From NCBI GenBank assembly GCA_949825025.1, contig OX463781.1:37164366-37228365 (forward strand): DNA of 64,000 bases, written 5' to 3'. Origin of the DNA: Siphlonurus alternatus (taxonomy: Eukaryota > Arthropoda > Insecta > Ephemeroptera > Siphlonuridae). Shown piece after piece: positions 1 through 64,000 of the stretch. Every line of letters begins with the position of its first letter. The first letter of the stretch is position 1. The notes below the pieces were generated by a model, which was not told the DNA's origin, did no database searches, and saw only the letters and a list, made by a program, of their open reading frames with translations. A program made the translations under genes and the position numbers.

Positions 1-36
<36 letters not shown>
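1..36. repeat. poly(A) tract at window edge
   Basis: A run of 36 A residues. It may be the tail of a retroposon that lies outside the window, but no body is visible. Confidence 0.9.
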
Positions 37-39
<3 letters not shown>

Positions 40-334
40 TTTTAACCTTACTATATTAATTTTTAACTTTGACAGTAACTTAAATTCAATCTTCATAAAT
101 AATTTAAAATTATTAAAAACATAATTTATTATTATTTTATTACTTATTACCATAAATTGTACAAATTTTTGCTATGTATTAATTTATCTTGAGTATAGTG
201 AAAATAATTATATAGTGATACTCTCATTGTAATATACCTTTAAAAAAATATTATATTATATGTCCTTCATATTAATTATTGTTTTAACTTCACCAGACTT
301 TTGGAATTATAGTCTGTCAGTCAGAAGGTAAACG

Positions 335-583
335 GAGAAAATACCCTTTGATAAAATACCCTCAGACAAAATACCCTTGGATAATTTACCCTAGGACAAA
401 ATACCCTTGGACAATTAACCCTAGGACAAAATACCCTTGGACAAAATACCCTTGGACAAAATACCCTAGGACAAAATACCCTTGGACAAAATACCCTCAG
501 ATAAAATACCCTCAGACAAAATACCCTTGGATGAAATACCCTTAGACGAAATACTCTTGGACAGAATACCCTCAGACAATTTA
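335..583. repeat. 15-bp minisatellite, forward array
   Basis: About sixteen copies of a 15-bp unit close to ACAAAATACCCTTGG, with variants (CTTGG, CTCAG, CTAGG). Because 15 is a multiple of three, open frames run through on both strands, giving pentapeptide repeats such as KYPWT on plus. These are by-products of the period and not genes. The same unit occurs in opposite orientation at 5187-5529. Confidence 0.95.
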
Positions 584-793
584 CCATATATTATAATATA
601 TATAACAGCATCTTAGGTATTTCGTAGAATGATAAAAATTATACCTACATCATGCAAACATTTTGCACACATGTATTGTATATACACTGTACAGTACAGT
701 ATTAATATTATTATTATTAAAGGGACAGGGTACAATAATTTTCAAGGGTACAATAATTTTCATGTTGCATAAAAAATTTCCTATTGATATAAT

Positions 794-859
794 AAAATTA
801 AAAATATAATGTGTCAATTGCCCCAAAATACCAACCAACCAACCAAAATTAAAAATATA
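794..859 (+). mobile_element. ultra-short retroposon insertion (copy 1) with 15-bp target duplication
   Basis: A perfect 15-bp direct repeat, AAAATTAAAAATATA (794-808 and 845-859), flanks a 36-nt insert (809-844). The insert contains GTGTCAATTGCCCC and ends in CCAA repeats. The same core and tail occur at 33739-33796 and 42230-42287, each between its own direct repeats. The pattern is that of extremely 5'-truncated target-primed reverse transcription. Confidence 0.85.
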
Positions 860-1030
860 TGATATTTCGGGTTTCAACAGTACCAATAATTATAATCATA
901 AATTTATGATTATAATTTCTATAATTTGTAATATTTTATTGCGAATTGCCCATGAAAAAGGTAAAATAAATTTCACTGAATCCTGCGCATGATACTTTCA
1001 CAGCATAATTTATTTTTTTATATGTTTAGT

Positions 1031-1348
1031 CCTTATTATTAAACATCACTTTCGGGACCCCAAAATTAACCAGCGTTTTCCTATGCTGGCACGCACTTCC
1101 TTTGGGCGAGCGTCTGAGTTCGTCGGAACCCGACGAAACTTTTCCTGGGGGTTCCCGGGGGTGGCCGTCGTAACCGGGAAAATAATAATCCTTATTATTA
1201 AACATCACTTTCGGGACCCCAAAATTAACCAGCGTTTTCCTATGCTGGCACGCACTTCCTTTGGGCGAGCGTCTGGGTTCGTCGGAACCCGACGAAACTT
1301 TTCCTGGGGGTTCCCGGGGGTGGCCGTCGTAACCGGGAAAATAATAAA
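1031..1348. repeat. 159-bp tandem duplication, GC-rich
   Basis: Two head-to-tail copies (1031-1189 and 1190-1348), nearly identical. They are CpG-rich, contain runs such as TTCCCGGGGG, and begin CCTTATTATTAAACATCAC. The period equals 53 codons, so frames stay open across both copies. The high similarity indicates a recent duplication. Confidence 0.95.
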
Positions 1349-1830
1349 AAATCCACGTCCGGGGGGGGGGGTGAATTTTTTTACCTAGATTTTTGGGGTT
1401 TTTCGGCCTCCGAGCTCTTCCGGTGCCCTGCGCTGGCCTTGGCCGGTGGAGGTCTTTGCCCGGTGAACTTTTGTTGCTGCCGAGTCGTGTTCGGTTCCGG
1501 ACACCGGACACCCTTTCGGCAGCGCACGCCGCCCGTGAGGTTACGTTTGGAAATTTCGGCTCTTCGGTGTCGTGTGGTCTGTGTTTCGAATCACCGTGTG
1601 TTCGAGTGTTGGTGCGTGGTGTGTTGTCGTGGCCGTGTAGTGAGGACGTCATGCTATTGCGACGTATTACGTGTCACTTTGATGTGTTATGGCCCTCTAT
1701 CATGCACTTTGAATCACAAATGTGGACATTGTGGACACGGGGTGACCTTGTGCCGCGTGACTCCACGGCTAGGGGATCTCCTCCCTGAGTTCATCTTTTC
1801 GTTGGTTTCGATTTGTGTTTTCTGATACGT
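1031..1830. other. CpG-rich island with overlapping open frames, function unknown
   Basis: This is the longest GC-rich block in the window. Open frames exist on both strands: a 208-codon minus frame (1026-1652), and plus frames at 1393-1788 and 1439-1825. The last contains a Cys/His cluster reading KCGHCGHG near its C-terminus. Low stop-codon density is expected in GC-rich DNA, so the frames alone are weak evidence. The block could be a LINE 5' region with tandem monomers, or a CpG-rich region upstream of the candidate gene start at 2237. I do not recognise a protein. Confidence 0.4.
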
Positions 1831-2159
1831 AGACATGTAACGCACAACGTACTAGTGCTACTTTTTCCATTTTTTATACATACAGTGTTTCCTGCCATTG
1901 TAAAGTTTATGGTTACCAACTTCAACAGCTTCTTTGTCGTTCAAGTTTGAATGTTGGTGGAAAAATGCAAGTCTACCATTGGTAGAAAGAGTTCTGCTAA
2001 CTAGGATTGACTGAAGCTTTTGCATATCGTCAATGCTTTGAAATTATTATACTTTATTAACTTTCTTTGTGTGACTGCTGCCATCCCATTGGCTGCTTCT
2101 GTTTAGAGGCAACATTGCAAAAGGGGATCTGACTGCTCAGTGCAGTGATGTGAAATTCG
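1831..2159. other. unique spacer
   Basis: Non-repetitive sequence between the CpG-rich block and the promoter-like stretch. No ORF, repeat or RNA is recognised in it. Confidence 0.5.
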
Positions 2160-2236
2160 CGCGAAGATTGGTCCGCGAAAATGCGCATGCGAATATCCGC
2201 GCAAGTGCGCGCATATGTGCGTAAGATAGTTTCAAG
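2160..2236 (+). promoter_or_regulatory. candidate TATA-less promoter with CCAAT and NRF1-like motifs
   Basis: A short GC-rich stretch directly upstream of a candidate start codon. Visible motifs are a reverse CCAAT box (GATTGGTC, 2166-2173), a near-palindromic TGCGCATGCGAA (2182-2193) one base from the NRF1/Ewg consensus, and a second alternating CG/CA/TG stretch (2204-2222). The ATG itself lies in CAAGATGGTGGCC, close to the YY1-type initiator element CAAGATGGCGGC. Such a combination is typical of housekeeping promoters in animals. It is inferred from motifs only. Confidence 0.45.
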
Positions 2237-2359
2237 ATGGTGGCCGCCCGCAAATGGAATCACGTGAGAACAGATATTGTAGACATTCAGAAGTTCGATA
2301 TTTTTCCCATAGATGGAGATGCCATATATGGTAGCACATTCCAAGCAAACTACTTTCAG
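2237..2359 (+). CDS. candidate first coding exon, unidentified protein
   Basis: A 41-codon open segment starts at ATG in a good initiation context (CAAGATGG) and ends at CAG|GTGTGA, a plausible 5' splice site in phase 0. An in-frame TAA lies four codons upstream of the ATG and an in-frame TGA immediately after the donor, so the coding segment is bounded exactly by start and splice site. The peptide begins MVAARKWNHVRTDI and ends GSTFQANYFQ. It has balanced composition unlike the low-complexity frames elsewhere, and I do not recognise a family. A CCAAT/NRF1-like promoter lies just upstream. The region beyond the donor is a tandem array in which the sequence around the donor is itself repeated. 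Downstream exons are not certain; phase-0 candidates are at 42761-42862 and 41448-41531. Confidence 0.4.
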
Positions 2360-2750
2360 GTGTGACTTAATTAATATAACTTTATATAAAATTGATTATT
2401 TTCGTAAATAATGCTCGGATTTACTCCCAATTAGGTCTAGGGGGGTTATAAAATTAAGGTGCAAGTAATGCGGGTTGCATACTTTCAGGGGCATGTAGGT
2501 TGTGGTTGCATACTTTCAGGGGAAGTTTGGTTGGGTTGCATACTTTCAGGGGCATTTAAGTGAAGGTTGCCTACCTTTAGGGGTAACTTATAATAACTTT
2601 ATATAAAAACGAATTTTTTCGTAAATAATGCTCGGATCATCTCCCAATTAGGTCTAGGGGGGTTATCAAATTAAGGTGTAATTAATGTGGGTTGCATACT
2701 TTCAGGGGCATGTAGGTTGTGGTTGCCTACTTTCAGGGGTAATTTGCGTT
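2350..2750. repeat. 217-bp tandem duplication with ~31-bp subrepeats
   Basis: AACTTTATATAAAA recurs at 2378 and 2595, as do the following TAATGCTCGGAT and TTAGGTCTAGGGGGGTTAT blocks, giving a 217-bp period. Each unit contains subrepeats of GGTTGCATACTTTCAGGGG, four in the first unit and two in the second. The array begins at the 3' end of the candidate exon 2237-2359, whose CTACTTTCAGG is homologous to the subrepeat core. Confidence 0.9.
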
Positions 2751-2894
2751 CGGTACATCATAGCATTACGAGGTTTAATTACAACTGGCCACCTCTTTGT
2801 GTTGAAGATGGGCAGTGTCCGGAGTAAGCCCATTGCCTTGCTCGCTCGAACACGACCGGACGCTAAGAAAATAATTAACTTGAATCTCCCCAAA

Positions 2895-3043
2895 CTCCTT
2901 AAAAAAATTATTAAATAAAATAAAATAAAATAAATAATAATAAAATAATAGGGGCCTAACAACTGCGTCTGCCTCCTTAAAAAAATTATTAAATAAAATG
3001 AAATAAATAATAATAAAATAGTAGGGGTCTAACAACTGCGTCT
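2895..3043. repeat. 78-bp tandem duplication
   Basis: Two copies of a unit that starts CTCCTTAAAAAAATTATT, runs through AAATA repeats and ends GGGGCCTAACAACTGCGTCTG (shortened here). The period is 78 bp; the second copy is a little shorter in its AAATA stretch. Confidence 0.9.
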
Positions 3044-3109
3044 GAGTCGTTATCTGAGCCTGTTCATCTTCGCTAATTTAAAACACTATAATATCTGTCA
3101 ACATATGGC

Positions 3110-3291
3110 TGAGAGATTTTTGGAAGTGCATCACTGCACTGGGTGGAAAGCAAGACGAATTTATCCCAGGGAGGGAGCAGCGTATTTTTATACTTGAAAT
3201 GTTCACCCATCCAAGTATTAACCACGCTTGACGTAGCCTGACTTCAGTGATCTAACGAGAACCGGTCAATGCATAACGCCACGCTCCACCT
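3110..3291 (-). mobile_element. 5S-rRNA-derived SINE, truncated
   Basis: Read on the minus strand, 3291 to about 3190 resembles the 5' half of 5S rRNA: a GACCGGTTCTCGTTAGATCA-like start, then TACTTGGATGGGTGAAC. It continues into the non-5S body seen also at 54490-54879 (CTGGGATAAATTCGTC, CACCCAGTGCAGTGATGCAC). The 3' part of the body and the poly(A) are missing. The 5S promoter (internal control region) explains Pol III transcription in this SINE class. Confidence 0.8.
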
Positions 3292-3560
3292 CTACTCTGA
3301 ATTTTTTTAGATTTTTATGAGTCCTGCAACTATTTCTAAATAATTATTGAACGTTCTGTAATTTAAGTTGGCACCCCTGAATCGTTAATAAAAAGGATAG
3401 GACAGAGATGCCTGTTGACGCCTCCAGAGGGCGTGGCAGCACATTTAATAATTATTGAAAAATAGTTCTGGGTTTCAAAAAAATCTGGAAAAAATCAGAG
3501 TAGCATAATTTGGTACCTTCAATTCATTTCTGTAATAAAAAAAATTCATGTAGGTTGTCC
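3292..3560. mobile_element. foldback MITE, family B, left end missing
   Basis: Homologous to 18274-18597 and 61402-61745. The core carries GGCACCCCTGAATC, GACGCCTCCAGAGGGCGTGG and a right arm ending CATGTAGGTTGTCC. The left arm starts abruptly at CTACTCTGAA where the SINE ends, so the outer 60 bp or so of that arm are absent. Confidence 0.8.
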
Positions 3561-3755
3561 ATTTTGCATTACAATACCGTTATGATATCACGTACTGAAT
3601 ACTTATATAGATGGCAACATATGATTGACAAAATTAATTAAAAGACTTGAAACCAAACGAGCGTAGGCGAGTTTACACCCCACCCCTAGTTGTGGAGTAT
3701 AATAATTAAATATTTAGCATCTTTTAATTATTTTATTATTTATCATGTAATTTTT
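3561..3755. other. short AT-rich spacer
   Basis: No feature recognised apart from a short block at 3655-3690 (ACGAGCGTAGGCGAGTTTAC) that is not repeated elsewhere in the window. Confidence 0.4.
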
Positions 3756-4147
3756 TTAAGGGTAAGATAACACGAAGAATCGATTGTTGTAGTCCCATTT
3801 GATTAACATGTAAATCTTAGCAACCTCATAATAATTCTGAATTTTTTTTGAGAGACAGTTTTTGGCACAAAAAAAACATGGAAAAAATTTCAAAACAATC
3901 GGACGATCCAATTTTTTTAAACAAATTTTTTAAATTTTTAGTATAGGGCTTTCCCATGAAGACCTAAAACTAAGAAAATAATTTAAAAAAATTGGATCGT
4001 CCGATTGTTTTGAAATTTTTTCCATATTTTTTTGGTGCCAAGAACTGTCTCTCAAAAAACATTCAGAATCATTATGAGGTTGCTAAGGTTTACATGTTAA
4101 TCAAATGGGACTACAACAATCGATTGTTCGTGTTATCTTACCTTTAA
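3756..4147. mobile_element. TTAA-target foldback MITE, copy 1
   Basis: TTAA (3756-3759 and 4144-4147) flanks 384 bp (3760-4143) with inverted arms of about 170 bp. The end reads GGGTAAGATAACACGA. The arms include CAATCGATTGTTGTAG and ATTGGATCGTCCGATTG, and a short unpaired centre contains GGGCTTTCCCATGAAGACC. There is no coding capacity. The TTAA duplication points to piggyBac-type target choice, although the terminal bases are GGG and not the usual piggyBac CCC. The second copy is at 35642-36034. Confidence 0.85.
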
Positions 4148-5186
4148 TGTAGGTTAATTTGGGTGCAATAAATTTGAGCCAACCCAGGCAAAAAGGACTT
4201 TGGGGGGGGGGAATAAGTAAATGTAAATGAACAGGGGAGACTAAATAAAACATCGTATAATTATTATGGTATAATTATTTTACAATGAATGTATGAATGC
4301 ATTTTTTTCATTATATATTTTTTAATAAAGAGCAAAAACAAAACAAAAAGTAAGAATAAAAAATCGTCACCTCATGAATAGAAGAAAACATTGCTTCCCC
4401 ACCCAATTTTTTACGTATTAACATAATGTTACATTGTAAGGTCGACAAGAGATACATTTCTTTTTGCAGTAGAATGTTCTATAAACTTACTCATGGAAAC
4501 CAGCTATAAAATTAAATGTTCATAATGGTTTTAAAATTTATGTTGTCACGGGTAACAACCAGCACAAAGCATGATAGTAAAATACGTATTGCTATTTCAG
4601 TTATTTATTTGTTATTTTATTGTACAGAATCATTATTTACCAGAAAAAATTATATTTAATTCACATTTTTAATGATGAGAAGAAATTTTATATTTTTGAA
4701 GATATAGAATTACATGTACACATGGTAGCATGTTACATAATAAAATTATCTTAAAAAGTATTTAGTTGTGTTAAAAAGCCTTTATAACTTCTTAATGCAT
4801 ATTAGTGACTTAAAAATATTGAGACACCGGGAAAAAAAATCATATACTTCTTTCTTACCGAACTTTTAGTTATATAATTTTGGCAAAAAGACCAGACTAC
4901 GGAGCCGGCCCGTTAGGAAAAAACGAGCATTAAAAGATATTTGAGTGAGACGGCTATATATATATATATATGAACGACCTGCACACGAGTGGGGACATGC
5001 ATTTTTACCCAAGCGTTTTGGAATTGAGATTCATATATCTATTATATATTATTCAAAACGATGATTATTCATTGAATGAGCTAGCTAGTTTATGAATGTA
5101 TTGCAAATGAAATATTCCAGTATTTTCAAAAATGTGAATTTTTCGCCCTGAATTGAAACTGAAATTTTTCCCAACCTCAAAGTGAT
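4148..5186. other. AT-rich non-coding stretch
   Basis: Contains a G9 run at 4202 and a short (TA)n at 4953-4970. No gene, RNA or bounded transposon recognised. Confidence 0.5.
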
Positions 5187-5529
5187 GGGTATTTTATCCG
5201 AGGGTATTTTGTCCAAGGGTATTTCGTCTAAGGGTATTTTGTCCAAGGTTATTTCGTCTAAGGGTATTTTGTCTGAGGGTATTTTGTCCAAGGGTATTTC
5301 GTCTAAGGGTATTTTGTCTGAGGGTATTTTGTCCAAGGGTATTTTGTCCAAGGGTATTTTGTCCAAGGGTTAATTGTCTAAGGGTATTTTGTCCAAGGGT
5401 TAATTGTCCAAGGGTATTTTGTCCAAGGGTTAATTGTCCAAGGGTATTTTGTCCAAGGGTATTTTGTCCTAAGGTATTTTGTCTGGGTATTATATCCGAG
5501 GGTATTTTATCAAAGGGTATTTTATCCGT
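5187..5529. repeat. 15-bp minisatellite, inverted array
   Basis: About 23 copies of CCAAGGGTATTTTGT, the reverse complement of the unit at 335-583. Variants include TTATTTCGT and TTAATTGT. At the far end, the reverse complement reads GGATAAAATACCCTTTGATA, matching the start of the forward array; beyond that only partial similarity remains. Long pentapeptide-repeat frames (DKIPL, QNTLG) are artefacts of the period. Confidence 0.95.
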
Positions 5530-5766
5530 GATTCCAGTCAGAATTCCCAGTTGTTTTAATTCATTCATTTAAAGTGCTTTATTATCATTACTTGAGTTAA
5601 AGTGATAATGAAACATATAATGAAACATAATTATATAATAAACTTCATATTTTCCATGTGGTTTGCTGCTACATCATACAGCAAATCCATGTAGCCAGTC
5701 TTAGTTGTAGATCAAAGAAAGCGCGATGCTTCATTGTTTTTAACAAAATTCGTAATAATGCAACGT

Positions 5767-5767
<1 letters not shown>

Positions 5768-5838
<71 letters not shown>
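5768..5838. repeat. (TA)n microsatellite
   Basis: About 35 uninterrupted TA units; the IY-repeat frame through it is spurious. Confidence 0.98.
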
Positions 5839-5839
<1 letters not shown>

Positions 5840-6925
5840 CTGTAAAATGCTTCAAACCCATTGGTAAAATATTATAAATTAAAGCTTCAAGTCTACTTTA
5901 TTTCTAATAGCTTTTTAAAATTATTTTACCAAAATGAAAATCATTTTCGCCATTATCCAGTCGAATACATAATTTGTGTATATATCCTTCAACATTAAGT
6001 TATTTTTGCTTCATTTTTTTAACCCACTCTGCTTTCATGGATATAATAAAGTGTAAAAAGATATCCAAGAAACTGATTTCTGTTTTCTGATAAAACAAAA
6101 TATCAGGTGTCCTTAGCATTACATTCGCGGAAAAAAAAATGCAATTTTATATACAGTATCATTGCAGCCTGTACTGTTTATACACATTTTTAAATAGTTT
6201 TGTTAGTGAGAATAAGAATACAGTCCTACCAAGGCCGGAAGCCATGGGTAGGTGCTGTTGTACAAATTATATTACATTATAGTGAGCTTTGCAAAAAATT
6301 AAATTAAAAGTCATTAAATTTATTTATTTTTTACAGTCTGAAAATTAATCGGAATCAAATATCACTATGGTCTGTTTGCTTAAAAAAATATATATGTTGA
6401 TTCTACTAATTAAATAAGTATATGATTTATAAATTTTAAAAGTATATAATGTATCAACTTATAAAAAGGCAGTTTTTTATATGATAAGTTAAATAAAATA
6501 CGCATAATTTGAATTAAAAAATCATTAACTATAAATGGTGAATGGAAATCTCATATTATATCTTCAAATTTAATTTATGCAAAACTCACTGGTCAGCCAT
6601 ACCTCAATTGTTCTCAAAAGTCAAAGTTCTTACTAGCCGAACAATTATAATTATAAATAATTTGGAACATTTATTTATTTTTTTTTTAAATTTATAATTC
6701 TATTAATATTTTTTTGTGAAATCATATTCCAATTTTTTAATCGTTTTTTCTGAAAACTGTTCATCATAAAAGTCATTAAAAGTTATAAATTGCAAATATA
6801 AATAAGCAATTATTACAACTTTTTTGGTTACATAGTGAAAACTTTATTATTATTTTTTTTCTTTCTTTTATAGCCCATTTCATCGAAAATATCAATAAAA
6901 AAGTGTGGACAAAATTTAATTTGTA
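5840..6925. other. AT-rich non-coding stretch
   Basis: No open frame with natural composition, no inverted-repeat boundary and no RNA motif recognised. Short A and T homopolymers only. Confidence 0.5.
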
Positions 6926-7154
6926 TAAAGGCGGATTCACATGGTGATTTTTATCAAGCGACGCGACGCGAATAATGCGCACTTGCTGTGACATCCATTG
7001 GTGGCCATATTTGGCGATTAAAAAAAAAGAGCATCGCAATTAGCGCGATTTCGCTGCAGCAACCTGGCGAATTCGCTCGCCGCATAGGATTTCGCACAGC
7101 TTGTGTGACAAAATCGCGTCACGTCGCCGTTGTCGCCATCTGAATCCACCTTAA
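6926..7154. mobile_element. MITE family F, copy 1, TAA target duplication
   Basis: TAA (6926-6928 and 7152-7154) flanks 223 bp (6929-7151). The ends AGGCGGATTCACATG and CTGAATCCACCT form terminal inverted repeats. The interior is GC-rich and contains GCGACGCGACGCG and CGAATTCGCTCGCCGC. Copies or fragments lie at 30774-31591, 55292-55445 and 58889-59072. A 3-bp TAA duplication and a GC-rich core fit PIF/Harbinger-like MITEs; no transposase is present. Confidence 0.8.
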
Positions 7155-7329
7155 AGGTGCATTTCCATGGATCGAGGAAATAAAAGAAATCGCATGCTGC
7201 AGCTAATCAGAGGCTTGGGATTTCCTCGCCTTGCGGAGAGAAATTTTATCGCCAACTTGGCCGCCATAAGAGATTGAAGCAAGTGCGCTTTTCTCGCCCC
7301 GCTTGACATCGCTTCATGGAAATGTATCT
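7155..7329. mobile_element. second MITE abutting the first
   Basis: The ends AGGTGCATTTCCATG and CATGGAAATGTATCT are inverted repeats around a GC-rich 175-bp body. It begins immediately after the TAA of the preceding element. The terminal design is the same as family F (AGGTG-ATT-CATG) but the interior differs. Confidence 0.75.
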
Positions 7330-7828
7330 TCAATATAGGAGGCGATTCACAAAAGAGTTATCCAATTTTCTTACTAACCTGTATTGTATTCTTTACAATC
7401 GGAAATTACCTAACCTCTGTAGTCTGTTTTTAGAACAAATATAATAAATAAATAACCTCGTTTAGTGCCAGCCTACTTCAGTGACGCTAAATGTAGTTAT
7501 GTTTATATATATAGTGAGAGACCTGAATAACTCGTAAATCATTGGTATTATTTGCTTAATACCAATGTTAATAATAATAATAATAATATGAGCAGTCTTC
7601 ATAGTATTAATTATAGCCTGTCTTTTTAAAAGCAAAATATTAGCTAGAAAGAAGAATTGAAGTTAAATTAGTCCTTTAATTGACAATTATGAGAGAGACA
7701 CAGAAGATGAATGAAGAGAATTGTCAGACACATGTGGTGTGCTGCAGGCAGGCAAGCTCTCAAAGCACTAGCATAAAGTTTGTAAGTGGCTCTTCAGAAG
7801 CAGGAAAAAAAGGCGGTAAAAGTATACC

Positions 7829-7878
<50 letters not shown>

Positions 7879-8376
7879 CTATAGCCTATACAACATATAA
7901 AAGCCTTCTGCCTCTACCTACTCACTCGTCTGCCATCGTCCTTGATATTATAACAGAGTAAACTCCTCAGGCATACATACTGGTATTTCAAAATATAATA
8001 CCATATATTTTATATTTTATAATATATAAAATATATATAGAGTATGATATTATATATAAAATTTTAAGTACACTATATATACATGGCATCTATCCTGCAT
8101 TAAATTATCTTGTATGTTACATGCAATGTTTCTATAGTTTCTAATACTTTATATACGTAGTCAATAAGATAGGATTATCCATTATGAAATCGTAAAGTTT
8201 AACTGTGTATACTATTTGCTGAAAATTGAAAAAATATTACGTGTAAAGCCGGTATTACAACTTAAGATACATTTTTTTTCTAATTACTAAATACAATTTT
8301 TTCTTATAAGAAGACTTCAACACCATTTGTTTGTATAGAGATAAAATATATTATTCTTGTATATAAGGAAAAAATA
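7330..8376. repeat. non-coding stretch with (TA)n at 7830-7877
   Basis: Otherwise AT-rich. ATAT-rich hairpin-prone sequence lies at 8000-8080. A 93-codon frame at 7680-7961 reads into the TA run and has no family resemblance. Confidence 0.6.
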
Positions 8377-9143
8377 CAGGGTGTCCCAAAGATCTTTAGA
8401 TTTTTAAAACCCTAATAGCAACCGTTTGGTATTTTTTAATGTTTACTTTATATACATCAAATTAAAGCTCCGAATTTAACATTTTGAAAAATGTGAACAG
8501 AAAAAAAAAAAAATCTGAAAGTTGATGTTTCTTCTTACCCGTTAGAAGGCAAAATGGGAGGTTTTTGCACTTTTTCGTGCATCGTTTTTTGGACGAGGTG
8601 TTTCCAGGCATATGAATCGTACTGGGGTCCCACAACATGGGTCCCCAGGTTGGCCAGGTTCCCTGACTTCACTCCCTTACAATTTTTCCTATGGGTCTAT
8701 GTGAAGGACAACGTATTCAAAATTCCAGTGTGAGACTCGTTGGAGCTAAAGCAAGACATCACTACCACGATCCAGTCCACCATGCCTGCCATGCTGCGCA
8801 ATGTGTGGCGTGAGTTCGAGGAGGGACTGGATGTTTGCTGAGCCACCAACGGAGCCCATTTAGAGAAGCTTTGTTGCATTTGCATTGAAAAAAAATCAAC
8901 AGGTGTAAGAATTGACGCGATCAATTTTTAGGTGCAGGACCAGTCGTGATTCCAAAAAAAAGTGACCATTTTGCTTTCTAACGGTTAGAAAAGAAAAATC
9001 ACATTTAAAACAAAAAAATCTGTTCACATTTTTGAAAATGTTAAATTCAGAGCTTTAATTTGATGTACATAAAATGAACATTAACAAATACTAAATTGTT
9101 GCTATTTGGGTTTGAAAAATCTAAAGATCTTTGGGACACACTG
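8377..9143 (+). mobile_element. mariner/Tc1-type element, internally deleted
   Basis: A TA dinucleotide on each side (8375-8376 and 9144-9145) flanks 767 bp with terminal inverted repeats: the left end reads CAGGGTGTCCCAAAGATC and the right end, reversed, CAGTGTGTCCCAAAGATC. The inner repeats (AAATGTGAACAG, TTAAATTCGGAGCTTTAAT) also pair. The centre holds the C-terminal part of a decayed transposase. TA duplication plus GGGTGTCCCAAA ends are typical of IS630-Tc1-mariner elements in insects. Confidence 0.9.
8586..8880 (+). pseudogene. transposase relic, C-terminal DDE segment
   Basis: Translation with one or more frame changes gives FLDEVFPG, then RFPDFTPLQFFLWVYVKDN, then MLRNVWREFEEGLDVC and ATNGAHLEKL. 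These match the conserved C-terminal block of a large insect family of mariner-like transposases (usual form RSPDLTPLDFFLWGYVKD, then LDVCRATNGAHIE), where the D of SPDLTP belongs to the catalytic triad. Breaks: a frameshift before the PDFTP block, a TGA after KIPV and a TGA in place of the Arg codon after LDVC. The N-terminal DNA-binding and first catalytic Asp regions are deleted. It cannot encode an active enzyme. Confidence 0.85.
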
Positions 9144-9145
9144 TA

Positions 9146-10418
9146 TATTCGAAAATGTATAGTATAATACAGGCTTAAAACTTGACATGACAGATAACCA
9201 TGTTGGTAAGGAAACTTACGCTACATCAAAACTAAGTAACAACTAAACTAAACCTCAACTCAAAGTTATAGATGACATCTTCTCGCTGAATATTATGTAA
9301 ACCACGCCATTTGGTGGTAGTTTAAAAGTTGCCTGCCTAGCTTTAGGGCGAGATGTTCTGATAGTGTGAATTACTTGCAATGAAAAAAACTTAAAAGGAT
9401 TTAGTCTAACTTGGTTTTGTGGCAACACTGTCGTATCTTCTTCATGTTAAATCTTTTGAATATAAATTTTTAACCTACAATCTGAGTATTTTCAGGATTA
9501 TCCGTTAGATATATTATATAATAATATAGTTAATACTGAAGTTAATGTTTTAATATAAATATATACTAGATTTACAATGTATATCCATAGCTTTCATCTT
9601 GTGGATTTTACATTGGCCTTTTACGTTAATAATTTTTTTTATTTAGAATTTCTATTTTTATTTAATTCTTATTTTCATTTTATTGTTCTAAATTTTTATT
9701 TTATAATTGAAAAAGAACATAAAATAATGATAAATTTGGTATATAGAAAGTACTATACAAAATTAATTTAAATTGAAATAAGTTTCTTCACGATACGAGC
9801 CGATAACTATTAAATTTATGCATATTGTTGTAGAGTACATAATTTAACTAGACATAAAATACACGAAATATATTGAAAAAGAAAAAAAAATACATTTCAT
9901 TAAAACTTTTGCTTTAGTGGGATTGAAAGTTAAAAACTTTTAATTTGAAAACCAGTCTCTTTTCCATTATTATTATACACCATCATGCACACTAATTTAT
10001 GTAAATTATCAAGTGAAAATAACTACGAAAGTCTAATTTTCAAAATAGTATAATATATAATCATGGCATTATAATCCTAATAATATATGGCACAGTGCAT
10101 TGTAACCGAATCTAGCGTGGTCCGTAATTCAATGAGTGATCGTTTAAAATATTTTCCCCTTCAAGCCATGCATGAATTCATCTATCTCTCAACCAGTACA
10201 CATAATGTTTAATTTCTCTAGCTATACTCAACATTGATACAAAAAAATAATTGGCAGAAATTTCCATGATTCCCTCAGTCACGTCTCATCAATGACTAGG
10301 AATTTAAAAAACAACTGCAATACTCAATGACATGTACTTTTATTACCCAGTCCTCTTTATGAAAATTTAACCATTTAGTAATGATATTGAAAACAGCCAT
10401 TTGTGGTTTTAGTTTAGA
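9146..10418. other. AT-rich stretch with a possible SINE scrap
   Basis: Mostly featureless. At 10259-10285, TTTCCATGATTCCCTCAGTCAC resembles (one break allowed) the conserved body block of the SINE at 54490-54879, so a short SINE remnant may lie here. No gene seen. Confidence 0.35.
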
Positions 10419-10527
10419 ACTGTGGGCGGAATCGAAAAAGCTCTCGACCGATCAGAAAATTTAATATTTCCGTTTACTTGAATTTTTTTATTGGTCGAGA
10501 GCTTTTCCGTTTCCGATTCTAGCCAGT
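10419..10527. mobile_element. small foldback element
   Basis: The left arm GGAATCGAAAAAGCTCTCGA pairs with the right arm TCGAGAGCTTTTCCGTTTCC, with outer bases ACTGTGG and GCCAGT also pairing imperfectly, around a 30-nt AT-rich centre. Single copy in the window. Confidence 0.6.
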
Positions 10528-12489
10528 TGTGCATAGACAGGGCTTAAAACCTAATTAAATTATACATGATATATAATTATTTAAATTACTCTCAATTAGA
10601 ATACGTTTGAAATCATTATTACAGAGGTTGTAAGTAGCATGCAACAACAACTGTCGTAGTCATGAAGCGTATTTCCTTAAGAGAGGCTTGAGATAGTTCA
10701 ATTTACTTTGATCACACTGTTAATTCCATATATTAAGTTAATACTCTTGCTACTTTGTCTGAATGGCTCGTCTCAGCAAATAAAATTTGTTTAAGATTTT
10801 ATTCTAATCTGTTGGCTCATCATTCATTTTGTTTTTTATAATATGGGGGAGAAGAAATTGAGGGGATAATAAAAAAAATTGCTAAAACAAAATTCAATCA
10901 CAAAATTTTGGTATCTGGCCAAATTATATAAACATATTTACCACAGTAAATTATCCTATGTCCCCATTACATTATTTTTTGTAAGTATATTAAGGTATAA
11001 ATTCTATGAGTAACTGATATAAGGTGTTGCCAATTTTTTTTTACCAGGTGTCTCCCAAAATTATTAAATTCAAATTTTTAGCTATAAAGGGGGAAAGAAA
11101 AATACATAAAAAATACGGATAGAAAATTTTTACACATCTCACTCACACTCTTTCTCTCTATAATATTCCTCAAGGAAGAAGATCGAAGTGCAACATTCCT
11201 ATGGTCTTAATTAGGAGTCTCGAGCTCTCTGTAAAGAAAGTCTTAGAAATTCAAAAGCTCACATTTACAGCATGGATTTTTTCAAAAATTGAAATAAAAT
11301 AATTCTGAAAAAAACAAAACACGCATTTTCATTGTAAGCACCCAGTCAACAATAATACATTTGAATTATTGTTTTTATCCGTTATAAAGACGGAAAACTA
11401 CTAGAAGTAATGGTTAATTTTCCAAATACAGTTACCGTTAATAAATAATAAATGTCATTACTTTTAATAATAATGCTTTATGTAATAGATATTTCGTTTA
11501 AATTAAGTTATAGCTTGTAATAAAAATTTATTCTCTATTCATTACTATAAATTTTGCAGGTAAATAACAGTAATCATTTAGCTTTATAGTAATTTTTGAC
11601 AATAAAGAAAGGAGGATAAGTTTAACTTTTTCGTTGATCATTTGGCCTTGCAATCGTGGTGTGTAGTTTTGCTGATCTCTTGATATTTAACTTGCTTCTA
11701 GGGAGGGAAAATATGAGGTCATTGTTCCATTCTATAAGGGTGAGCAACATAAAGGTACTGAAATAAATAACTTCTTTCAGAAATCTAATATTATACTTTG
11801 ACAAAATTTATTTGGTTTCTTTGCAGCTATATTAGATGTTATTTTCTAATAAATATTAAACATACTTATAGAGCTTTGATGTTAGTGATCAAGTTATACA
11901 AACTACATGTGTATAGACATATTATACTTAAAACTATGAATGCTCTTAAATTGTAATAGGATTATTTTTAACCCTATACAAAATTCTATTTTGAAGTACC
12001 ATTCATCGAAGAAATTTAAAAACATTGAACCTTCTTATACGAACTCGTCAAAGGTTTGAATATATTCCTCTACATCGAAATCACTGAATCTTCTCAAACT
12101 ATAGTCAAATTAATATGACATTCCCTAATAGACAATGAACATTGGGTGAATGAACACTTTAGTGAATGGACTGCTCAGCAAACTTTTTCATTTGCCCAAT
12201 GAGCTGTTTTGTTTTTAATTTTGACTATAATACATGTGCTATACTGATAATGTTAAAAATGGTCGTTCAATCAGAAGTCAAGAGGGTGCTGTTTAACTCA
12301 TTCCTTAGAATGTATAAATGAAATTTATAAAAAAGTTTTTGTAATTTGATAAGTTGCTGCATGAAATAAACTTCCATATATACCGTAAAGAATTGTGATG
12401 AACAAAATTTCTCAAAATTTGTTAAACAATGTTATTTAAATAAAAACTCTGTAATTTAATTAGTTTTACGATAACGCAAGCTTTTGCTG
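10528..12489. other. long AT-rich non-coding stretch
   Basis: No gene, bounded element or RNA recognised. A minus-strand 60-codon frame (11622-11804) has no recognisable similarity. Confidence 0.5.
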
Positions 12490-12731
12490 CAGTTTACTTG
12501 GTGTAGTTTATAGGATAGTAGCCACTTTTAGTGATGTAGTACGTGCCTTTGGTGCTTTTGCTGATGTCCCCACTCAGTGCTATATTTATTGTATATATGT
12601 ACTTTTGTGAAATAAATAAATAAATTATTGTGCAGTGCCCATGAAGGAGATAATAAAATAAAATAAAATAAAATAAAATAAAATAAAATAAAATAAAATA
12701 AAATAAAATAAAATAAAATAAAATAAAATAA
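12490..12731 (+). mobile_element. probable non-LTR retrotransposon 3' tail, then (AAAAT)n
   Basis: ATTGTATATATGTACTTTTG followed by TGAAATAAATAAATAAAT is the usual wording of LINE 3' ends in insects. Upstream, GTACGTGCCTTTGGTGCTTTTG may be 3' UTR. From 12652 to 12731 a pure AAAAT/AAATA microsatellite follows. The 5' limit is not visible. Confidence 0.45.
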
Positions 12732-13146
12732 TATAATATAAATAATGGTTACATTTTTTTATTTCATTATAATGGTAAGTATCCATCAGAAAAATTATAA
12801 AGTCGCCATGTTCGTTTGCTGATTTTGACTCCTGCTACAACCACCGCGCATCAGCGCGCAACCCTTCTGCGCACGTTTTTTCGGCTCGAAGTCAAAACAC
12901 TACTACCGCGAAATTCCTTAGATGCTCTTTAATTAAACTGACCCAAGTTAAATAATAAAAATTTTATTGCAGCAAACGTAAAAGATTAGTGCCAATACGT
13001 AATTTTAAATTTGCAAACATAACTTATTTAGAGGGTTAACAATAAGCGATCGAAAAATTGCTCCGTATAGGATCTTACGTGCGCCCAATCTTTTTTTGTA
13101 AGTAAATGGGACGACAAAGGATTGGTGATGTCATCATGGATGCTGA
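12732..13146. other. spacer with a GC-richer patch
   Basis: 12815-12910 carries CGCGCATCAGCGCGCAAC and TCTGCGCACGTTTTTTCGG; its origin is unknown. The rest is AT-rich. Confidence 0.4.
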
Positions 13147-13481
13147 CCATTAGAAAATATACATAAAATTGTGCTTTTCTGAATTTTTTCAGATTTTTTG
13201 GAGTGCAAGAACTAATTTAAAAAAATATATATTTAAAATATCTGAATTAGGGTAATTAGACTAATTAGGGTGGTACACCTGACGAGACAACCGTGACGGA
13301 CGTCATTTTCTCGCGCTGTGATTGGCTATTGATGACGTCACGGTTGTCCCGTCAGGTTGTACCACCCTAATTAAGACATTTTAAATATATTTTTTTTAAA
13401 TTAGTTCCCGCACTCCAAAAAAATCTTAAAAATCTGAAAAAAATTCAGAAAAGCATAATTTATTTGCATTTTCTAATTATG
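13147..13481. mobile_element. foldback MITE, family A
   Basis: Arms of about 150 bp pair across the whole element: outer CATTAGAAAATATACATAAA with its counterpart in TTGCATTTTCTAATTATG, middle TTTTCTGAATTTTTTCAG, inner GGGTGGTACACCTGACGAGA. The centre holds GATTGGCTATTGATGACGTC. The CTGAATTTTTTCAGATTTTTT segment (one break) is shared with families B and C. No coding capacity. Confidence 0.85.
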
Positions 13482-13849
13482 AAATAAAAATATATGCAAT
13501 CATTATCGTCTATTAAGTAGCCAGAAATGTTAAGTTTGTGGCTATTTTTCTTGTATTTTTGAGTTTTAAAATTTTAGAGAGGAGTTTGGCATAGAAATAC
13601 TGACGTATATGTGAAATTGTAAATCTAAAATACGAATAGAAAAGCAAAAAAACCTTATGGCACAATTCAGGCTACTCCGGAAGGAATAAAATATCATATA
13701 AAATTGGCCATACCATGCATACAAACCAGTTGATGAAATAAAACCAACCATTAATGAAGAATAATGTGTACTTGTTGTAAAATCCTGTGGGAGTAATCTT
13801 TATTGACGTTACAATTTCAACTACGCAACAAGGGCTTAAATTTGTGAGC

Positions 13850-14111
13850 ATGGCTACCAAATTATTTTACGGCGAGAAGACCGTGAGTTGTAGAACAGAG
13901 AGAGAATTTAACGCAGCTACTTTTTTTTTCTTTTTATTTACTTCTTGTAGAGTTAACAACGCACGTAATTGAGAAGTCACGCGTCAAACGTCGAGCCGTT
14001 ATTAAATGGAAAAAATGGTTGTCAGCACTTGAAAATTCTGCAGCACAATGCAATCAATTTTCTTTCCTTCTTTCTGCCTCTTCCGTTACTTATAAGGCTA
14101 CCGAAACTTAA
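13850..14111 (+). CDS. candidate two-exon small ORF, unidentified
   Basis: ATGGCTACC sits in context GAGCATGG and runs 11 codons (MATKLFYGEKT) to a consensus 5' splice site ACC|GTGAGT at 13883. A strong polypyrimidine acceptor follows (TTATTTACTTCTTGTAGAG, with AG at 13950 and 13952). Using the second AG gives a 70-nt intron and a 52-codon second exon to TAA at 14109-14111, containing HVIEKSRVKRRAVIKW and a Ser-rich end. Using the first AG gives an immediate stop. A 70-nt intron is a common size in insects. The frame may begin earlier: an upstream open stretch IFIDVTISTTQQ lies in the same frame. The opposite strand is also open here, so strand is uncertain. No family recognised. Confidence 0.22.
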
Positions 14112-14970
14112 AGATGAACAAAAATACATATACATTTCATATTTGAGAACTTTAGATTTATTTTGCTATTCATTTGCCTATAGTATAATATTATAATTTT
14201 CTACATTTCTTAGCAAAGCTGCTCAATTAATTTGAAAAGTGAAGGACGGTTGGTATAATTAAACGTGCCGCGCGCTGCAGCAGATGACGAAAACTGGGGG
14301 TGGGGGGAGAATTGTATTAGCAAAGCGTTCTAAAATTTATAGGACGCTTTGGTGTGAGCAATCAAAAGCTCAACATATGTTATTTAATTTGAATTTTTTT
14401 TTTCTTTTAGTGTTAAATTGATCATAAAATATCATTAGTTTGACCGAAACTAGTAAAATTAATGGCAAAGTCAGGTTATTAAATGAGCATGAAAATTACT
14501 ATAGTCTCAACTTTCCAATGTAATTATTCCTTCCCACTTCCCAGCATCCATTTTATGCATACTAATATAATTAATCCATCACGGTGAATATTGCATTGGT
14601 GTACGTTACATTGTGTTTTTAGTCATAAGTATTTAAAAGCTTATGATGTACCAATATATTTATTTAAAAACTTACAAACTTTCTGTCAATAACTGAAGCC
14701 GAAGGCGTTACAAATATAGCGAAGTTCACATTAAATGTGTCAGAATTATCTAGTTCTAATTATTTATTTTTAAGATTAATTTTAAAATTAAAAATAATTG
14801 TTGTTCAATGCGCATGAAATTTACAATTTAGCTTTATTTTTTGAAGCTACAGTTTACTTAAAGAGACAATTTGCATTTTTTTTTTTTTTTTTTTTAACAG
14901 GAAAGAATAAAAAAAAACAATCTATGCTCATCTAAACATACTAAAAAAGGTATGTAATAACCACTCCTTA
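14112..14970. other. AT-rich non-coding stretch
   Basis: Includes a poly(T) run at 14877-14896 and a GC-richer patch near 14265-14310. No gene or bounded element recognised. Confidence 0.5.
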
Positions 14971-15258
14971 CTAGATTTTGTGACAAAAAGAGCATACAAA
15001 CAGCAGAAATAAATTTTGTGATCTCCAGAAATGTAGCCCTTGGGAGAGTATGAACTTTACTCTTGCCTCATTTGCTGGCTTATATGCAGCTCCAAAAGAT
15101 AGAGAGTGAAAAATGTTTCTAATTTTGGATGAAATAAGAAGAGCATCCAGTCTGGCCATCTCAAAAAGGTCAAGACAAGTTCACCACGCTTCTATGAAAT
15201 GCGTGGCAAAGTCTGCAAGCAGAGAAGGGGTAAAATTCATAATGTCCTGATCCGGCAT
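14971..15258 (-). pseudogene. coding-like minus-strand segment with one in-frame stop
   Basis: Reading from ATG at 15258 on the minus strand, the frame runs 25 codons (MPDQDIMNFTPSLLADF, then THFIEAW) to a TGA at 15183-15181. It continues open for 69 more codons (LDLFEMARLDALLISSKI, then FGAAYKPANEARVKF) to TAG at 14971. Ninety-odd codons with one stop and natural composition is unusual in such AT-rich DNA. It may be a decayed retrocopy, a transposon fragment or a single exon with a sequencing error. I do not recognise the family. Confidence 0.3.
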
Positions 15259-17201
15259 ACGTCTTACTTAATTACACCTTCATTAATTATTTCTTGACGT
15301 TAGCTTAAGTGCCTATGGTGCGTATTATTAATAAACTAAAAATAATTTATAGAAAATAGAGGGAAGTTTTTAATTATCCTTTATATTTCCGCGATGTTTG
15401 GTAGGAGGAAAAAATACCATGCTCCTGATGCGTATGTGACCCGCGCGACTGGAATGCTGAAAAAATTGCCTAACCTTAAGATGTTTTTGGCATCATCGGA
15501 CGATTTATTTTATGACTGAATATATTTGTCTTTATTGAAATTTCTAGTTCAAGATGAATAATTTTATTATTAAGTAAAACTATAATATAATTTCAGACAC
15601 TTCTTATTATTTCTAGGAATTCATGATTATAAGCGTCAGCCCAACTAAACAAAGCTAAACGAGAATACGACTGTGGCACGGTTAACTTTCTTTTGTAAAA
15701 ATTGCACTAATTTTTTTTATTTATCTTATTATTTATTTATTTTATTATTTTTATTTGCAAATCCTAATATACATAAAAGCAGTAATTGAAGTACAAGTAC
15801 ATATTTGTCACGTCTATAGGTGTGTTAATTTATTTTTCAAATTACAACTGACAGTATTTTCCCCTAACATTTCCAATTCCACTACAGCACTGGAACACAA
15901 AAGCAACAATAAACTTTCTATTCTTATCAGACCTCCTCGTCTCGGGATGTTCGCTTTGGCTCGCTTCCTTGGTTTTGATGAAGAGAGAGAGAGAGAAAGA
16001 TACCACCACATTTCGCCTGCTCCATGACAATCATGATAACAATATACTTAAAATGTAACAATGGCGCAAAGAGAGAAATGTTATTATTATATCTTCATAT
16101 TATGTAATTTAATGAAGTAATTTAAAACAGTGTTTAGAAAATTTTATCAGTTTTCTCATTTTAAAATTATATTATTCTAAATTAAATTAGTAAGTTTCTG
16201 TGGACAAACTTAAAAAAAAATGTTTTATGTAACTTTGATTCAAAATAACCATAATTATTTCAATGTAAAATTTATTATAAAATGTATATATGTATGTATA
16301 TGTATGTGTGTATAATATGTATTATATTATATTTTGCAATATTAAAATACCTTCATACTGGTGAATTTCTTCATGGAAATGATATTGATATATAAATAAT
16401 ATATGATTTTTTTTATTAAATTTAACATATATTATGAGACATCTTTGATAAAATTAGAAAAATATAAAAATAGAAATGCAATCAGGTATTAATTTTATTG
16501 AATATCTTTATACCAGTCATAGTGTTCAAAATTGCTTCTAAAACATCTGATCCACATGGAAGTTTTTAAAGTTTTACTTCTGCTCTCGCAATTTTCTTTC
16601 CACTTGTTCTCTCTAATTGATAATGAAATTAAAGAAAAAAAAAAGTTTTTGATTTTAAATTAGCGTTCTTGTTAAGAAACCCTTAAAGAGAAAGACATCT
16701 TTGCATTCCTTTGAAGTTTCTGTGACATTTTTTTCTTTTTTTTTAAATGTTCTAGAGCTCACTACTTTCTTAAAATTTAGTGATTTTTAAAAACTTAATT
16801 TAGCTAATTTAAATGTATATTATATAGAGTAATGAAGCTAGAAAATGCTCATTGTTAGTATAAAATTATAGTCCATGTATAACAATGTTTTCTATCGTCA
16901 TGGTTCATTTCATAATTAATTAATTCATAATTACTGTAAGCTGATTAAATTATTGTTAATAAATATATAATATAGTTGTTAATTTCTATACGTAATTTGT
17001 TAAGTTTTTGTTAATATACAGCATGTTTACAACAAAAGGTTAATTAAGGGGAAAATAAAATACACCTTATAATCTTTTAAATTTTGAATAAAGCATTTTA
17101 AGACAAAAACCGTGTCCTTTTACACAATATTTATATAATAGTATAATATATATAAATATTTCCATGTACTATAATAATTGTAATATATATATATATATAA
17201 T
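15259..17201. other. long AT-rich stretch
   Basis: A short GA run at 15981-15997 and TATG-type repeats at 16285-16325. No gene or bounded mobile element seen. Confidence 0.5.
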
Positions 17202-17358
17202 GGGTGCGATTCGCGAAGAAGTTAGCCAGGTTTCTAACCACGTTTAGCTTAACCACGTTTAACTATACCTGTTTTACGTGTTAAACCACCTAGTTTAAAC
17301 GTGGTTAAGTTAAACGTAGTTAGAAACCTGGCTAACTGCTTCGTGAATCGCGCCCAAT
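17199..17358. mobile_element. MITE family E, copy 1, probable AAT target duplication
   Basis: AAT on both sides brackets 154 bp (17202-17355) whose ends GGGTGCGATTCGCGAAG and CTTCGTGAATCGCGCCC pair. Inner repeats are GTTAGCCAGGTTTCTAAC and AACCACGTTTAGCTTAACC. The arms pair over nearly the whole length. Relatives are at 26777-26887, 36330-36490, 36956-37088 and 62336-62458. Confidence 0.85.
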
Positions 17359-17630
17359 ATTTATTATGCTTTATAATTTTTTGATTACACGAATCTTCAA
17401 GCATTATCCGGTGGGATTCTGTCCCCCCTCTCCCATATTTTGTATCATAATGGCAAATTTTAATTGTTTTTATATAGGTTTAATTAGATAGGACGATGGG
17501 AACACAGTTAAATCAACTATGATATGGCAGTATATGGCACAAAAATTTTTGGACTTTGTTGTGCAGTGCAAAGAAATGAGCGATAGATTTATTAAATCCC
17601 ATTATCAGTCGAGTATCTTTGCTTGCTTTA

Positions 17631-17632
<2 letters not shown>

Positions 17633-17704
<72 letters not shown>
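17633..17704. repeat. (GA)n microsatellite
   Basis: About 36 GA units, uninterrupted. The ER-repeat frame through it is spurious. Confidence 0.98.
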
Positions 17705-17707
<3 letters not shown>

Positions 17708-18273
17708 TACTTTGAAAGTTTTGTGACACTTGAAAGTGGCCTTCCGTTGCTAATACGTTTGTACATTAACATTTTATGAATGAATTTCATTCATCAGTCT
17801 ATAAAATCTTGATATACAATAGCATTAACATCAACAAAAAGAAAATATTGGAATAAAAAAAAAAACATTTATATTCCTGTGATATTTATTAACTATATAA
17901 TAATATAGTTGTTTGCTGTTTTTGTTTACGAGGGAAAATAGCGTAGCAGGTATACGGACGGTCAGGAGGGTAGAAAAGAGAAAGTGGAGGTCCAACTACT
18001 ATGGCATTAGATAGGAAAAATGAAAAAAAAAATAAATAAAATAGTTTTGATTGTTCTATTCTATATAATGATGCGATTTTTTATGCTATGTATCGTTTAT
18101 TGGTGTATTTTTACAATTCTTTAAACCTGATTTATTTTGTTTAATAAAGTGAAAAAAATCAATATGTTATTTGTTTATATACTAGTCTGTGCATTTTGGT
18201 CCTCCATAGGGCAGCCGAACTTACAGGGGCATGACGTCAGCGCAATCAACTCTATATTAATAACATACCTCTT
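17705..18273. other. AT-rich stretch
   Basis: No gene seen. CATGACGTCAGC (18231-18242) lies just outside the next MITE. Confidence 0.45.
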
Positions 18274-18597
18274 AATGGAAGACCTGCATGACAATTTTTT
18301 ATTGCAGAAATGAATAGAGGGTTTCAAATTATGCTACTCTGAATTTTTTTTCCTGATTTTTTTGAGTTCCGGAAATATTTTAATATTCTGTAAGTTAAGT
18401 TGGCACCCCTGAATCCTTAATAAAAGGGATAGGGCCTATAGAAGCCTATTGACGCCTCCAGGGGGCGTAGCCGAGCTTTCAATAATTATTTAAAAATAGT
18501 TCTGGGGCTAATAAACATCTGAAAAAATTCAGAGCAGCATAATTTGTACCCTCTACTCATTTCTGTAATAAAAAATTTTCATATAGGTTGTCCATTG
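18274..18597. mobile_element. foldback MITE, family B, full length
   Basis: Ends AATGGAAGACCTGCATGAC and CATATAGGTTGTCCATT pair. Next come a TTTTTTATTGCAG stretch and its counterpart CTGTAATAAAAAA, then GAATAGAGGGTTTC, then TATGCTACTCTGAATTTTTT. The centre reads GGCACCCCTGAATCC and GACGCCTCCAGGGGGCGTAG. No coding capacity. Confidence 0.85.
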
Positions 18598-18892
18598 GAC
18601 AAAATGATACATTGAAAGTGACAAGTTGAACCATAAAAATAAGTCTACTATTCTACAGCAAATTTTGATTTATTGAGTCAAAATGTTTCCATGATATGAT
18701 CAGTTGTTTGTGGCAAGTTTGAGTTAGAATCTGGCTGCTTGAAATCAATTTTGTTTATTTCCATTCTTCCTACAATCAAAGTGTGATATTAATACAGTAA
18801 CATTTGTTGAAGTTTATAAGACAAGTCACACAAAAAGAAGGGTATTAAGAATAATTTTCTTCACCTATCAATAAAAATCTCAACAGTTGCGA
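18598..18892. other. spacer upstream of the ribozyme
   Basis: AT-rich. It may belong to the same mobile unit as the hammerhead ribozyme, but no second ribozyme copy or terminal repeat is visible here. Confidence 0.3.
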
Positions 18893-18914
18893 ACTGACTG
18901 CTTCGGCAGTCAGT
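18893..18914 (+). other. perfect hairpin with UUCG tetraloop
   Basis: ACTGACTGC, loop TTCG, GCAGTCAGT: a 9-bp perfect stem closed by C-G around UUCG, the exceptionally stable cUUCGg tetraloop. It ends at the base directly before the outermost stem of the hammerhead ribozyme. Confidence 0.8.
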
Positions 18915-18993
18915 AGCAGCCTCTTACGAGCCATACTGATGAGCCTTGGAAAAGGCGAAACTCGGGTCTATGGATACAAGAGTGAATGCTGCT
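18915..18993 (+). ncRNA. type I hammerhead ribozyme
   Basis: All core positions are present. CUGAUGA is at 18936-18942; helix II GCC/GGC (18943-18945 and 18954-18956) has an 8-nt loop UUGGAAAA; GAAA is at 18957-18960; helix III is minimal (A60-U67 and C61-G66 around UCGG, last two digits of 189xx); the cleavage site is after C18968 in GUC. Helix I has CCATA (18931-18935) paired with TATGG (18969-18973), an internal loop ACGAG/ATAC, CTCTT paired with AAGAG, and an outer AGCAGC/GCTGCT stem. The internal loop in stem I and loop II are where natural hammerheads make tertiary contacts. A minimal helix III is characteristic of hammerheads in Penelope-like elements and animal retrozymes; from that class the expected role is self-cleavage of a retroelement RNA. 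No reverse transcriptase is seen nearby. Confidence 0.88.
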
Positions 18994-19251
18994 ATGGAAC
19001 TGAATATCGCTATTTTATACATGTATATACTGTGGTGCCAAGGTGGAACACGAAAGCTGATGTAAAAAATCAACAATCGACCCCTTGAAAACTCACCTAA
19101 AAGCAATATAATAATAGTGTTCGTATCTAATATGAATATAATTTTAATATTATTATAATGACGATACTGTTGTTGTGCTCGAACCATTATTGTGCCTTAA
19201 GCCAGTAGTATAATACTATAATACAAAATAATACTCCCAAATACAATTTAC
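18994..19251. other. spacer downstream of the ribozyme
   Basis: AT-rich with a GC-richer part (GTGGTGCCAAGGTGGAAC, about 19031-19048). It may be the remainder of the ribozyme-bearing retroelement; no ORF is recognised. Confidence 0.3.
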
Positions 19252-19375
19252 GTACAGTCACCGCATTGGAAAATTTCCCACTTACAGCCTTGTTAATCAC
19301 CATGCTCTGTGTTATTCTACGGGGCATGGTGATAAACAAGGCTGCAAAGGGAAATTTTCTGAGACTACGAATGTA
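19252..19375. mobile_element. short palindromic MITE, family J, copy 1
   Basis: Near-perfect hairpin: GAAAATTTCCCACTTACAG, CCTTGTTAATCACCATGC, a short centre, then GGCATGGTGATAAACAAGG and AAAGGGAAATTTTC. Outer GTAC bases occur at both ends. Copies lie at 34661-34790, 34787-34890 and 41864-41990. Confidence 0.85.
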
Positions 19376-19428
19376 CCGCATGGTTTGCTCTCTGAGTAAA
19401 ATCTGTGTGTTATCTTAAGTTCATGAGT

Positions 19429-19600
19429 GCAGGGGCTGATCCAGCTTGCGGTTCTGAGGGGGGCGGTGCCCTATCCCGCAATGTTAAAATTTGTAGTGGG
19501 AGGAAAGCAATGGTGGGGGGTGGTAACACCTTCAATGTATTCCATCGTAATGTATGCACCCCATCGCCCCAACTTTCCATGAGTGACAGAGGCGCTAACC
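19429..19600. mobile_element. hAT-like fragment with CAGGGGCTGATCCAG end
   Basis: CAGGGGCTGATCCAG resembles the common hAT terminus CAGGGGCGGATCCAG. The sequence that follows (CCCTATCCCGCAATGTTAAA, then GGTGGTAACACCTTCAATGT) is present in reverse at about 60970-61075. The right end is not clear. Confidence 0.5.
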
Positions 19601-20395
19601 TCCTTGGAAAGGTAGAATTTACTGCAATTTATGGTCAATTTTTATCATGAGACTCGGAGGTCTCTTATGGTCTCTGTTTATAAAGTTTCAACCTTACATT
19701 ATGTCACTAAGAATAATCGAGCTTTGCAAAAAAGTTTGAAAAAAAAAAAAAAAAAAAATTGAAACAATCATAAATTGGAAAATTGAAGGATAAAAGAATA
19801 TATATCAATAAATATTTTTAGCTTATTTATTGCTAAATCAAGCAGAAAATATGAAAAAAAATATTGTAAATTTTAACAATACATAATATACTGTACAAAA
19901 TTTGAAAGAAACTTGATTAAAAATTAATTTTTGGTAGGAAATAACAATACAATACCATAAATGAAGCAAAATAATCTCGTAGATGATTCTGTAAGTGTGT
20001 CACTCGAGCTGTTTCATCAGTTTCACATGAACAAATAAATATATAAAAGGAATTGAGTTGGAAGTTAAAAAATATGAGAAGAGAAAGAGGCTTTTTGAAG
20101 AGCTTGCGAAATTTCCAGATATTGCAATGGTTGTCGATTTTATACTATATAACTTTTTGCTGTTACTTAAAACCTTTCAAAATAAATCATTATTGGATAT
20201 TGGTTACACAATAATTTTTAGTTCCAGCTCATTCAATAACTTTTAATATTATTAAATCAATATCTACGTACAGTCTTTTGTATATATTATAATACAGTAA
20301 TTATATATTGTAAAAAACGTTTGTAATTATTATATGCATAACTCTTATTATAATGAAATATAAAACAATAAATAATAACTATATACATAACGGCT
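19601..20395. other. AT-rich stretch
   Basis: A poly(A) run at about 19738-19759, otherwise no gene or bounded element recognised. A 62-codon plus frame at 20058-20246 has no identifiable family. Confidence 0.5.
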
Positions 20396-20714
20396 GGAGT
20401 ATCGCCCTCATTTTTTTTATTGCAGAAATGGGATATAGAGGGTGCAAAGTTATGCTACCCTGATTTTTCAGATTTATTACAGCCCTAGTGAAAGTATTTT
20501 TAAAAAATTATTGAAAGTCCTTTTCGTGACGTCACGAGGCGGGAAGTCCTATCCTTTTCTTAAGGAGAGACGCCACGTGACGTCACAAAATGGACTTTCA
20601 ATATTTTTTTAGAAATAGTGCTGTAAAAAATCTGAAAAAAAAAATCAGGTTACTTTGCACCCTCTATCCATTTCTGCAATAAAAAAATTTGAGGTCGCTA
20701 CTTTATTATACTCC
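20396..20714. mobile_element. foldback MITE, family C, copy 2
   Basis: Ends GGAGTATCGCCCTCA and TGAGGTCGC...ACTCC pair. Inner arms: TTTATTGCAGAAATGG, TAGAGGGTGCAAAGTTATGC, ATTATTGAAAGTCC. The centre has two CRE palindromes (TGACGTCA at 20527 and 20578) around CCTATCCTTTTCTTAAGGAG. No coding capacity. Confidence 0.85.
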
Positions 20715-21565
20715 ATTTTCAATAAAAATATTTAAAAATTCTGCATCTTTTATTAATTATAATATTATCATATTATTATTTTAATGTCAATTTTTTTTAC
20801 ATTGCAAGTTCACAGCATTATTATTTTTTTTTACTGATAATGCACTTCAGCAACAATTTAACATGTATTTTTAATTATTACATATTTAATAATTATCATA
20901 TGTTTCAAATTTATTGATTGAATTCTTACAGGTGCTCCATACTAAATAGCTTTGTAACTAAATTGCCTTTATTCATTTAAATAAAATAGTAAACAACACA
21001 GCAATTAGTGTTTATTCGTGGATGAAATTAATTTGTATTGAATGATAGAACACGATCGAAGGATCACACAAATTACCTCTTTCAACAAACATGCATTTTT
21101 GTTGTCTATGGAACTGATAATAATTATTTGTCCATATAAAAAAGAGAAATTTGTCATTACTGAACAAATTTACATTTTAAAATAAAATACATAAGAGCGT
21201 TTTAAAGCATCAAGTCTTTCATAAAAAAATTAAAGTATAACCACCATTTAATTTGATTTGATAGATTTGGGTATACAAAAAAAAATAATATTTTAAAATA
21301 CTAACAAACACACACAAAAACATCATTGTCACTATTTTTTTTTTTTTTTTTTTTTTTTTTTTGCATTCCCACACACATGCTATAATTTATGTTTATTTAA
21401 AAATAAAATTGTCACAAACAATTTTATTTATGAAGCTCTAAAATTACACTGACAAATAAATATTATAAAAATTTATTATTAATAATATAAAATAAACTTA
21501 AATTGTTTACTTTAATGTAAAAAAAAAGACTATAATATTATATAGTTTAATGTAATTATATAAAG
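20715..21565. other. AT-rich stretch with poly(T)
   Basis: Poly(T) at 21334-21362. No gene or bounded element. Confidence 0.5.
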
Positions 21566-21702
21566 TATAATTCGCCCCTCGTCTGCAATGCAATCTGCAA
21601 TTTTAGGTGAGCGCCTCAACGAGCTTTATTTTATACCTACTTACAGCTCTAAATTGTACTGACCTTATAGAGCTCATTATTGCGGACGAGGGACGAATAT
21701 AA
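21566..21702. mobile_element. small terminal-inverted-repeat element
   Basis: The left end ATTCGCCCCTCGTCTGCAAT and the right end ATTGCGGACGAGGGACGAAT pair with few mismatches around an 85-nt centre that also contains GAGCTTTA and AGAGCTCAT. Single copy. Confidence 0.7.
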
Positions 21703-21971
21703 ACAATTATTACACTATACATGTATACTCTAATATATTATATAAGATCGCAGATAAGTCTTTTTAATGCGATTGACTTGAGAGGGTATACAACCGGTTC
21801 AACATCATGTTCAATAAAAATTCTTAAAGTAAGTGCGTTACGTCTACAAAATTTAATAATCGATGCATGAAGTGTTGTGTTCCCAAAGGAATACGGATTA
21901 GCGGAGAAGTAGACTAGAAACAATACACTAAGCCTTCTTTACAAGGTATGAGCGCAAACTGGATGTCATGC
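21703..21971. other. spacer
   Basis: Moderately complex unique sequence; nothing recognised. Confidence 0.4.
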
Positions 21972-22135
21972 TCAGGCGCGGATCCAGAAAAAAAAAATCA
22001 GGGGGGGGGGGAGGGGAGGCTGCCTCCATGAGGCCAATAAAAAAAAATTGGGGTTGGGCAATCCCTATATTGCCCGTGTTAAATCCAATTTTTTTTAGCG
22101 GGGGGGGGGTAGCGGGGGGGGGGGGGGGTGCGTTC
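21972..22135. mobile_element. hAT-like MITE with poly(G) blocks, copy 1
   Basis: Begins CAGGCGCGGATCCAG, a hAT-type terminus. Inside are G-runs and TTGGGCAATCCCTATATTGC. The reverse complement matches 42423-42592. Glycine-rich and proline-rich frames through the G-runs are spurious. Confidence 0.65.
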
Positions 22136-22270
22136 ATGCTGATGGGTGATGGTAAAATGCTACAGAATACTTTTTAAAATAAAAAACTCAATAATATAAA
22201 AAAGTGAGAGATAATAAGATAATACAAAAATTTGTTTAAACTTGGTGCAAACATAAAATTACCTCAAAAA

Positions 22271-22408
22271 GAAAAATAAAATTTAAGCATATTTTTAAAT
22301 AAACCATAAACGTGAAAGAAAAATAAAATTTAAACATATTTTTAAATAAACCATAAACGTGAAAGCAAAATAAAATTTAAACATATTTTTAAATAAACCA
22401 TAAACGTA
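22271..22408. repeat. 47-bp tandem repeat, three copies
   Basis: Three units starting GAAAAATAAAATTTAA and ending CCATAAACGTGAAA. The last unit runs into a perfect small hairpin CATAAACGTAAAT/ATTTACGTTTATG (22400-22427). Confidence 0.9.
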
Positions 22409-22427
22409 AATTCATTTACGTTTATGA

Positions 22428-22818
22428 AATAAACATTTCAATGCTACACAATTCTAGCCTTTGTTAAATAATAATTCTTTTAACAGCATGACTGACATTA
22501 GCTGATAAATAAATCCTGGATTTAAGTGATTTTTTTAAAAACATAAATGGCATATTATTTATATATTATGTGAATCATGTGCAATATTATACATGATTGC
22601 TGTGAGGCTGAGACGTATAATTTTACTGAAGTTTTATCATTAATTATTTTGTCCAAAGTAGGAAAAGTAGGGAACTTCTTTTTTTTTTCAAACGGTGTAA
22701 AAAAATAGTTGCAAACCAAATAAACAATGTTACATAAAATACATTACACACTTAATTAATTTTAAACACATACAAAAAAAAATATTTTTAAAATAAATAA
22801 AATTTATATATTATGCTT
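22428..22818. other. AT-rich spacer
   Basis: No feature recognised. Confidence 0.45.
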
Positions 22819-23192
22819 ATAATGGAGTATAGACCTCATATATATACACATATATATATACATATATATATACATACATACATATATATACATATAAATG
22901 GATAAAGGGTGCAATATTAATGCTACTCTGATTTTTTTTTTAGATTTTTTTGAGTAGGGGAACAATTTTTAAAAATTATTGAAAATATAGAGAAAGTGAC
23001 GCCTCATCTAGACGCCTCTCTTAATAAAAGGATAAGGATGTAAAAGGGACCTGGGTTCAAACCCGACCTCGGCAAAACTTTTAAGCAATACTTCCCGGCC
23101 TCTAAAAAATCAGGAAAAATCAGAGTGGCATAATTTTTGCACCCGATATCCATTTTTGCAAAAAAAAAAAAAAATTGAGGTCGATACTCTGT
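22819..23192. mobile_element. foldback MITE, family C, copy 1, with TA-repeat expansion
   Basis: Ends ATAATGGAGTATAGACCTCA and TTGAGGTCGATACTCTGTA pair. In the left arm the usual T-rich stretch ending ATTGCAG is replaced by a TATACA-type microsatellite (22840-22898). The centre contains GACCTGGGTTCAAACCCGAC, which looks like a tRNA T-arm / Pol III B box and is absent from the other copies. Confidence 0.8.
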
Positions 23193-24144
23193 AGTTTTAC
23201 AAACTCACATTAACATAATAAAATTATCAAAATAAAATTTATAAATTCATATGTTACAAGTCTTTATTTTATGACACAGTAATTGATAATATTATTTTAT
23301 TAAGTTAAACAATCATATACTCTTATAATTCTGAAAAAAAAATTTTGCTCAAAAAAATACTATGCACATTGAATTTGCTCTTTTTAGAGGCATCAGGCAT
23401 GAGACGCAAGACTACAAATTAAATATACTTTTACTACGTTCGCATGACGATTTTTAATAACAACATCTCATAAGAATATCATTATCTGTCGTCAACAGAT
23501 ATACTGTATATGTACGTATATATTAAACACCGTCATGTGCACGTATATAATGATTGCTTGCTAGATCGCTTTGTGCCACCAACTTCTGGTATATTTAATA
23601 ATATTAAATTACATTTCATGTAAACATAAGTAATCAACTTCCATGGATGCAAGCTATATATTATGCAGAGAACAGAAATGATAATAATATTATATTCTCT
23701 GCTATATTATAACCTGTTTTAATCAATAATATTAAATTTTACTTTATATAAACGTAACAAATTAATTAACTTGTCAACGAAAATTCTTGATAAGTTGTTA
23801 TACAAAAGCATCCCTTTATGTGAAATGTTTTGCTAAATTAAAATTAATGGAACAATATTATGGAACGGTGTAGAGTATTATACAGTACTTTAGAAGTTGA
23901 AATTTCTGTGGTGAACGGAAAATACGTTTTGATCAAAACTTAAGCAGTATAAGAGAAGAAGCGTGACGGTTGACTTTAAGCCTAACAAGAAACCAACCAA
24001 GCAAGAAATAACATTAAAGATAAGCTTATGGGAATATAACTTAAGTACGTTGTGGTTGGATTTAGTAAGTAAACAGGATTTTACCTGACCGCTGGAAGCG
24101 TATATCTTATATCAAAACCGAACGTTATCCTATTTCAAAGGCGA
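23193..24144. repeat. AT-rich stretch with dispersed repeat 23715-23790
   Basis: TTTAATCAATAATATTAAAT and then AATTAACTTGTCAACGAAAA (23715-23790) recur with divergence at 25430-25512. The rest holds nothing recognisable. Confidence 0.55.
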
Positions 24145-24250
24145 TTGCATTAATTAAGGTATAACCTGAGAATTTTCTGTCAAGGTCATATCGAAAAACG
24201 ATCGCGGCAACACTGTATGCGAGTCTGTTTTGTTTGTTACTGTCGCCATA
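24145..24250. mobile_element. dispersed repeat, inverted partner at 30590-30770
   Basis: TTAAGGTATAACCTGAGAAT, then TCTGTCAAGGTCA, then ATATCGAAAAACGATC and GGCAACACTG, match in reverse complement the segment 30590-30770 (with indels). A TTAACCTGAGATATTCGGAC at 30305 may be its other terminus. The class is unknown. Confidence 0.5.
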
Positions 24251-24623
24251 TTCAAAATATAAAACCGGTAACACGTGTGCCTCTTTTGACATGAAAATGT
24301 TATTTAAACTAATGTTATATCCTTTATTTAGACAATTTAGATAATAAAAATTTAGCACAGCATCAGCAGTGGTGTAAAGTATCAAAAAGCAGTGCTAACT
24401 ACTAACTACCTTTAGGCCGTAATGGTTAGATAGTTAAGAAATTGAAACTATATTGCTGCTCGATCCACAGAAAGTGCAACAATATTTGTAAATACATTTA
24501 ATTTTGCGTTCACATTATATATAATTTTTTTATATTAAAATTCAAAATGACCTTAAAATACTGCAATTAGTTATTAGGTTAATTAACAATTTTCGGATGA
24601 AAGTCAGTGTTTTCTTGACAAGA

Positions 24624-24935
24624 ACTATTTACTAAGAGGACGGCCTAACTTTTTTGCCGCCAACCGGCTGACATTTCCTTAACCCAGTGACATCACGACG
24701 TTGACTTTTCTAGCGCATTTGATTGGCCTAGAGTCAGCTACAAAGATACCGCGGTCAAAGATGCCGCTTTATTAGCCATCTGTCAAATCTGTCAAGCTGT
24801 CAAATCTTTGACGTCTTCAAAGAAACCGCCCGAGCACGTGGCTCATTTAGCGGGCTTCCCCGAAGGTTGGCGAGAAATGTCGAGTATCGAGGTTCTTCAA
24901 TAAGTTGTTCTAGGCCGTCCTCCGGTATATAGTCG
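24624..24935 (+). mobile_element. MITE family G, copy 1 (possible 9-bp target duplication)
   Basis: Terminal inverted repeats GAGGACGGCCTA (left) and TAGGCCGTCCTC (right), extending outward to AACTATTTACTA and GGTATATAGTCG. GTTTTCTTG occurs on both sides (about 24610 and 24938), a possible 9-bp duplication as made by Mutator-like elements. The body has TTTGACGTCTTCAAAG and CTGTCAAATCTGTCAAGC. The second copy lies in opposite orientation at 29785-30095. Confidence 0.75.
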
Positions 24936-25684
24936 TTGTTTTCTTGTTACATAAAATGACATTTTATTTATTTTCAGATAATTTTAACAGATTTTCATGA
25001 TTAATTAATTAACATGATTAACATGATTAACATGATTTTCAGGTGTTTTTGTTATGTATTTTCAGTAGTCATTATCGACAATTTTAAATTGACATCTTGA
25101 CACCTTAAAATGGGTAACAAAACACTTGAAATTCATGATTTAAGGTGTTAAAATTACTTTAATATAAGATGTTAATATTTAGAATACACTGACATAAAGA
25201 GTGAATTGAAATTTGTAATCGTCTTGGCTTTTAGCTAGCAAAAATTGGTCCACTTACGGTACATTCAGAAGGTATTTGACGGCTTACATCCTGAGTCATC
25301 CTGGTTTCCACGTTTCCCAAACTAAATTATGCAAATTCTAGGATGCATAACTTGGCTGTAGTCATAAATATAAATACCTTTATCTTCTTACCCTCTAGTC
25401 TAAACGAATAAGTTGTAAATATCTTGCTTTATATAATACTTTAATCAATGGCATTAAATTTTACTTTTGTAAAAACTTAGCAAAATTAACTTGTCAAAGA
25501 AAACAAAAAAGATCTATAAAATTCACTTCCATTCACTATATATACCTTTCTTTTTACAACAAATTTTGTAATAAAATTTAGATAAAAAAATACGTTTTCA
25601 TGTTGAAACACCTCTCTTGCTTCTTTGACTCGAACATTTACAGAGGAATCCATGGTAAGAAGTTATTATTAAGATTTTTTTTAA
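24936..25684. repeat. AT-rich stretch with second copy of the 23715 repeat
   Basis: 25430-25512 matches 23715-23790 in direct orientation. CATGATTAACATGATTAACA (25013-25040) is a short local tandem. A weak SINE-like scrap (CCTGGTTTCCACGTTTCCC) is at about 25299-25317. Confidence 0.45.
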
Positions 25685-26010
25685 CGATTAATCTCAGTTA
25701 CTGCTTGAGTCAAAGAATATTTCCCTGCAAACGAATCGAATGAAATAAATGTTAAAAAATCGAGAATGTTCTAAAACTTAATCGCTTATGGTTTGAGCAA
25801 ATTCAGTCTTGCAGTTTTCTTATAACAGCTCCATTTCCGGTTTTCGTCCATAAGGCCAATGTTAAACTTCTACCTCAGTTTTCACAAAACTGATAAGACA
25901 GATTTGCTTCAAAATTTGTATGCTATGCCACCTATTGATGGTGAGTTCTAATTAAGTCCCCTGCAAGTGTTACTGCATTCAGGCGCTATCAATCTACTGA
26001 GATTCACCCT
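25685..26010 (+). repeat. 0.33-kb dispersed block, copy 1
   Basis: Matches 28063-28390 in direct orientation over its whole length with substitutions and indels. Shared anchors are GAATCGAATGAAATAAAT, TTCCGGTTTTCGTCCATAAG with GGCCAAT, and CTTCAAAATTTGTATGC. No ends or coding frame visible; an old repeat family or a segmental duplication. Confidence 0.75.
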
Positions 26011-26776
26011 TAATTTTATCTGAAACTTTAATTTGAGATGACAGTACAAAAAACAAAATAATCAGTATAAATTTTATCATGACTCATAATAATTTCATAA
26101 AAAATATACGTAACAATTTTTTTTTTTTTCAGAATAATATTTTCTTATAAAATAATACAATAAAATTATATATTATTATAGCATGCAAAGAAAAAAAAAA
26201 ACATGCATTTTTTTTATGCGAGTCTGGTGATGATCCAATTTTAGTGAAAATAGTTGTAGTATGAACGTTTTCCTTCCATATTCTTGGCTTTAGTCCAGCA
26301 GGATCGAGCCACTTGCTGCAAGTTGTGAGAGGCTTTTTGTCTGTAAGTTAGCATGGTAGTCGTTGAGCTTCGATCCACTACCAGGCACGGTGGCTAGCAA
26401 AGAGAGGAGGCGAGGGAATTGGCACCCGTGCATGCCAGAGGATCGAGACGGTGACCCTGCTCGTGCTGGGGAGACAAAGGTCATACTTCAAACTTCGGGG
26501 CATGCACATGCAGGAAGTGATATATGAAAAAGTACAGGTCCAAAAATTCTCAAAATTGATATTAAGTAACTTACTCAGAATCAAAGTATACTAAATTATA
26601 CAACAGAAACAAGGTATATAATTATGTCTTAAAATTAACAGATAACTGGAGGAGCTGCTGACCATCCAAATTAAGATTTCTATACTTTTCTCAGTCACAA
26701 TTAGATAAATTTTAGAAGGCACCCACATAATCGTAATTAAGAAACCCTGCGTCAGATCCAAGAAACTCAGGGAATT
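26011..26776. other. AT-rich stretch with a GC-richer block 26290-26480
   Basis: 26290-26480 contains GAGCTTCGATCCACTACCAG and GGATCGAGACGGTGACCC; a Pol III-type SINE origin is possible but not demonstrated. The rest is unremarkable. Confidence 0.35.
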
Positions 26777-26887
26777 TACGCGATTCACGAAGCAATTAGC
26801 TAAGTTTCTAACCACGTTTGACATAACCACGGTGGTTTTACACGCAAAACGCATATTATAGTTAAACTTCTTCGTGAATCGCACCCA
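26777..26887. mobile_element. MITE family E, degenerate copy
   Basis: GCGATTCACGAAGCAATTAG, then TTTCTAACCACGTTTGAC, and the right end CTTCGTGAATCGCACCC are recognisably family E. The centre and the left terminus are altered. Confidence 0.75.
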
Positions 26888-27687
26888 ACGTAACGTCCGT
26901 AACTTGTAACCAGTGTGTATAATACCATATAGATCTGAGTACAGAAAAAAATATTGAATGTTTATTGGAATATAAAATATTTTGTATTTGTTTTCAACAA
27001 ATCTCACAAATTAAATAAATGAACGAAGGAGTTATTCATCAACCAGTTTAGTGTCATTGTGTTTGACTCACGCTAAGCATGGTTATTTCTATTCGAGAAT
27101 CGCAACAACTGTAAATAAATATATAATATAACAAAATCAACAATAATTAGTACCAACATTAAAAAAAGTATTTTTAAAGAAATATTAAATACAAAGATGA
27201 TAAAATTATAATTAAAAAAAGAATTAATTATATTTTGCAAGAAAACACATTAAAACTTTATTGCAACTTCCTAAAGCATACATATACAGTAAACATAATT
27301 ATATATAGAGTGTATGAGATAACAAAAACTTTAAACATTTTTTTTAACAGAAGTTTTATAATAAGTACTAAGAGCATGCAGGCACGTTGCATGGTCTAGC
27401 AGGAATACAGTACAATTAATTTAATATTCCCAATGAAAGTAACCGGAAGTGGTAGCTTTTAGGAAAATTTTACTTCCATAGGAACTTCGAAACTTTGCAG
27501 AAAAATGTACATCAGTGGTGTTGAACTGTGTTAAAAATTTAAAATCAGGAAGGACAATAACCTGTAATTTCCGGCGGGAATTATAAATTAATTCAATTGT
27601 AGATGTGTTTCACACAGAAAGATTAAGAACGCTGCAGGGATGGTTATAAAAGTGCTTCTTCGCGATCGTTTTTCTCAGCCCCAAAGT
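26888..27687. other. AT-rich stretch; possible 3' UTR on minus at its right end
   Basis: 27435-27687 would be the 3' untranslated part if the minus-strand exon 27688-27776 is real. It contains ACCGGAAGTGG, an ETS-type site. No other feature. Confidence 0.35.
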
Positions 27688-27776
27688 TTATGTACAGATG
27701 GTATCTCCTGCGTCTCTGCCTACAGCTGTGCTTGCTCCCAACAATCCGATAACCACTTCACTTTGAATTGCGTGAA
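27688..27776 (-). CDS. candidate last coding exon, unidentified protein
   Basis: On the minus strand a strong 3' splice site (a T-rich tract ending TTTGTTTTTCTTGTTTAG) precedes 89 nt. The first two bases complete a split codon and 28 codons follow to TAA. The peptide is HAIQSEVVIGLLGAS, then TAVGRDAGDTICT, with natural composition. The exon is GC-richer than its surroundings. An alternative reading without splicing adds 45 upstream residues of AT-biased composition, which looks intronic. I do not recognise the family. Upstream exons would lie at higher coordinates. Confidence 0.33.
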
Positions 27777-27912
27777 CTAAACAAGAAAAACAAATGTTGA
27801 CAACATGATCGTCATTGATTAGGATAATGTATAATATATGTTTTTTCGGGTACAAACATCCTGCACATTTGCTGTTTAACTCTTTTATATAAATATTTTT
27901 AATCAAATTCAA

Positions 27913-28062
27913 TATGGGTCACTTCAAAAACTACAAATATATAATTATTTTTAATGTGATCATGGATCATTATCAATAAAACATATCATCATCATCAAAA
28001 TTTCCTGCAAGAAAAGTAAATCCATTTAAAAAAAATAATTTTACTAATAATTAACAATTAAT
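27913..28062. other. spacer
   Basis: ATCATCATCATC microsatellite at about 27984; otherwise nothing. Confidence 0.5.
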
Positions 28063-28390
28063 TTCAGTTACTTCGGAGTCAAAGAATATTTTTTTAGAAA
28101 GGAATCGAATGAAATAAATTGAAAAAAAAAAATTTGAGAATATTTTAAAACTTAATTGCTTATGTAAGTTTAATCTGGCATTTTTCTCACAAAACAGTTT
28201 TATTTCCGGTTTCCGTCCATAAGGCCAATCTTAAACTTATTCTTAATTTTTCAAAAAAAAAAGAGAAGACAGATTCACTTCAAAATTTTTATGCCACGTA
28301 TATTGATTGCGAGTTCAAAGTCCTCTCCAAGTCTTGTTGAATTCAGGCTCAACGATTACAAGATCTCAATCAACTGAGAGTCATCCTTAA
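28063..28390 (+). repeat. 0.33-kb dispersed block, copy 2
   Basis: Direct-orientation counterpart of 25685-26010. This copy contains more homopolymer A/T expansions (for example nine or more A at 28119 and 28252). Confidence 0.75.
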
Positions 28391-29371
28391 GATTAAATAA
28401 TTCAATTATGTAAAAATGAATTATTAATTGCATTTAGACATGCTATGAAAAATTTAATTGATATTCGATGTTTTAACTTGTAAACAAACCATTAATATAT
28501 CGGTGAAACGCAAATACAGTTCATTTTTTTCTTTCTTTCAAAACAAGCAGAAAGTGTGAAGTTTCTGGTTATTCTATTTTTAAATCAGATTTGAAAATTT
28601 GCAGAAAGGTACAAGTACAGACCAGTAAAAAAACTAAAATTGCGACGCTGAATTACGAATATAAAAAGGCTAGAAATCTTCCTTGACTGCTAATTCCGGA
28701 GAGAACATCCTATGCTGATAATTTGCATATTTTGAGCCAATGAGTTATTTTTAATCTGCATTTTCAATGTTACTAAATCTCCTCACGCCGATACATTACA
28801 GGAATTATGTTCAGTTATTAGAAGATTTTTTTGTGCCAGAAGTAAAAAAATCTCAAATAATTATGTTTTTAAGTAGAAAAATATATTATAGTCAACCGAG
28901 AAATTGCAGATATAATATTTTAAGGTGAATTTATTATTCAACTAAACATTTTTTGAAATTAAAAATTCAAAATAAGTGGAAAATTGCCGCACTTTTCAAT
29001 GCAACGTTGTATGATATCAAATGTGAAAAATTGACTGCACTCTTCAATACAACGTTTTGTGACTTGATGTGCAATAAGTGGAATATTACATAAATTTTTC
29101 AGTATGCAGTTAAACTGCAGTTATGCAGTTGAATAAATTTTTGAATTTTGAAACTATTATTTAAAAAAAACAAAAAAACATGCAATTTTGTTCTATTAAA
29201 ATATCTAATGCACAAGAAATCATATTTTAACTTCTTTAACTTTACAATTTTTACTCTATTTGCTGTAATACTTGATATTAAATTGATTTTTCGTTCTTCT
29301 TGTACATTTTTTTATTTTATGGTCTGGATATTGCTGTTATTTCTCATACACATATTTTACTTATAAGTAAG
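28391..29371. other. AT-rich stretch
   Basis: Contains two local near-repeats of CACTYTTCAATRCAACGTT (28990 and 29039). No gene seen. Confidence 0.45.
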
Positions 29372-29439
29372 AGATTGCTCGATAGGGTGGGGCTGCAATA
29401 TGGCCTGTGGATATTGCTTTAGGCTGCCGAGCAATCTCA
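29372..29439. other. 68-nt hairpin, possible structured RNA or TIR element
   Basis: GAGATTGCTCG (29372-29382) pairs perfectly with CGAGCAATCTC (29429-29439). Inside, GCAATAT pairs with ATATTGC. It is GC-richer than the surrounding DNA. The sequence continues with a unique 90-nt block and a tail-like TATTTATTTATTTTGAATAAAA, as a SINE might. Confidence 0.5.
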
Positions 29440-29784
29440 CAGTTCACTGATGGAAATGGAAAAGCAGCTATGAAGAACTGGACCCGTGTACCATATAACC
29501 AGCAGGTGAAATAAGATTGCTTATAACGCCATGAGCTACACTCCTGCTGTTATTTGACCTATTTCTATGTATTTATTTATTTTGAATAAAAATATAAAGA
29601 ATATTATATATATATATAATATATGTATATCAATTTTTTTTAATACAATCCAGAATGATTGATATTTGTAGTTAATGAATATATAATGTAAATTTTAAAT
29701 TATTAAATTAAAATTTCTTAGAACATACTGTATACGTATAGAAAAGTTGAATTTGTTCCTCCAATAATAATAAAAATAATCGAG

Positions 29785-30095
29785 GACTATGTATTGGGAG
29801 GACGGCCTAGAACAACTTATTGAAGATCCTCGATACTCGACAATTCTCGCCAACCTTCGGGGAAGCCGCTAAAAGAGCCACGTGCTCGGGCGGTTTCTTT
29901 GAGGACGTCAAAGATTTGACAGCTTGACAGATTTGACAGATGGCTAATAAAGTGGCATCTTTGACCGAAGTATCTTTGTAGCCGACTCTAGGCCAATCAA
30001 ATGCGCTAGAAAAGTCAATTTCATGACGTCACTGGGTTCAGGAAATAGCGGCGCGTTGGCGGCAAAAATGTTAGGCCGTCCTCTTGTATATAGTC
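29785..30095 (-). mobile_element. MITE family G, copy 2, inverted
   Basis: Reverse complement of 24624-24935 with the same termini GAGGACGGCCTA and TAGGCCGTCCTC. AT-rich flanks (AAAAATAAT and AATAATAAT) could be a diverged 9-bp duplication. It carries TGACGTCA at 30024. Confidence 0.8.
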
Positions 30096-30773
30096 ATTGA
30101 ATAATAATAATATTATTAATATTATAATTATGGTTGTATACATTAAAGTAAAGTATCAATCAGGAAAAAAAGTTAAGTTAGTATTTTCTAAAAATATTTC
30201 AAGTGGTTTTCCATATCAAATCGAAATCCAAAAAATTCTATCTCGCGTAGGTTTGCTAGAGGAAAAAAAATCCAAAGCCAGAATGAACGCGTTGCCTTAA
30301 GGATTAACCTGAGATATTCGGACAAAAAAGTCGTATCGACAGATGTTCTTGAAATTAATTTGGTAGACTTACAACAATTGTCCAAATACTACTGATTTTT
30401 TTTAGATTTTTTTAACCGTTGGTTTAATTATAATTAATTTATTCAAATGTGTATTTTGTATCCTTTCAATGTTAAATTTTTCAATCAACATTGCACAAAA
30501 ACGGCTCGAGAATTTTTTTAGAATTTTACATGGATTAAAAGCTAATTTTTTTGACTATTTTTCTGAATTGTTTTCATATATTTCGAACCGTGGCGATGAT
30601 CGTTTCTGATATGTCCTAAGAAACTTGGCAACGCTCTCAAGGACTGTAGTTACCACCCCCTCCTAATCTTTTATTCGCATTACTATTGCAACAGTGTTGT
30701 CAGATTTGCAGGTGTAGCCACGCCTCTTGACCTTGACAGACAAATTCTCAGGTTATACCTTAAATGAGGCCAA
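30096..30773. mobile_element. spacer plus inverted partner of the 24145 repeat (30590-30770)
   Basis: 30590-30770 matches 24145-24250 in reverse complement, ending TGACCTTGACAGACAAATTC, TCAGGTTATACCTTAA. Between 30096 and 30590 no feature is recognised except a possible opposite terminus at 30305. Confidence 0.5.
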
Positions 30774-30940
30774 AGGTGGATTTTCATGGGCGGCAACGAC
30801 GACGCGGCGCGATTTGACGTAAAAGCTGCGAAATCGTATGCGGCGGCGAATTCACCGGTAATCGCGTTAATTACGATGCTCTTTTTCTTTTAATCGCCCA
30901 ATATGGCTGCCAATGGATGTTACAGCAAGTGCGCATTATT

Positions 30941-31549
30941 CAATTCAATTTTCAATTCAATTCATTTATTCAATCAACTGGCTGTACAGGTACAACATGG
31001 ATTAAGTCATTCCTAATAATAACATTAAAATTACATAACATAAAAACACATCAAAATAACAATAATTCATAAAACTATCAAGATATGAAATACAATAGAT
31101 ACAATCAATTAAAAAACAACATTAGACAGTATATCTTCTGGCAACTTATTACAAAAGTACATTTTTACAGAGTACAATTCCTTATTTAAAAGAATATTTT
31201 TTAATTTTTCTTTAAATAATTTTTCACTTTCAACTTCTCTGAGACATGCTGGTAAAAAGTCATAAATTTTTGCAGTCTGGTAAGCGGAACTTTTTTCTAA
31301 TAAACTCGAATTATGCATTTCTAACACTATTTTATCTCTATTTCTAGTATTATAAGAGTGAAATTCACCATTATGAATATATAACTCTGGATATTTCTTC
31401 TTGAACATTGCACAATTCAAAATATACATGCTTGGCAGTGTTAGTATTTTAAGTCTCTTAAAATGACCAACACATGAGTCATGCTTTTTAAAACGTAAAA
31501 TTGTTCTAATTGATCGCTTTTGTAATACAAATAGTCTGTTTAAATGGTT
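30941..31549 (-). mobile_element. 5'-truncated non-LTR retrotransposon (LINE)
   Basis: The 3' end lies at low coordinates: TGAATTGAATTGAAAATTG (minus strand, 30959-30941) is the repeated tail, preceded by a short 3' UTR (TGTACCTGTACAGCCAG) and the reverse-transcriptase C-terminus. The element is cut off inside the ORF at 31549, as usual for target-primed reverse transcription. 3'-end relatives of this family are at 33921-34080 and 49205-50180. Confidence 0.9.
31109..31543 (-). CDS. reverse transcriptase C-terminal fragment of a LINE (CR1/Jockey-type)
   Basis: The open frame of about 145 codons runs from the truncation point to TAA with no stop or frameshift. In order it shows RLFVLQKRSIRTIL, HDSCVGHFKRLKILTLPS, FHSYNTRNRDKI, KSSAYQTAKIYDFLP and LKNILLNKELYSV. 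These blocks are typical of the region downstream of the polymerase domain in CR1/Jockey-like elements (usual forms LQKRAIRII, ILTLPSLYI, HSYNTRNK, FYSVEEFL). The catalytic FADD box and the endonuclease are absent through 5' truncation, so the fragment has no polymerase activity. The intact frame indicates a relatively recent insertion. No promoter of its own. Confidence 0.9.
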   Translation of the reverse strand, partial: LNRLFVLQKRSIRTILRFKKHDSCVGHFKRLKILTLPSMYILNCAMFKKKYPELYIHNGEFHSYNTRNRDKIVLEMHNSSLLEKSSAYQTAKIYDFLPACLREVESEKLFKEKLKNILLNKELYSVKMYFCNKLPEDILSNVVF

Positions 31550-31591
31550 CGCGTCGCGTCACATGGTAAAAATCGTCATGTGAATCCACCT

Positions 31592-31869
31592 TTACATGAC
31601 AAACACCCTCGAATATCTCGAAGAATATAAAACGATATTCTATGATCCAAGCTTTACCAAAAACCGATTAAAAAAATTTCGTTCAAATCCATTTTTTCTG
31701 TAAAAAAATTTAGAAAATGTACCATGTTAATTCCCATAAGAGTTTTCTTTATTATCTTACGGAAAAATGGATTCGAGAGAAAAAAAATCGGTTTTTGTTT
31801 GAAACTTGGGTAACATTGCTTTATATCTTTTTCATACTACCTATATAACGATGGATTTTTTTAGATATT
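31592..31869. other. AT-rich spacer
   Basis: Nothing recognised. Confidence 0.4.
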
Positions 31870-32001
<132 letters not shown>

Positions 32002-33009
32002 ACTATAATTTATTTAGTACTACGCAGAAAATTCTGAATAAAAATTAATTTTTTTCCCCTTTTCTCATAAAATGATTAAAAAATTATTAATTTAGTTTGT
32101 CATTCTTAAATATTCAATAGAGTTCAATACACCTATCCATAAGTTAGTATATTTTATAATATATTATACAATATATTATTATAAAATACTTCGTGTATTT
32201 GATATATTACATGATGCAAACTGAATTAAATATAATAATATTATATTAATCAGATGTAATATTTAAAAATTAAGTTAAAAATTTATGTTTATCAAACTGA
32301 GATATATTATAAATGATTTAAAAAAAAATATATAAGCCCGAGGTTTTATGATGATAAGGACTCCATTAATTTAAACGTCATGTTGGATTTACGAGCGAGC
32401 ACAAGAAAATGGTGTGATATACTCACGCCTGGCTCATATATTAACCTTTCAAGGATATCTAGGGTTGCGTGCTATTATTTCAAATAACAACGATGCTCGC
32501 AACCAAGAACTAGCTATTACTATTGGATTAAAAAAGATACACATCTGAATAGCATACAAATTCCATAAGGAGAGGCCGGGTACAACTCCCTGTTTCTCAT
32601 GATAGTAAACTCTCAAACTAACAAGTTATTTCAGGTTAATAATTCAATTTTATAGACATTGTTTAATTATTTCCTACTATTATATTGTCTTTTTCCATAA
32701 TATAGAAAAATATTGTGAAGTCACTACATGGTATCTATACATACTTTTTACATATTTCTTTGTAAATTCCATTAAAATTTTATTAATTGGCATTAGAAGT
32801 TGATATTTAAGTGCTATTTTATGTATTTTTTTAAGAGAGGGGTATAACGTATAGTGTTATAATTAATTTAATTTTTAAGTTATTTTATTGGAATCAAATC
32901 AACTGTAATTTTTACTATTTAATGTAAGAAATTAATATATAAAATAGCAACTTAACGCAGTGATTTTCCCAGAGGCTTAAAATTGATAACATCCTCTATC
33001 AACTGATAA
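32002..33009. other. AT-rich stretch with a more complex segment 32335-32610
   Basis: 32335-32610 is less AT-biased (GGATTTACGAGCGAGCACAA, TAAGGAGAGGCCGGGTACAA) but holds no long frame or known RNA. The remainder is featureless. Confidence 0.4.
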
Positions 33010-33092
33010 TTCTGACTGAGGTTTCCATGGTTTCCTCAGTCACAAATAAGCAAATGCTTGGATTGAAGGCAAGGCCATGCCCACATTAGGCC
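33010..33092 (+). mobile_element. SINE body fragment
   Basis: CTGACTGAGGTTTCCATGG, then TTTCCTCAGTCACAAATAAG, then CAAATGCTTGG and GGCCATGCCCAC, correspond to the central/3' domain of the 5S SINE at 54490-54879. The 5S part is missing. Confidence 0.6.
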
Positions 33093-33726
33093 TTAGTAAG
33101 GTTTACAAGTTATTGTAACGTACTCTAGATCTGAATTCAGTTAAGTAAAGAAAAATAAGAAAGTAGAATTTTGTTTAGAGATTTCATATTTTTTTTACAT
33201 TTAAATAATTATTAATGGAACAATTTTCTATAATTTACAAAAATTTATTTTAAAGAGCTTAAAGTTATAATAATAATCCTATTTTACAAAAATATTATCT
33301 GATGGGTATTACGGTACTATTGTACATGTCAGGTAAATTTATACTAAAATACTCCATGTATCACAGATTAATGCAACTTTAAAATTCCTCATCCATTCCT
33401 CAAAACCCAAGGTTGTATGTAATAAATTAATACATTATATATATTATGTCTAGCAGTCATTGATTCTTGAAAAATCAATATTTGCATCGGTCATTTAATA
33501 TGTATTCTACATCGTAACAGTCTTCTTAAAATTAATTTGTTAACTATAATAATATTACTTTACATGATGTTTATACAATAGTTATAGTACGTACGTAATA
33601 AATACCCTTGACAAACAGAAATATCTGCTTTGGGGGGTGCATGTCCATACCCTTCCCCCAATGTTTTCATTGGAGCAGCATGTTTATTTAGCTTCCTATA
33701 AATGTTATAAATTATATATCATGCAT
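33093..33726. other. AT-rich stretch
   Basis: No gene or bounded element recognised. Confidence 0.5.
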
Positions 33727-33808
33727 GGAGCTCTTCAAAATGAAGACATACATGACCAAAATGTGTCAATTACCCCGAAATATCAATGAATCAATCGGAG
33801 CTCTTCAA
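33727..33808 (+). mobile_element. ultra-short retroposon insertion (copy 2) with 12-bp target duplication
   Basis: GGAGCTCTTCAA (33727-33738 and 33797-33808) is a perfect direct repeat around a 58-nt insert (33739-33796). The insert contains CATACATGACCAAAATGTGT, CAATTACCCC and a tail of CAATGAATCAATC. Same source as 809-844 and 42230-42287. Confidence 0.88.
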
Positions 33809-33920
33809 CGGCCCCTAGTTTTCTTTGTGGATTCTGAAAAAATTATGTCATATAGGTCCTAACTATTATAATACCAAATCATTCAATCAATTTGTATGTA
33901 AGAGAAGAAAAATCAATAAA

Positions 33921-34080
33921 ATTCAAATTCAAATTTTATTTTCGATCATAGGCTGTACAGCATGGATCACGTCAATTATTTCATTAAATATGTAACATAC
34001 TTAATTCTAATTAAAATTAGCCTAAATTTAATAAATTTAAACACATATACCCAAACAATATTTAAAATATATATGATATA
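33921..34080 (-). mobile_element. LINE 3' end, degenerate
   Basis: AATTCAAATTCAAATTTTA is the tail (read on minus), followed by TAGGCTGTACAGCATGGATC and ACGTCAATTATTTC. These match the 3' UTR of the LINE at 30941-31549 (GGCTGTACAGGTACAACATG, GATTAAGTCATTCC). The coding part is too decayed to read. Confidence 0.65.
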
Positions 34081-34660
34081 TAAAATGAATACAATAATTA
34101 AAATTGTGTCCTTTTAAACATCACATTAGCACCATAATATATTTAACACACAACTTTTAAATTCAATTAAAAGTCTATACATCATGACAAATTAATTGGT
34201 TATTTTAACAATTTACTAGTAGTAAATTAGTTATTTAAAAAGCACTTTTGCATAAATTGTCATATATTCACATAATTTATTTCTTCTTTTCACAGTACAA
34301 TAAGTTTCTTGATGCACTTATATACTCTTCTTGTATGAATTATTATGAAAATTATATTTATATTTTTATCAGTTAAAGATAAGATTTTAATATGAAAATT
34401 TAACCACAATCACATGTTTGATGTTATTTTTTCCTTTTTTTTTTTGTTTTTTTTTCACTGTATCACATTATCTTGATGATCTTAATGGATGATAAGTTTT
34501 ACATTAATATATTGGTTTTCTAGTAGTAAAAAAATACTACTATTATTAATTATTACTAAAACAAATATGTAAACTTCAATTTAATTTATTTAATTGATTT
34601 CTTCTTTGCGATTATTTGAATTGAACAAAATCTGAAAAAGGCTTTATTTGGTTGAATGAA
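34081..34660. other. AT-rich stretch
   Basis: May include the decayed upstream part of the LINE at 33921; otherwise nothing. Confidence 0.4.
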
Positions 34661-34790
34661 TCCTCGCCTCTGGAAAGTTCCTTTCTGCAGCCTTATTAAT
34701 CTATTAATCACCATGCTGTGTGTTATAATTACGGGGTATGGTGATTAACAAGGCTGATAGAAGGGAACTTTTCAGAGGCGAGGAGTGTAC
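34661..34790. mobile_element. MITE family J, copy 2
   Basis: Outer CCTCGCCTCTGGAAAGTTCC pairs with GGAACTTTTCAGAGGCGAGG; inner TTAATCACCATGC pairs with GTATGGTGATTAA. The left arm carries an 8-bp internal repeat (TTAATCTATTAATC). Confidence 0.85.
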
Positions 34791-34890
34791 AGTCGTCACC
34801 TCTGAAAATTTCCCTTGATAATCACCATGCCCCATAAGAATAACACAATTTCCATCTCAAGTGGGAAATTTTCCAAGGCGACGAGTTTAC
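34787..34890. mobile_element. MITE family J, copy 3, abutting copy 2
   Basis: GTACAGTCGTCACCTCTGAAA to CCAAGGCGACGAGTTTAC (one break). The inner arms are partly lost: the right half lacks the GGTGATTAACAAGG block. It shares the junction bases GTAC with copy 2. Confidence 0.75.
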
Positions 34891-35040
34891 ATATAAAATT
34901 GATATCACTCAGAAGACATATACTGCAGACAAGAAGTGAACCAAGGAAAAGTGGAAAAGAAGCGTGGACACAAACGGATTGTGGTTGGCTTGTTGCTTGT
35001 TCGTGTAAAGAAATCAATCAGCTCCTGGACGTCGGTGTCC

Positions 35041-35641
<601 letters not shown>

Positions 35642-36034
35642 CTAAGGGTAAGATAACACGAACAATCGATTGTTGTAGTCCCATTTGATTAACATGTAAA
35701 CCTTAGCAACCTCATAATGATTCTGAATTTTTTTTTGGAGACAGTTCTTGGCACCAAAAAAAAAAATATGAAAAAAATTTCAATACAATCGGACAATCCA
35801 ATTTTTTAAATTATTTTTTTAAATTTTCAGTATAGGGCTTTCCCATGGAGACCTAAACTAAGAAATTAATTTTAAAAAATTGGATCGTCCAATTGTTTTA
35901 AATTTTTTTCATATTTTTTTGGTGTCAAGAACTGTCTGTCAAAAAAAATTCAGAATCATTATGAGGTTGCTAAGGTTTACGTGTTAATCAAATGGGACTA
36001 CAACAATCGATTGTTCGTGTTATTTTACCCTTAA
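35642..36034. mobile_element. TTAA-target foldback MITE, copy 2
   Basis: 385 bp (35646-36030) flanked by CTAA on the left and TTAA on the right. The ends GGGTAAGATAACACGA and TCGTGTTATTTTACCC, the arms and the centre GGGCTTTCCCATGGAGACC correspond base for base with 3760-4143, with scattered differences. Confidence 0.88.
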
Positions 36035-36119
36035 CGTTTTTTCGATTGTTAGGTCAATATTGGCGGCTGATTTTTTTTTCTCATTTTTGGTTTAATTGAA
36101 AAGAAACATTGCAACATTA

Positions 36120-36290
36120 TAAACAACAGCAATAATACTGTAAAATATGCAACTTGTTGTGCCAGTAAGTCCAACTGGTTGCATAATTCTTACTTTTCAG
36201 GAGCTAACCAACAAAAGTCTTGTACTTCTTCTCAAACTTGTATTGTAATATATGTTTTCTGAATAAAAGCCTGTTGAATCTGAAAAGGAT
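36120..36290 (+). mobile_element. possible LINE/retroposon 3' end
   Basis: CTTGTATTGTAATATATGTT, then CTGAATAAAAGCCTGTTGAA, is worded like a LINE 3' UTR with a polyadenylation signal (AATAAA). No coding block upstream is recognised. Confidence 0.3.
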
Positions 36291-36326
36291 TTTTTATTAT
36301 TTGAATCGGCTCATATCTGCAAAAAC

Positions 36327-36493
36327 ATAGGGTGTGATTCACGAAGCAGTTAGCCAGGTTTCTAACCACGTTTAGCTTAACCACGTTTAACGTTTAACTA
36401 CACCTGTTTTAGGTGTTAAATAGATATAGTTAAACGTGTTTAAGCTAAACGTGGTTAGAAACCTGGCTAATTGCTTCGTGAATCGTGCCCATA
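36327..36493. mobile_element. MITE family E, copy 2, ATA target duplication
   Basis: ATA (36327-36329 and 36491-36493) flanks 161 bp (36330-36490) with ends GGGTGTGATTCACGAAGC and TTGCTTCGTGAATCGTGCCC. The left arm has a GTTTAACGTTTAAC duplication. Confidence 0.88.
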
Positions 36494-36777
36494 ATGTATA
36501 CGTGTAAGCATAGTACTGCATGGGATTTTTTTTTTAAACTGATTCAGTAGGAAAGAGCACTCATGTGATCTTACAAATATAATAACTTTTAACACCTAAA
36601 ACAGGTGTAGTTAAACGTTAAACGTGGTTAAGCTAAACGTGGTTAGAAACCTGGCTAACTGCTTCGTGAATCGTGCCCATAATGTATACGTGTAAGCATA
36701 GTACTGCATGGGATTTTTTTTTTTTAAACTGATTCAGTAGGAAAGATTATTCATGTGATCTTACAAATATAATAACC
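36402..36777. repeat. 188-bp tandem duplication of half a MITE plus its flank
   Basis: ATAATGTATACGTGTAAGCA begins at 36491 and again at 36679; everything from the MITE right arm to AATATAATAAC is repeated. The second unit starts with TTTAACACCTAAAACAGGTG, which is the reverse complement of the MITE left arm and not of the first unit's own right arm, so an inversion or template switch within the MITE preceded or accompanied the duplication. Confidence 0.85.
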
Positions 36778-36955
36778 CAGCGTAATTTATAAAGATCACT
36801 CATTCTTCTCAAACTCCATTTAAATATAAATATATATTGAATAAGCTCTTTTTTAGCAAGCACAATTGATATACTTATTAATATAACTCAGTGATTTTTC
36901 ATCACCCATGTTTTTTTATTATTATTATAATATAAATAATATAAGAAGAAATAGT

Positions 36956-37088
36956 GGGCACGATTCACGAAATTTTTAAAAAAATTAAAAATATAGTTAT
37001 TTAAAAAAAAAAAAAAAAATCACCTTGCTAAACGTGGTTAAGCTAAACGCGGATAAAAACCTGGATAACTTTTTCGTGAATCGCCCCC
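36956..37088. mobile_element. MITE family E, degenerate copy
   Basis: Left end GGGCACGATTCACGAA, right GCTAAACGTGGTTAAGC and TTTTTCGTGAATCGCCCCC. The left arm interior is replaced by A/T homopolymers. Confidence 0.75.
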
Positions 37089-38059
37089 ATTATTATCTTA
37101 AATTTTTACTTATTAATTAATTAGCGTATTTTAATTAATTTTAATGCTTCAGAGTGAAGTGATAGTAAAATTATCTGGTCTTATTACGGTTTGTAATAAT
37201 AAATTTACCAGCTAAATTAAATTCTATATATTGCCTTTACATTAATAGATAAACGTTTGCTGTTTAATTACATTGTAAATAATAATTTAAGCCTCACTTT
37301 AATCATTCACATGGTATACATTTCAAATCAATTTTTAAATACGTAATTGAATTTCTCGGTATTTAACACCCATGTTGTATGGCAAGCTTAATTTATTATA
37401 ACATTATCTGATAAATTTTCAGCTTAATTTAATGTATATATTATTTACAATATGAAATAATATAAATTCAATGCAAAAACACATACAAATTAGAATAAAT
37501 TATGCCAATAATGTATTTATTATATCATTAATTTATTTGCTAAACATTTAAATTTACTGAAATATATAACTTAATTAATTCCAACTTCAAAAAATAATCA
37601 TTTATTTTATAAGGAGAAGTTGATGTTGTTTGCAATATTTAACATATAAATACATAAATTTAATAATAATAATAGTATTATCAATATCAAACGACTTAAT
37701 TTGTAAAAAGGCTTATTACCAAAACCCAGAGAGCATACAATTATAGAATTAGAATAAACAGAAACAGAAAAAAATTAAACAACTGAATACCAAAGGCATT
37801 GAGAATCTCCACTATCACTTTTACATCACCAAAAGTGTTTAGCTTCTCAATGCTTTTATTGTTTACGGTCTTCATACCTGTTGTAAAAAGCTAAAAAGTG
37901 AACACCAATCTAACTACTCGCCAGCTTAACTTCGGTAATCACTTTCGATCATACCCTTACCACTGCACTGCTAATGCTTTCTTAGTAGGAAGAGTATTAT
38001 TGAGGTATATAAAATAAATAAGAGCTATGGTGAAAATGACAAGGGTTCATTTTAATACA
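37089..38059. other. AT-rich stretch
   Basis: 37785-37990 is slightly more complex (GCATTGAGAATCTCC, AGCTTCTCAATGC form a loose inverted repeat) and may be a decayed foldback element. No gene. Confidence 0.4.
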
Positions 38060-38400
38060 AGGTTATACAAATTTCGACCCTAGGATAAAATTTGATGGCG
38101 GTTCTAATGGCGACCCTTAAATTTGCGACCCTTTGACCCTTAAGGGTCAAAAGACCCTGAAATTTTTTTTTCGTGAAAAATTGTGAAATTGACATTAGCA
38201 ATGTCCTTAATTAACTTTAGAGCTCTTATTTACGCATTTTAAGGGTCGACCCTTGGGGTCTAACAGGGGTCATTTTTTAAAGTATACAAATATTTATAAC
38301 AAAATGTGTCAAAAACTGTGAGGACTATGGATTTAGCATTGGCTTTAATTGATTCAGTAAGAATAATGACCCTCTAAGGGTCGACCCCTAAAATATATTA
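38060..38400. promoter_or_regulatory. cluster of GGGTC/GACCC half-sites
   Basis: About a dozen GGGTC or GACCC words in 340 bp, several arranged as palindromes: TGACCCTTAAGGGTCA (38146-38161), AAGGGTCGACCCTT (38240-38253), AAGGGTCGACCCCT (38377-38390). The surrounding sequence is AT-rich. The half-site resembles nuclear-receptor elements of the AGGTCA/GGGTCA type, but the cluster could equally be internal structure of a decayed transposon. Confidence 0.4.
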
Positions 38401-38862
38401 CGATCTATTCCGCATATACTACTTCTAAATGCTATTAACATGCAATTTCTGAATGCTAATTCTATTAACAAAAATCTAATGTTTAAAACGTTAGTTTTTA
38501 AATGGTAAAAACAGTGATTAAATAGCAAAGACATTTAGCTATTTTTCTAAATACTTTTAACGTTCAGTAAATGTTAAAAGCATGGAGGGTCTGAATACCG
38601 ATTTTTTGCAGTGTAACTACGCATTACGTATAAAATACAAAATAAATTGAATTCAAATGCATTAATATTTACACACTATTTACTATATTGTATAACATTT
38701 TCTTCAGCAAATCTAACATTAGATACATTTTGCAACATTTAATATCAACAGGAAATTTGATTTAAAATTCGATTAAAAATTAAAATAAATTATGCTCACA
38801 ATGTTTTTATTTTTAAAATATTATAGCTAGAATACTTAACGATATATTAATATATATATGTT

Positions 38863-40515
38863 AGCACCCAAAGCCGAATTCGGGCAAAAGCCGAAAGAAA
38901 TGCTCACATCTAGTTCTGCGCATCACGAAATGAGCCAAAGCCGAAGTGAGGTTTATTTTCGGCTTTGGCGCATTTCATTTTGAACAAAACTAGATCTGCT
39001 CAAATCGAAATGCGCCAAAGCCGATATGAGATTTTACTTCGGCTTTGGCGCATTTCATTTTGAGCAAAACTAGTTCTGCGCATCGCGGTTTGAGCAAAAG
39101 TCGAAATGATATTTTATTTCGGGTTTGGAGCAAAATTTTGAGCACATCTAGTTTTGAGCAAAATAAAGATGATTTTAATGACGAGATGATGATTTTAATG
39201 ATATTAATTTTAATTTTTTAAAAAGAAAAATAAAAAACTAAGACACTAAACTTATAATAAATATTATTAATATTGTGAACTAATATATATATTTTAAGGG
39301 CTGTTGAAAAATAAATTAATTAGGAAAAAAATAATGACTTTAAAATGCAATCATACAGTATACGTACGTACATACCTTATAAAAAATATTGTAGAATCTG
39401 TTGTTTTTATAAAACACTCCACCCTTTCTGACACTTAATTACTATATTTGATTATGTTTTTGTTAAATTAATAATTTTTTTGTTTTAAGAACTGCAGCTC
39501 AAATAAAATGGACATATACGCCACACGTTTTGAAGTATTCTTTAGGTTCACTCGCCCTCACCATTAGAAATATTGTCATGCACGCACGTAAATTTCATAG
39601 TTCTATTTCTTCGAACATTTTAGCAGCCACAATACATAAACATATACGGCAATCAAATGGGGTTAAACTTCATTGCAGAGGTAAAGGCTACTTTCTTATC
39701 TCGTTGTACCGATAACAACCTGTATTGCATGATAGCCTAATTCTAAGACATAGAACTATGAAATTTACAAGTGCGTGCATGACAATATTTCTAATGGTGA
39801 GGGCGAGTGAACCTAAAGAATACTTCAAAACGTGTGGCGTATATGTCCATTTTATTTGAGCTGCAGTTCTTAAAACAAAAAAATTATTAATTTAACAAAA
39901 ACATAATCAAATATAGTAATTAAGTGTCAGAAATGGTGGAGTGTTTTATAAAAACAACAGATTCTACAATATTTTTTATAAGGTATGTACAGTACGTACG
40001 TATATATACTGTATGATTGCATTTTAAAGTCATTATTTTTTCCCTAATTAATTTATTTTTAAACAGCGCTTGAAAGATATATATTACTTCACAACATTAA
40101 TAATATTTATTAGAAGTTTAGTGTCTTAGTTTTTTTATTTTTCTTTTTAAAAAATTAAAATTAATATCATTAAAATTAAAATCATCATCTCGTTATTAAA
40201 ATCATCTTTATTTTGCGCAAAACTAGATGTGCTCAAAATTTTGCTCCAAACCCGAAATAAAATATCATTTCGACTTTTGCTCAAACCGCGATGCGCAGAA
40301 CTAGTTTTGCTCAAAATGAAATGCGCCAAGGCCGAAGTAAAATCTCATATCGGCTTTGGCGCATTTCGATTTGAGCAGTTCTAGTTTTGTTCAAAATGAA
40401 ATGCGCCAAAGCCGAAAATAAACCTCACTTCGGCTTTGGCTCATTTCGTGATGCGCAGAACTAGATGTGAGCATTTTTTTCGGCTTTTGCCCGAATTCGG
40501 CTTTGGGTGCTAACA
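38863..40515. mobile_element. 1.65-kb near-perfect palindrome (giant foldback element)
   Basis: Left arm 38863-39611 and right arm about 39744-40515 are inverted copies with few mismatches, around a unique 132-bp centre. The outer ends are GTTAGCACCCAAAGCCGAAT and its complement. The outer 300 bp of each arm are themselves built of repeated quasi-palindromic units (GCCAAAGCCGA then TCGGCTTTGGCGCATTTC, and ACTAGTTCTGCGCAT). The inner part carries GGTTCACTCGCCCTCACC and AGTATACGTACGTAC. A 60-codon frame in each arm is an ordinary by-product. No transposase. The target duplication is uncertain because both flanks are ATAT-rich. Confidence 0.88.
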
Positions 40516-41447
40516 TATATATCCTATAATAAAGTAATTTCCATGTATTATAAATTAAATACTAAATTATTGTTTAAGTTATTGAATTAAATATTAAATA
40601 GGTGAGGCAGACAATTCACTGAGTGAAGGACTATCTGAAATTTTGTCAAAATGTCACATTTTCCAATACCGGATGGAAAAATAAATAAATAAAACTAAGA
40701 TTGCATTTACTGCAAGGTAAATGAAGTTTTTTATAAAATATATTTATGTTATACAGCTTGATTCACGAAGGAAATACACAGAAATATATTCAGGCTTGGT
40801 AGCCTCAATTAGTATCATTGATTTAGGCATGCATGGTTATTGAGAAAGTTTACTTTTTTTTCTTTCGAAAGCTGCATCTAAAATATACAATTTCTTTATT
40901 TATACATTAATGGATATGCAGTGTAGTAAATATCTTAAATGTCACATGCAGATGGGTATCCAAGAAAGTGACCAATATGCATTATAAAAAGTGACGACAA
41001 AGAAGAAAAATAAACTTGCATTTTGAATGTTTGACTACAATAGTTTCATTGCTGTAAACTTTTTAAATTAAACAAACTTTAACCTTACAAAGAAAATAAC
41101 ATATAACAGTATATTTTGTTTTACAAAATAAAATATATTTAAACATAAAACACTACTTAAATTACTTAACAAACAGTAATTTCTATATTTTATTAGTATT
41201 TTTCTTCATTAAATTAAATATAATCTGTTTTTTCCACCATGTTACATTATTAAATTTAATAATAATTTTCATTCTGAAAACAATTTAACAATTTTCATGT
41301 TTGTTGAAAATTTATTCTCCTTCTAGTACAATGGAATTATGATGCATACAAAACACTTCTTTCCAAGTGTAAAACAGTGAACAAGAGGCTTTAAATGGTG
41401 TAAAATATTCAGCTGGAGTCTAATGGCTGCGCATACAATGCCTGCAG
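40516..41447. other. AT-rich stretch
   Basis: No gene or bounded element recognised. Confidence 0.5.
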
Positions 41448-41531
41448 CACGCTGAGCAAGCCAACAGAATGTGGGAGGAGGATAAGCACCGTCTCGAGCA
41501 ATTTGACACAAACGAGGAGCGTGACAAATAA
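41448..41531 (+). CDS. candidate last coding exon, unidentified charged C-terminus
   Basis: After GCCTGCAG (41440-41447) the frame gives 27 codons and TAA at 41529. The peptide is HAEQANRMWEEDKHRLEQ, then FDTNEERDK: highly charged, with Trp, Met and His, unlike random AT-rich translation. Codons use G/C at third positions. The polypyrimidine tract is weak, which is the main objection. The opposite strand also has a 76-codon frame (41323-41553) but with less natural composition. The phase (0) would fit a junction with the donor at 2359 or 42862 only if order and distance allow; 42862 lies downstream, so it cannot be its upstream partner. Family unknown. Confidence 0.3.
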   Translation, partial: HAEQANRMWEEDKHRLEQFDTNEERDK

Positions 41532-41863
41532 GTGTGAGGAAAACCAACGACACAAAAAATTATGTAAACCTGAAAATAATCTCTTGCTTAAAAATATGAC
41601 ATGATGCCAATTTTTTTTATATATATATTCATATAAAAATATAACAAATCCTGTTGTAAAAAACAAAAATAACGTACAATTTGAATTATATCATACCAGT
41701 AGCAAGCACCCGAGTTAAACAAAAAAATAATATTTTCTTATAGAGAAGAATAATTTAAAGAGCAAGTTTTAAATGTTATAAAATTAAATTTAATATGCAA
41801 TGGGAAGTAAAAACGACCCTACAATCATTTGAAGAAAAATTTGCGGGTCACAGCTGCATAATG

Positions 41864-41990
41864 TGTACACTCGTCACCTTTGAAAATTTCCCACTTGCAG
41901 ACTTGTTAATCACCATGCCTTGTGTTATTCTTACGGGGCATGGTGATTAACAAGGCCGCAAAGGGAAATATTACGATTTGACGAGCATAC
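41864..41990. mobile_element. MITE family J, copy 4
   Basis: GTACACTCGTCACCTTTGAAA (one break) to GATTTGACGAGCATAC, with the inner hairpin CTTGTTAATCACCATGCC / GGCATGGTGATTAACAAGG. Best-preserved copy of the family. Confidence 0.88.
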
Positions 41991-42215
41991 AACTAGTGAC
42001 GTAAACTTGTAGTTAAAAATGACAATTAATTTGAAACACGAATTCAAAATTTTGTTCATTTTGAAAGAATACATTTCAATAATATGTTATTCAGTATATA
42101 CTACCCAATCATTGTGAACAAGAAAATCTGTTTAAATCATCAAATTGTACACATTCTAAAAAATAAAAAAAAAAAAAAATGTACTTGATATATATTCATA
42201 GATTTAATCTAAAAT
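41991..42215. other. AT-rich spacer
   Basis: Poly(A) at about 42162-42179; nothing else. Confidence 0.4.
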
Positions 42216-42301
42216 GCCATTTTTACACATGGGGGCATACATGACCAAAATATGTCAATTGCCCCAGAATACCAACCAATCAATCAAGCCATTTCTACAC
42301 A
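42216..42301 (+). mobile_element. ultra-short retroposon insertion (copy 3) with 14-bp target duplication
   Basis: GCCATTTTTACACA (42216-42229) and GCCATTTCTACACA (42288-42301) differ at one base and flank a 58-nt insert (42230-42287). The insert reads GGGGGCATACATGACC, TATGTCAATTGCCCC and ends AACCAATCAATCAA. Longest and clearest of the three copies. Confidence 0.9.
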
Positions 42302-42422
42302 ACATTGACTGGCAGGTATTGAAAACCGCGTGTTAAATATTTATGAAACATTAAGTTGAAGTATTGAATTAAAACTTTGATAAGAAAAAATACATTTTAA
42401 TATTTAACCTTGTATATCCTCA

Positions 42423-42592
42423 TGCGCGGATCCAGGGGGGGGGGAGCTGGGGGGCTGCAGCCCCCCCCCCCTCGAAAATTTGGATTTAACATGGGCAATA
42501 TAGGCATTTTCCCAACTCCAATTTTTTTTAACATTGGTTTTATAAAGGCAGCTCCCCCCTCCCCCCCGAAATTATTTTCTGGAACTGCGCCA
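42423..42592. mobile_element. hAT-like MITE with poly(G)/poly(C) blocks, copy 2
   Basis: TGCGCGGATCCAGG at the left and CTGGAACTGCGCCA at the right are terminal inverted repeats. The interior (GGATTTAACATGGGCAATAT) is the reverse complement of 21972-22135. Proline/glycine-rich frames are spurious. Confidence 0.7.
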
Positions 42593-42760
42593 ATCAACAT
42601 TTTCGTACAGCAATTAAACATGCAAGGGAAAATAAACTTGCTATGAAATCCTTATAAAAACATGTTGAAATGTCAACTTAATATTCAACGTTTAGAGTAA
42701 GTTTACTTCCAGCTGCAGGTTCTCATTGTTAAATAATAATAAAAAAAAACACGTTGTTAG

Positions 42761-42862
42761 GCATGTAGTTCAAGGCTGCCTTGCATTCTAAAGGGAAAAC
42801 CTCAGCTTGTGAGTGCTGTGGAGCAGACCGCTCTGTGTGGAGCAACAAGAGAAGAAATACAG
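42761..42862 (+). CDS. candidate internal coding exon, phase 0/0, unidentified
   Basis: 102 nt (34 codons) lie between TTGTTAG (acceptor, 42760) and a consensus donor ACAG|GTAAAT at 42863, with no stop. The in-phase peptide contains LKGKPQLVSAVEQTALCG and ends TREEIQ. The frame closes (TAG) exactly at the acceptor and the segment is GC-richer than both flanks. The acceptor has a poor polypyrimidine tract, and one other frame is also open across the segment (FKAALHSKGKTSACECC), so the reading frame is not certain. Family not recognised. A first-exon interpretation (transcription start within the block) is also possible. Confidence 0.33.
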
Positions 42863-44590
42863 GTAAATTAATTTTAAAATTCCCGCTAGAAGTGCCTTCA
42901 TGTTAATGTCTGAATTTTGAAATTTGCAAACAAGTAGATGTACTCGAATCTTATTTTAAACTTGTATGCAATATTTTGACATTTAAATATGAAGGACACT
43001 TCCGGTTACTTCTGGCAGAGGATTTTCAAATTAATTTTATTGAATTATTTGCACACTAAACGAGAGAATAATGCGCTATAGTCAACTGTAATAGTGACTG
43101 TAATGTCTTTTGCAAGTCATGCTAAATTTAAATAAACAGCACATTTTTTTTACCGTATTTTATGTGGTGGAAATAAGCAAACATACATTAAATTTGTTTA
43201 ACACCATTATTATTATTAAATTACTAAGTATGAAGTAATATTTGTATATACTTTATATTTATGGTATATATGATTATATAGTAAAAACAAACACATTATA
43301 TATTGTACTGAAATCAACAAATCATGCTATTTTTTTAAATTATATATATATTTATTTACGTTATTTAAACAAATTATCCTGTTTTTATCATAATGCTTCC
43401 TTAGAAGTGTGAAATAAAAGTAAATAGGCGAGCGATATTTTAAAATTTGTATATTATGAAAAATGTATAGTATAATTTAACCATAGCCCTATGGTGGAGA
43501 GGGCTATGATTTAACATAAAACACATAAATTTATCTTTTGGAGTAATGTTTAGTTCAGGAATTTACAAAATTCCAAAACTTTCAAAGTGCACAAAAAGTT
43601 TTCGACCTACTTTATTTTAATTTCTGGTCCAAGGTCCAAGTTGGTTAGTAGTAATCTGATTAAATGTTTATTAAATTAATCATGGTATCGTATGCACCAT
43701 TGGCTCAACAAGGTATTAAAAATTATTTCTGAATATAATGTGTTAAACAATGTTAATCAGAAACAACAGTGCAGCATTACTACATAATTTGAAAATAAAA
43801 ATGTAAAAAAAAACACATTTTAATTATGGGTTTAACTAAGTTATACACTCGTTTAAACCCATAATTAAGTTTGTCTTGTACAATAAAAAACGTTCGAATA
43901 AATAAAATAAAATTTATGAAGTTAAATGTAATAATTCTTAATTTGTATTTGAAAAGTAAAATCATTTGTGGAGAGGATCAAGCATCATAATTTAATGTAT
44001 TTTTATTTTTTTTATTGATTTATTTTATAGTTAAAGTCTTCGATAATAGATCATGTAAGTGAATGTGGACAATAATTTTGCCATGCAGCATTTTATTACT
44101 TAATTTTCACACCGTATTGTCTCAAAACTCAAAAGCATATTTCTACTTAGAAATTTTATCAAAAATAATTGTTTACAGATTTCACTGCAAATGTGTTTAT
44201 TTGTTCAAGTTTTTTGTTATTAATTGTAAAAATTACAATTATTAACTTCATATAATAAAGTCCACATAGGCGTACAGAAGTACTAAGGATTTCGACCACA
44301 GCCAATGCAAACACCAGAGGAAACCATGAAAACGTATCCTAAATTTGGATAAAAACATATATACTTTATAAATGAGTAAAAAAGCAAGCAAGATGACATT
44401 GCCTCTGGGAGGAAACTCCTAATTATGTAAACAAATAAACAAATGACATTACTTAAATAAAATGGCCAACTAACCAAGTATCAATCAATATGCTTGACTA
44501 ATATGATGTAAATTAATAATCTTTTGTCATCCCAAATGTTATGAAATAGTGAATTTTGCTACGCAAAAAATTGATGTGATAAGAATCTAT
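42863..44590. other. long AT-rich stretch
   Basis: Small hairpins at 43482-43512 (ACCATAGCCC/GGGCTATG) and 43820-43866 (TAATTATGGGTTTA/TAAACCCATAATTA). No gene seen. Confidence 0.5.
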
Positions 44591-44883
44591 GAGTGCGTTT
44601 GAATTCACGGGCCAGCCCGGGCTGGCCTGGGCTGAAGCGTTTTTTGTCGTCAAGCGGGGCCAGCCCGGCGGCCATTTTTCCTCCTCTCAAGACGTCACTT
44701 CCTGGCTAGCCCAGGCTGACGCGGGCGGACTCTACAGTGCGCCTGAGACCTAGCGGACAGACTGGGAACTAATTATGACGACATTATGACGTTTCATACC
44801 AGGCGACCAAGGTCACCGCCATTTTACCCAGCCCGCACCCAGCCCGGGCCAGCCCGGGCTGGCCCGTGAATTCAAACGCACTC
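44591..44883. mobile_element. GC-rich MITE with 36-bp perfect terminal inverted repeats
   Basis: Left end GAGTGCGTTTGAATTCACGG, continuing through GCCAGCCCGGGCTGGC, is matched exactly in reverse complement at the right end (44848-44883). The 293-bp body is GC-rich with repeated CCAGCCCGGG words. No target duplication longer than two bases is clear. Single copy in the window, and the perfect ends suggest recent insertion. Confidence 0.88.
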
Positions 44884-44934
44884 AATAATTACGTTGTTTG
44901 TGAAGAGTTGAATTTGTGCGCTAAAATTTAAAAT

Positions 44935-45030
44935 CCCGGCACGAAGACGCGCTACCTGATCGCGGCTGTGATCTGCCTCTTGCCGGTGACACGAAAGCTC
45001 GCGTGAAATATTTATCTCACTCTTGGTATT
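44935..45030. other. GC-rich patch open on both strands
   Basis: Next to the preceding MITE. On minus a frame of about 60 codons reads ISRELSCHRQEADHSRDQ and continues into the patch border; on plus a shorter one reads DRGCDLPLAGDTKARV. Neither starts with ATG and neither is recognised. It could be a decayed exon or a flanking piece of a larger GC-rich element. Confidence 0.25.
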
Positions 45031-45288
45031 CTTGAAACGAATTTCTATGCAAATTTATAACATTAATATAACATCAAAATGATCTCAGCGTATATTTTTT
45101 ACAAGACAAAATTTATTTAAGCTAATATTTTTTAAACTTGTAAGCTTTGAAAGTATTGATTTTTTTTTTTTTACTACAGAGTTTAGTAAATTCAATTATT
45201 TTAAATAATTATATAAAACTCAGTGTTTATGGTAAGAGGGAAAATATAATTTGAAATGAAAAACATCCCAAAAATATATTTTAGCTAT

Positions 45289-45469
45289 ATAATTATATAA
45301 TATAATATAATATAATATAATATAATATAATATAATATAATATAATATAATATAATATAATATAATATAATATAATATAATATAATATAATATAATATAA
45401 TATAATATAATATAATATAATATAATATAATATAATATAATATAATATAATATAATATAATATAATATA
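45289..45469. repeat. (TATAA)n microsatellite
   Basis: About 35 pentanucleotide units. The period is not a multiple of three, yet all frames lack stops on minus, giving a spurious YYIIL repeat. Confidence 0.98.
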
Positions 45470-45585
45470 TACTATTTTTAGAGGTTAAAAATATCAAAGA
45501 ACAATTCTTATATTTTAACCGTAATTGACGAAAAACACAAATAATTTTTATCTTAATTCATTTCCCGTATCTTACCTGTCTCTTT

Positions 45586-46277
45586 ATGGAATTTCTGGGA
45601 AATATGAGGAGAGATAGAGACAAGCTTCTTATAAGAAAGGTTATGACACTCTAAAGCGAGTCTTCCTTGTTATTCAATTATCTAACTAAAACCTTTATGT
45701 GGAGTTTGAAGTTGAATTGAAACGTCGCTACCTTATTCCTCTTAAACACCATTTGAAATTTGTATTAAAAGTAAATTATAATGGAGTATTGACCTAAATT
45801 TTTTTTATTGTAGAAATGGATAGAGGGTGCAAAGTTATGCTACCCCGTTTTTTTTCAGATTTTTTACGGACCTGGAAGTATTTTTAAAAAATTATTGAAT
45901 GTCTTTTATATGACGTCACGCGGCGGCAAGTCCTATCCTTTTCATAAGAAGAGGTGCCTCGTGACGTTACAAAAATTACTTTTAATAATTTTTTAAAAAT
46001 ACTTCCAGGTCCATAAAAAATCTGAAAAATAATCAGGGTAATATAACTTTGCACTCTTTATTCATTTATGCAATAAAAAAAAAATTGAGGTCGATATTCC
46101 ATTATAATACTTTTAATACAAATTACAAATAGCGTTTACGAGGAATAAGCTAGCGACGTTTCAATTCAACGTCAAACTCCACATCAAGGTTACGATAATT
46201 GAATAACAAGGAAAAGTCGCTTGAGTGTCATAACCTTTCTTCTCTCTATCTCTCCTTATATTTCCCAGAACTTCCAT
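45586..46277. mobile_element. palindrome with a second palindrome at its centre
   Basis: Outer arms 45586-45777 and 46106-46277 pair: AATTTCTGGGAAATATGAGG, GAAAGGTTATGACACTC, CTTGTTATTCAATTATC, GTTGAATTGAAACGTCGCTA, AATTTGTATTAAAAGTA. Exactly at their meeting point lies a full family C MITE (45778-46105). Either the MITE inserted at the exact centre of symmetry or both layers move as one unit. Confidence 0.85.
45778..46105. mobile_element. foldback MITE, family C, copy 3
   Basis: Ends ATAATGGAGTATTGACCTA and GAGGTCGATATTCCATTAT. Inner ATTGTAGAAATGGATAGAGG and GTGCAAAGTTATGCTACCCC. Centre TGACGTCACGCGGCGGCAAG, CCTATCCTTTTCATAAGAAG. Confidence 0.88.
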
Positions 46278-47153
46278 CTTCAATTGCCTCCCCACCTCAC
46301 TCCCACAATCATCAAGCTACTTCCTGATACTCCTTTTGTATACTCCAAGCTAGTTCAATAAATTTATGATTACCACCGGAAGTGTGAGGTTTCTGGAATC
46401 GATATATAGTTCAGTTTTGATCCTGAAATTTTTCAAAAAGATTTATTTTAGATATTACAATCTATCTTCAAAGTCCTAGTAGAGTTTTCACGTTCATATT
46501 TCAGACCAAAATCATTCCACTTTCGGTGATAATCTTCAATCTGTTGAACTATACATTATATACAAATTTCTTTCTTGCCTTGGCGGGTACGTAAACACGT
46601 TAGGGTTTAAAATTATTAAAAATTATCGCCAAAGATTGTTTAAGTTGAAAAACTTACTTTACAATATAATTACATAAAATACAAAGTCACACTTTCAAAG
46701 TCGACACCTGAATAATCACCTATAAAAAACATTATTTCACCTTGTGGCCTCGCTGGCCGAAGATCGGTGGAAATTTTCTTATAGAAAATCCTTACCTGGC
46801 TATGACATGAATAATTACATTAATTACATAACTTAACTTTGTATACACTATACCTGATAAAATAAATAAACACTATTTAAAAAAATTTTTCTAGCTGGCT
46901 GTATGGGAGTTTCCTAAAGCCAATATACAACTTAAATGTATTATATCACCTCATACTCATTGTAATAGTGCCTCTAATCATGAAAGTCGGTTTTAATAAA
47001 ACCTCATGGTTTAACTTTGACAATTAATTTTCAAATGCCTGCATAAGACGTCCGTTTTTTTTTTTAAAATTATTGTTTTAATATTTTTAAAATTAAGTAT
47101 GTCTAAGCAAGTAAGTAACAGATGCCTCCGTTATATCTGTTTCTTGTTGCTGT
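46278..47153. other. AT-rich stretch
   Basis: ACCACCGGAAGTGTGAGG (46373-46390) contains an ETS-type site; nothing else recognised. Confidence 0.45.
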
Positions 47154-47363
47154 GATGCTAGTTTGCTGCAGCTAATGATGGAAAGAGGAGCTTACCATGT
47201 TACCCCGCCTCCCTCCTTCGCAGCTGCGATTGATGAGCAGACTCCAATCTGCCTTGCAACTTGGCACGGCGGGCGTGCGATTGAGACGTTGGAGGAAGAT
47301 GAGAGAGACGATGAAGAAGAGAAGCCTCTGCCACTGATTACGTGTGCTAACAATGATAAATAG
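47154..47363 (+). other. GC-rich patch, weak candidate exon
   Basis: Preceded by TTGTTGCTGTGATGCTAG and TTTGCTGCAG (possible acceptor), the plus frame is open to TAG at 47361-47363. It includes PPPSFAAAIDEQTPICLATW and an acidic EEDERDDEEE stretch. The minus strand is also open (69 codons, 47172-47381). Composition contrasts with the AT-rich flanks. No family recognised and strand undecided. Confidence 0.22.
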
Positions 47364-49204
47364 CCTTGCAAGCTTCGCCACTATATCAGCATATAGTATA
47401 TAGAGAGACCATCACAGTTCAGACTAAATAATGAGAGGGGAATTTTTGTTTCTCTTGTTTGTTTTTTTTAAATAAAAATATACCATCAAATTAAATTAAT
47501 AAAATAAATAATCTAAAATAATTTACTTTTATATTTTTTAAATTATACACATAGAAAACATATTGTTGAAAATTATTTCCAATTCAATTGCATGGGCAAG
47601 ATACGTTGAAAGGCTTTATATGTATATTTAATTAGAAGACGAGGCAGTTGTGCACCATCATTTAGATTTATTTGCATGAATGGATTCTAAATTTATTAAT
47701 TGGAAAATATATTCTAATCTCTCCATGTGCATCTATAATTTTCCATCCATATGCACATGTCGGTGTTTGATCAAATTATCTTGTCATTACCCAATCAATC
47801 AGACTACATAATGTACTTAGTTTCACCCTTGCTGTGAATGTATACTCAGCATGCATGCTGTTTTATAATATAATATGTATAGCACACGTAATAAAAAAAT
47901 ATAAAAAAGTACAAAATAACTTCATATTCCATTTTTTATACTTTAATTATAATAGCATGTCTATAACACTTCATCAGTTTATAACAGCGGGAAACTGAAA
48001 AACGAATTAAGATATTATTGATTAACAATTAATTTAAATACTAAATCATCATAATATACTGTACAACTGTTCAAAAACTTAATAATTACTATAAATTTTG
48101 TTGCAATAAAATATGAAAAATAATGTTTAATTTTAAATCCAACTGGACGATTTATTATAATTCTATGTTTGAAATTATATGCAGCATTTTTGTCATTTTA
48201 AATTAAGTAAGCACTTAAGCTTTCGTGATTTCTTTTTTAACTATATTTTTAATCTCTTTTTGATTAATTATGAGAGAGGTACTTAAAATAATCCCCTAGA
48301 AAATAAACGTGTATATACCAAATTATTAACAATCTTGTTAAAAAATTTTCTATAATAATCAAATTTTAATGTTGAAATATAACGTTCTCAAAATTTTCAA
48401 TTACATTTTACTCTTTTTAACTGTTCATTAAAAAGGTGAGGAGTGTTAACTTTACGGGGGTCAATTTTAATAAGATATTGATTATGTAAAAAAATATTCT
48501 CACTTATTTTATCCACTTTGTTTGAAAAGTAGCTTTGATTAATATTTTTATAATTATTTTACTAAAAACAAAATCTCCACTTTTTTTTTTTTTGTTTTAG
48601 CTTTAAAACTTCCAAACATGACCTCTTCCTTTCATTTGTTATTACTAGACTTAAAATCATTTTAAAAGATTACATTTTTTTATTTATAAAGTCATTAGTT
48701 CCATATTTTTAAATATTTTATTATGACAGTGAAACTTTCATGGCGTATCAGAGTAAAACAAAAGAGTACGTCATGCTCGTAATTATCATTCTACAGTGCT
48801 ATGGTTCGTTAGTTGACAATGACATGCCCCTTGGATCATGCATGGCGTGTAATATATACTACACCACAGTATTTGTTAATATTAAAATTATGGGTTGAAA
48901 AAGTCACTCTTACCATTTATATGACAAAACAAACAATAACATCGTACTATATATATCAAGAAATAATTATCATTAAATTATAATAATTCAGTATATAACT
49001 GTATTGTAGTAAAGCTGTCTTGTTTTAATATATCGGTACAAAATAGAAAATTATAATTACATTTTCTGTTATATCGAGATGCAGTACTTGTAAATGTATC
49101 ATAATAGTTAAACATACCTTTATAACAATCACTGCAGTTGACAGGCTAAAGGACATTTAATTATTATATACCAGTAATGTTGTTACATGGTATTCAATTA
49201 TTTT
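47364..49204. other. long AT-rich stretch
   Basis: No gene, RNA or bounded element seen. Confidence 0.5.
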
Positions 49205-50180
49205 ATTTAAATATACTAGCTGCACAAGTAGGGCTGTAAATTTTAACCGGTTGATTAACCGTCCGGTTAAAACCCCACGGTTAATCGTTTTCATAAAGCA
49301 CTGTTACTCGAGGTTACGGTTAATTTAACCATTTAACCGAACTTTCGATTAAAATTGAAAATTAACCGATAGTCAATTTTAACCGTTTCTAGCTGTGTCA
49401 TAATTTTAAGCACTTTAAACCACGGATAATTCTTTTTATTAATTTTTAAAATTGCAAAAAAATTAATTGACAAGTGAACAATGAGTAAATTTTCACAGTT
49501 AGGTTAAAATATAATTGCACTGATTACTAATAAAGCATGTACAATTTGTTTTTAATAAGTTAATTCAGTCTGCAAAAAATAATTCATAATAACTATTTCG
49601 GCATGAATATATTTTTCTTTTTTATACTTTTTAAAATAATTAATAGTCATTAGGTGAACATTTTTGCATACGGTATCAGCTGATTAAATTGTTAGAAATT
49701 AACTTTTAAAAACTCTTTTATATCTTTATTTTCTTTTTTATTCTTATATTGAACCTTGAAGGAAAAAGAATATTCTATATTCAGTTATGTATGCAATAAA
49801 GTAATGGTATTTGTATTAAATCTATCTTAATTTAACGTGATAATTGCCAAAAAATAACCGATGGCGCAGACATAATCGTTTCGGTTAATTTAACCGATCA
49901 AATAAATTCAAATAATTAATCGATCGAATAAAATTAACCGATAACGTTTAGACGTTTTTTTTAATCGATCAAACATTTTCAGAATTCTGGGCGGTTTTTG
50001 ATCGAACTTCGGTTTGATTAAAAACCGGTTAAAAGTTGACGGTCACCGGTTAAACATTTTTCTCGGTTATTTACAGCCCTATGCACAAGTATAACATGAA
50101 TTACGTCATTTATACATAATATTAATACAAACACTGGAATACATCATATTCATATACAATAACAAACAATAACAGTGCTC
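49205..50180 (-). mobile_element. LINE 3' end interrupted by a hAT-like element
   Basis: Outside the hAT insertion, CTAGCTGCACAAG (to 49228) joins TATAACATGAATTACGTCAT (from 50090) to restore a sequence like the LINE 3' UTR GGCTGTACAGGTACAACATG, GATTAAGTCATTCC at 30978-31015. The coding part is not readable. Confidence 0.55.
49229..50081. mobile_element. complete non-autonomous hAT-like element, 853 bp
   Basis: TGCACAAG (49221-49228 and 50082-50089) is a perfect 8-bp target duplication. The ends TAGGGCTGTAAATTTT and AATAACCGAG.. / TTATTTACAGCCCTA are terminal inverted repeats of the hAT form. Subterminal regions repeat AACCGGTT, TTAACCG and CGGTTAA words in both orientations, as hAT transposase binding sites often do. 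The interior is AT-rich and has no transposase frame. Confidence 0.92.
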
Positions 50181-51018
50181 AATATAACCTACATACTTCA
50201 TTATTAATTTTATGCATGATAACACTGCGTCTTGAATTTTATATACAGTATAGTAATTGTATTAGCCAAAAATTAAGGTAATTATCTTGTTATAACCTTG
50301 GTGGATCTGTAAAATTAAATAAAAAAAGTTTTACGTAATATATATTATCAGAATTAAAAGTAAAAAAATTGGCAGTTTTTTTTTTCTTTTTAACGATTCT
50401 TATTTTACAATTCCACACATTTGTTTATACTTTGCTTGCACATAATGCAATGATTTATGGCTATTTAATATCAAACCTATAAAACGCACTGACATTAAAG
50501 TTTTATGAAAGGGTTTCATTATTATTAATGCAAACAGAAAAAATAAACTTTTAGCTTTTAAGTAATTATAAGTTAATCCTAAAAATATCAAGAGACTATT
50601 TAAACTTTGTAACAAACTTTTGAATGAGTTTTATAATATCATAATGAACTTGTTAAAGAAGTAAAATTATTATTTACTGCGTAAATTCTGTTCAATAATT
50701 TTAAAAGAAGACTAGTTCTTAAAGACAAAATTATTATTTAAATATGACTAATTATTTATTATTTTTTTTTAAATAAAACTATTTTTTAAAATAGCTGCCG
50801 CCTTGTATTATGGTTTCTTGCATAGCGTCCTTTAATTTTTAGTACAGGTAGTACAGGTCGCTTTGTTTCTTGCCTCCCCTGAGTACTAGACAACATACGT
50901 TTATTCTAAACGGCCAGTATTGTTATTGAACACGTTTGTTATTATATATATAGTTAGTCACACTGCACGTTATGTTTAGTTAGGTTTTCTTTTGATTTCG
51001 TTTTTTTTTTTTTTTCAG
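50181..51018. other. AT-rich stretch
   Basis: 50800-50940 is more complex (CAGGTAGTACAGGTCGCTTT) but not identified. It ends in a strong T-rich tract leading to the acceptor at 51018. Confidence 0.4.
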
Positions 51019-51060
51019 ATTTGCAACTCATTGGTATGGATGCCAACATATACATTAAAG
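51019..51060 (+). CDS. candidate exon interrupted by a MITE
   Basis: A near-ideal 3' splice site (16 T then CAG at 51016-51018) precedes 42 nt reading LQLIGMDANIYIK in the frame that starts after two bases. The 3' end coincides with the insertion point of the TTAA MITE (51059-51406): the MITE terminus AGGTATAT supplies a good 5' splice site (AAAG|GTATAT). Before insertion the sequence would have continued from TTAA directly into AAGGAACAAAACCTG. It may be a small real exon, a former exon broken by the MITE, or chance. Family unknown. Confidence 0.27.
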
Positions 51061-51410
51061 GTATATGGGCCTCAAATTACAAATTAGACAGTCACCAAGA
51101 AGTGTTACTCGATTTTATAATCAACATGCGCATTATTTTTATCCACGCGTGGTGCGACCGTGTGAAGTTGCGGTGCAAAGTAAGAAATTTGGTCCTTGGT
51201 CCTTGCCTACGTTACAAAGTCCTTGCCTACGTCACAACTCAATGCTAATCGAAGCTGGCTGTGAGTTGTGACGTCAGCAAGGACTTTCTTTACAGCGCAA
51301 CTTCGCAAGGTTGCACCGCGCGCGGATAAAAATAATGCGAATGTTGATTATATAATCTAACAACACTTGGTGACTGTCTAATTTGTAATTTGAGGCCTGT
51401 ATACCTTTAA
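51055..51410. mobile_element. TTAA-target MITE, second family
   Basis: TTAA (51055-51058 and 51407-51410) flanks 348 bp (51059-51406). The ends AGGTATATGGGCCTCAAATT and AATTTGAGGCCTGTATACCT pair; the arms continue with AATTAGACAGTCACCAAG and GATTATATAATC and extend about 130 bp. The GC-rich centre repeats CCTTGCCTACG and contains TGTGACGTCAGCAAGG. Short frames (68-75 codons) arise from the arms and are not genes. Confidence 0.88.
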
Positions 51411-51948
51411 AAGGAACAAAACCTGTATGATTTTTTTCATTGTAAATTTTGTTCATTTTCTTATCCCTCTATATAATCACTATTAAAAACGTGCTGAAAA
51501 AGCAGTGACGTCATACTCATGTAACTAACGCTTTTCCTTATAATATTTGCATGCTAATTAAACGTTAATATTTGCATTCAATGAATATGACGTTAATAAC
51601 AGTTGTTTGCATCAAAATTTTTATGTTCAAGAAAAATAATTAAGAAAAAAAAATCATAGTATATACTCGAGGTATATAGATGCAAGTATGCAATAAAATA
51701 ATTATGCATGTTAATTTTACTGTCACTTGGGGTATTTTTGTACTGTTGAATATGTGGTAATTTAAAACATGATAACATCAAAAATAACTTAGAACTTATG
51801 GATATATAGAACAGTCTTGGATAAATTAAATTTGTGGTAAATTTAATATATAGCATATATAGGCGATACTAGCTACGCCAATCACTGTTCTACAATTGAA
51901 GATGAACACTTGCAATTATTATATTTTTGCTGCGCGTACTGATTCAAA
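51411..51948. other. AT-rich spacer
   Basis: TGACGTCA at 51506 lies in unannotated sequence. Nothing else recognised. Confidence 0.4.
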
Positions 51949-52197
51949 TATAGGTCAATTTCTTTATCCTTTAAATGATATTTCAATTGATATTTTATAC
52001 AACTATAATTAATTATTTCCTTTATAACTGATAAAAAGGTTAATAAATTTAATTAAATAGCACATTCTATAAAATATAGTTCAATTTCTTTGTCCTTTAA
52101 ATGATATTTCAATTGATATTTTATGCAACTATAATTAACTTCCTTTATAACTGATAAAAAGGTTAGTAAATTTAATTAAATTGAACATTCTATAAAA
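51949..52197. repeat. 126-bp tandem duplication
   Basis: TATAGGTCAATTTCTTTATC begins at 51949 and, with one change, at 52075. The two AT-rich units differ at few positions, including a 5-bp deletion in the second. Confidence 0.95.
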
Positions 52198-52353
52198 TAA
52201 AACAATATTATTACTTTTTTTATAAAAGACTATCGATCGATATGGAGTTGTAATTAAAGTTTTAATTAATAATTACAGTACTGTATAAGCTCATATGTTT
52301 TGTTGCAAAAAGTACAATGGTAGTAAGATTAATTACATTAAAGTTACATAGAC

Positions 52354-52560
52354 GTGTTACAGCTTGCTGGCGGTGAGACTTTCCTCGAATTAACGTTGGG
52401 ACTTGGCTCGGTCCATTGGCGAGCCGGAATGAGTTCTGCAGTCATTGTTGTAAATCTGCAGCCAACCGAGTTCCATCCAGCTGCAACAAGAAAAGCAGCC
52501 AATTATATACGTAATACCGCTGCACGTTCTTGCTCTTTCATCACACGTATATCAAGGACA
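52354..52560. other. GC-rich patch with coding-like frames on both strands
   Basis: Plus: after GTGTTACAG the frame is open for about 70 codons (GGETFLELTLGLGSVHW, NLQPTEFHPAATRKAANYI) before running into the TA repeat. Minus: a strong acceptor (GGCTGCTTTTCTTGTTGCAG) precedes short open frames such as WMELGWLQIYNNDC. Both readings look protein-like, so strand cannot be chosen. No family recognised. Confidence 0.28.
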
Positions 52561-52577
52561 TTTTATACTTCTGTAGT

Positions 52578-52578
52578 A

Positions 52579-52653
<75 letters not shown>
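52578..52653. repeat. (TA)n microsatellite
   Basis: About 37 TA units. Confidence 0.98.
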
Positions 52654-52658
<5 letters not shown>

Positions 52659-53475
52659 TATAAGTACAATACAAACACTACAATATTATTGTATTTCATG
52701 TATCATTAAATATTATATTTAATTTATATCATGAGTATTACAAAATACTCCTTCTACCATTTATATGAATTAAGGTTTGTCGTAGCCTTGTTTATTAAAA
52801 AAATGAAGACGAAGGGTTGTTTTTTTTTATAATGTTTGAAATGTTAATGAAATGATTTTTTGGAGTTATTTAGAAAAAAATATTATAAATATATGTAATA
52901 TTACATAAATATCATACTCTCATAAAAAATTGAAGATTTTTTTTTTTAATATTTGAATTTTAATGCTGCCTAATATAATGTTATTAATTCAATTAATTGT
53001 AATATTTAATTCTATAACCAATATTGTATCAGAGCTGAAATTCTGAGAAGTGAACCATTCCTCTTCCAACATTAGCTACAGGTTAAGTTACTAACTTGGA
53101 ACTTTACATTTAAAGTTCAGTGGTTTCCAAGTTCGTCCCAGTAGAGAAGGACACCTCGGGACACTACGAACTTTACCTCTGGTTGTGAACATTGTTACGC
53201 AGTCTATAATGTGAGGTCATGGTGAACTGAAACTTTTTTTTAGATGGCTAGACTTTATAATGTTTTTCTTACCTCTCTCAAAATCTGCAACTCTTTTTCC
53301 TTGGAACTGTTCCAGCAAATGCGGTGGCCATGGTTTTAGTTCGTGCTATCTTCTAAAACAGTCCCCAAGTGTATAATATTATGCTGTGGATGATTCTGGT
53401 GTCAGAGAGTAATTATTTAAGTTGGAGGATGCAACTTTATCTCTGCATCACTGAGGAGGAAAGTGTGGCACAGTG
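52654..53475. other. stretch without recognised gene
   Basis: A hairpin AACTTGGAA/TTCCAAGTT spans 53092-53134. 53040-53400 is less AT-biased and may be part of an older retroposon, but nothing is identified. Confidence 0.4.
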
Positions 53476-53712
53476 CGCTTGATCAGATCTCATCAGATCA
53501 CTAAAGTCAAGCAACGCCGAGCTCAGTTTGGATGGGTAACCATTTTTAACATAAATCGCGCTTCTACCAGGGGTAAATCGTTGCGTTTTTCCACTATGTG
53601 GTTTCTCTGGCTTTGAACCATTACACTTCCGATTCATTGAAAAAAGCTGTGGCGTCCATCCTGGCTGAGGTTTCCACGTTTCTCTCAGTCACAGGCAAAT
53701 GGGATGGTTCCG
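53476..53712 (+). mobile_element. 5S-rRNA-derived SINE, diverged copy
   Basis: CTTGATCAGATCTCATCAG, TCACTAAAGTCAAGCAACG and TTTGGATGGGTAACC follow the 5S 5' half. The body then reads CCAGGGGTAAATCG, TGGCTGAGGTTTCCACG, TTTCTCTCAGTCACAGGCAA. More diverged than 54490-54879 and without poly(A). Confidence 0.8.
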
Positions 53713-54359
53713 GAAGAGCCCTCGAAACGCTCAATTTATAGAGTTTTGGAAGTTTTGGGGTTTCAAATTTAGTGAGTGATTAATGAGTAACTTAATTGAA
53801 GTACCCAATTGTGGTTTGATAAAAAAAAAAAAATAAAAATAAACTCTGGTTGTCACGGTAAGTAAATAGAGTAAACTTATTTAAAATATTTGTCTATTAT
53901 AAATTTATTGAAAGAAAATTGAAAAAAAAAACGAAAAACAATACATAACTTTAAGGTCTTTAAATGCAAGTTTATTAAAAAAGTATATTAATAATATGAG
54001 ATTGAGATTAAGACAATAATTTAGTAATCAAGTATTTGAGTAATCATTTTTTAATTCATTAAAGTTGAATTTTGAAGCTTCATTGTTTACCAAATTAGTC
54101 ACTTGGAGCGACTGAGGCAGCGCACATCACTGTCTAAGTAATGTTGATTAATTAAGGCCAGAGATCTTTAAATCTCTGTTAAGACTAGAGAATGTTCCAG
54201 TCCAGTGAGATCTTCTATTCTCTAATCCCCAAAGATCTTGAATAAAATGTGTGGATTTCACCTTTCTCCTTCGTGTGCCTTAAAATTATTAAACACACTG
54301 TAACATCGTCATGAAATGAGTTGAGGTTGTTAACGCCCCATTCATCCTAAACTAATTTA
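53713..54359. other. AT-rich stretch
   Basis: Nothing recognised. Confidence 0.45.
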
Positions 54360-54478
54360 AAAGATAGATTACTAGTACATTTTTAAGGGCAAAATACACC
54401 CAATGATAAAAATATTTCCACACATGAAAATTACGAAATTTGTCTTAAAAAATGTTCTCCTCTATATACATCCCCGAT
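54360..54478 (+). mobile_element. LINE fragment, inverted partner of 55026-55140
   Basis: CACACATGAAAATTACG, then AAAAAATGTTCTCCTCTA, then TATACATCC, is the reverse complement (with indels) of 55026-55140. The SINE begins just after it. Confidence 0.6.
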
Positions 54479-54489
54479 CAGTAGCTTGC

Positions 54490-54879
54490 GCGCAGTGCAT
54501 TGACCGGTTCTCGTTAGATCACTGAAGTCAGGCTACGTCGAGCGTGGTTAGTACTTGGATGGGTGACCATTTCAAGTAAAAAATACGCTGCTCCCTCCCT
54601 GGGGTAAATTCATCTCGCTTTCCACCCAGTGCAGTGATGCACTTGTGTGTGGTTCCCCAGGCTTTGGAAATCGCTTTGGTCCATTGAGAAAAAGTAGAGG
54701 TGTCCGTCCTGACTGAGGTTTTCCACGGTTCCCTCAGTCTCACCTCAGCGAATGCTGGGACGCGTAGCATGCAGGCCGTGGCCACTATCCGTTCCCTACC
54801 TTATCCCTACCCAGTACCCCGCCGCGAGCTGTAAGCTCTTAGGGATGTATCCTTGTAAAAAAAAAAAAAAAAAAAAAAT
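54490..54879 (+). mobile_element. 5S-rRNA-derived SINE, near full length with poly(A)
   Basis: The 5' domain copies 5S rRNA: GCATTGACCGGTTCTCG, TTAGATCACTGAAGTC, GGTTAGTACTTGGATGGG (box A / intermediate element / box C region). A tRNA-unrelated body follows: CCACCCAGTGCAGTGATGC, TCCTGACTGAGGTTTTCC, ACCTCAGCGAATGCTGGGA, GCAGGCCGTGGCCAC, and a 3' end CTCTTAGGGATGTATCC with A23. This is the SINE3-type design: internal Pol III promoter from 5S RNA, mobilised by a partner LINE. Fragments of the same family are at 3110, 33010 and 53476. It is not a functional 5S gene because the 5S similarity stops at about 70 nt. Confidence 0.9.
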
Positions 54880-54944
54880 GTATGTATGTTTATACAAATT
54901 CGATCTAGTTTTCGAGTTTTGAATTTGTGTACCTGATATTTTAA

Positions 54945-55140
54945 ATAAAATAAATAAATAAAATCGTCTTTATTGAGGGCGGGATTTAGGCCATTAGGCC
55001 CACTCTTCCATCCAACCCACTGATGGAGGATGTAGAGGAGAATATTTTTAGATTTGTTTCATAATTTTCATGTGTGGTATTTTTTTTTTTTTTTTTTAAT
55101 ATTAAGCGTGTTACCTTACCCTTAAATGTAATCTGTGACA
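54945..55140 (-). mobile_element. LINE 3' end
   Basis: Read on minus, TTGGATGGAAGAGTGGGCC, TAATGGCCTAAATCCCGCC, CTCAATAAAGACGATTTTA then TTATTTATTTATTTTATT is a standard LINE 3' UTR with an AATAAA signal and an AATA tail. The upstream part (55026-55140) has an inverted partner at 54360-54478. The open-reading-frame region is not readable. Confidence 0.7.
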
Positions 55141-55291
55141 TTTAACATCGTGATTACTCGAGAGTATTTATTTCAGCTCGTGTTCCGTTAATAATAAGGG
55201 TTGTTACAAAAATTGTGTACCAATGACGGAAGACATGAAAAAATACATATACATTAAATTTGACAAATGTGGATTTTTGTTCATGAGTGAA

Positions 55292-55445
55292 TGTAACGCG
55301 ATTTTGACGTAAAAGCTGCGAAATTCTATGCGGCGAGTGAACTCGCTAGCTTGCAGTTGTGAATATCACGTTAATAACGCTTGTTTTTTTTTTTTTTTTT
55401 TTTAATGTCAATGATGGATGTTGCAGCAAGTGTGCATTGTTCACT
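55292..55445. mobile_element. MITE family F fragment
   Basis: CGCGATTTTGACGTAAAAGC, TGCGAAATTCTATGCGGCG and TGATGGATGTTGCAGCAAGT match family F; both termini are lost and a poly(T) (55384-55403) has expanded inside. Confidence 0.75.
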
Positions 55446-55601
55446 GCACAGACTGGAAGACACTCATGTAAATCATTATGTTTTGTAATAAAAATGTACA
55501 CCATTCTCATGAGAGAGATGAAACTTTTTATTCAATTAAGTTTTTTGTAACATATATATTGCAGAACTGATCCATCTTTACAATAAAGTATTTCTAAATA
55601 T

Positions 55602-55776
55602 ATTGGGGGACATTCACAAAGCACTTTAACCCCAACTTTAGCCTCAAGTTTTATCCCTATACTAAACTAAGGAGCTATAGACATAGTTAGCCGCTGGTTT
55701 AGCACCATGTTTAGTACCAGGGATAAAACTTGGGGCTAATGTTGGGGTTAAAGTGCTTTGTGAATACCCCCCCATT
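55602..55776. mobile_element. MITE with ATT target duplication, family E-like
   Basis: ATT (55602-55604 and 55774-55776) flanks 169 bp (55605-55773). The ends GGGGGACATTCACAAAGCAC and GTGCTTTGTGAATACCCCCC pair; the arms TTTAACCCCAACTTTAGCC and GGCTAATGTTGGGGTTAAAG continue. Same architecture as family E (GGG, ATTCAC, AAGC) but a different arm sequence. Confidence 0.88.
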
Positions 55777-58024
55777 AAGTTATTAAATTCCAATTTATTG
55801 GAATGATTGATGATTCAAAATGTCACAATATAATATCATTGTTATATTTAATCAATTTTTTAGGGTAAAATTTTAATTTGCTCAAAATATATTAAATTTC
55901 TTTTAGTTGCAAAAAAACTTCTTCCATTTCTGATAAGGTTGATATTCTACTGATAAGCAAGTGAACAAACTACCTTCTTGAAATGGTTAAAAATGTTTTT
56001 TGCAACTGAGAGATTTAATAATAAATGACATAATATAAAAAAAATTAGCAATTTAAAAATTGCAGGTAAAAAAAAATAAATTGAAATTCACTAATATATA
56101 GTTAAAATACAATCTTGTCAAGATCAATCCATATACAGTACATCACAATCAACTTATAAATATTAAATTATTTATTATTTGAGTATTGAAAAAGTAAATC
56201 ATATAATAAAAAATAATTCAATTCATATGATAAAAAAATCAAATAAAAATATTTAAAACTCCTTAAATTGATATCATTCAACTTAAATGAATATAACATC
56301 AGCATGCAATTAATTTTGATTTAATATTAAATTACAACAGGAAAAATTTACATTATAAATTTTTTCAGTTCATTTTATTTTGATTGATAAAAAAAAAATA
56401 CATCACAAATTGTTTACTTTGAATGGAAACATCATTTCTTAGAAAGAAGTCTGTGTTAGTTTCACTACAAGAAATCGAATGAGTGTTCACAGTGTGACGC
56501 TGCTTGTAGACATGGGGGAGGAGACGACGGCAAGCAGAAAGAGTGGAGGAATGATTGAATGAGAGGGCAGGGCAGTGCGAGACAGTCGCAGAAAATGACT
56601 GCCTGGAAAAAATGTATATAGAGAGAGAGAGAAGAGAAGAGAGAGTAAAAAAGAAGGATCATGGCTTGTATAGTGATTTACTGTAAAACTTTCTCTCTTC
56701 AAAATTCTGTTTTTATATTTACTTGTCATTTGATGTCACATGCAGGTGATTCCCTTTAACTAATAACTTTTCAAATATAAAGACATGCTCTATGTTTCAA
56801 ATATTTTATTTATTTATTTATTTATTAAATGTTTTTTTTTTTAAATATATTATTGATTTTGAAAGGAGTCCAATTTAATTTTTAAAAACTGAATTATTAC
56901 CTTGACGACTTATGAAAACAAAATGAATTGCTGAACTATGAGACAGTCATCAATGTCAATCAATCAATAAAAACCTATTTAACATTAATCTCTAATTATA
57001 ATACATAATATTATATACTTAAAACAAACTTACGAATGCTATTTTCATGCAGTTAAATAGTTATGTTAATATGGTATGGGCCAAATCTTACTGTTAGTTG
57101 CTTTTTTTTTTAATCGTTTCAATCGAATGCAATCAGGCCATTTTTTTTTACTATTATTATAATTAAAAATACTTAATTAAAAAACAGATAATACCTGTAA
57201 ATTTTTGTAAAAAATACCATGGATAAAAAAAAGCTGATATTTTGAATGGTCCTACTTATATACATCTCTAAATGGTTCTTTGTTTTATGTTATTTTTGAC
57301 GACGCTATAATTACACAAGTAATTAGATTATTAAGTAGAAGTATCCATATAGGATTTGATTAAAATATTAATTACACATTAATATAAAGTTATAAACTAA
57401 AATCTCCATAAATCATAATAAGATGATGAAGTAAATTCTGAATAACAGGTGTTAAAGATATTAAAAATAAAATTTAGCCATATAATATAAAAAATATTAT
57501 AATATGAATTTTATGATGTTTTTTTAATTCATATAATATAACATTAATTAATAACTAAATTGCGTATAGCTTGACAAAAATATATATGAAAAAGCCTACA
57601 GATACTTTATTAATAAACATCATAAATCGTAAAAGTTTGTACATCTATTTAATCTTCATGGCTTATATATTGATGGAAATAAATTTTCTTTCATGATGAC
57701 GCAAATACGCAAATACGGTAAAATGAGCAACAGCGTCGATTCAAGGAAGTAACCACGAGGGTACGAAAAATGAATGGATGAAAAAGTACTATCTAATTCA
57801 ATATCTAAAGAGCTTCAAAAGGTTTTCTGAAACCGTTAAAATGCAAAATCAAAAAATTTTTGAATAGAAAATAGAAAGCAGATTTTACACACCTTTCTAA
57901 ATACAGGATCTTTGTACACTCCAAAGTGTACGAGCAAGTTAGAAAAAGAAAAAAAAAAAAAAACTTTTATGTTGTACGTATTTATGAGTTGAATGTAATT
58001 TATCTTCATGTTTTTTTCATAGTG
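55777..58024. other. long AT-rich stretch with a GC-richer patch 56460-56640
   Basis: 56460-56640 contains a plus frame NECSQCDAACRHGGGDDGKQ ending in TGA, and a minus frame FFQAVIFCDCLALPCPL; neither is recognised. GAGA runs lie at 56618-56646. The rest holds nothing. Confidence 0.35.
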
Positions 58025-58888
<864 letters not shown>

Positions 58889-59072
58889 TTCAAGGTGGAT
58901 TTTAATTAGCAATTAGCGATAACGCGATGCGATGCGATTTTGACGTACAAGCTGTTGCGGCGAGCGAATTCACCGGGTATATCGCGTTAATTTATACGAT
59001 TCTCTTTTTCACCAAATATAGCCATCAATGGATGTTACAGCAAGTGTGCATTATTTGCGTCGCGTCGCTGGC
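58889..59072. mobile_element. MITE family F, copy 3, right terminus missing
   Basis: Left end AAGGTGGATTTTAATTAGC, then GCGATGCGATGCGATTTTGA, GCGAGCGAATTCACCGG, AATGGATGTTACAGCAAGTG and TTTGCGTCGCGTCGC. The right inverted repeat is gone. Confidence 0.8.
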
Positions 59073-59105
59073 TACATAAATTGCTCATATAAAAGCATCT
59101 TAAAG

Positions 59106-59108
<3 letters not shown>

Positions 59109-59171
<63 letters not shown>
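59109..59171. repeat. (TA)n microsatellite
   Basis: About 31 TA units; overlapping IY frames on both strands are spurious. Confidence 0.98.
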
Positions 59172-59173
<2 letters not shown>

Positions 59174-59546
59174 TGAGCTTTTAGTTGTAGTTGGCTGCAG
59201 TTTGGTGATTTTCCCACTAGAAATTTATCATTACATCACCCAGACTTAAATCTAGCCTTATTTAGCGTGATTTTTCAATAAAATTCCTCCTCATTGTATA
59301 TATAGCCTATATACTGTACAATGCTTTTTATATATTATATATATGTATATAAATTACAGTACTTGATAGGACCACATTCAAATGAAATGTAAGAAAATGT
59401 TTTGTGGAAATAAGTGTCTATACACAAGCATAACATTTCTAGTCACGTACAACCGAGTAACGACACATATTGCGATCTCACAGCCGCCATTTGAAGTTGG
59501 TGTGCGGGTGGAATGAAATACGAGTCTCTTGAGTCGCTTGCGGTAT

Positions 59547-59592
<46 letters not shown>

Positions 59593-60949
59593 TCAAAATA
59601 TTTATTAAAGTGAATACTAGCTGCATGCCAGTGCACTCATGCAAAATATTGTTTTCTTCTTTTATATGAAATATTTGCCATTTCATTTTTGCCATTAAAT
59701 AATTATTTACGTAACAACACTTTTTTCCGACTCACATTTCTCATTATATTTTACCTTTGTGAACATAATCCTTCCGGCAACTTGTTCTGTACTTGTTCCT
59801 ACACATTTTGCAATTTATGATACGTATCGTTTGCATGCAACTCTAGCATGGATTGTTTATTTACGCTGCGTAAGGCGTGGATCTAACCAAGGTTGAAAAC
59901 GTTGTGTTCTCTATTTTAATTTTGTTTCCGTTATTTTCACAAATCCATATCAAGTCATTTAATTTTTTACAATTTGTAAACAGAGTTTTATTGTTTTGTT
60001 CTTGAAATACTGAAAACTTGACTTCTAATTGAGACCTAGTTAACATTCGTTTATAATATGATACTCAGATTTTTCTTCAACATAAAAGCTTTCTGTAATA
60101 GTATTGAAACTATTATATCTTGCAAACAAAAAGGATTGGTTATATTATATTTTACAAATCAATAATTTTAGTGATCAAAATATCAAAAACTTTATTAAAG
60201 TACCTGTTGAAAAAAACTACTAATAACAACCCGATTTACGTAGCATTAAAAAGTAAATTAACATGCTTAAAAAAAAGTACTAAGGAATTAAGAGATTTTT
60301 TTTGTAAAAAATTAATGCTATACTTACAAAATTGCTTTTTAATGCCTTTAGAATTGCTCTTATTTATATCTGAAATTATATACAGTATATATAATATATA
60401 TATGTACTTATAACAGTTTATTTCTTCTTAATTTTAGATTGTTTGATTCATATGAATAAAATATTTCCATATATTCTATTCATTTGCTATGTTAATTAAA
60501 ATATACTCGTTATGTGTTGTATATAATGTTATAACTTTTATATTAGGTATTATTATAGGTATTACAATTATAGGAGAAAATAATGAGTATTTTATTTATA
60601 ATATAATTCTCTCCACTGTATAATATATACCTCGGAAACATGTTAGCAAAATATAATTATACTATTTTTAACAAGTATTCGACTCGAGAATATTATTTAA
60701 TGATATCAACTTCATTGTATGACATTCGCTTGTTAGATCTCATCCTTAGTGAGTTATGGTGATACACTGACATGTTGAAAGTCGCAAACTTGGAGGGGAC
60801 ACTTGGTGAAAGCGAGGCCTGCACGCTAAACTTTGCTCGATATATCTTCTCTAGTTCGAGGTCAGTCAGCACTTTCTTCTCCTATCCTCCCCTAAGATTA
60901 AGGGTTTGTTAGCTTCATGAAGTCGCTTCATAGCGGTTCCAAGGGGGAA
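59172..60949. repeat. AT-rich stretch with (GA)n at 59549-59590
   Basis: Besides the GA run, 59455-59545 is GC-richer (ACAGCCGCCATTTGAAG, a YY1-like word in reverse). 60780-60950 is also less AT-biased and may belong to the hAT-like fragment that follows. No gene recognised. Confidence 0.45.
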
Positions 60950-61090
60950 GATCACCTTCGCAAAAGGTCCCAAAGTACATTGCAGGTGTTACCAACCGCA
61001 CCAGTTGCCCCACCCTCCCATCCCAAATTTAACATTGCGGGATAGCCCCCCTCCCCACCCTCCCTTCTCCCGGAGTCGCGCGCTTGAACC
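60950..61090 (-). mobile_element. hAT-like fragment, inverted relative of 19429-19600
   Basis: CATTGCAGGTGTTACCAACC and AAATTTAACATTGCGGGATA correspond in reverse complement to 19429-19570. C-runs replace the G-runs. The terminus is weak (CGGAGTCGCGCGCTTG). Confidence 0.5.
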
Positions 61091-61401
61091 ACGTTTGTCT
61101 AGCCTTGTAAATTTTAGTTGAGACGAGCTGTTTCATTTTACATTATTAATTAATGAAATTATTAAGTATATTATACTCCGAGTTAAAATAAATTTTATCA
61201 TTAATTAAAAAAAAAAAAAGTTTTCATATTAATAAAAAAAATCTCACGGATATTATAGCAAGTATCCAGTTATAACTGGAATATTCTACAGTAAATTGTT
61301 ATTAAATTTTCAGATTTTTTTATAACAAAATACAATTTTTTTTTATACAATACTGTATTGTACAAAGCTTATGAATTATTATGAAATATTCTAAAATCTT
61401 A
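61091..61401. other. AT-rich spacer
   Basis: Nothing recognised. Confidence 0.4.
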
Positions 61402-61745
61402 CAATGGACAACATACATGTCATGAAAAAATTTATTGCAGAAATTAATAGAGGGCACCAAATTATGCTACTTTGAATTTTTTCAGATTTTTTTGAGACCC
61501 GGAACTATTTTTAAATAATTATTCAAAGTTCAAAGTGCGGCCACGCCCCCTGGAGGCGTCAATAGGCGTCCAGTCTCTATCCTTTATATTAAGAATTCAG
61601 GGGTGCCAACTGAGATCACAGGACTTTCAACAATTATTTAAAAATAGTTCCGGGTCTCAAAAAAATCTGAAAAAATTCAGAGTAGCATAATTTGATACCC
61701 TCTATTCATTTCTGCAATAAAAATTTTTCATGTATGCTGTCCATT
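61402..61745. mobile_element. foldback MITE, family B, full length, copy 3
   Basis: Ends AATGGACAACATACATG and CATGTATGCTGTCCATT pair with one mismatch. Arms: TTTATTGCAGAAATTAATAG, TATGCTACTTTGAATTTTTT, GAGACCCGGAACTATTTTTA. Centre: GGCCACGCCCCCTGGAGGCG, reverse relative to 18274-18597. Confidence 0.88.
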
Positions 61746-61987
61746 GACAATAAATATGGATGCAAGAGCATTTGACTGATTCCACGTTTAAAAAAAAAAA
61801 TAAAAAAAAGCGTATTCCACAGACCAATCATAGCGCACATCTTGTGTGCACCTTAATTGACAGTATATAATCCTTTTTATTTATACGTAACAGAAATAAA
61901 TTTGGCACATCATTTAGTGGGTTGTACAAGCAATTTCTGCATCGTTTTCAATTAACTTTTTCTTCTTTATTTTTAGGAGACTGTCAT
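61746..61987. other. AT-rich spacer
   Basis: TTTTCTTCTTTATTTTTAG (61959-61977) is a good acceptor-like tract, but no exon follows because the MITE begins 10 bases later. Confidence 0.4.
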
Positions 61988-62318
61988 ATAATGGAATATC
62001 AACCTAATTTTTTTTTATTGCAGAATTTGATAGAGCGTGCAAAGTTATGCTACCCTGATTTTTTTCAGATTTTTTAGAGCCCGGGAACTATTTTTAAAGA
62101 ATTATTGAAAGTTATTTTTGTGACGTCACGAGACGCCGCTCCTTAAGAAAAAGATAGGACTTGCCGCCTCGTGATGTCACAAAAAGGACTTTCAATAATT
62201 TTTTAAAAATACTTCCCGGGCTCTGAAAATTTTGAAAAAAATCAGGGTAGCATAACTTTACTTTGCACGCTCTATCCATTTCTGCAATAAAAAAAAATTG
62301 AGGTCGATACTCCATTAT
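61988..62318. mobile_element. foldback MITE, family C, copy 4
   Basis: Ends ATAATGGAATATCAACCTA and GAGGTCGATACTCCATTAT. Arms GCAAAGTTATGCTACCCTGA and CCCGGGAACTATTTTTAAAG. Centre with TGACGTCACGAGACGCC and a diverged second site GTGATGTCAC. Best-defined copy of family C. Confidence 0.9.
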
Positions 62319-62335
62319 CTATACTATTTCTATAG

Positions 62336-62458
62336 TGGGAGGAATTCACAAATTTAGATATCCATGTTTCTCACTAATCACGTTTACTGTCGTTGAATTA
62401 GGCTGCGCTAACCGCGGTTAATGAGAAACGTGGATAACTATTTTGTGAATCGCTCCCA
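62336..62458. mobile_element. MITE family E-like, short copy
   Basis: TGGGAGGAATTCACAAA and TTTGTGAATCGCTCCCA are inverted ends; inner ATCCATGTTTCTCAC and GAGAAACGTGGATAAC pair. The arm wording differs from family E but has the same plan. Confidence 0.75.
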
Positions 62459-64000
62459 GAATATTATACAGTATATGATGTGATGATTTGATTTTAATAA
62501 ATTTGGACAAAACAAACTTTAGGTGATTTTTGTGGTCTGATTTTATTATTATATTTTTTTATGAATTTCCTTTTGTTAAAAGAGTTTAAAACTTACTTTT
62601 GTCACAAAATTCTGAACCCTCAAAGAACTAGTATACATTGTTTACACACCTTTCAGAATTTTACTATACATTTGGATTAACAATCGATCTACTTTGCCTG
62701 CTTTACAGAATTTATAAAAAAAGTTTAAAAAAAGTTAGTGACAATTTGTAAAACATGATATATAAGATACATTTGATATAAATGCTATATATGAATGTAA
62801 TCTTTATATTGCTACAATATAAAGCTCATTATTGACTATTGGTATTCTCAACATATTCAACAGAAAAGGCCGGACCAATTTGAATAGGTACCATTGATTC
62901 ATTATTGTAGAGAGATTGTAGAGTGCTGGGTAAAACTGCAAACTTTTTCCACTATATAAAAAAGAACCTATATATTTTCTACTATTACTGGGATTTTTGG
63001 TTTTATTGTATAAAGAGGTAGTTACAAACCTTTTTAACCTTTTTACTTCTTGTACACTTTGTACAATTTCTATATTATTTGGTAACCATTATTTTCTGCA
63101 ATTTTTTTTATTTATATGGTATATATAAACAGGGTATTTTAAAAAAGAAAATGGGAAGATTTTCTATCATGGTAAAAAATTGATCAAAAAGTTTGGGAAG
63201 AGAAAAAGAGGAAAAATTAATTAAGAAATAAAATATAAGTTTTGTACTTTTATACTTATCTATATAGATACCAAATTTTTATAAAATATTAAAGATAAAG
63301 AAAGGGTTAAAGTTACAGAGAGAAGTAAAATTAAAGGGTAAAGGTTAACTTCTAAAGGTTATATTATGTTTAAATATCTTATATTTCTTGTTTAAAATAT
63401 TTAAAAAAAATATATATACCTCAGCTGACAGCTGACAAAAACAGGTTCAAATATAGAAACAAAACAAAACAAAAATTAACCTAAATATTTTTTGTAACAC
63501 ATAAAATATATACAATTTTACACAGAGTACTGAAATAAATAAATATTCATACAATACAACTATAAGCAATGAACAACCTGCGTGAATGATTTTTTTTTAT
63601 TGCAGAAATGAAAAGAAGGTTCAAATAATGCTGATATTTTTTTTTATTTTTATTTTTTTAGAACCTATAGGAAAGTACTATAATTACTCACGGTAGCATC
63701 GTTTTTCTTATTATTGTGATTTTAGAAATATATTATTTAATGTATAGTGAATAAATAATATATTTACTGCTCAAATTTGATATGATCCGATATGAACATA
63801 GTCCTGCTTTGTAATAGTTAAAAAGTGTTATAAAATATTTTTTTAACCACTGGTATTTCTAATTTTTTAACGCATAAATTTATAGCTAATAGGTAATAGG
63901 TCTGTTTTTAAAAACACAATCAGAAATAATCGATTATTTCTGATTGTGTATTTACGAACAGATTTAATGACTAATAAAATGGAACCTGAACATTTTAAAT
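62459..64000. other. AT-rich stretch with a family B/C remnant
   Basis: 63584-63690 (TTTTTTTATTGCAGAAATGA, then TTCAAATAATGCTGATATTT) is one outer arm of a family B/C foldback element without its partner. A small hairpin AATCAGAAATAATCGATTATTTCTGATTG (one break at the centre) lies at 63919-63947. No gene recognised. Confidence 0.5.

Follow-up and report, generated by a model that had tools for sequence, protein, structure and literature searches.

A 64,000-nt stretch of the Siphlonurus alternatus genome (the window) carries one copy of a family that is quite probably a non-autonomous, retrozyme-like element of 554 nt without a protein gene, reverse-transcribed from both ends of its target by Penelope-type machinery and probably from circular RNA. 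In the DNA itself the family is marked by its ribozyme architecture, its repeat unit, palindromes with fixed outer and variable inner ends, tail asymmetry, target-site duplications, and similarity within loci; from these features we infer ribozyme cleavage, circularity of the template, and the Penelope type of the enzyme.

Hammerhead ribozyme in the window

The first-pass annotation of the window had proposed a type I hammerhead ribozyme with an invariant core, three helices, and a helix III of only two base pairs. Each of these blocks was located on the + strand at window positions 18914-18994, with a cut predicted after C18968, as follows.

18893..18914, + strand: UUCG-capped 9-bp hairpin, directly 5′ of the ribozyme, base 18914 being common to the hairpin and helix I
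18914..18994, + strand: type I hammerhead ribozyme, all helices
18914-18920/18988-18994, + strand: helix I, outer block
18921-18925/18978-18982, + strand: helix I, middle block
18931-18935/18969-18973, + strand: helix I, inner block
18936..18942, + strand: CUGAUGA core box (CTGATGA in the DNA)
18943..18956, + strand: helix II (18943-18947/18952-18956) with GGAA loop
18957-18959, + strand: GAA box
18960-18961/18966-18967, + strand: helix III, 2 bp, with TCGG loop
18957..18968, + strand: GAAA box, 2-bp helix III with TCGG loop, and GUC cleavage triplet, cut predicted after C18968

The invariant core and the three helices are arranged in the type I topology, in which helix I is open, and other copies of the element have the same architecture. 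The internal loop that had been described in helix I, as expected for a tertiary contact with loop II, was also found (ACGAG/ATAC), and its 3′ side retains the UAC of the HH9 consensus. The 8-nt loop II of the same description, however, is obtained only if helix II is restricted to 3 bp; when all 5 bp of helix II are formed, loop II is the 4-nt GGAA. The UUCG-capped hairpin upstream of the hammerhead is also present in the 554-bp unit. In RNAfold predictions for the window copy, an alternative fold that sequesters CUGA was favored over the hammerhead fold by 6.2 kcal/mol, and a comparable gap of 5.5 kcal/mol was calculated for the HH9 consensus. The AUG within CUGAUGA (window 18939 onward) starts a 38-codon frame that runs through the ribozyme in the 554-bp unit (L133).

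Covariance scores and chance controls

When the window was searched with Rfam models, no match was obtained at gathering score. The best match in E-value mode was to HH9 (RF02275), with 24.6 bits against a gathering score of 52 and an E value of 0.098 over the window, or 4.6e-4 when 301 bases were searched. Hammerhead_3 (RF00008) reached 27.4 bits against 48.5, from 51 bases only. The above-threshold covariance match that had been proposed as a check is therefore absent for the window copy, and such an absence had been named beforehand as grounds for discarding the ribozyme. We read the low score as a limit of the models, because both the core and the topology of a type I hammerhead are present; CUGAUGAG, CGAAAC, and GUC of the window copy are also those of the HH9 consensus.

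The score below gathering is the point in favor of a chance hammerhead-like sequence, a reading to which we give hardly any credence. A loose descriptor consisting of the core with helices II and III matched 81 times in 600 one-strand shuffles, and none of these matches had the 5-bp inner block of helix I; the window itself has a single full match, on the + strand, and its − strand has none. Among random arm pairs of the same geometry, 62 of 10000 were as good as the outer arms of helix I, as were 85 of 5000 when one arm was made two bases shorter. By these controls, a chance hammerhead in one window is very unlikely. Across a genome of 456 Mb the controls alone are insufficient, and it is the genomic copies that exclude chance at that scale: the exact core string is retained in 36 of 40 recovered hammerheads, the window's among them, within a mobile element. 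Chance was rejected on these grounds. Elsewhere, two hammerhead patterns had 0 matches in viral contigs, and a hammerhead search in prokaryote genome contigs found none.

Repeat unit and genomic copies

The genome (455.7 Mb in 102 contigs) was searched at the DNA level with window positions 18880-19085 as the query. At least 42 matches were found, with 40 of 250 candidates scored, at 20 loci on nine contigs, and all 20 loci of the matches listed, window included, were mapped onto one real unit of 554 bp with a G + C content of 44.8%. In the first 15 of the 20 mapped loci, again including the window, 40 hammerheads were recovered by means of their outer arms. The genome-wide search for further copies, which had been suggested as a further check, yielded 20 loci and defined the carrier as a 554-bp unit. 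It had also been stated that no tandem copy or terminal repeat is visible; this is correct inside the window but not genome-wide, where the unit forms tandem and palindromic arrays with target-site duplications.

The 554-bp unit has no + strand frame above 78 codons and no reverse transcriptase or GIY-YIG ORF. Pfam analysis of the window frames 18855-19088 and 18924-19196 gave no match at E 0.1, that of 20 window frames gave nothing above cut-off, and a tRNA search found none. In the locus pairs compared, the shared sequence was not seen to extend past the unit. Like retrozymes, the element has a type I hammerhead once per unit and no protein gene, and it is multi-copy with tandem units when the whole genome is considered, the window copy being single; at 554 bp, the unit lies outside the 170-400 nt that is usual, though not defining, for retrozymes. 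Because the unit lacks a reverse transcriptase and a GIY-YIG ORF, the element is not itself a Penelope-like element, and what the two have in common is the insertion footprint only.

The window copy appears, from its sequence similarity to the family, to be an old, single-arm, 5′-truncated member with the following parts.

18878..19104 (end approximate), + strand: single-arm, 5′-truncated retrozyme copy, unit 345 to about 561
19071..19104, + strand: tail region between the alternative outer ends, unit about 528 and about 561

In a blastn alignment, window 18878-19097 corresponded to unit 345-554 with 91.8% identity over the aligned part, and the window copy carries a 10-bp insertion relative to the unit. 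The TAAAAGC that follows the aligned part agrees with the usual outer end at unit 561, and the copy terminates at the distal outer end. No palindrome was found at the window copy, and no duplication around it: the longest shared word was 7, and a duplication search gave nothing above shuffles. Two palindromic MITE-like repeats flank the copy (18274-18598 and 19250-19377), and relatives of these repeats lie at 3292-3563, 20413-20690, 45801-46080, and 61402-62294, and at 34668-34893 and 41865-41972.

Insertion scars

Head-to-head palindromes were found at 15 of the 20 loci and tail-to-tail arrangements at none of the 20. The palindrome arms hold 0.14 to 6.64 unit lengths and meet at variable inner junctions; in the array at C11:29492759, the left arm is interrupted for about 315 nt. 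The outer ends, as aligned, fall at 554 on one arm and at 501-534 on the other in 15/15 palindromes (527-534 in 13/15), and the five single-direction loci, window included, all retain the 554 end. After removal of the duplications, the distal ends map to unit 554-564 and the proximal ones to 527-531, apart from one at 500. In 13 of 14 loci the distal and proximal ends are 26-35 nt apart, and in the remaining one 61 nt; C6:3036305, which is without a duplication, was left out of this measurement. The proximal end lies 1-5 nt past an A6 run in the unit, and neither poly(A) nor a simple repeat is found at the distal end.

Words of at least 10 nt are shared by both ends at 16 of the 20 loci, compared with 3 of 380 cross-locus pairs, and the counts were 12/20 and 2/380 when only bases outside the aligned element were used. 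The loci without such a word are the window (7), C6:3036305 (5), C3:10984100 (8), and C11:32238602 (9). For the 17 loci with a duplication of at least 9 nt, the mean length is 12.2 bp (range, 9 to 14 nt) and the A + T content is 85%, that of the window overall being 70%; the duplication at C3:3926700 is mostly a T run.

In Adineta vaga, the pLTRs of Penelope copies are described as inverted and head-to-head; one of these pLTRs has a 31-bp tail, and the duplications measure 8-10 bp (PMC3846280). The purified Penelope-like protein of Anolis (Poseidon) is reported to cut and extend both target strands at AT-rich targets and to start at two adjacent internal RNA sites that match a tail of 30-40 bp (PMC11167929). 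Head-to-head ends, a one-sided tail, and short duplications, which make up the Penelope insertion footprint, are present at the loci, though not at the window copy alone. Because the scars match in orientation, tail, and duplication, Penelope-type machinery quite probably inserted the elements. The scar is also reproducible and measurable, and it matches the two start sites recorded in vitro for the Penelope protein (PMC11167929).

An enzyme of the LINE type could instead have moved the element, with the palindromes produced by twin priming; the genome has many intact LINE reverse transcriptases, and the proximal end lies close behind the A6 run. We consider this improbable, as the distal end has neither poly(A) nor a simple repeat, and two fixed ends about 33 nt apart, one per arm, are the published Penelope signature. 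The 3′ end that a LINE or a Penelope partner would be expected to share is GAAAACTCACCTAAATGC. A DNA transposon of the foldback or terminal-inverted-repeat kind, with a hammerhead carried by coincidence, was also considered in view of the palindromic copies, their inverted ends, and the duplications. This candidate was rejected as very improbable: the two ends are unequal (by 26-35 nt in 13/14), the inner junctions vary and the arms hold different numbers of units, 5/20 copies are without one arm, and the duplications vary from 9 to 14 nt.

Homogeneity within loci and the RNA template

Across 15 loci, segments differ by 0.27% within a locus (74 pairs, up to 45 of which come from one array) and by 1.70% between loci (779 pairs), and none of 2000 label shuffles gave a contrast as extreme. 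In five older palindromes, the arms are 1.0-2.3% apart, as expected if they have aged. Variants that are private to a locus and occur in every covering unit of both arms were found in 5 of 15 palindromes, the other 10 being without them.

C1:50020000: ins321A, in 9/9 units and nowhere else (clearest case)
C1:6423602: three private variants
C2:4596459: four private variants
C11:68332245: C36T, in 4/4 units
C6:3036305: one private variant

Taken together, the homogeneity and the private variants would fit repeated copying of one small RNA from both ends. Part of the homogeneity within loci could also stem from gene conversion between arms.

Because the arms pass the cut site for up to 6.64 unit lengths, a circular template appears the likelier form. 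The same element and enzyme might otherwise have used a linear multimeric transcript, with the ribozyme acting at another step, which we hold to be rather unlikely. This alternative has to be weighed because the ribozyme is reported to be dispensable for insertion in vitro: in the Penelope system, ribozyme mutants insert equally well and the main template is unprocessed RNA (PMC11167929). The source arrays are homogeneous, so a multimer would also yield near-identical units. However, an active ribozyme is expected to cut most multimers, and the arms nevertheless run across the cleavage site; an inserted base in 9/9 units of both arms, and only there, fits one small template more simply. Neither of these two points is decisive against a linear multimer.

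In the mechanism that we propose, tandem genomic copies would be transcribed, the hammerhead would cut each unit after unit position 435 (C18968 in the window), and the monomers would be closed into circles. A Penelope-type reverse transcriptase with an endonuclease would cut AT-rich DNA on both strands, and, with each target 3′ end as primer, reverse transcription would begin at one of two fixed sites within the RNA (unit about 528 and about 561). Going round the circle would generate tandem units, and the two nascent arms would meet at a variable point. The expected product is a head-to-head palindrome with its 3′ ends outward and a tail of ~33 nt on one arm only, lying between duplications of ~12 bp. 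We put forward more tentatively, at somewhat short of even chances, the full claim that the palindromic arrays are the record of two-ended rolling reverse transcription on one small ribozyme-made circle by a Penelope-type enzyme, both target strands priming at two fixed neighboring sites. If true, it would fill in how animal retrozymes are mobilized, a step missing so far, and would add the circle-templated palindrome as a new type of product. The circle model yields simple predictions that can be decided by RNA and biochemical tests.

A second hammerhead family

Hammerhead_1 (RF00163) matched four places on contig C11 (L112-L115), three of which were marked as over cut-off. In a separate scan, two of them, L112 and L113, stood at or above the gathering score of 34, with 39.3 and 34.1 bits, respectively. 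These four sequences belong to a single further family and differ by 13-23%. In three of them, the helix III layout is GAAAC, 4 nt, and GUC, as in the window copy, and L115 has a changed core base. As read from their alignments, helix I includes a CUCU/AGAG block and a hairpin lies upstream, the latter missing from the predicted fold of L114. Compared with shuffled sequences in RNAfold, L112 (z −2.18) and L115 (z −2.90) folded better, and L113 (z −0.78) and L114 (z +1.77) did not. The window and L112-L115 served as the source of a structural model, R1, whose matches to those sequences arise by construction and are not counted as evidence.

L112 is a head-to-head copy whose ends fall at about 399 and 431-436 on a working reference; its duplication is 11 bp long, and this one copy of the second family appears to repeat the Penelope-type scar. 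L115 has a 14-nt shared word at its ends, and L113 and L114 have no clear duplication (8 and 7 nt). For this family, the two ends were compared within each locus only. The distances from the cut site to the two ends are about 93 and 126 nt in the 554-bp family and about 233 and 265-270 in the L112 family, whereas the tail is alike between the families (about 33 vs 32-37 nt).

Search for the reverse transcriptase and a parent element

A search for a Penelope-like gene with the GIY-YIG profile (PF01541), which is insensitive to Penelope elements, gave two matches from 8 candidates, neither of them Penelope-like. One lies on L148 (contig C85), which has bacterial-looking frames within the animal assembly and is either a symbiont or a contaminant; the other presumably resembles Slx1. 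The search with RVT_1 (PF00078), likewise insensitive to Penelope elements, found no Penelope-like gene among the 150 of 4484 candidates that were scored, and a crude motif scan of 30 RVT_1 loci found no GIY-YIG-like pattern. All 10 of the 10 reverse transcriptase frames typed by Pfam had an APE-type endonuclease or RNase H and are therefore assigned to LINEs. Dense clusters of similar-scoring LINE-type reverse transcriptases, many with frames of 1233 codons, occur at C7:2.2-2.7 Mb and C8:4.2-5.3 Mb (L181); L181 was typed by Pfam as carrying an APE-type endonuclease, a reverse transcriptase, and RNase H.

The family could alternatively have arisen by internal deletion from an autonomous Penelope-like element, its copies being solo or tandem pseudo-LTRs and not an independent retrozyme lineage. 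Its footprint is that of Penelope elements, and the AUG of its ribozyme opens the 38-codon frame, as the ORF of the Anolis Penelope is described to start at ribozyme helix II (PMC11167929); the reduction of such elements has also been proposed as the origin of retrozymes in a 2024 review (PMC11722881). However, the unit has no frame longer than 78 codons, the locus pairs compared have nothing in common beyond it, and its ribozyme departs from the minimal Penelope type in having a helix III and an internal loop. A parent element was also not found by the above searches, which are insensitive to Penelope elements. We regard such a derivation as doubtful.

Other features of the window

At 38843-40531, nested long inverted repeats with arms of 375, 168, and 220 nt occur together with 80-bp tandem repeats. 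This region matches MIR7504 below gathering score (62.2 of 83 bits) and is most likely a foldback element. Minisatellites of 15 bp lie in inverted orientation at 334-598 and 5190-5454, about 4.6 kb apart. A weak 5S rRNA-like match at 54480-54593 (25.8 of 38 bits) is possibly a 5S-derived SINE or due to chance. On the − strand, a 149-codon reading frame at 31109-31558 had no Pfam match above cut-off and no protein-database match; we take it to resemble the C-terminus of a LINE.

Comparison with known systems

The first-pass annotation had linked the 2-bp helix III to Penelope-like elements and animal retrozymes. The hammerhead type and the link hold, but the ribozyme is not the minimal Penelope one, which is said to lack helix III or loop contacts (PMC7761336); with its 2-bp helix III closed by a tetraloop and its internal loop in helix I, it more closely resembles the ribozymes of canonical animal retrozymes.

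Hammerheads in dispersed or tandem repeats are also known from the satellites of Schistosoma, newt, and cave cricket, which are likened to the present family by description and not by sequence; no palindromic arrays with a one-sided tail are described for them in the text available to us. For the W-elements of Schistosoma, the hammerheads are backed by functional evidence, and a duplication may also be present (PMC8490949).

Type I hammerheads have already been described in animal retrozymes (PMC7229834). The metazoan non-LTR retrozymes (Cervera and de la Pena, 2020; PMC7229834) resemble the 554-bp element in the type I hammerhead, the lack of a protein gene, the tandem units, a G + C content below 50% (44.8% here), and target-site duplications of >4 bp. 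They differ in size, being about 170-400 nt compared with 554 bp, and the head-to-head palindromes with a one-sided tail that characterize the present loci are undescribed in the accessible part of that report.

As reported for Penelope-like elements (PMC3846280, PMC11167929), the element has head-to-head inverted ends, a one-sided tail of ~31-33 nt, short duplications in AT-rich sites, and a hammerhead upstream of the start of reverse transcription. Unlike Penelope-like elements, its 554-bp unit contains no reverse transcriptase or endonuclease gene, and its hammerhead, with helix III and an internal loop, is not minimal.

The mover of animal retrozymes is a standing question. Penelope-like elements were named as strong candidates in 2020 on the basis of shared hammerheads, tandem copies, and co-occurrence (PMC7229834), and a 2024 review considers mobilization by LINEs or by Penelope-like elements (PMC11722881). 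Penelope-type scars of retrozymes were not found described in the open-access literature searched, a scope outside which most subscription papers and all preprints fall. As far as the open-access literature surveyed shows, the 554-bp unit is new, as are Penelope-type scars in a retrozyme-like element, and insertion scars are stronger evidence than co-occurrence on the question of what moves animal retrozymes.
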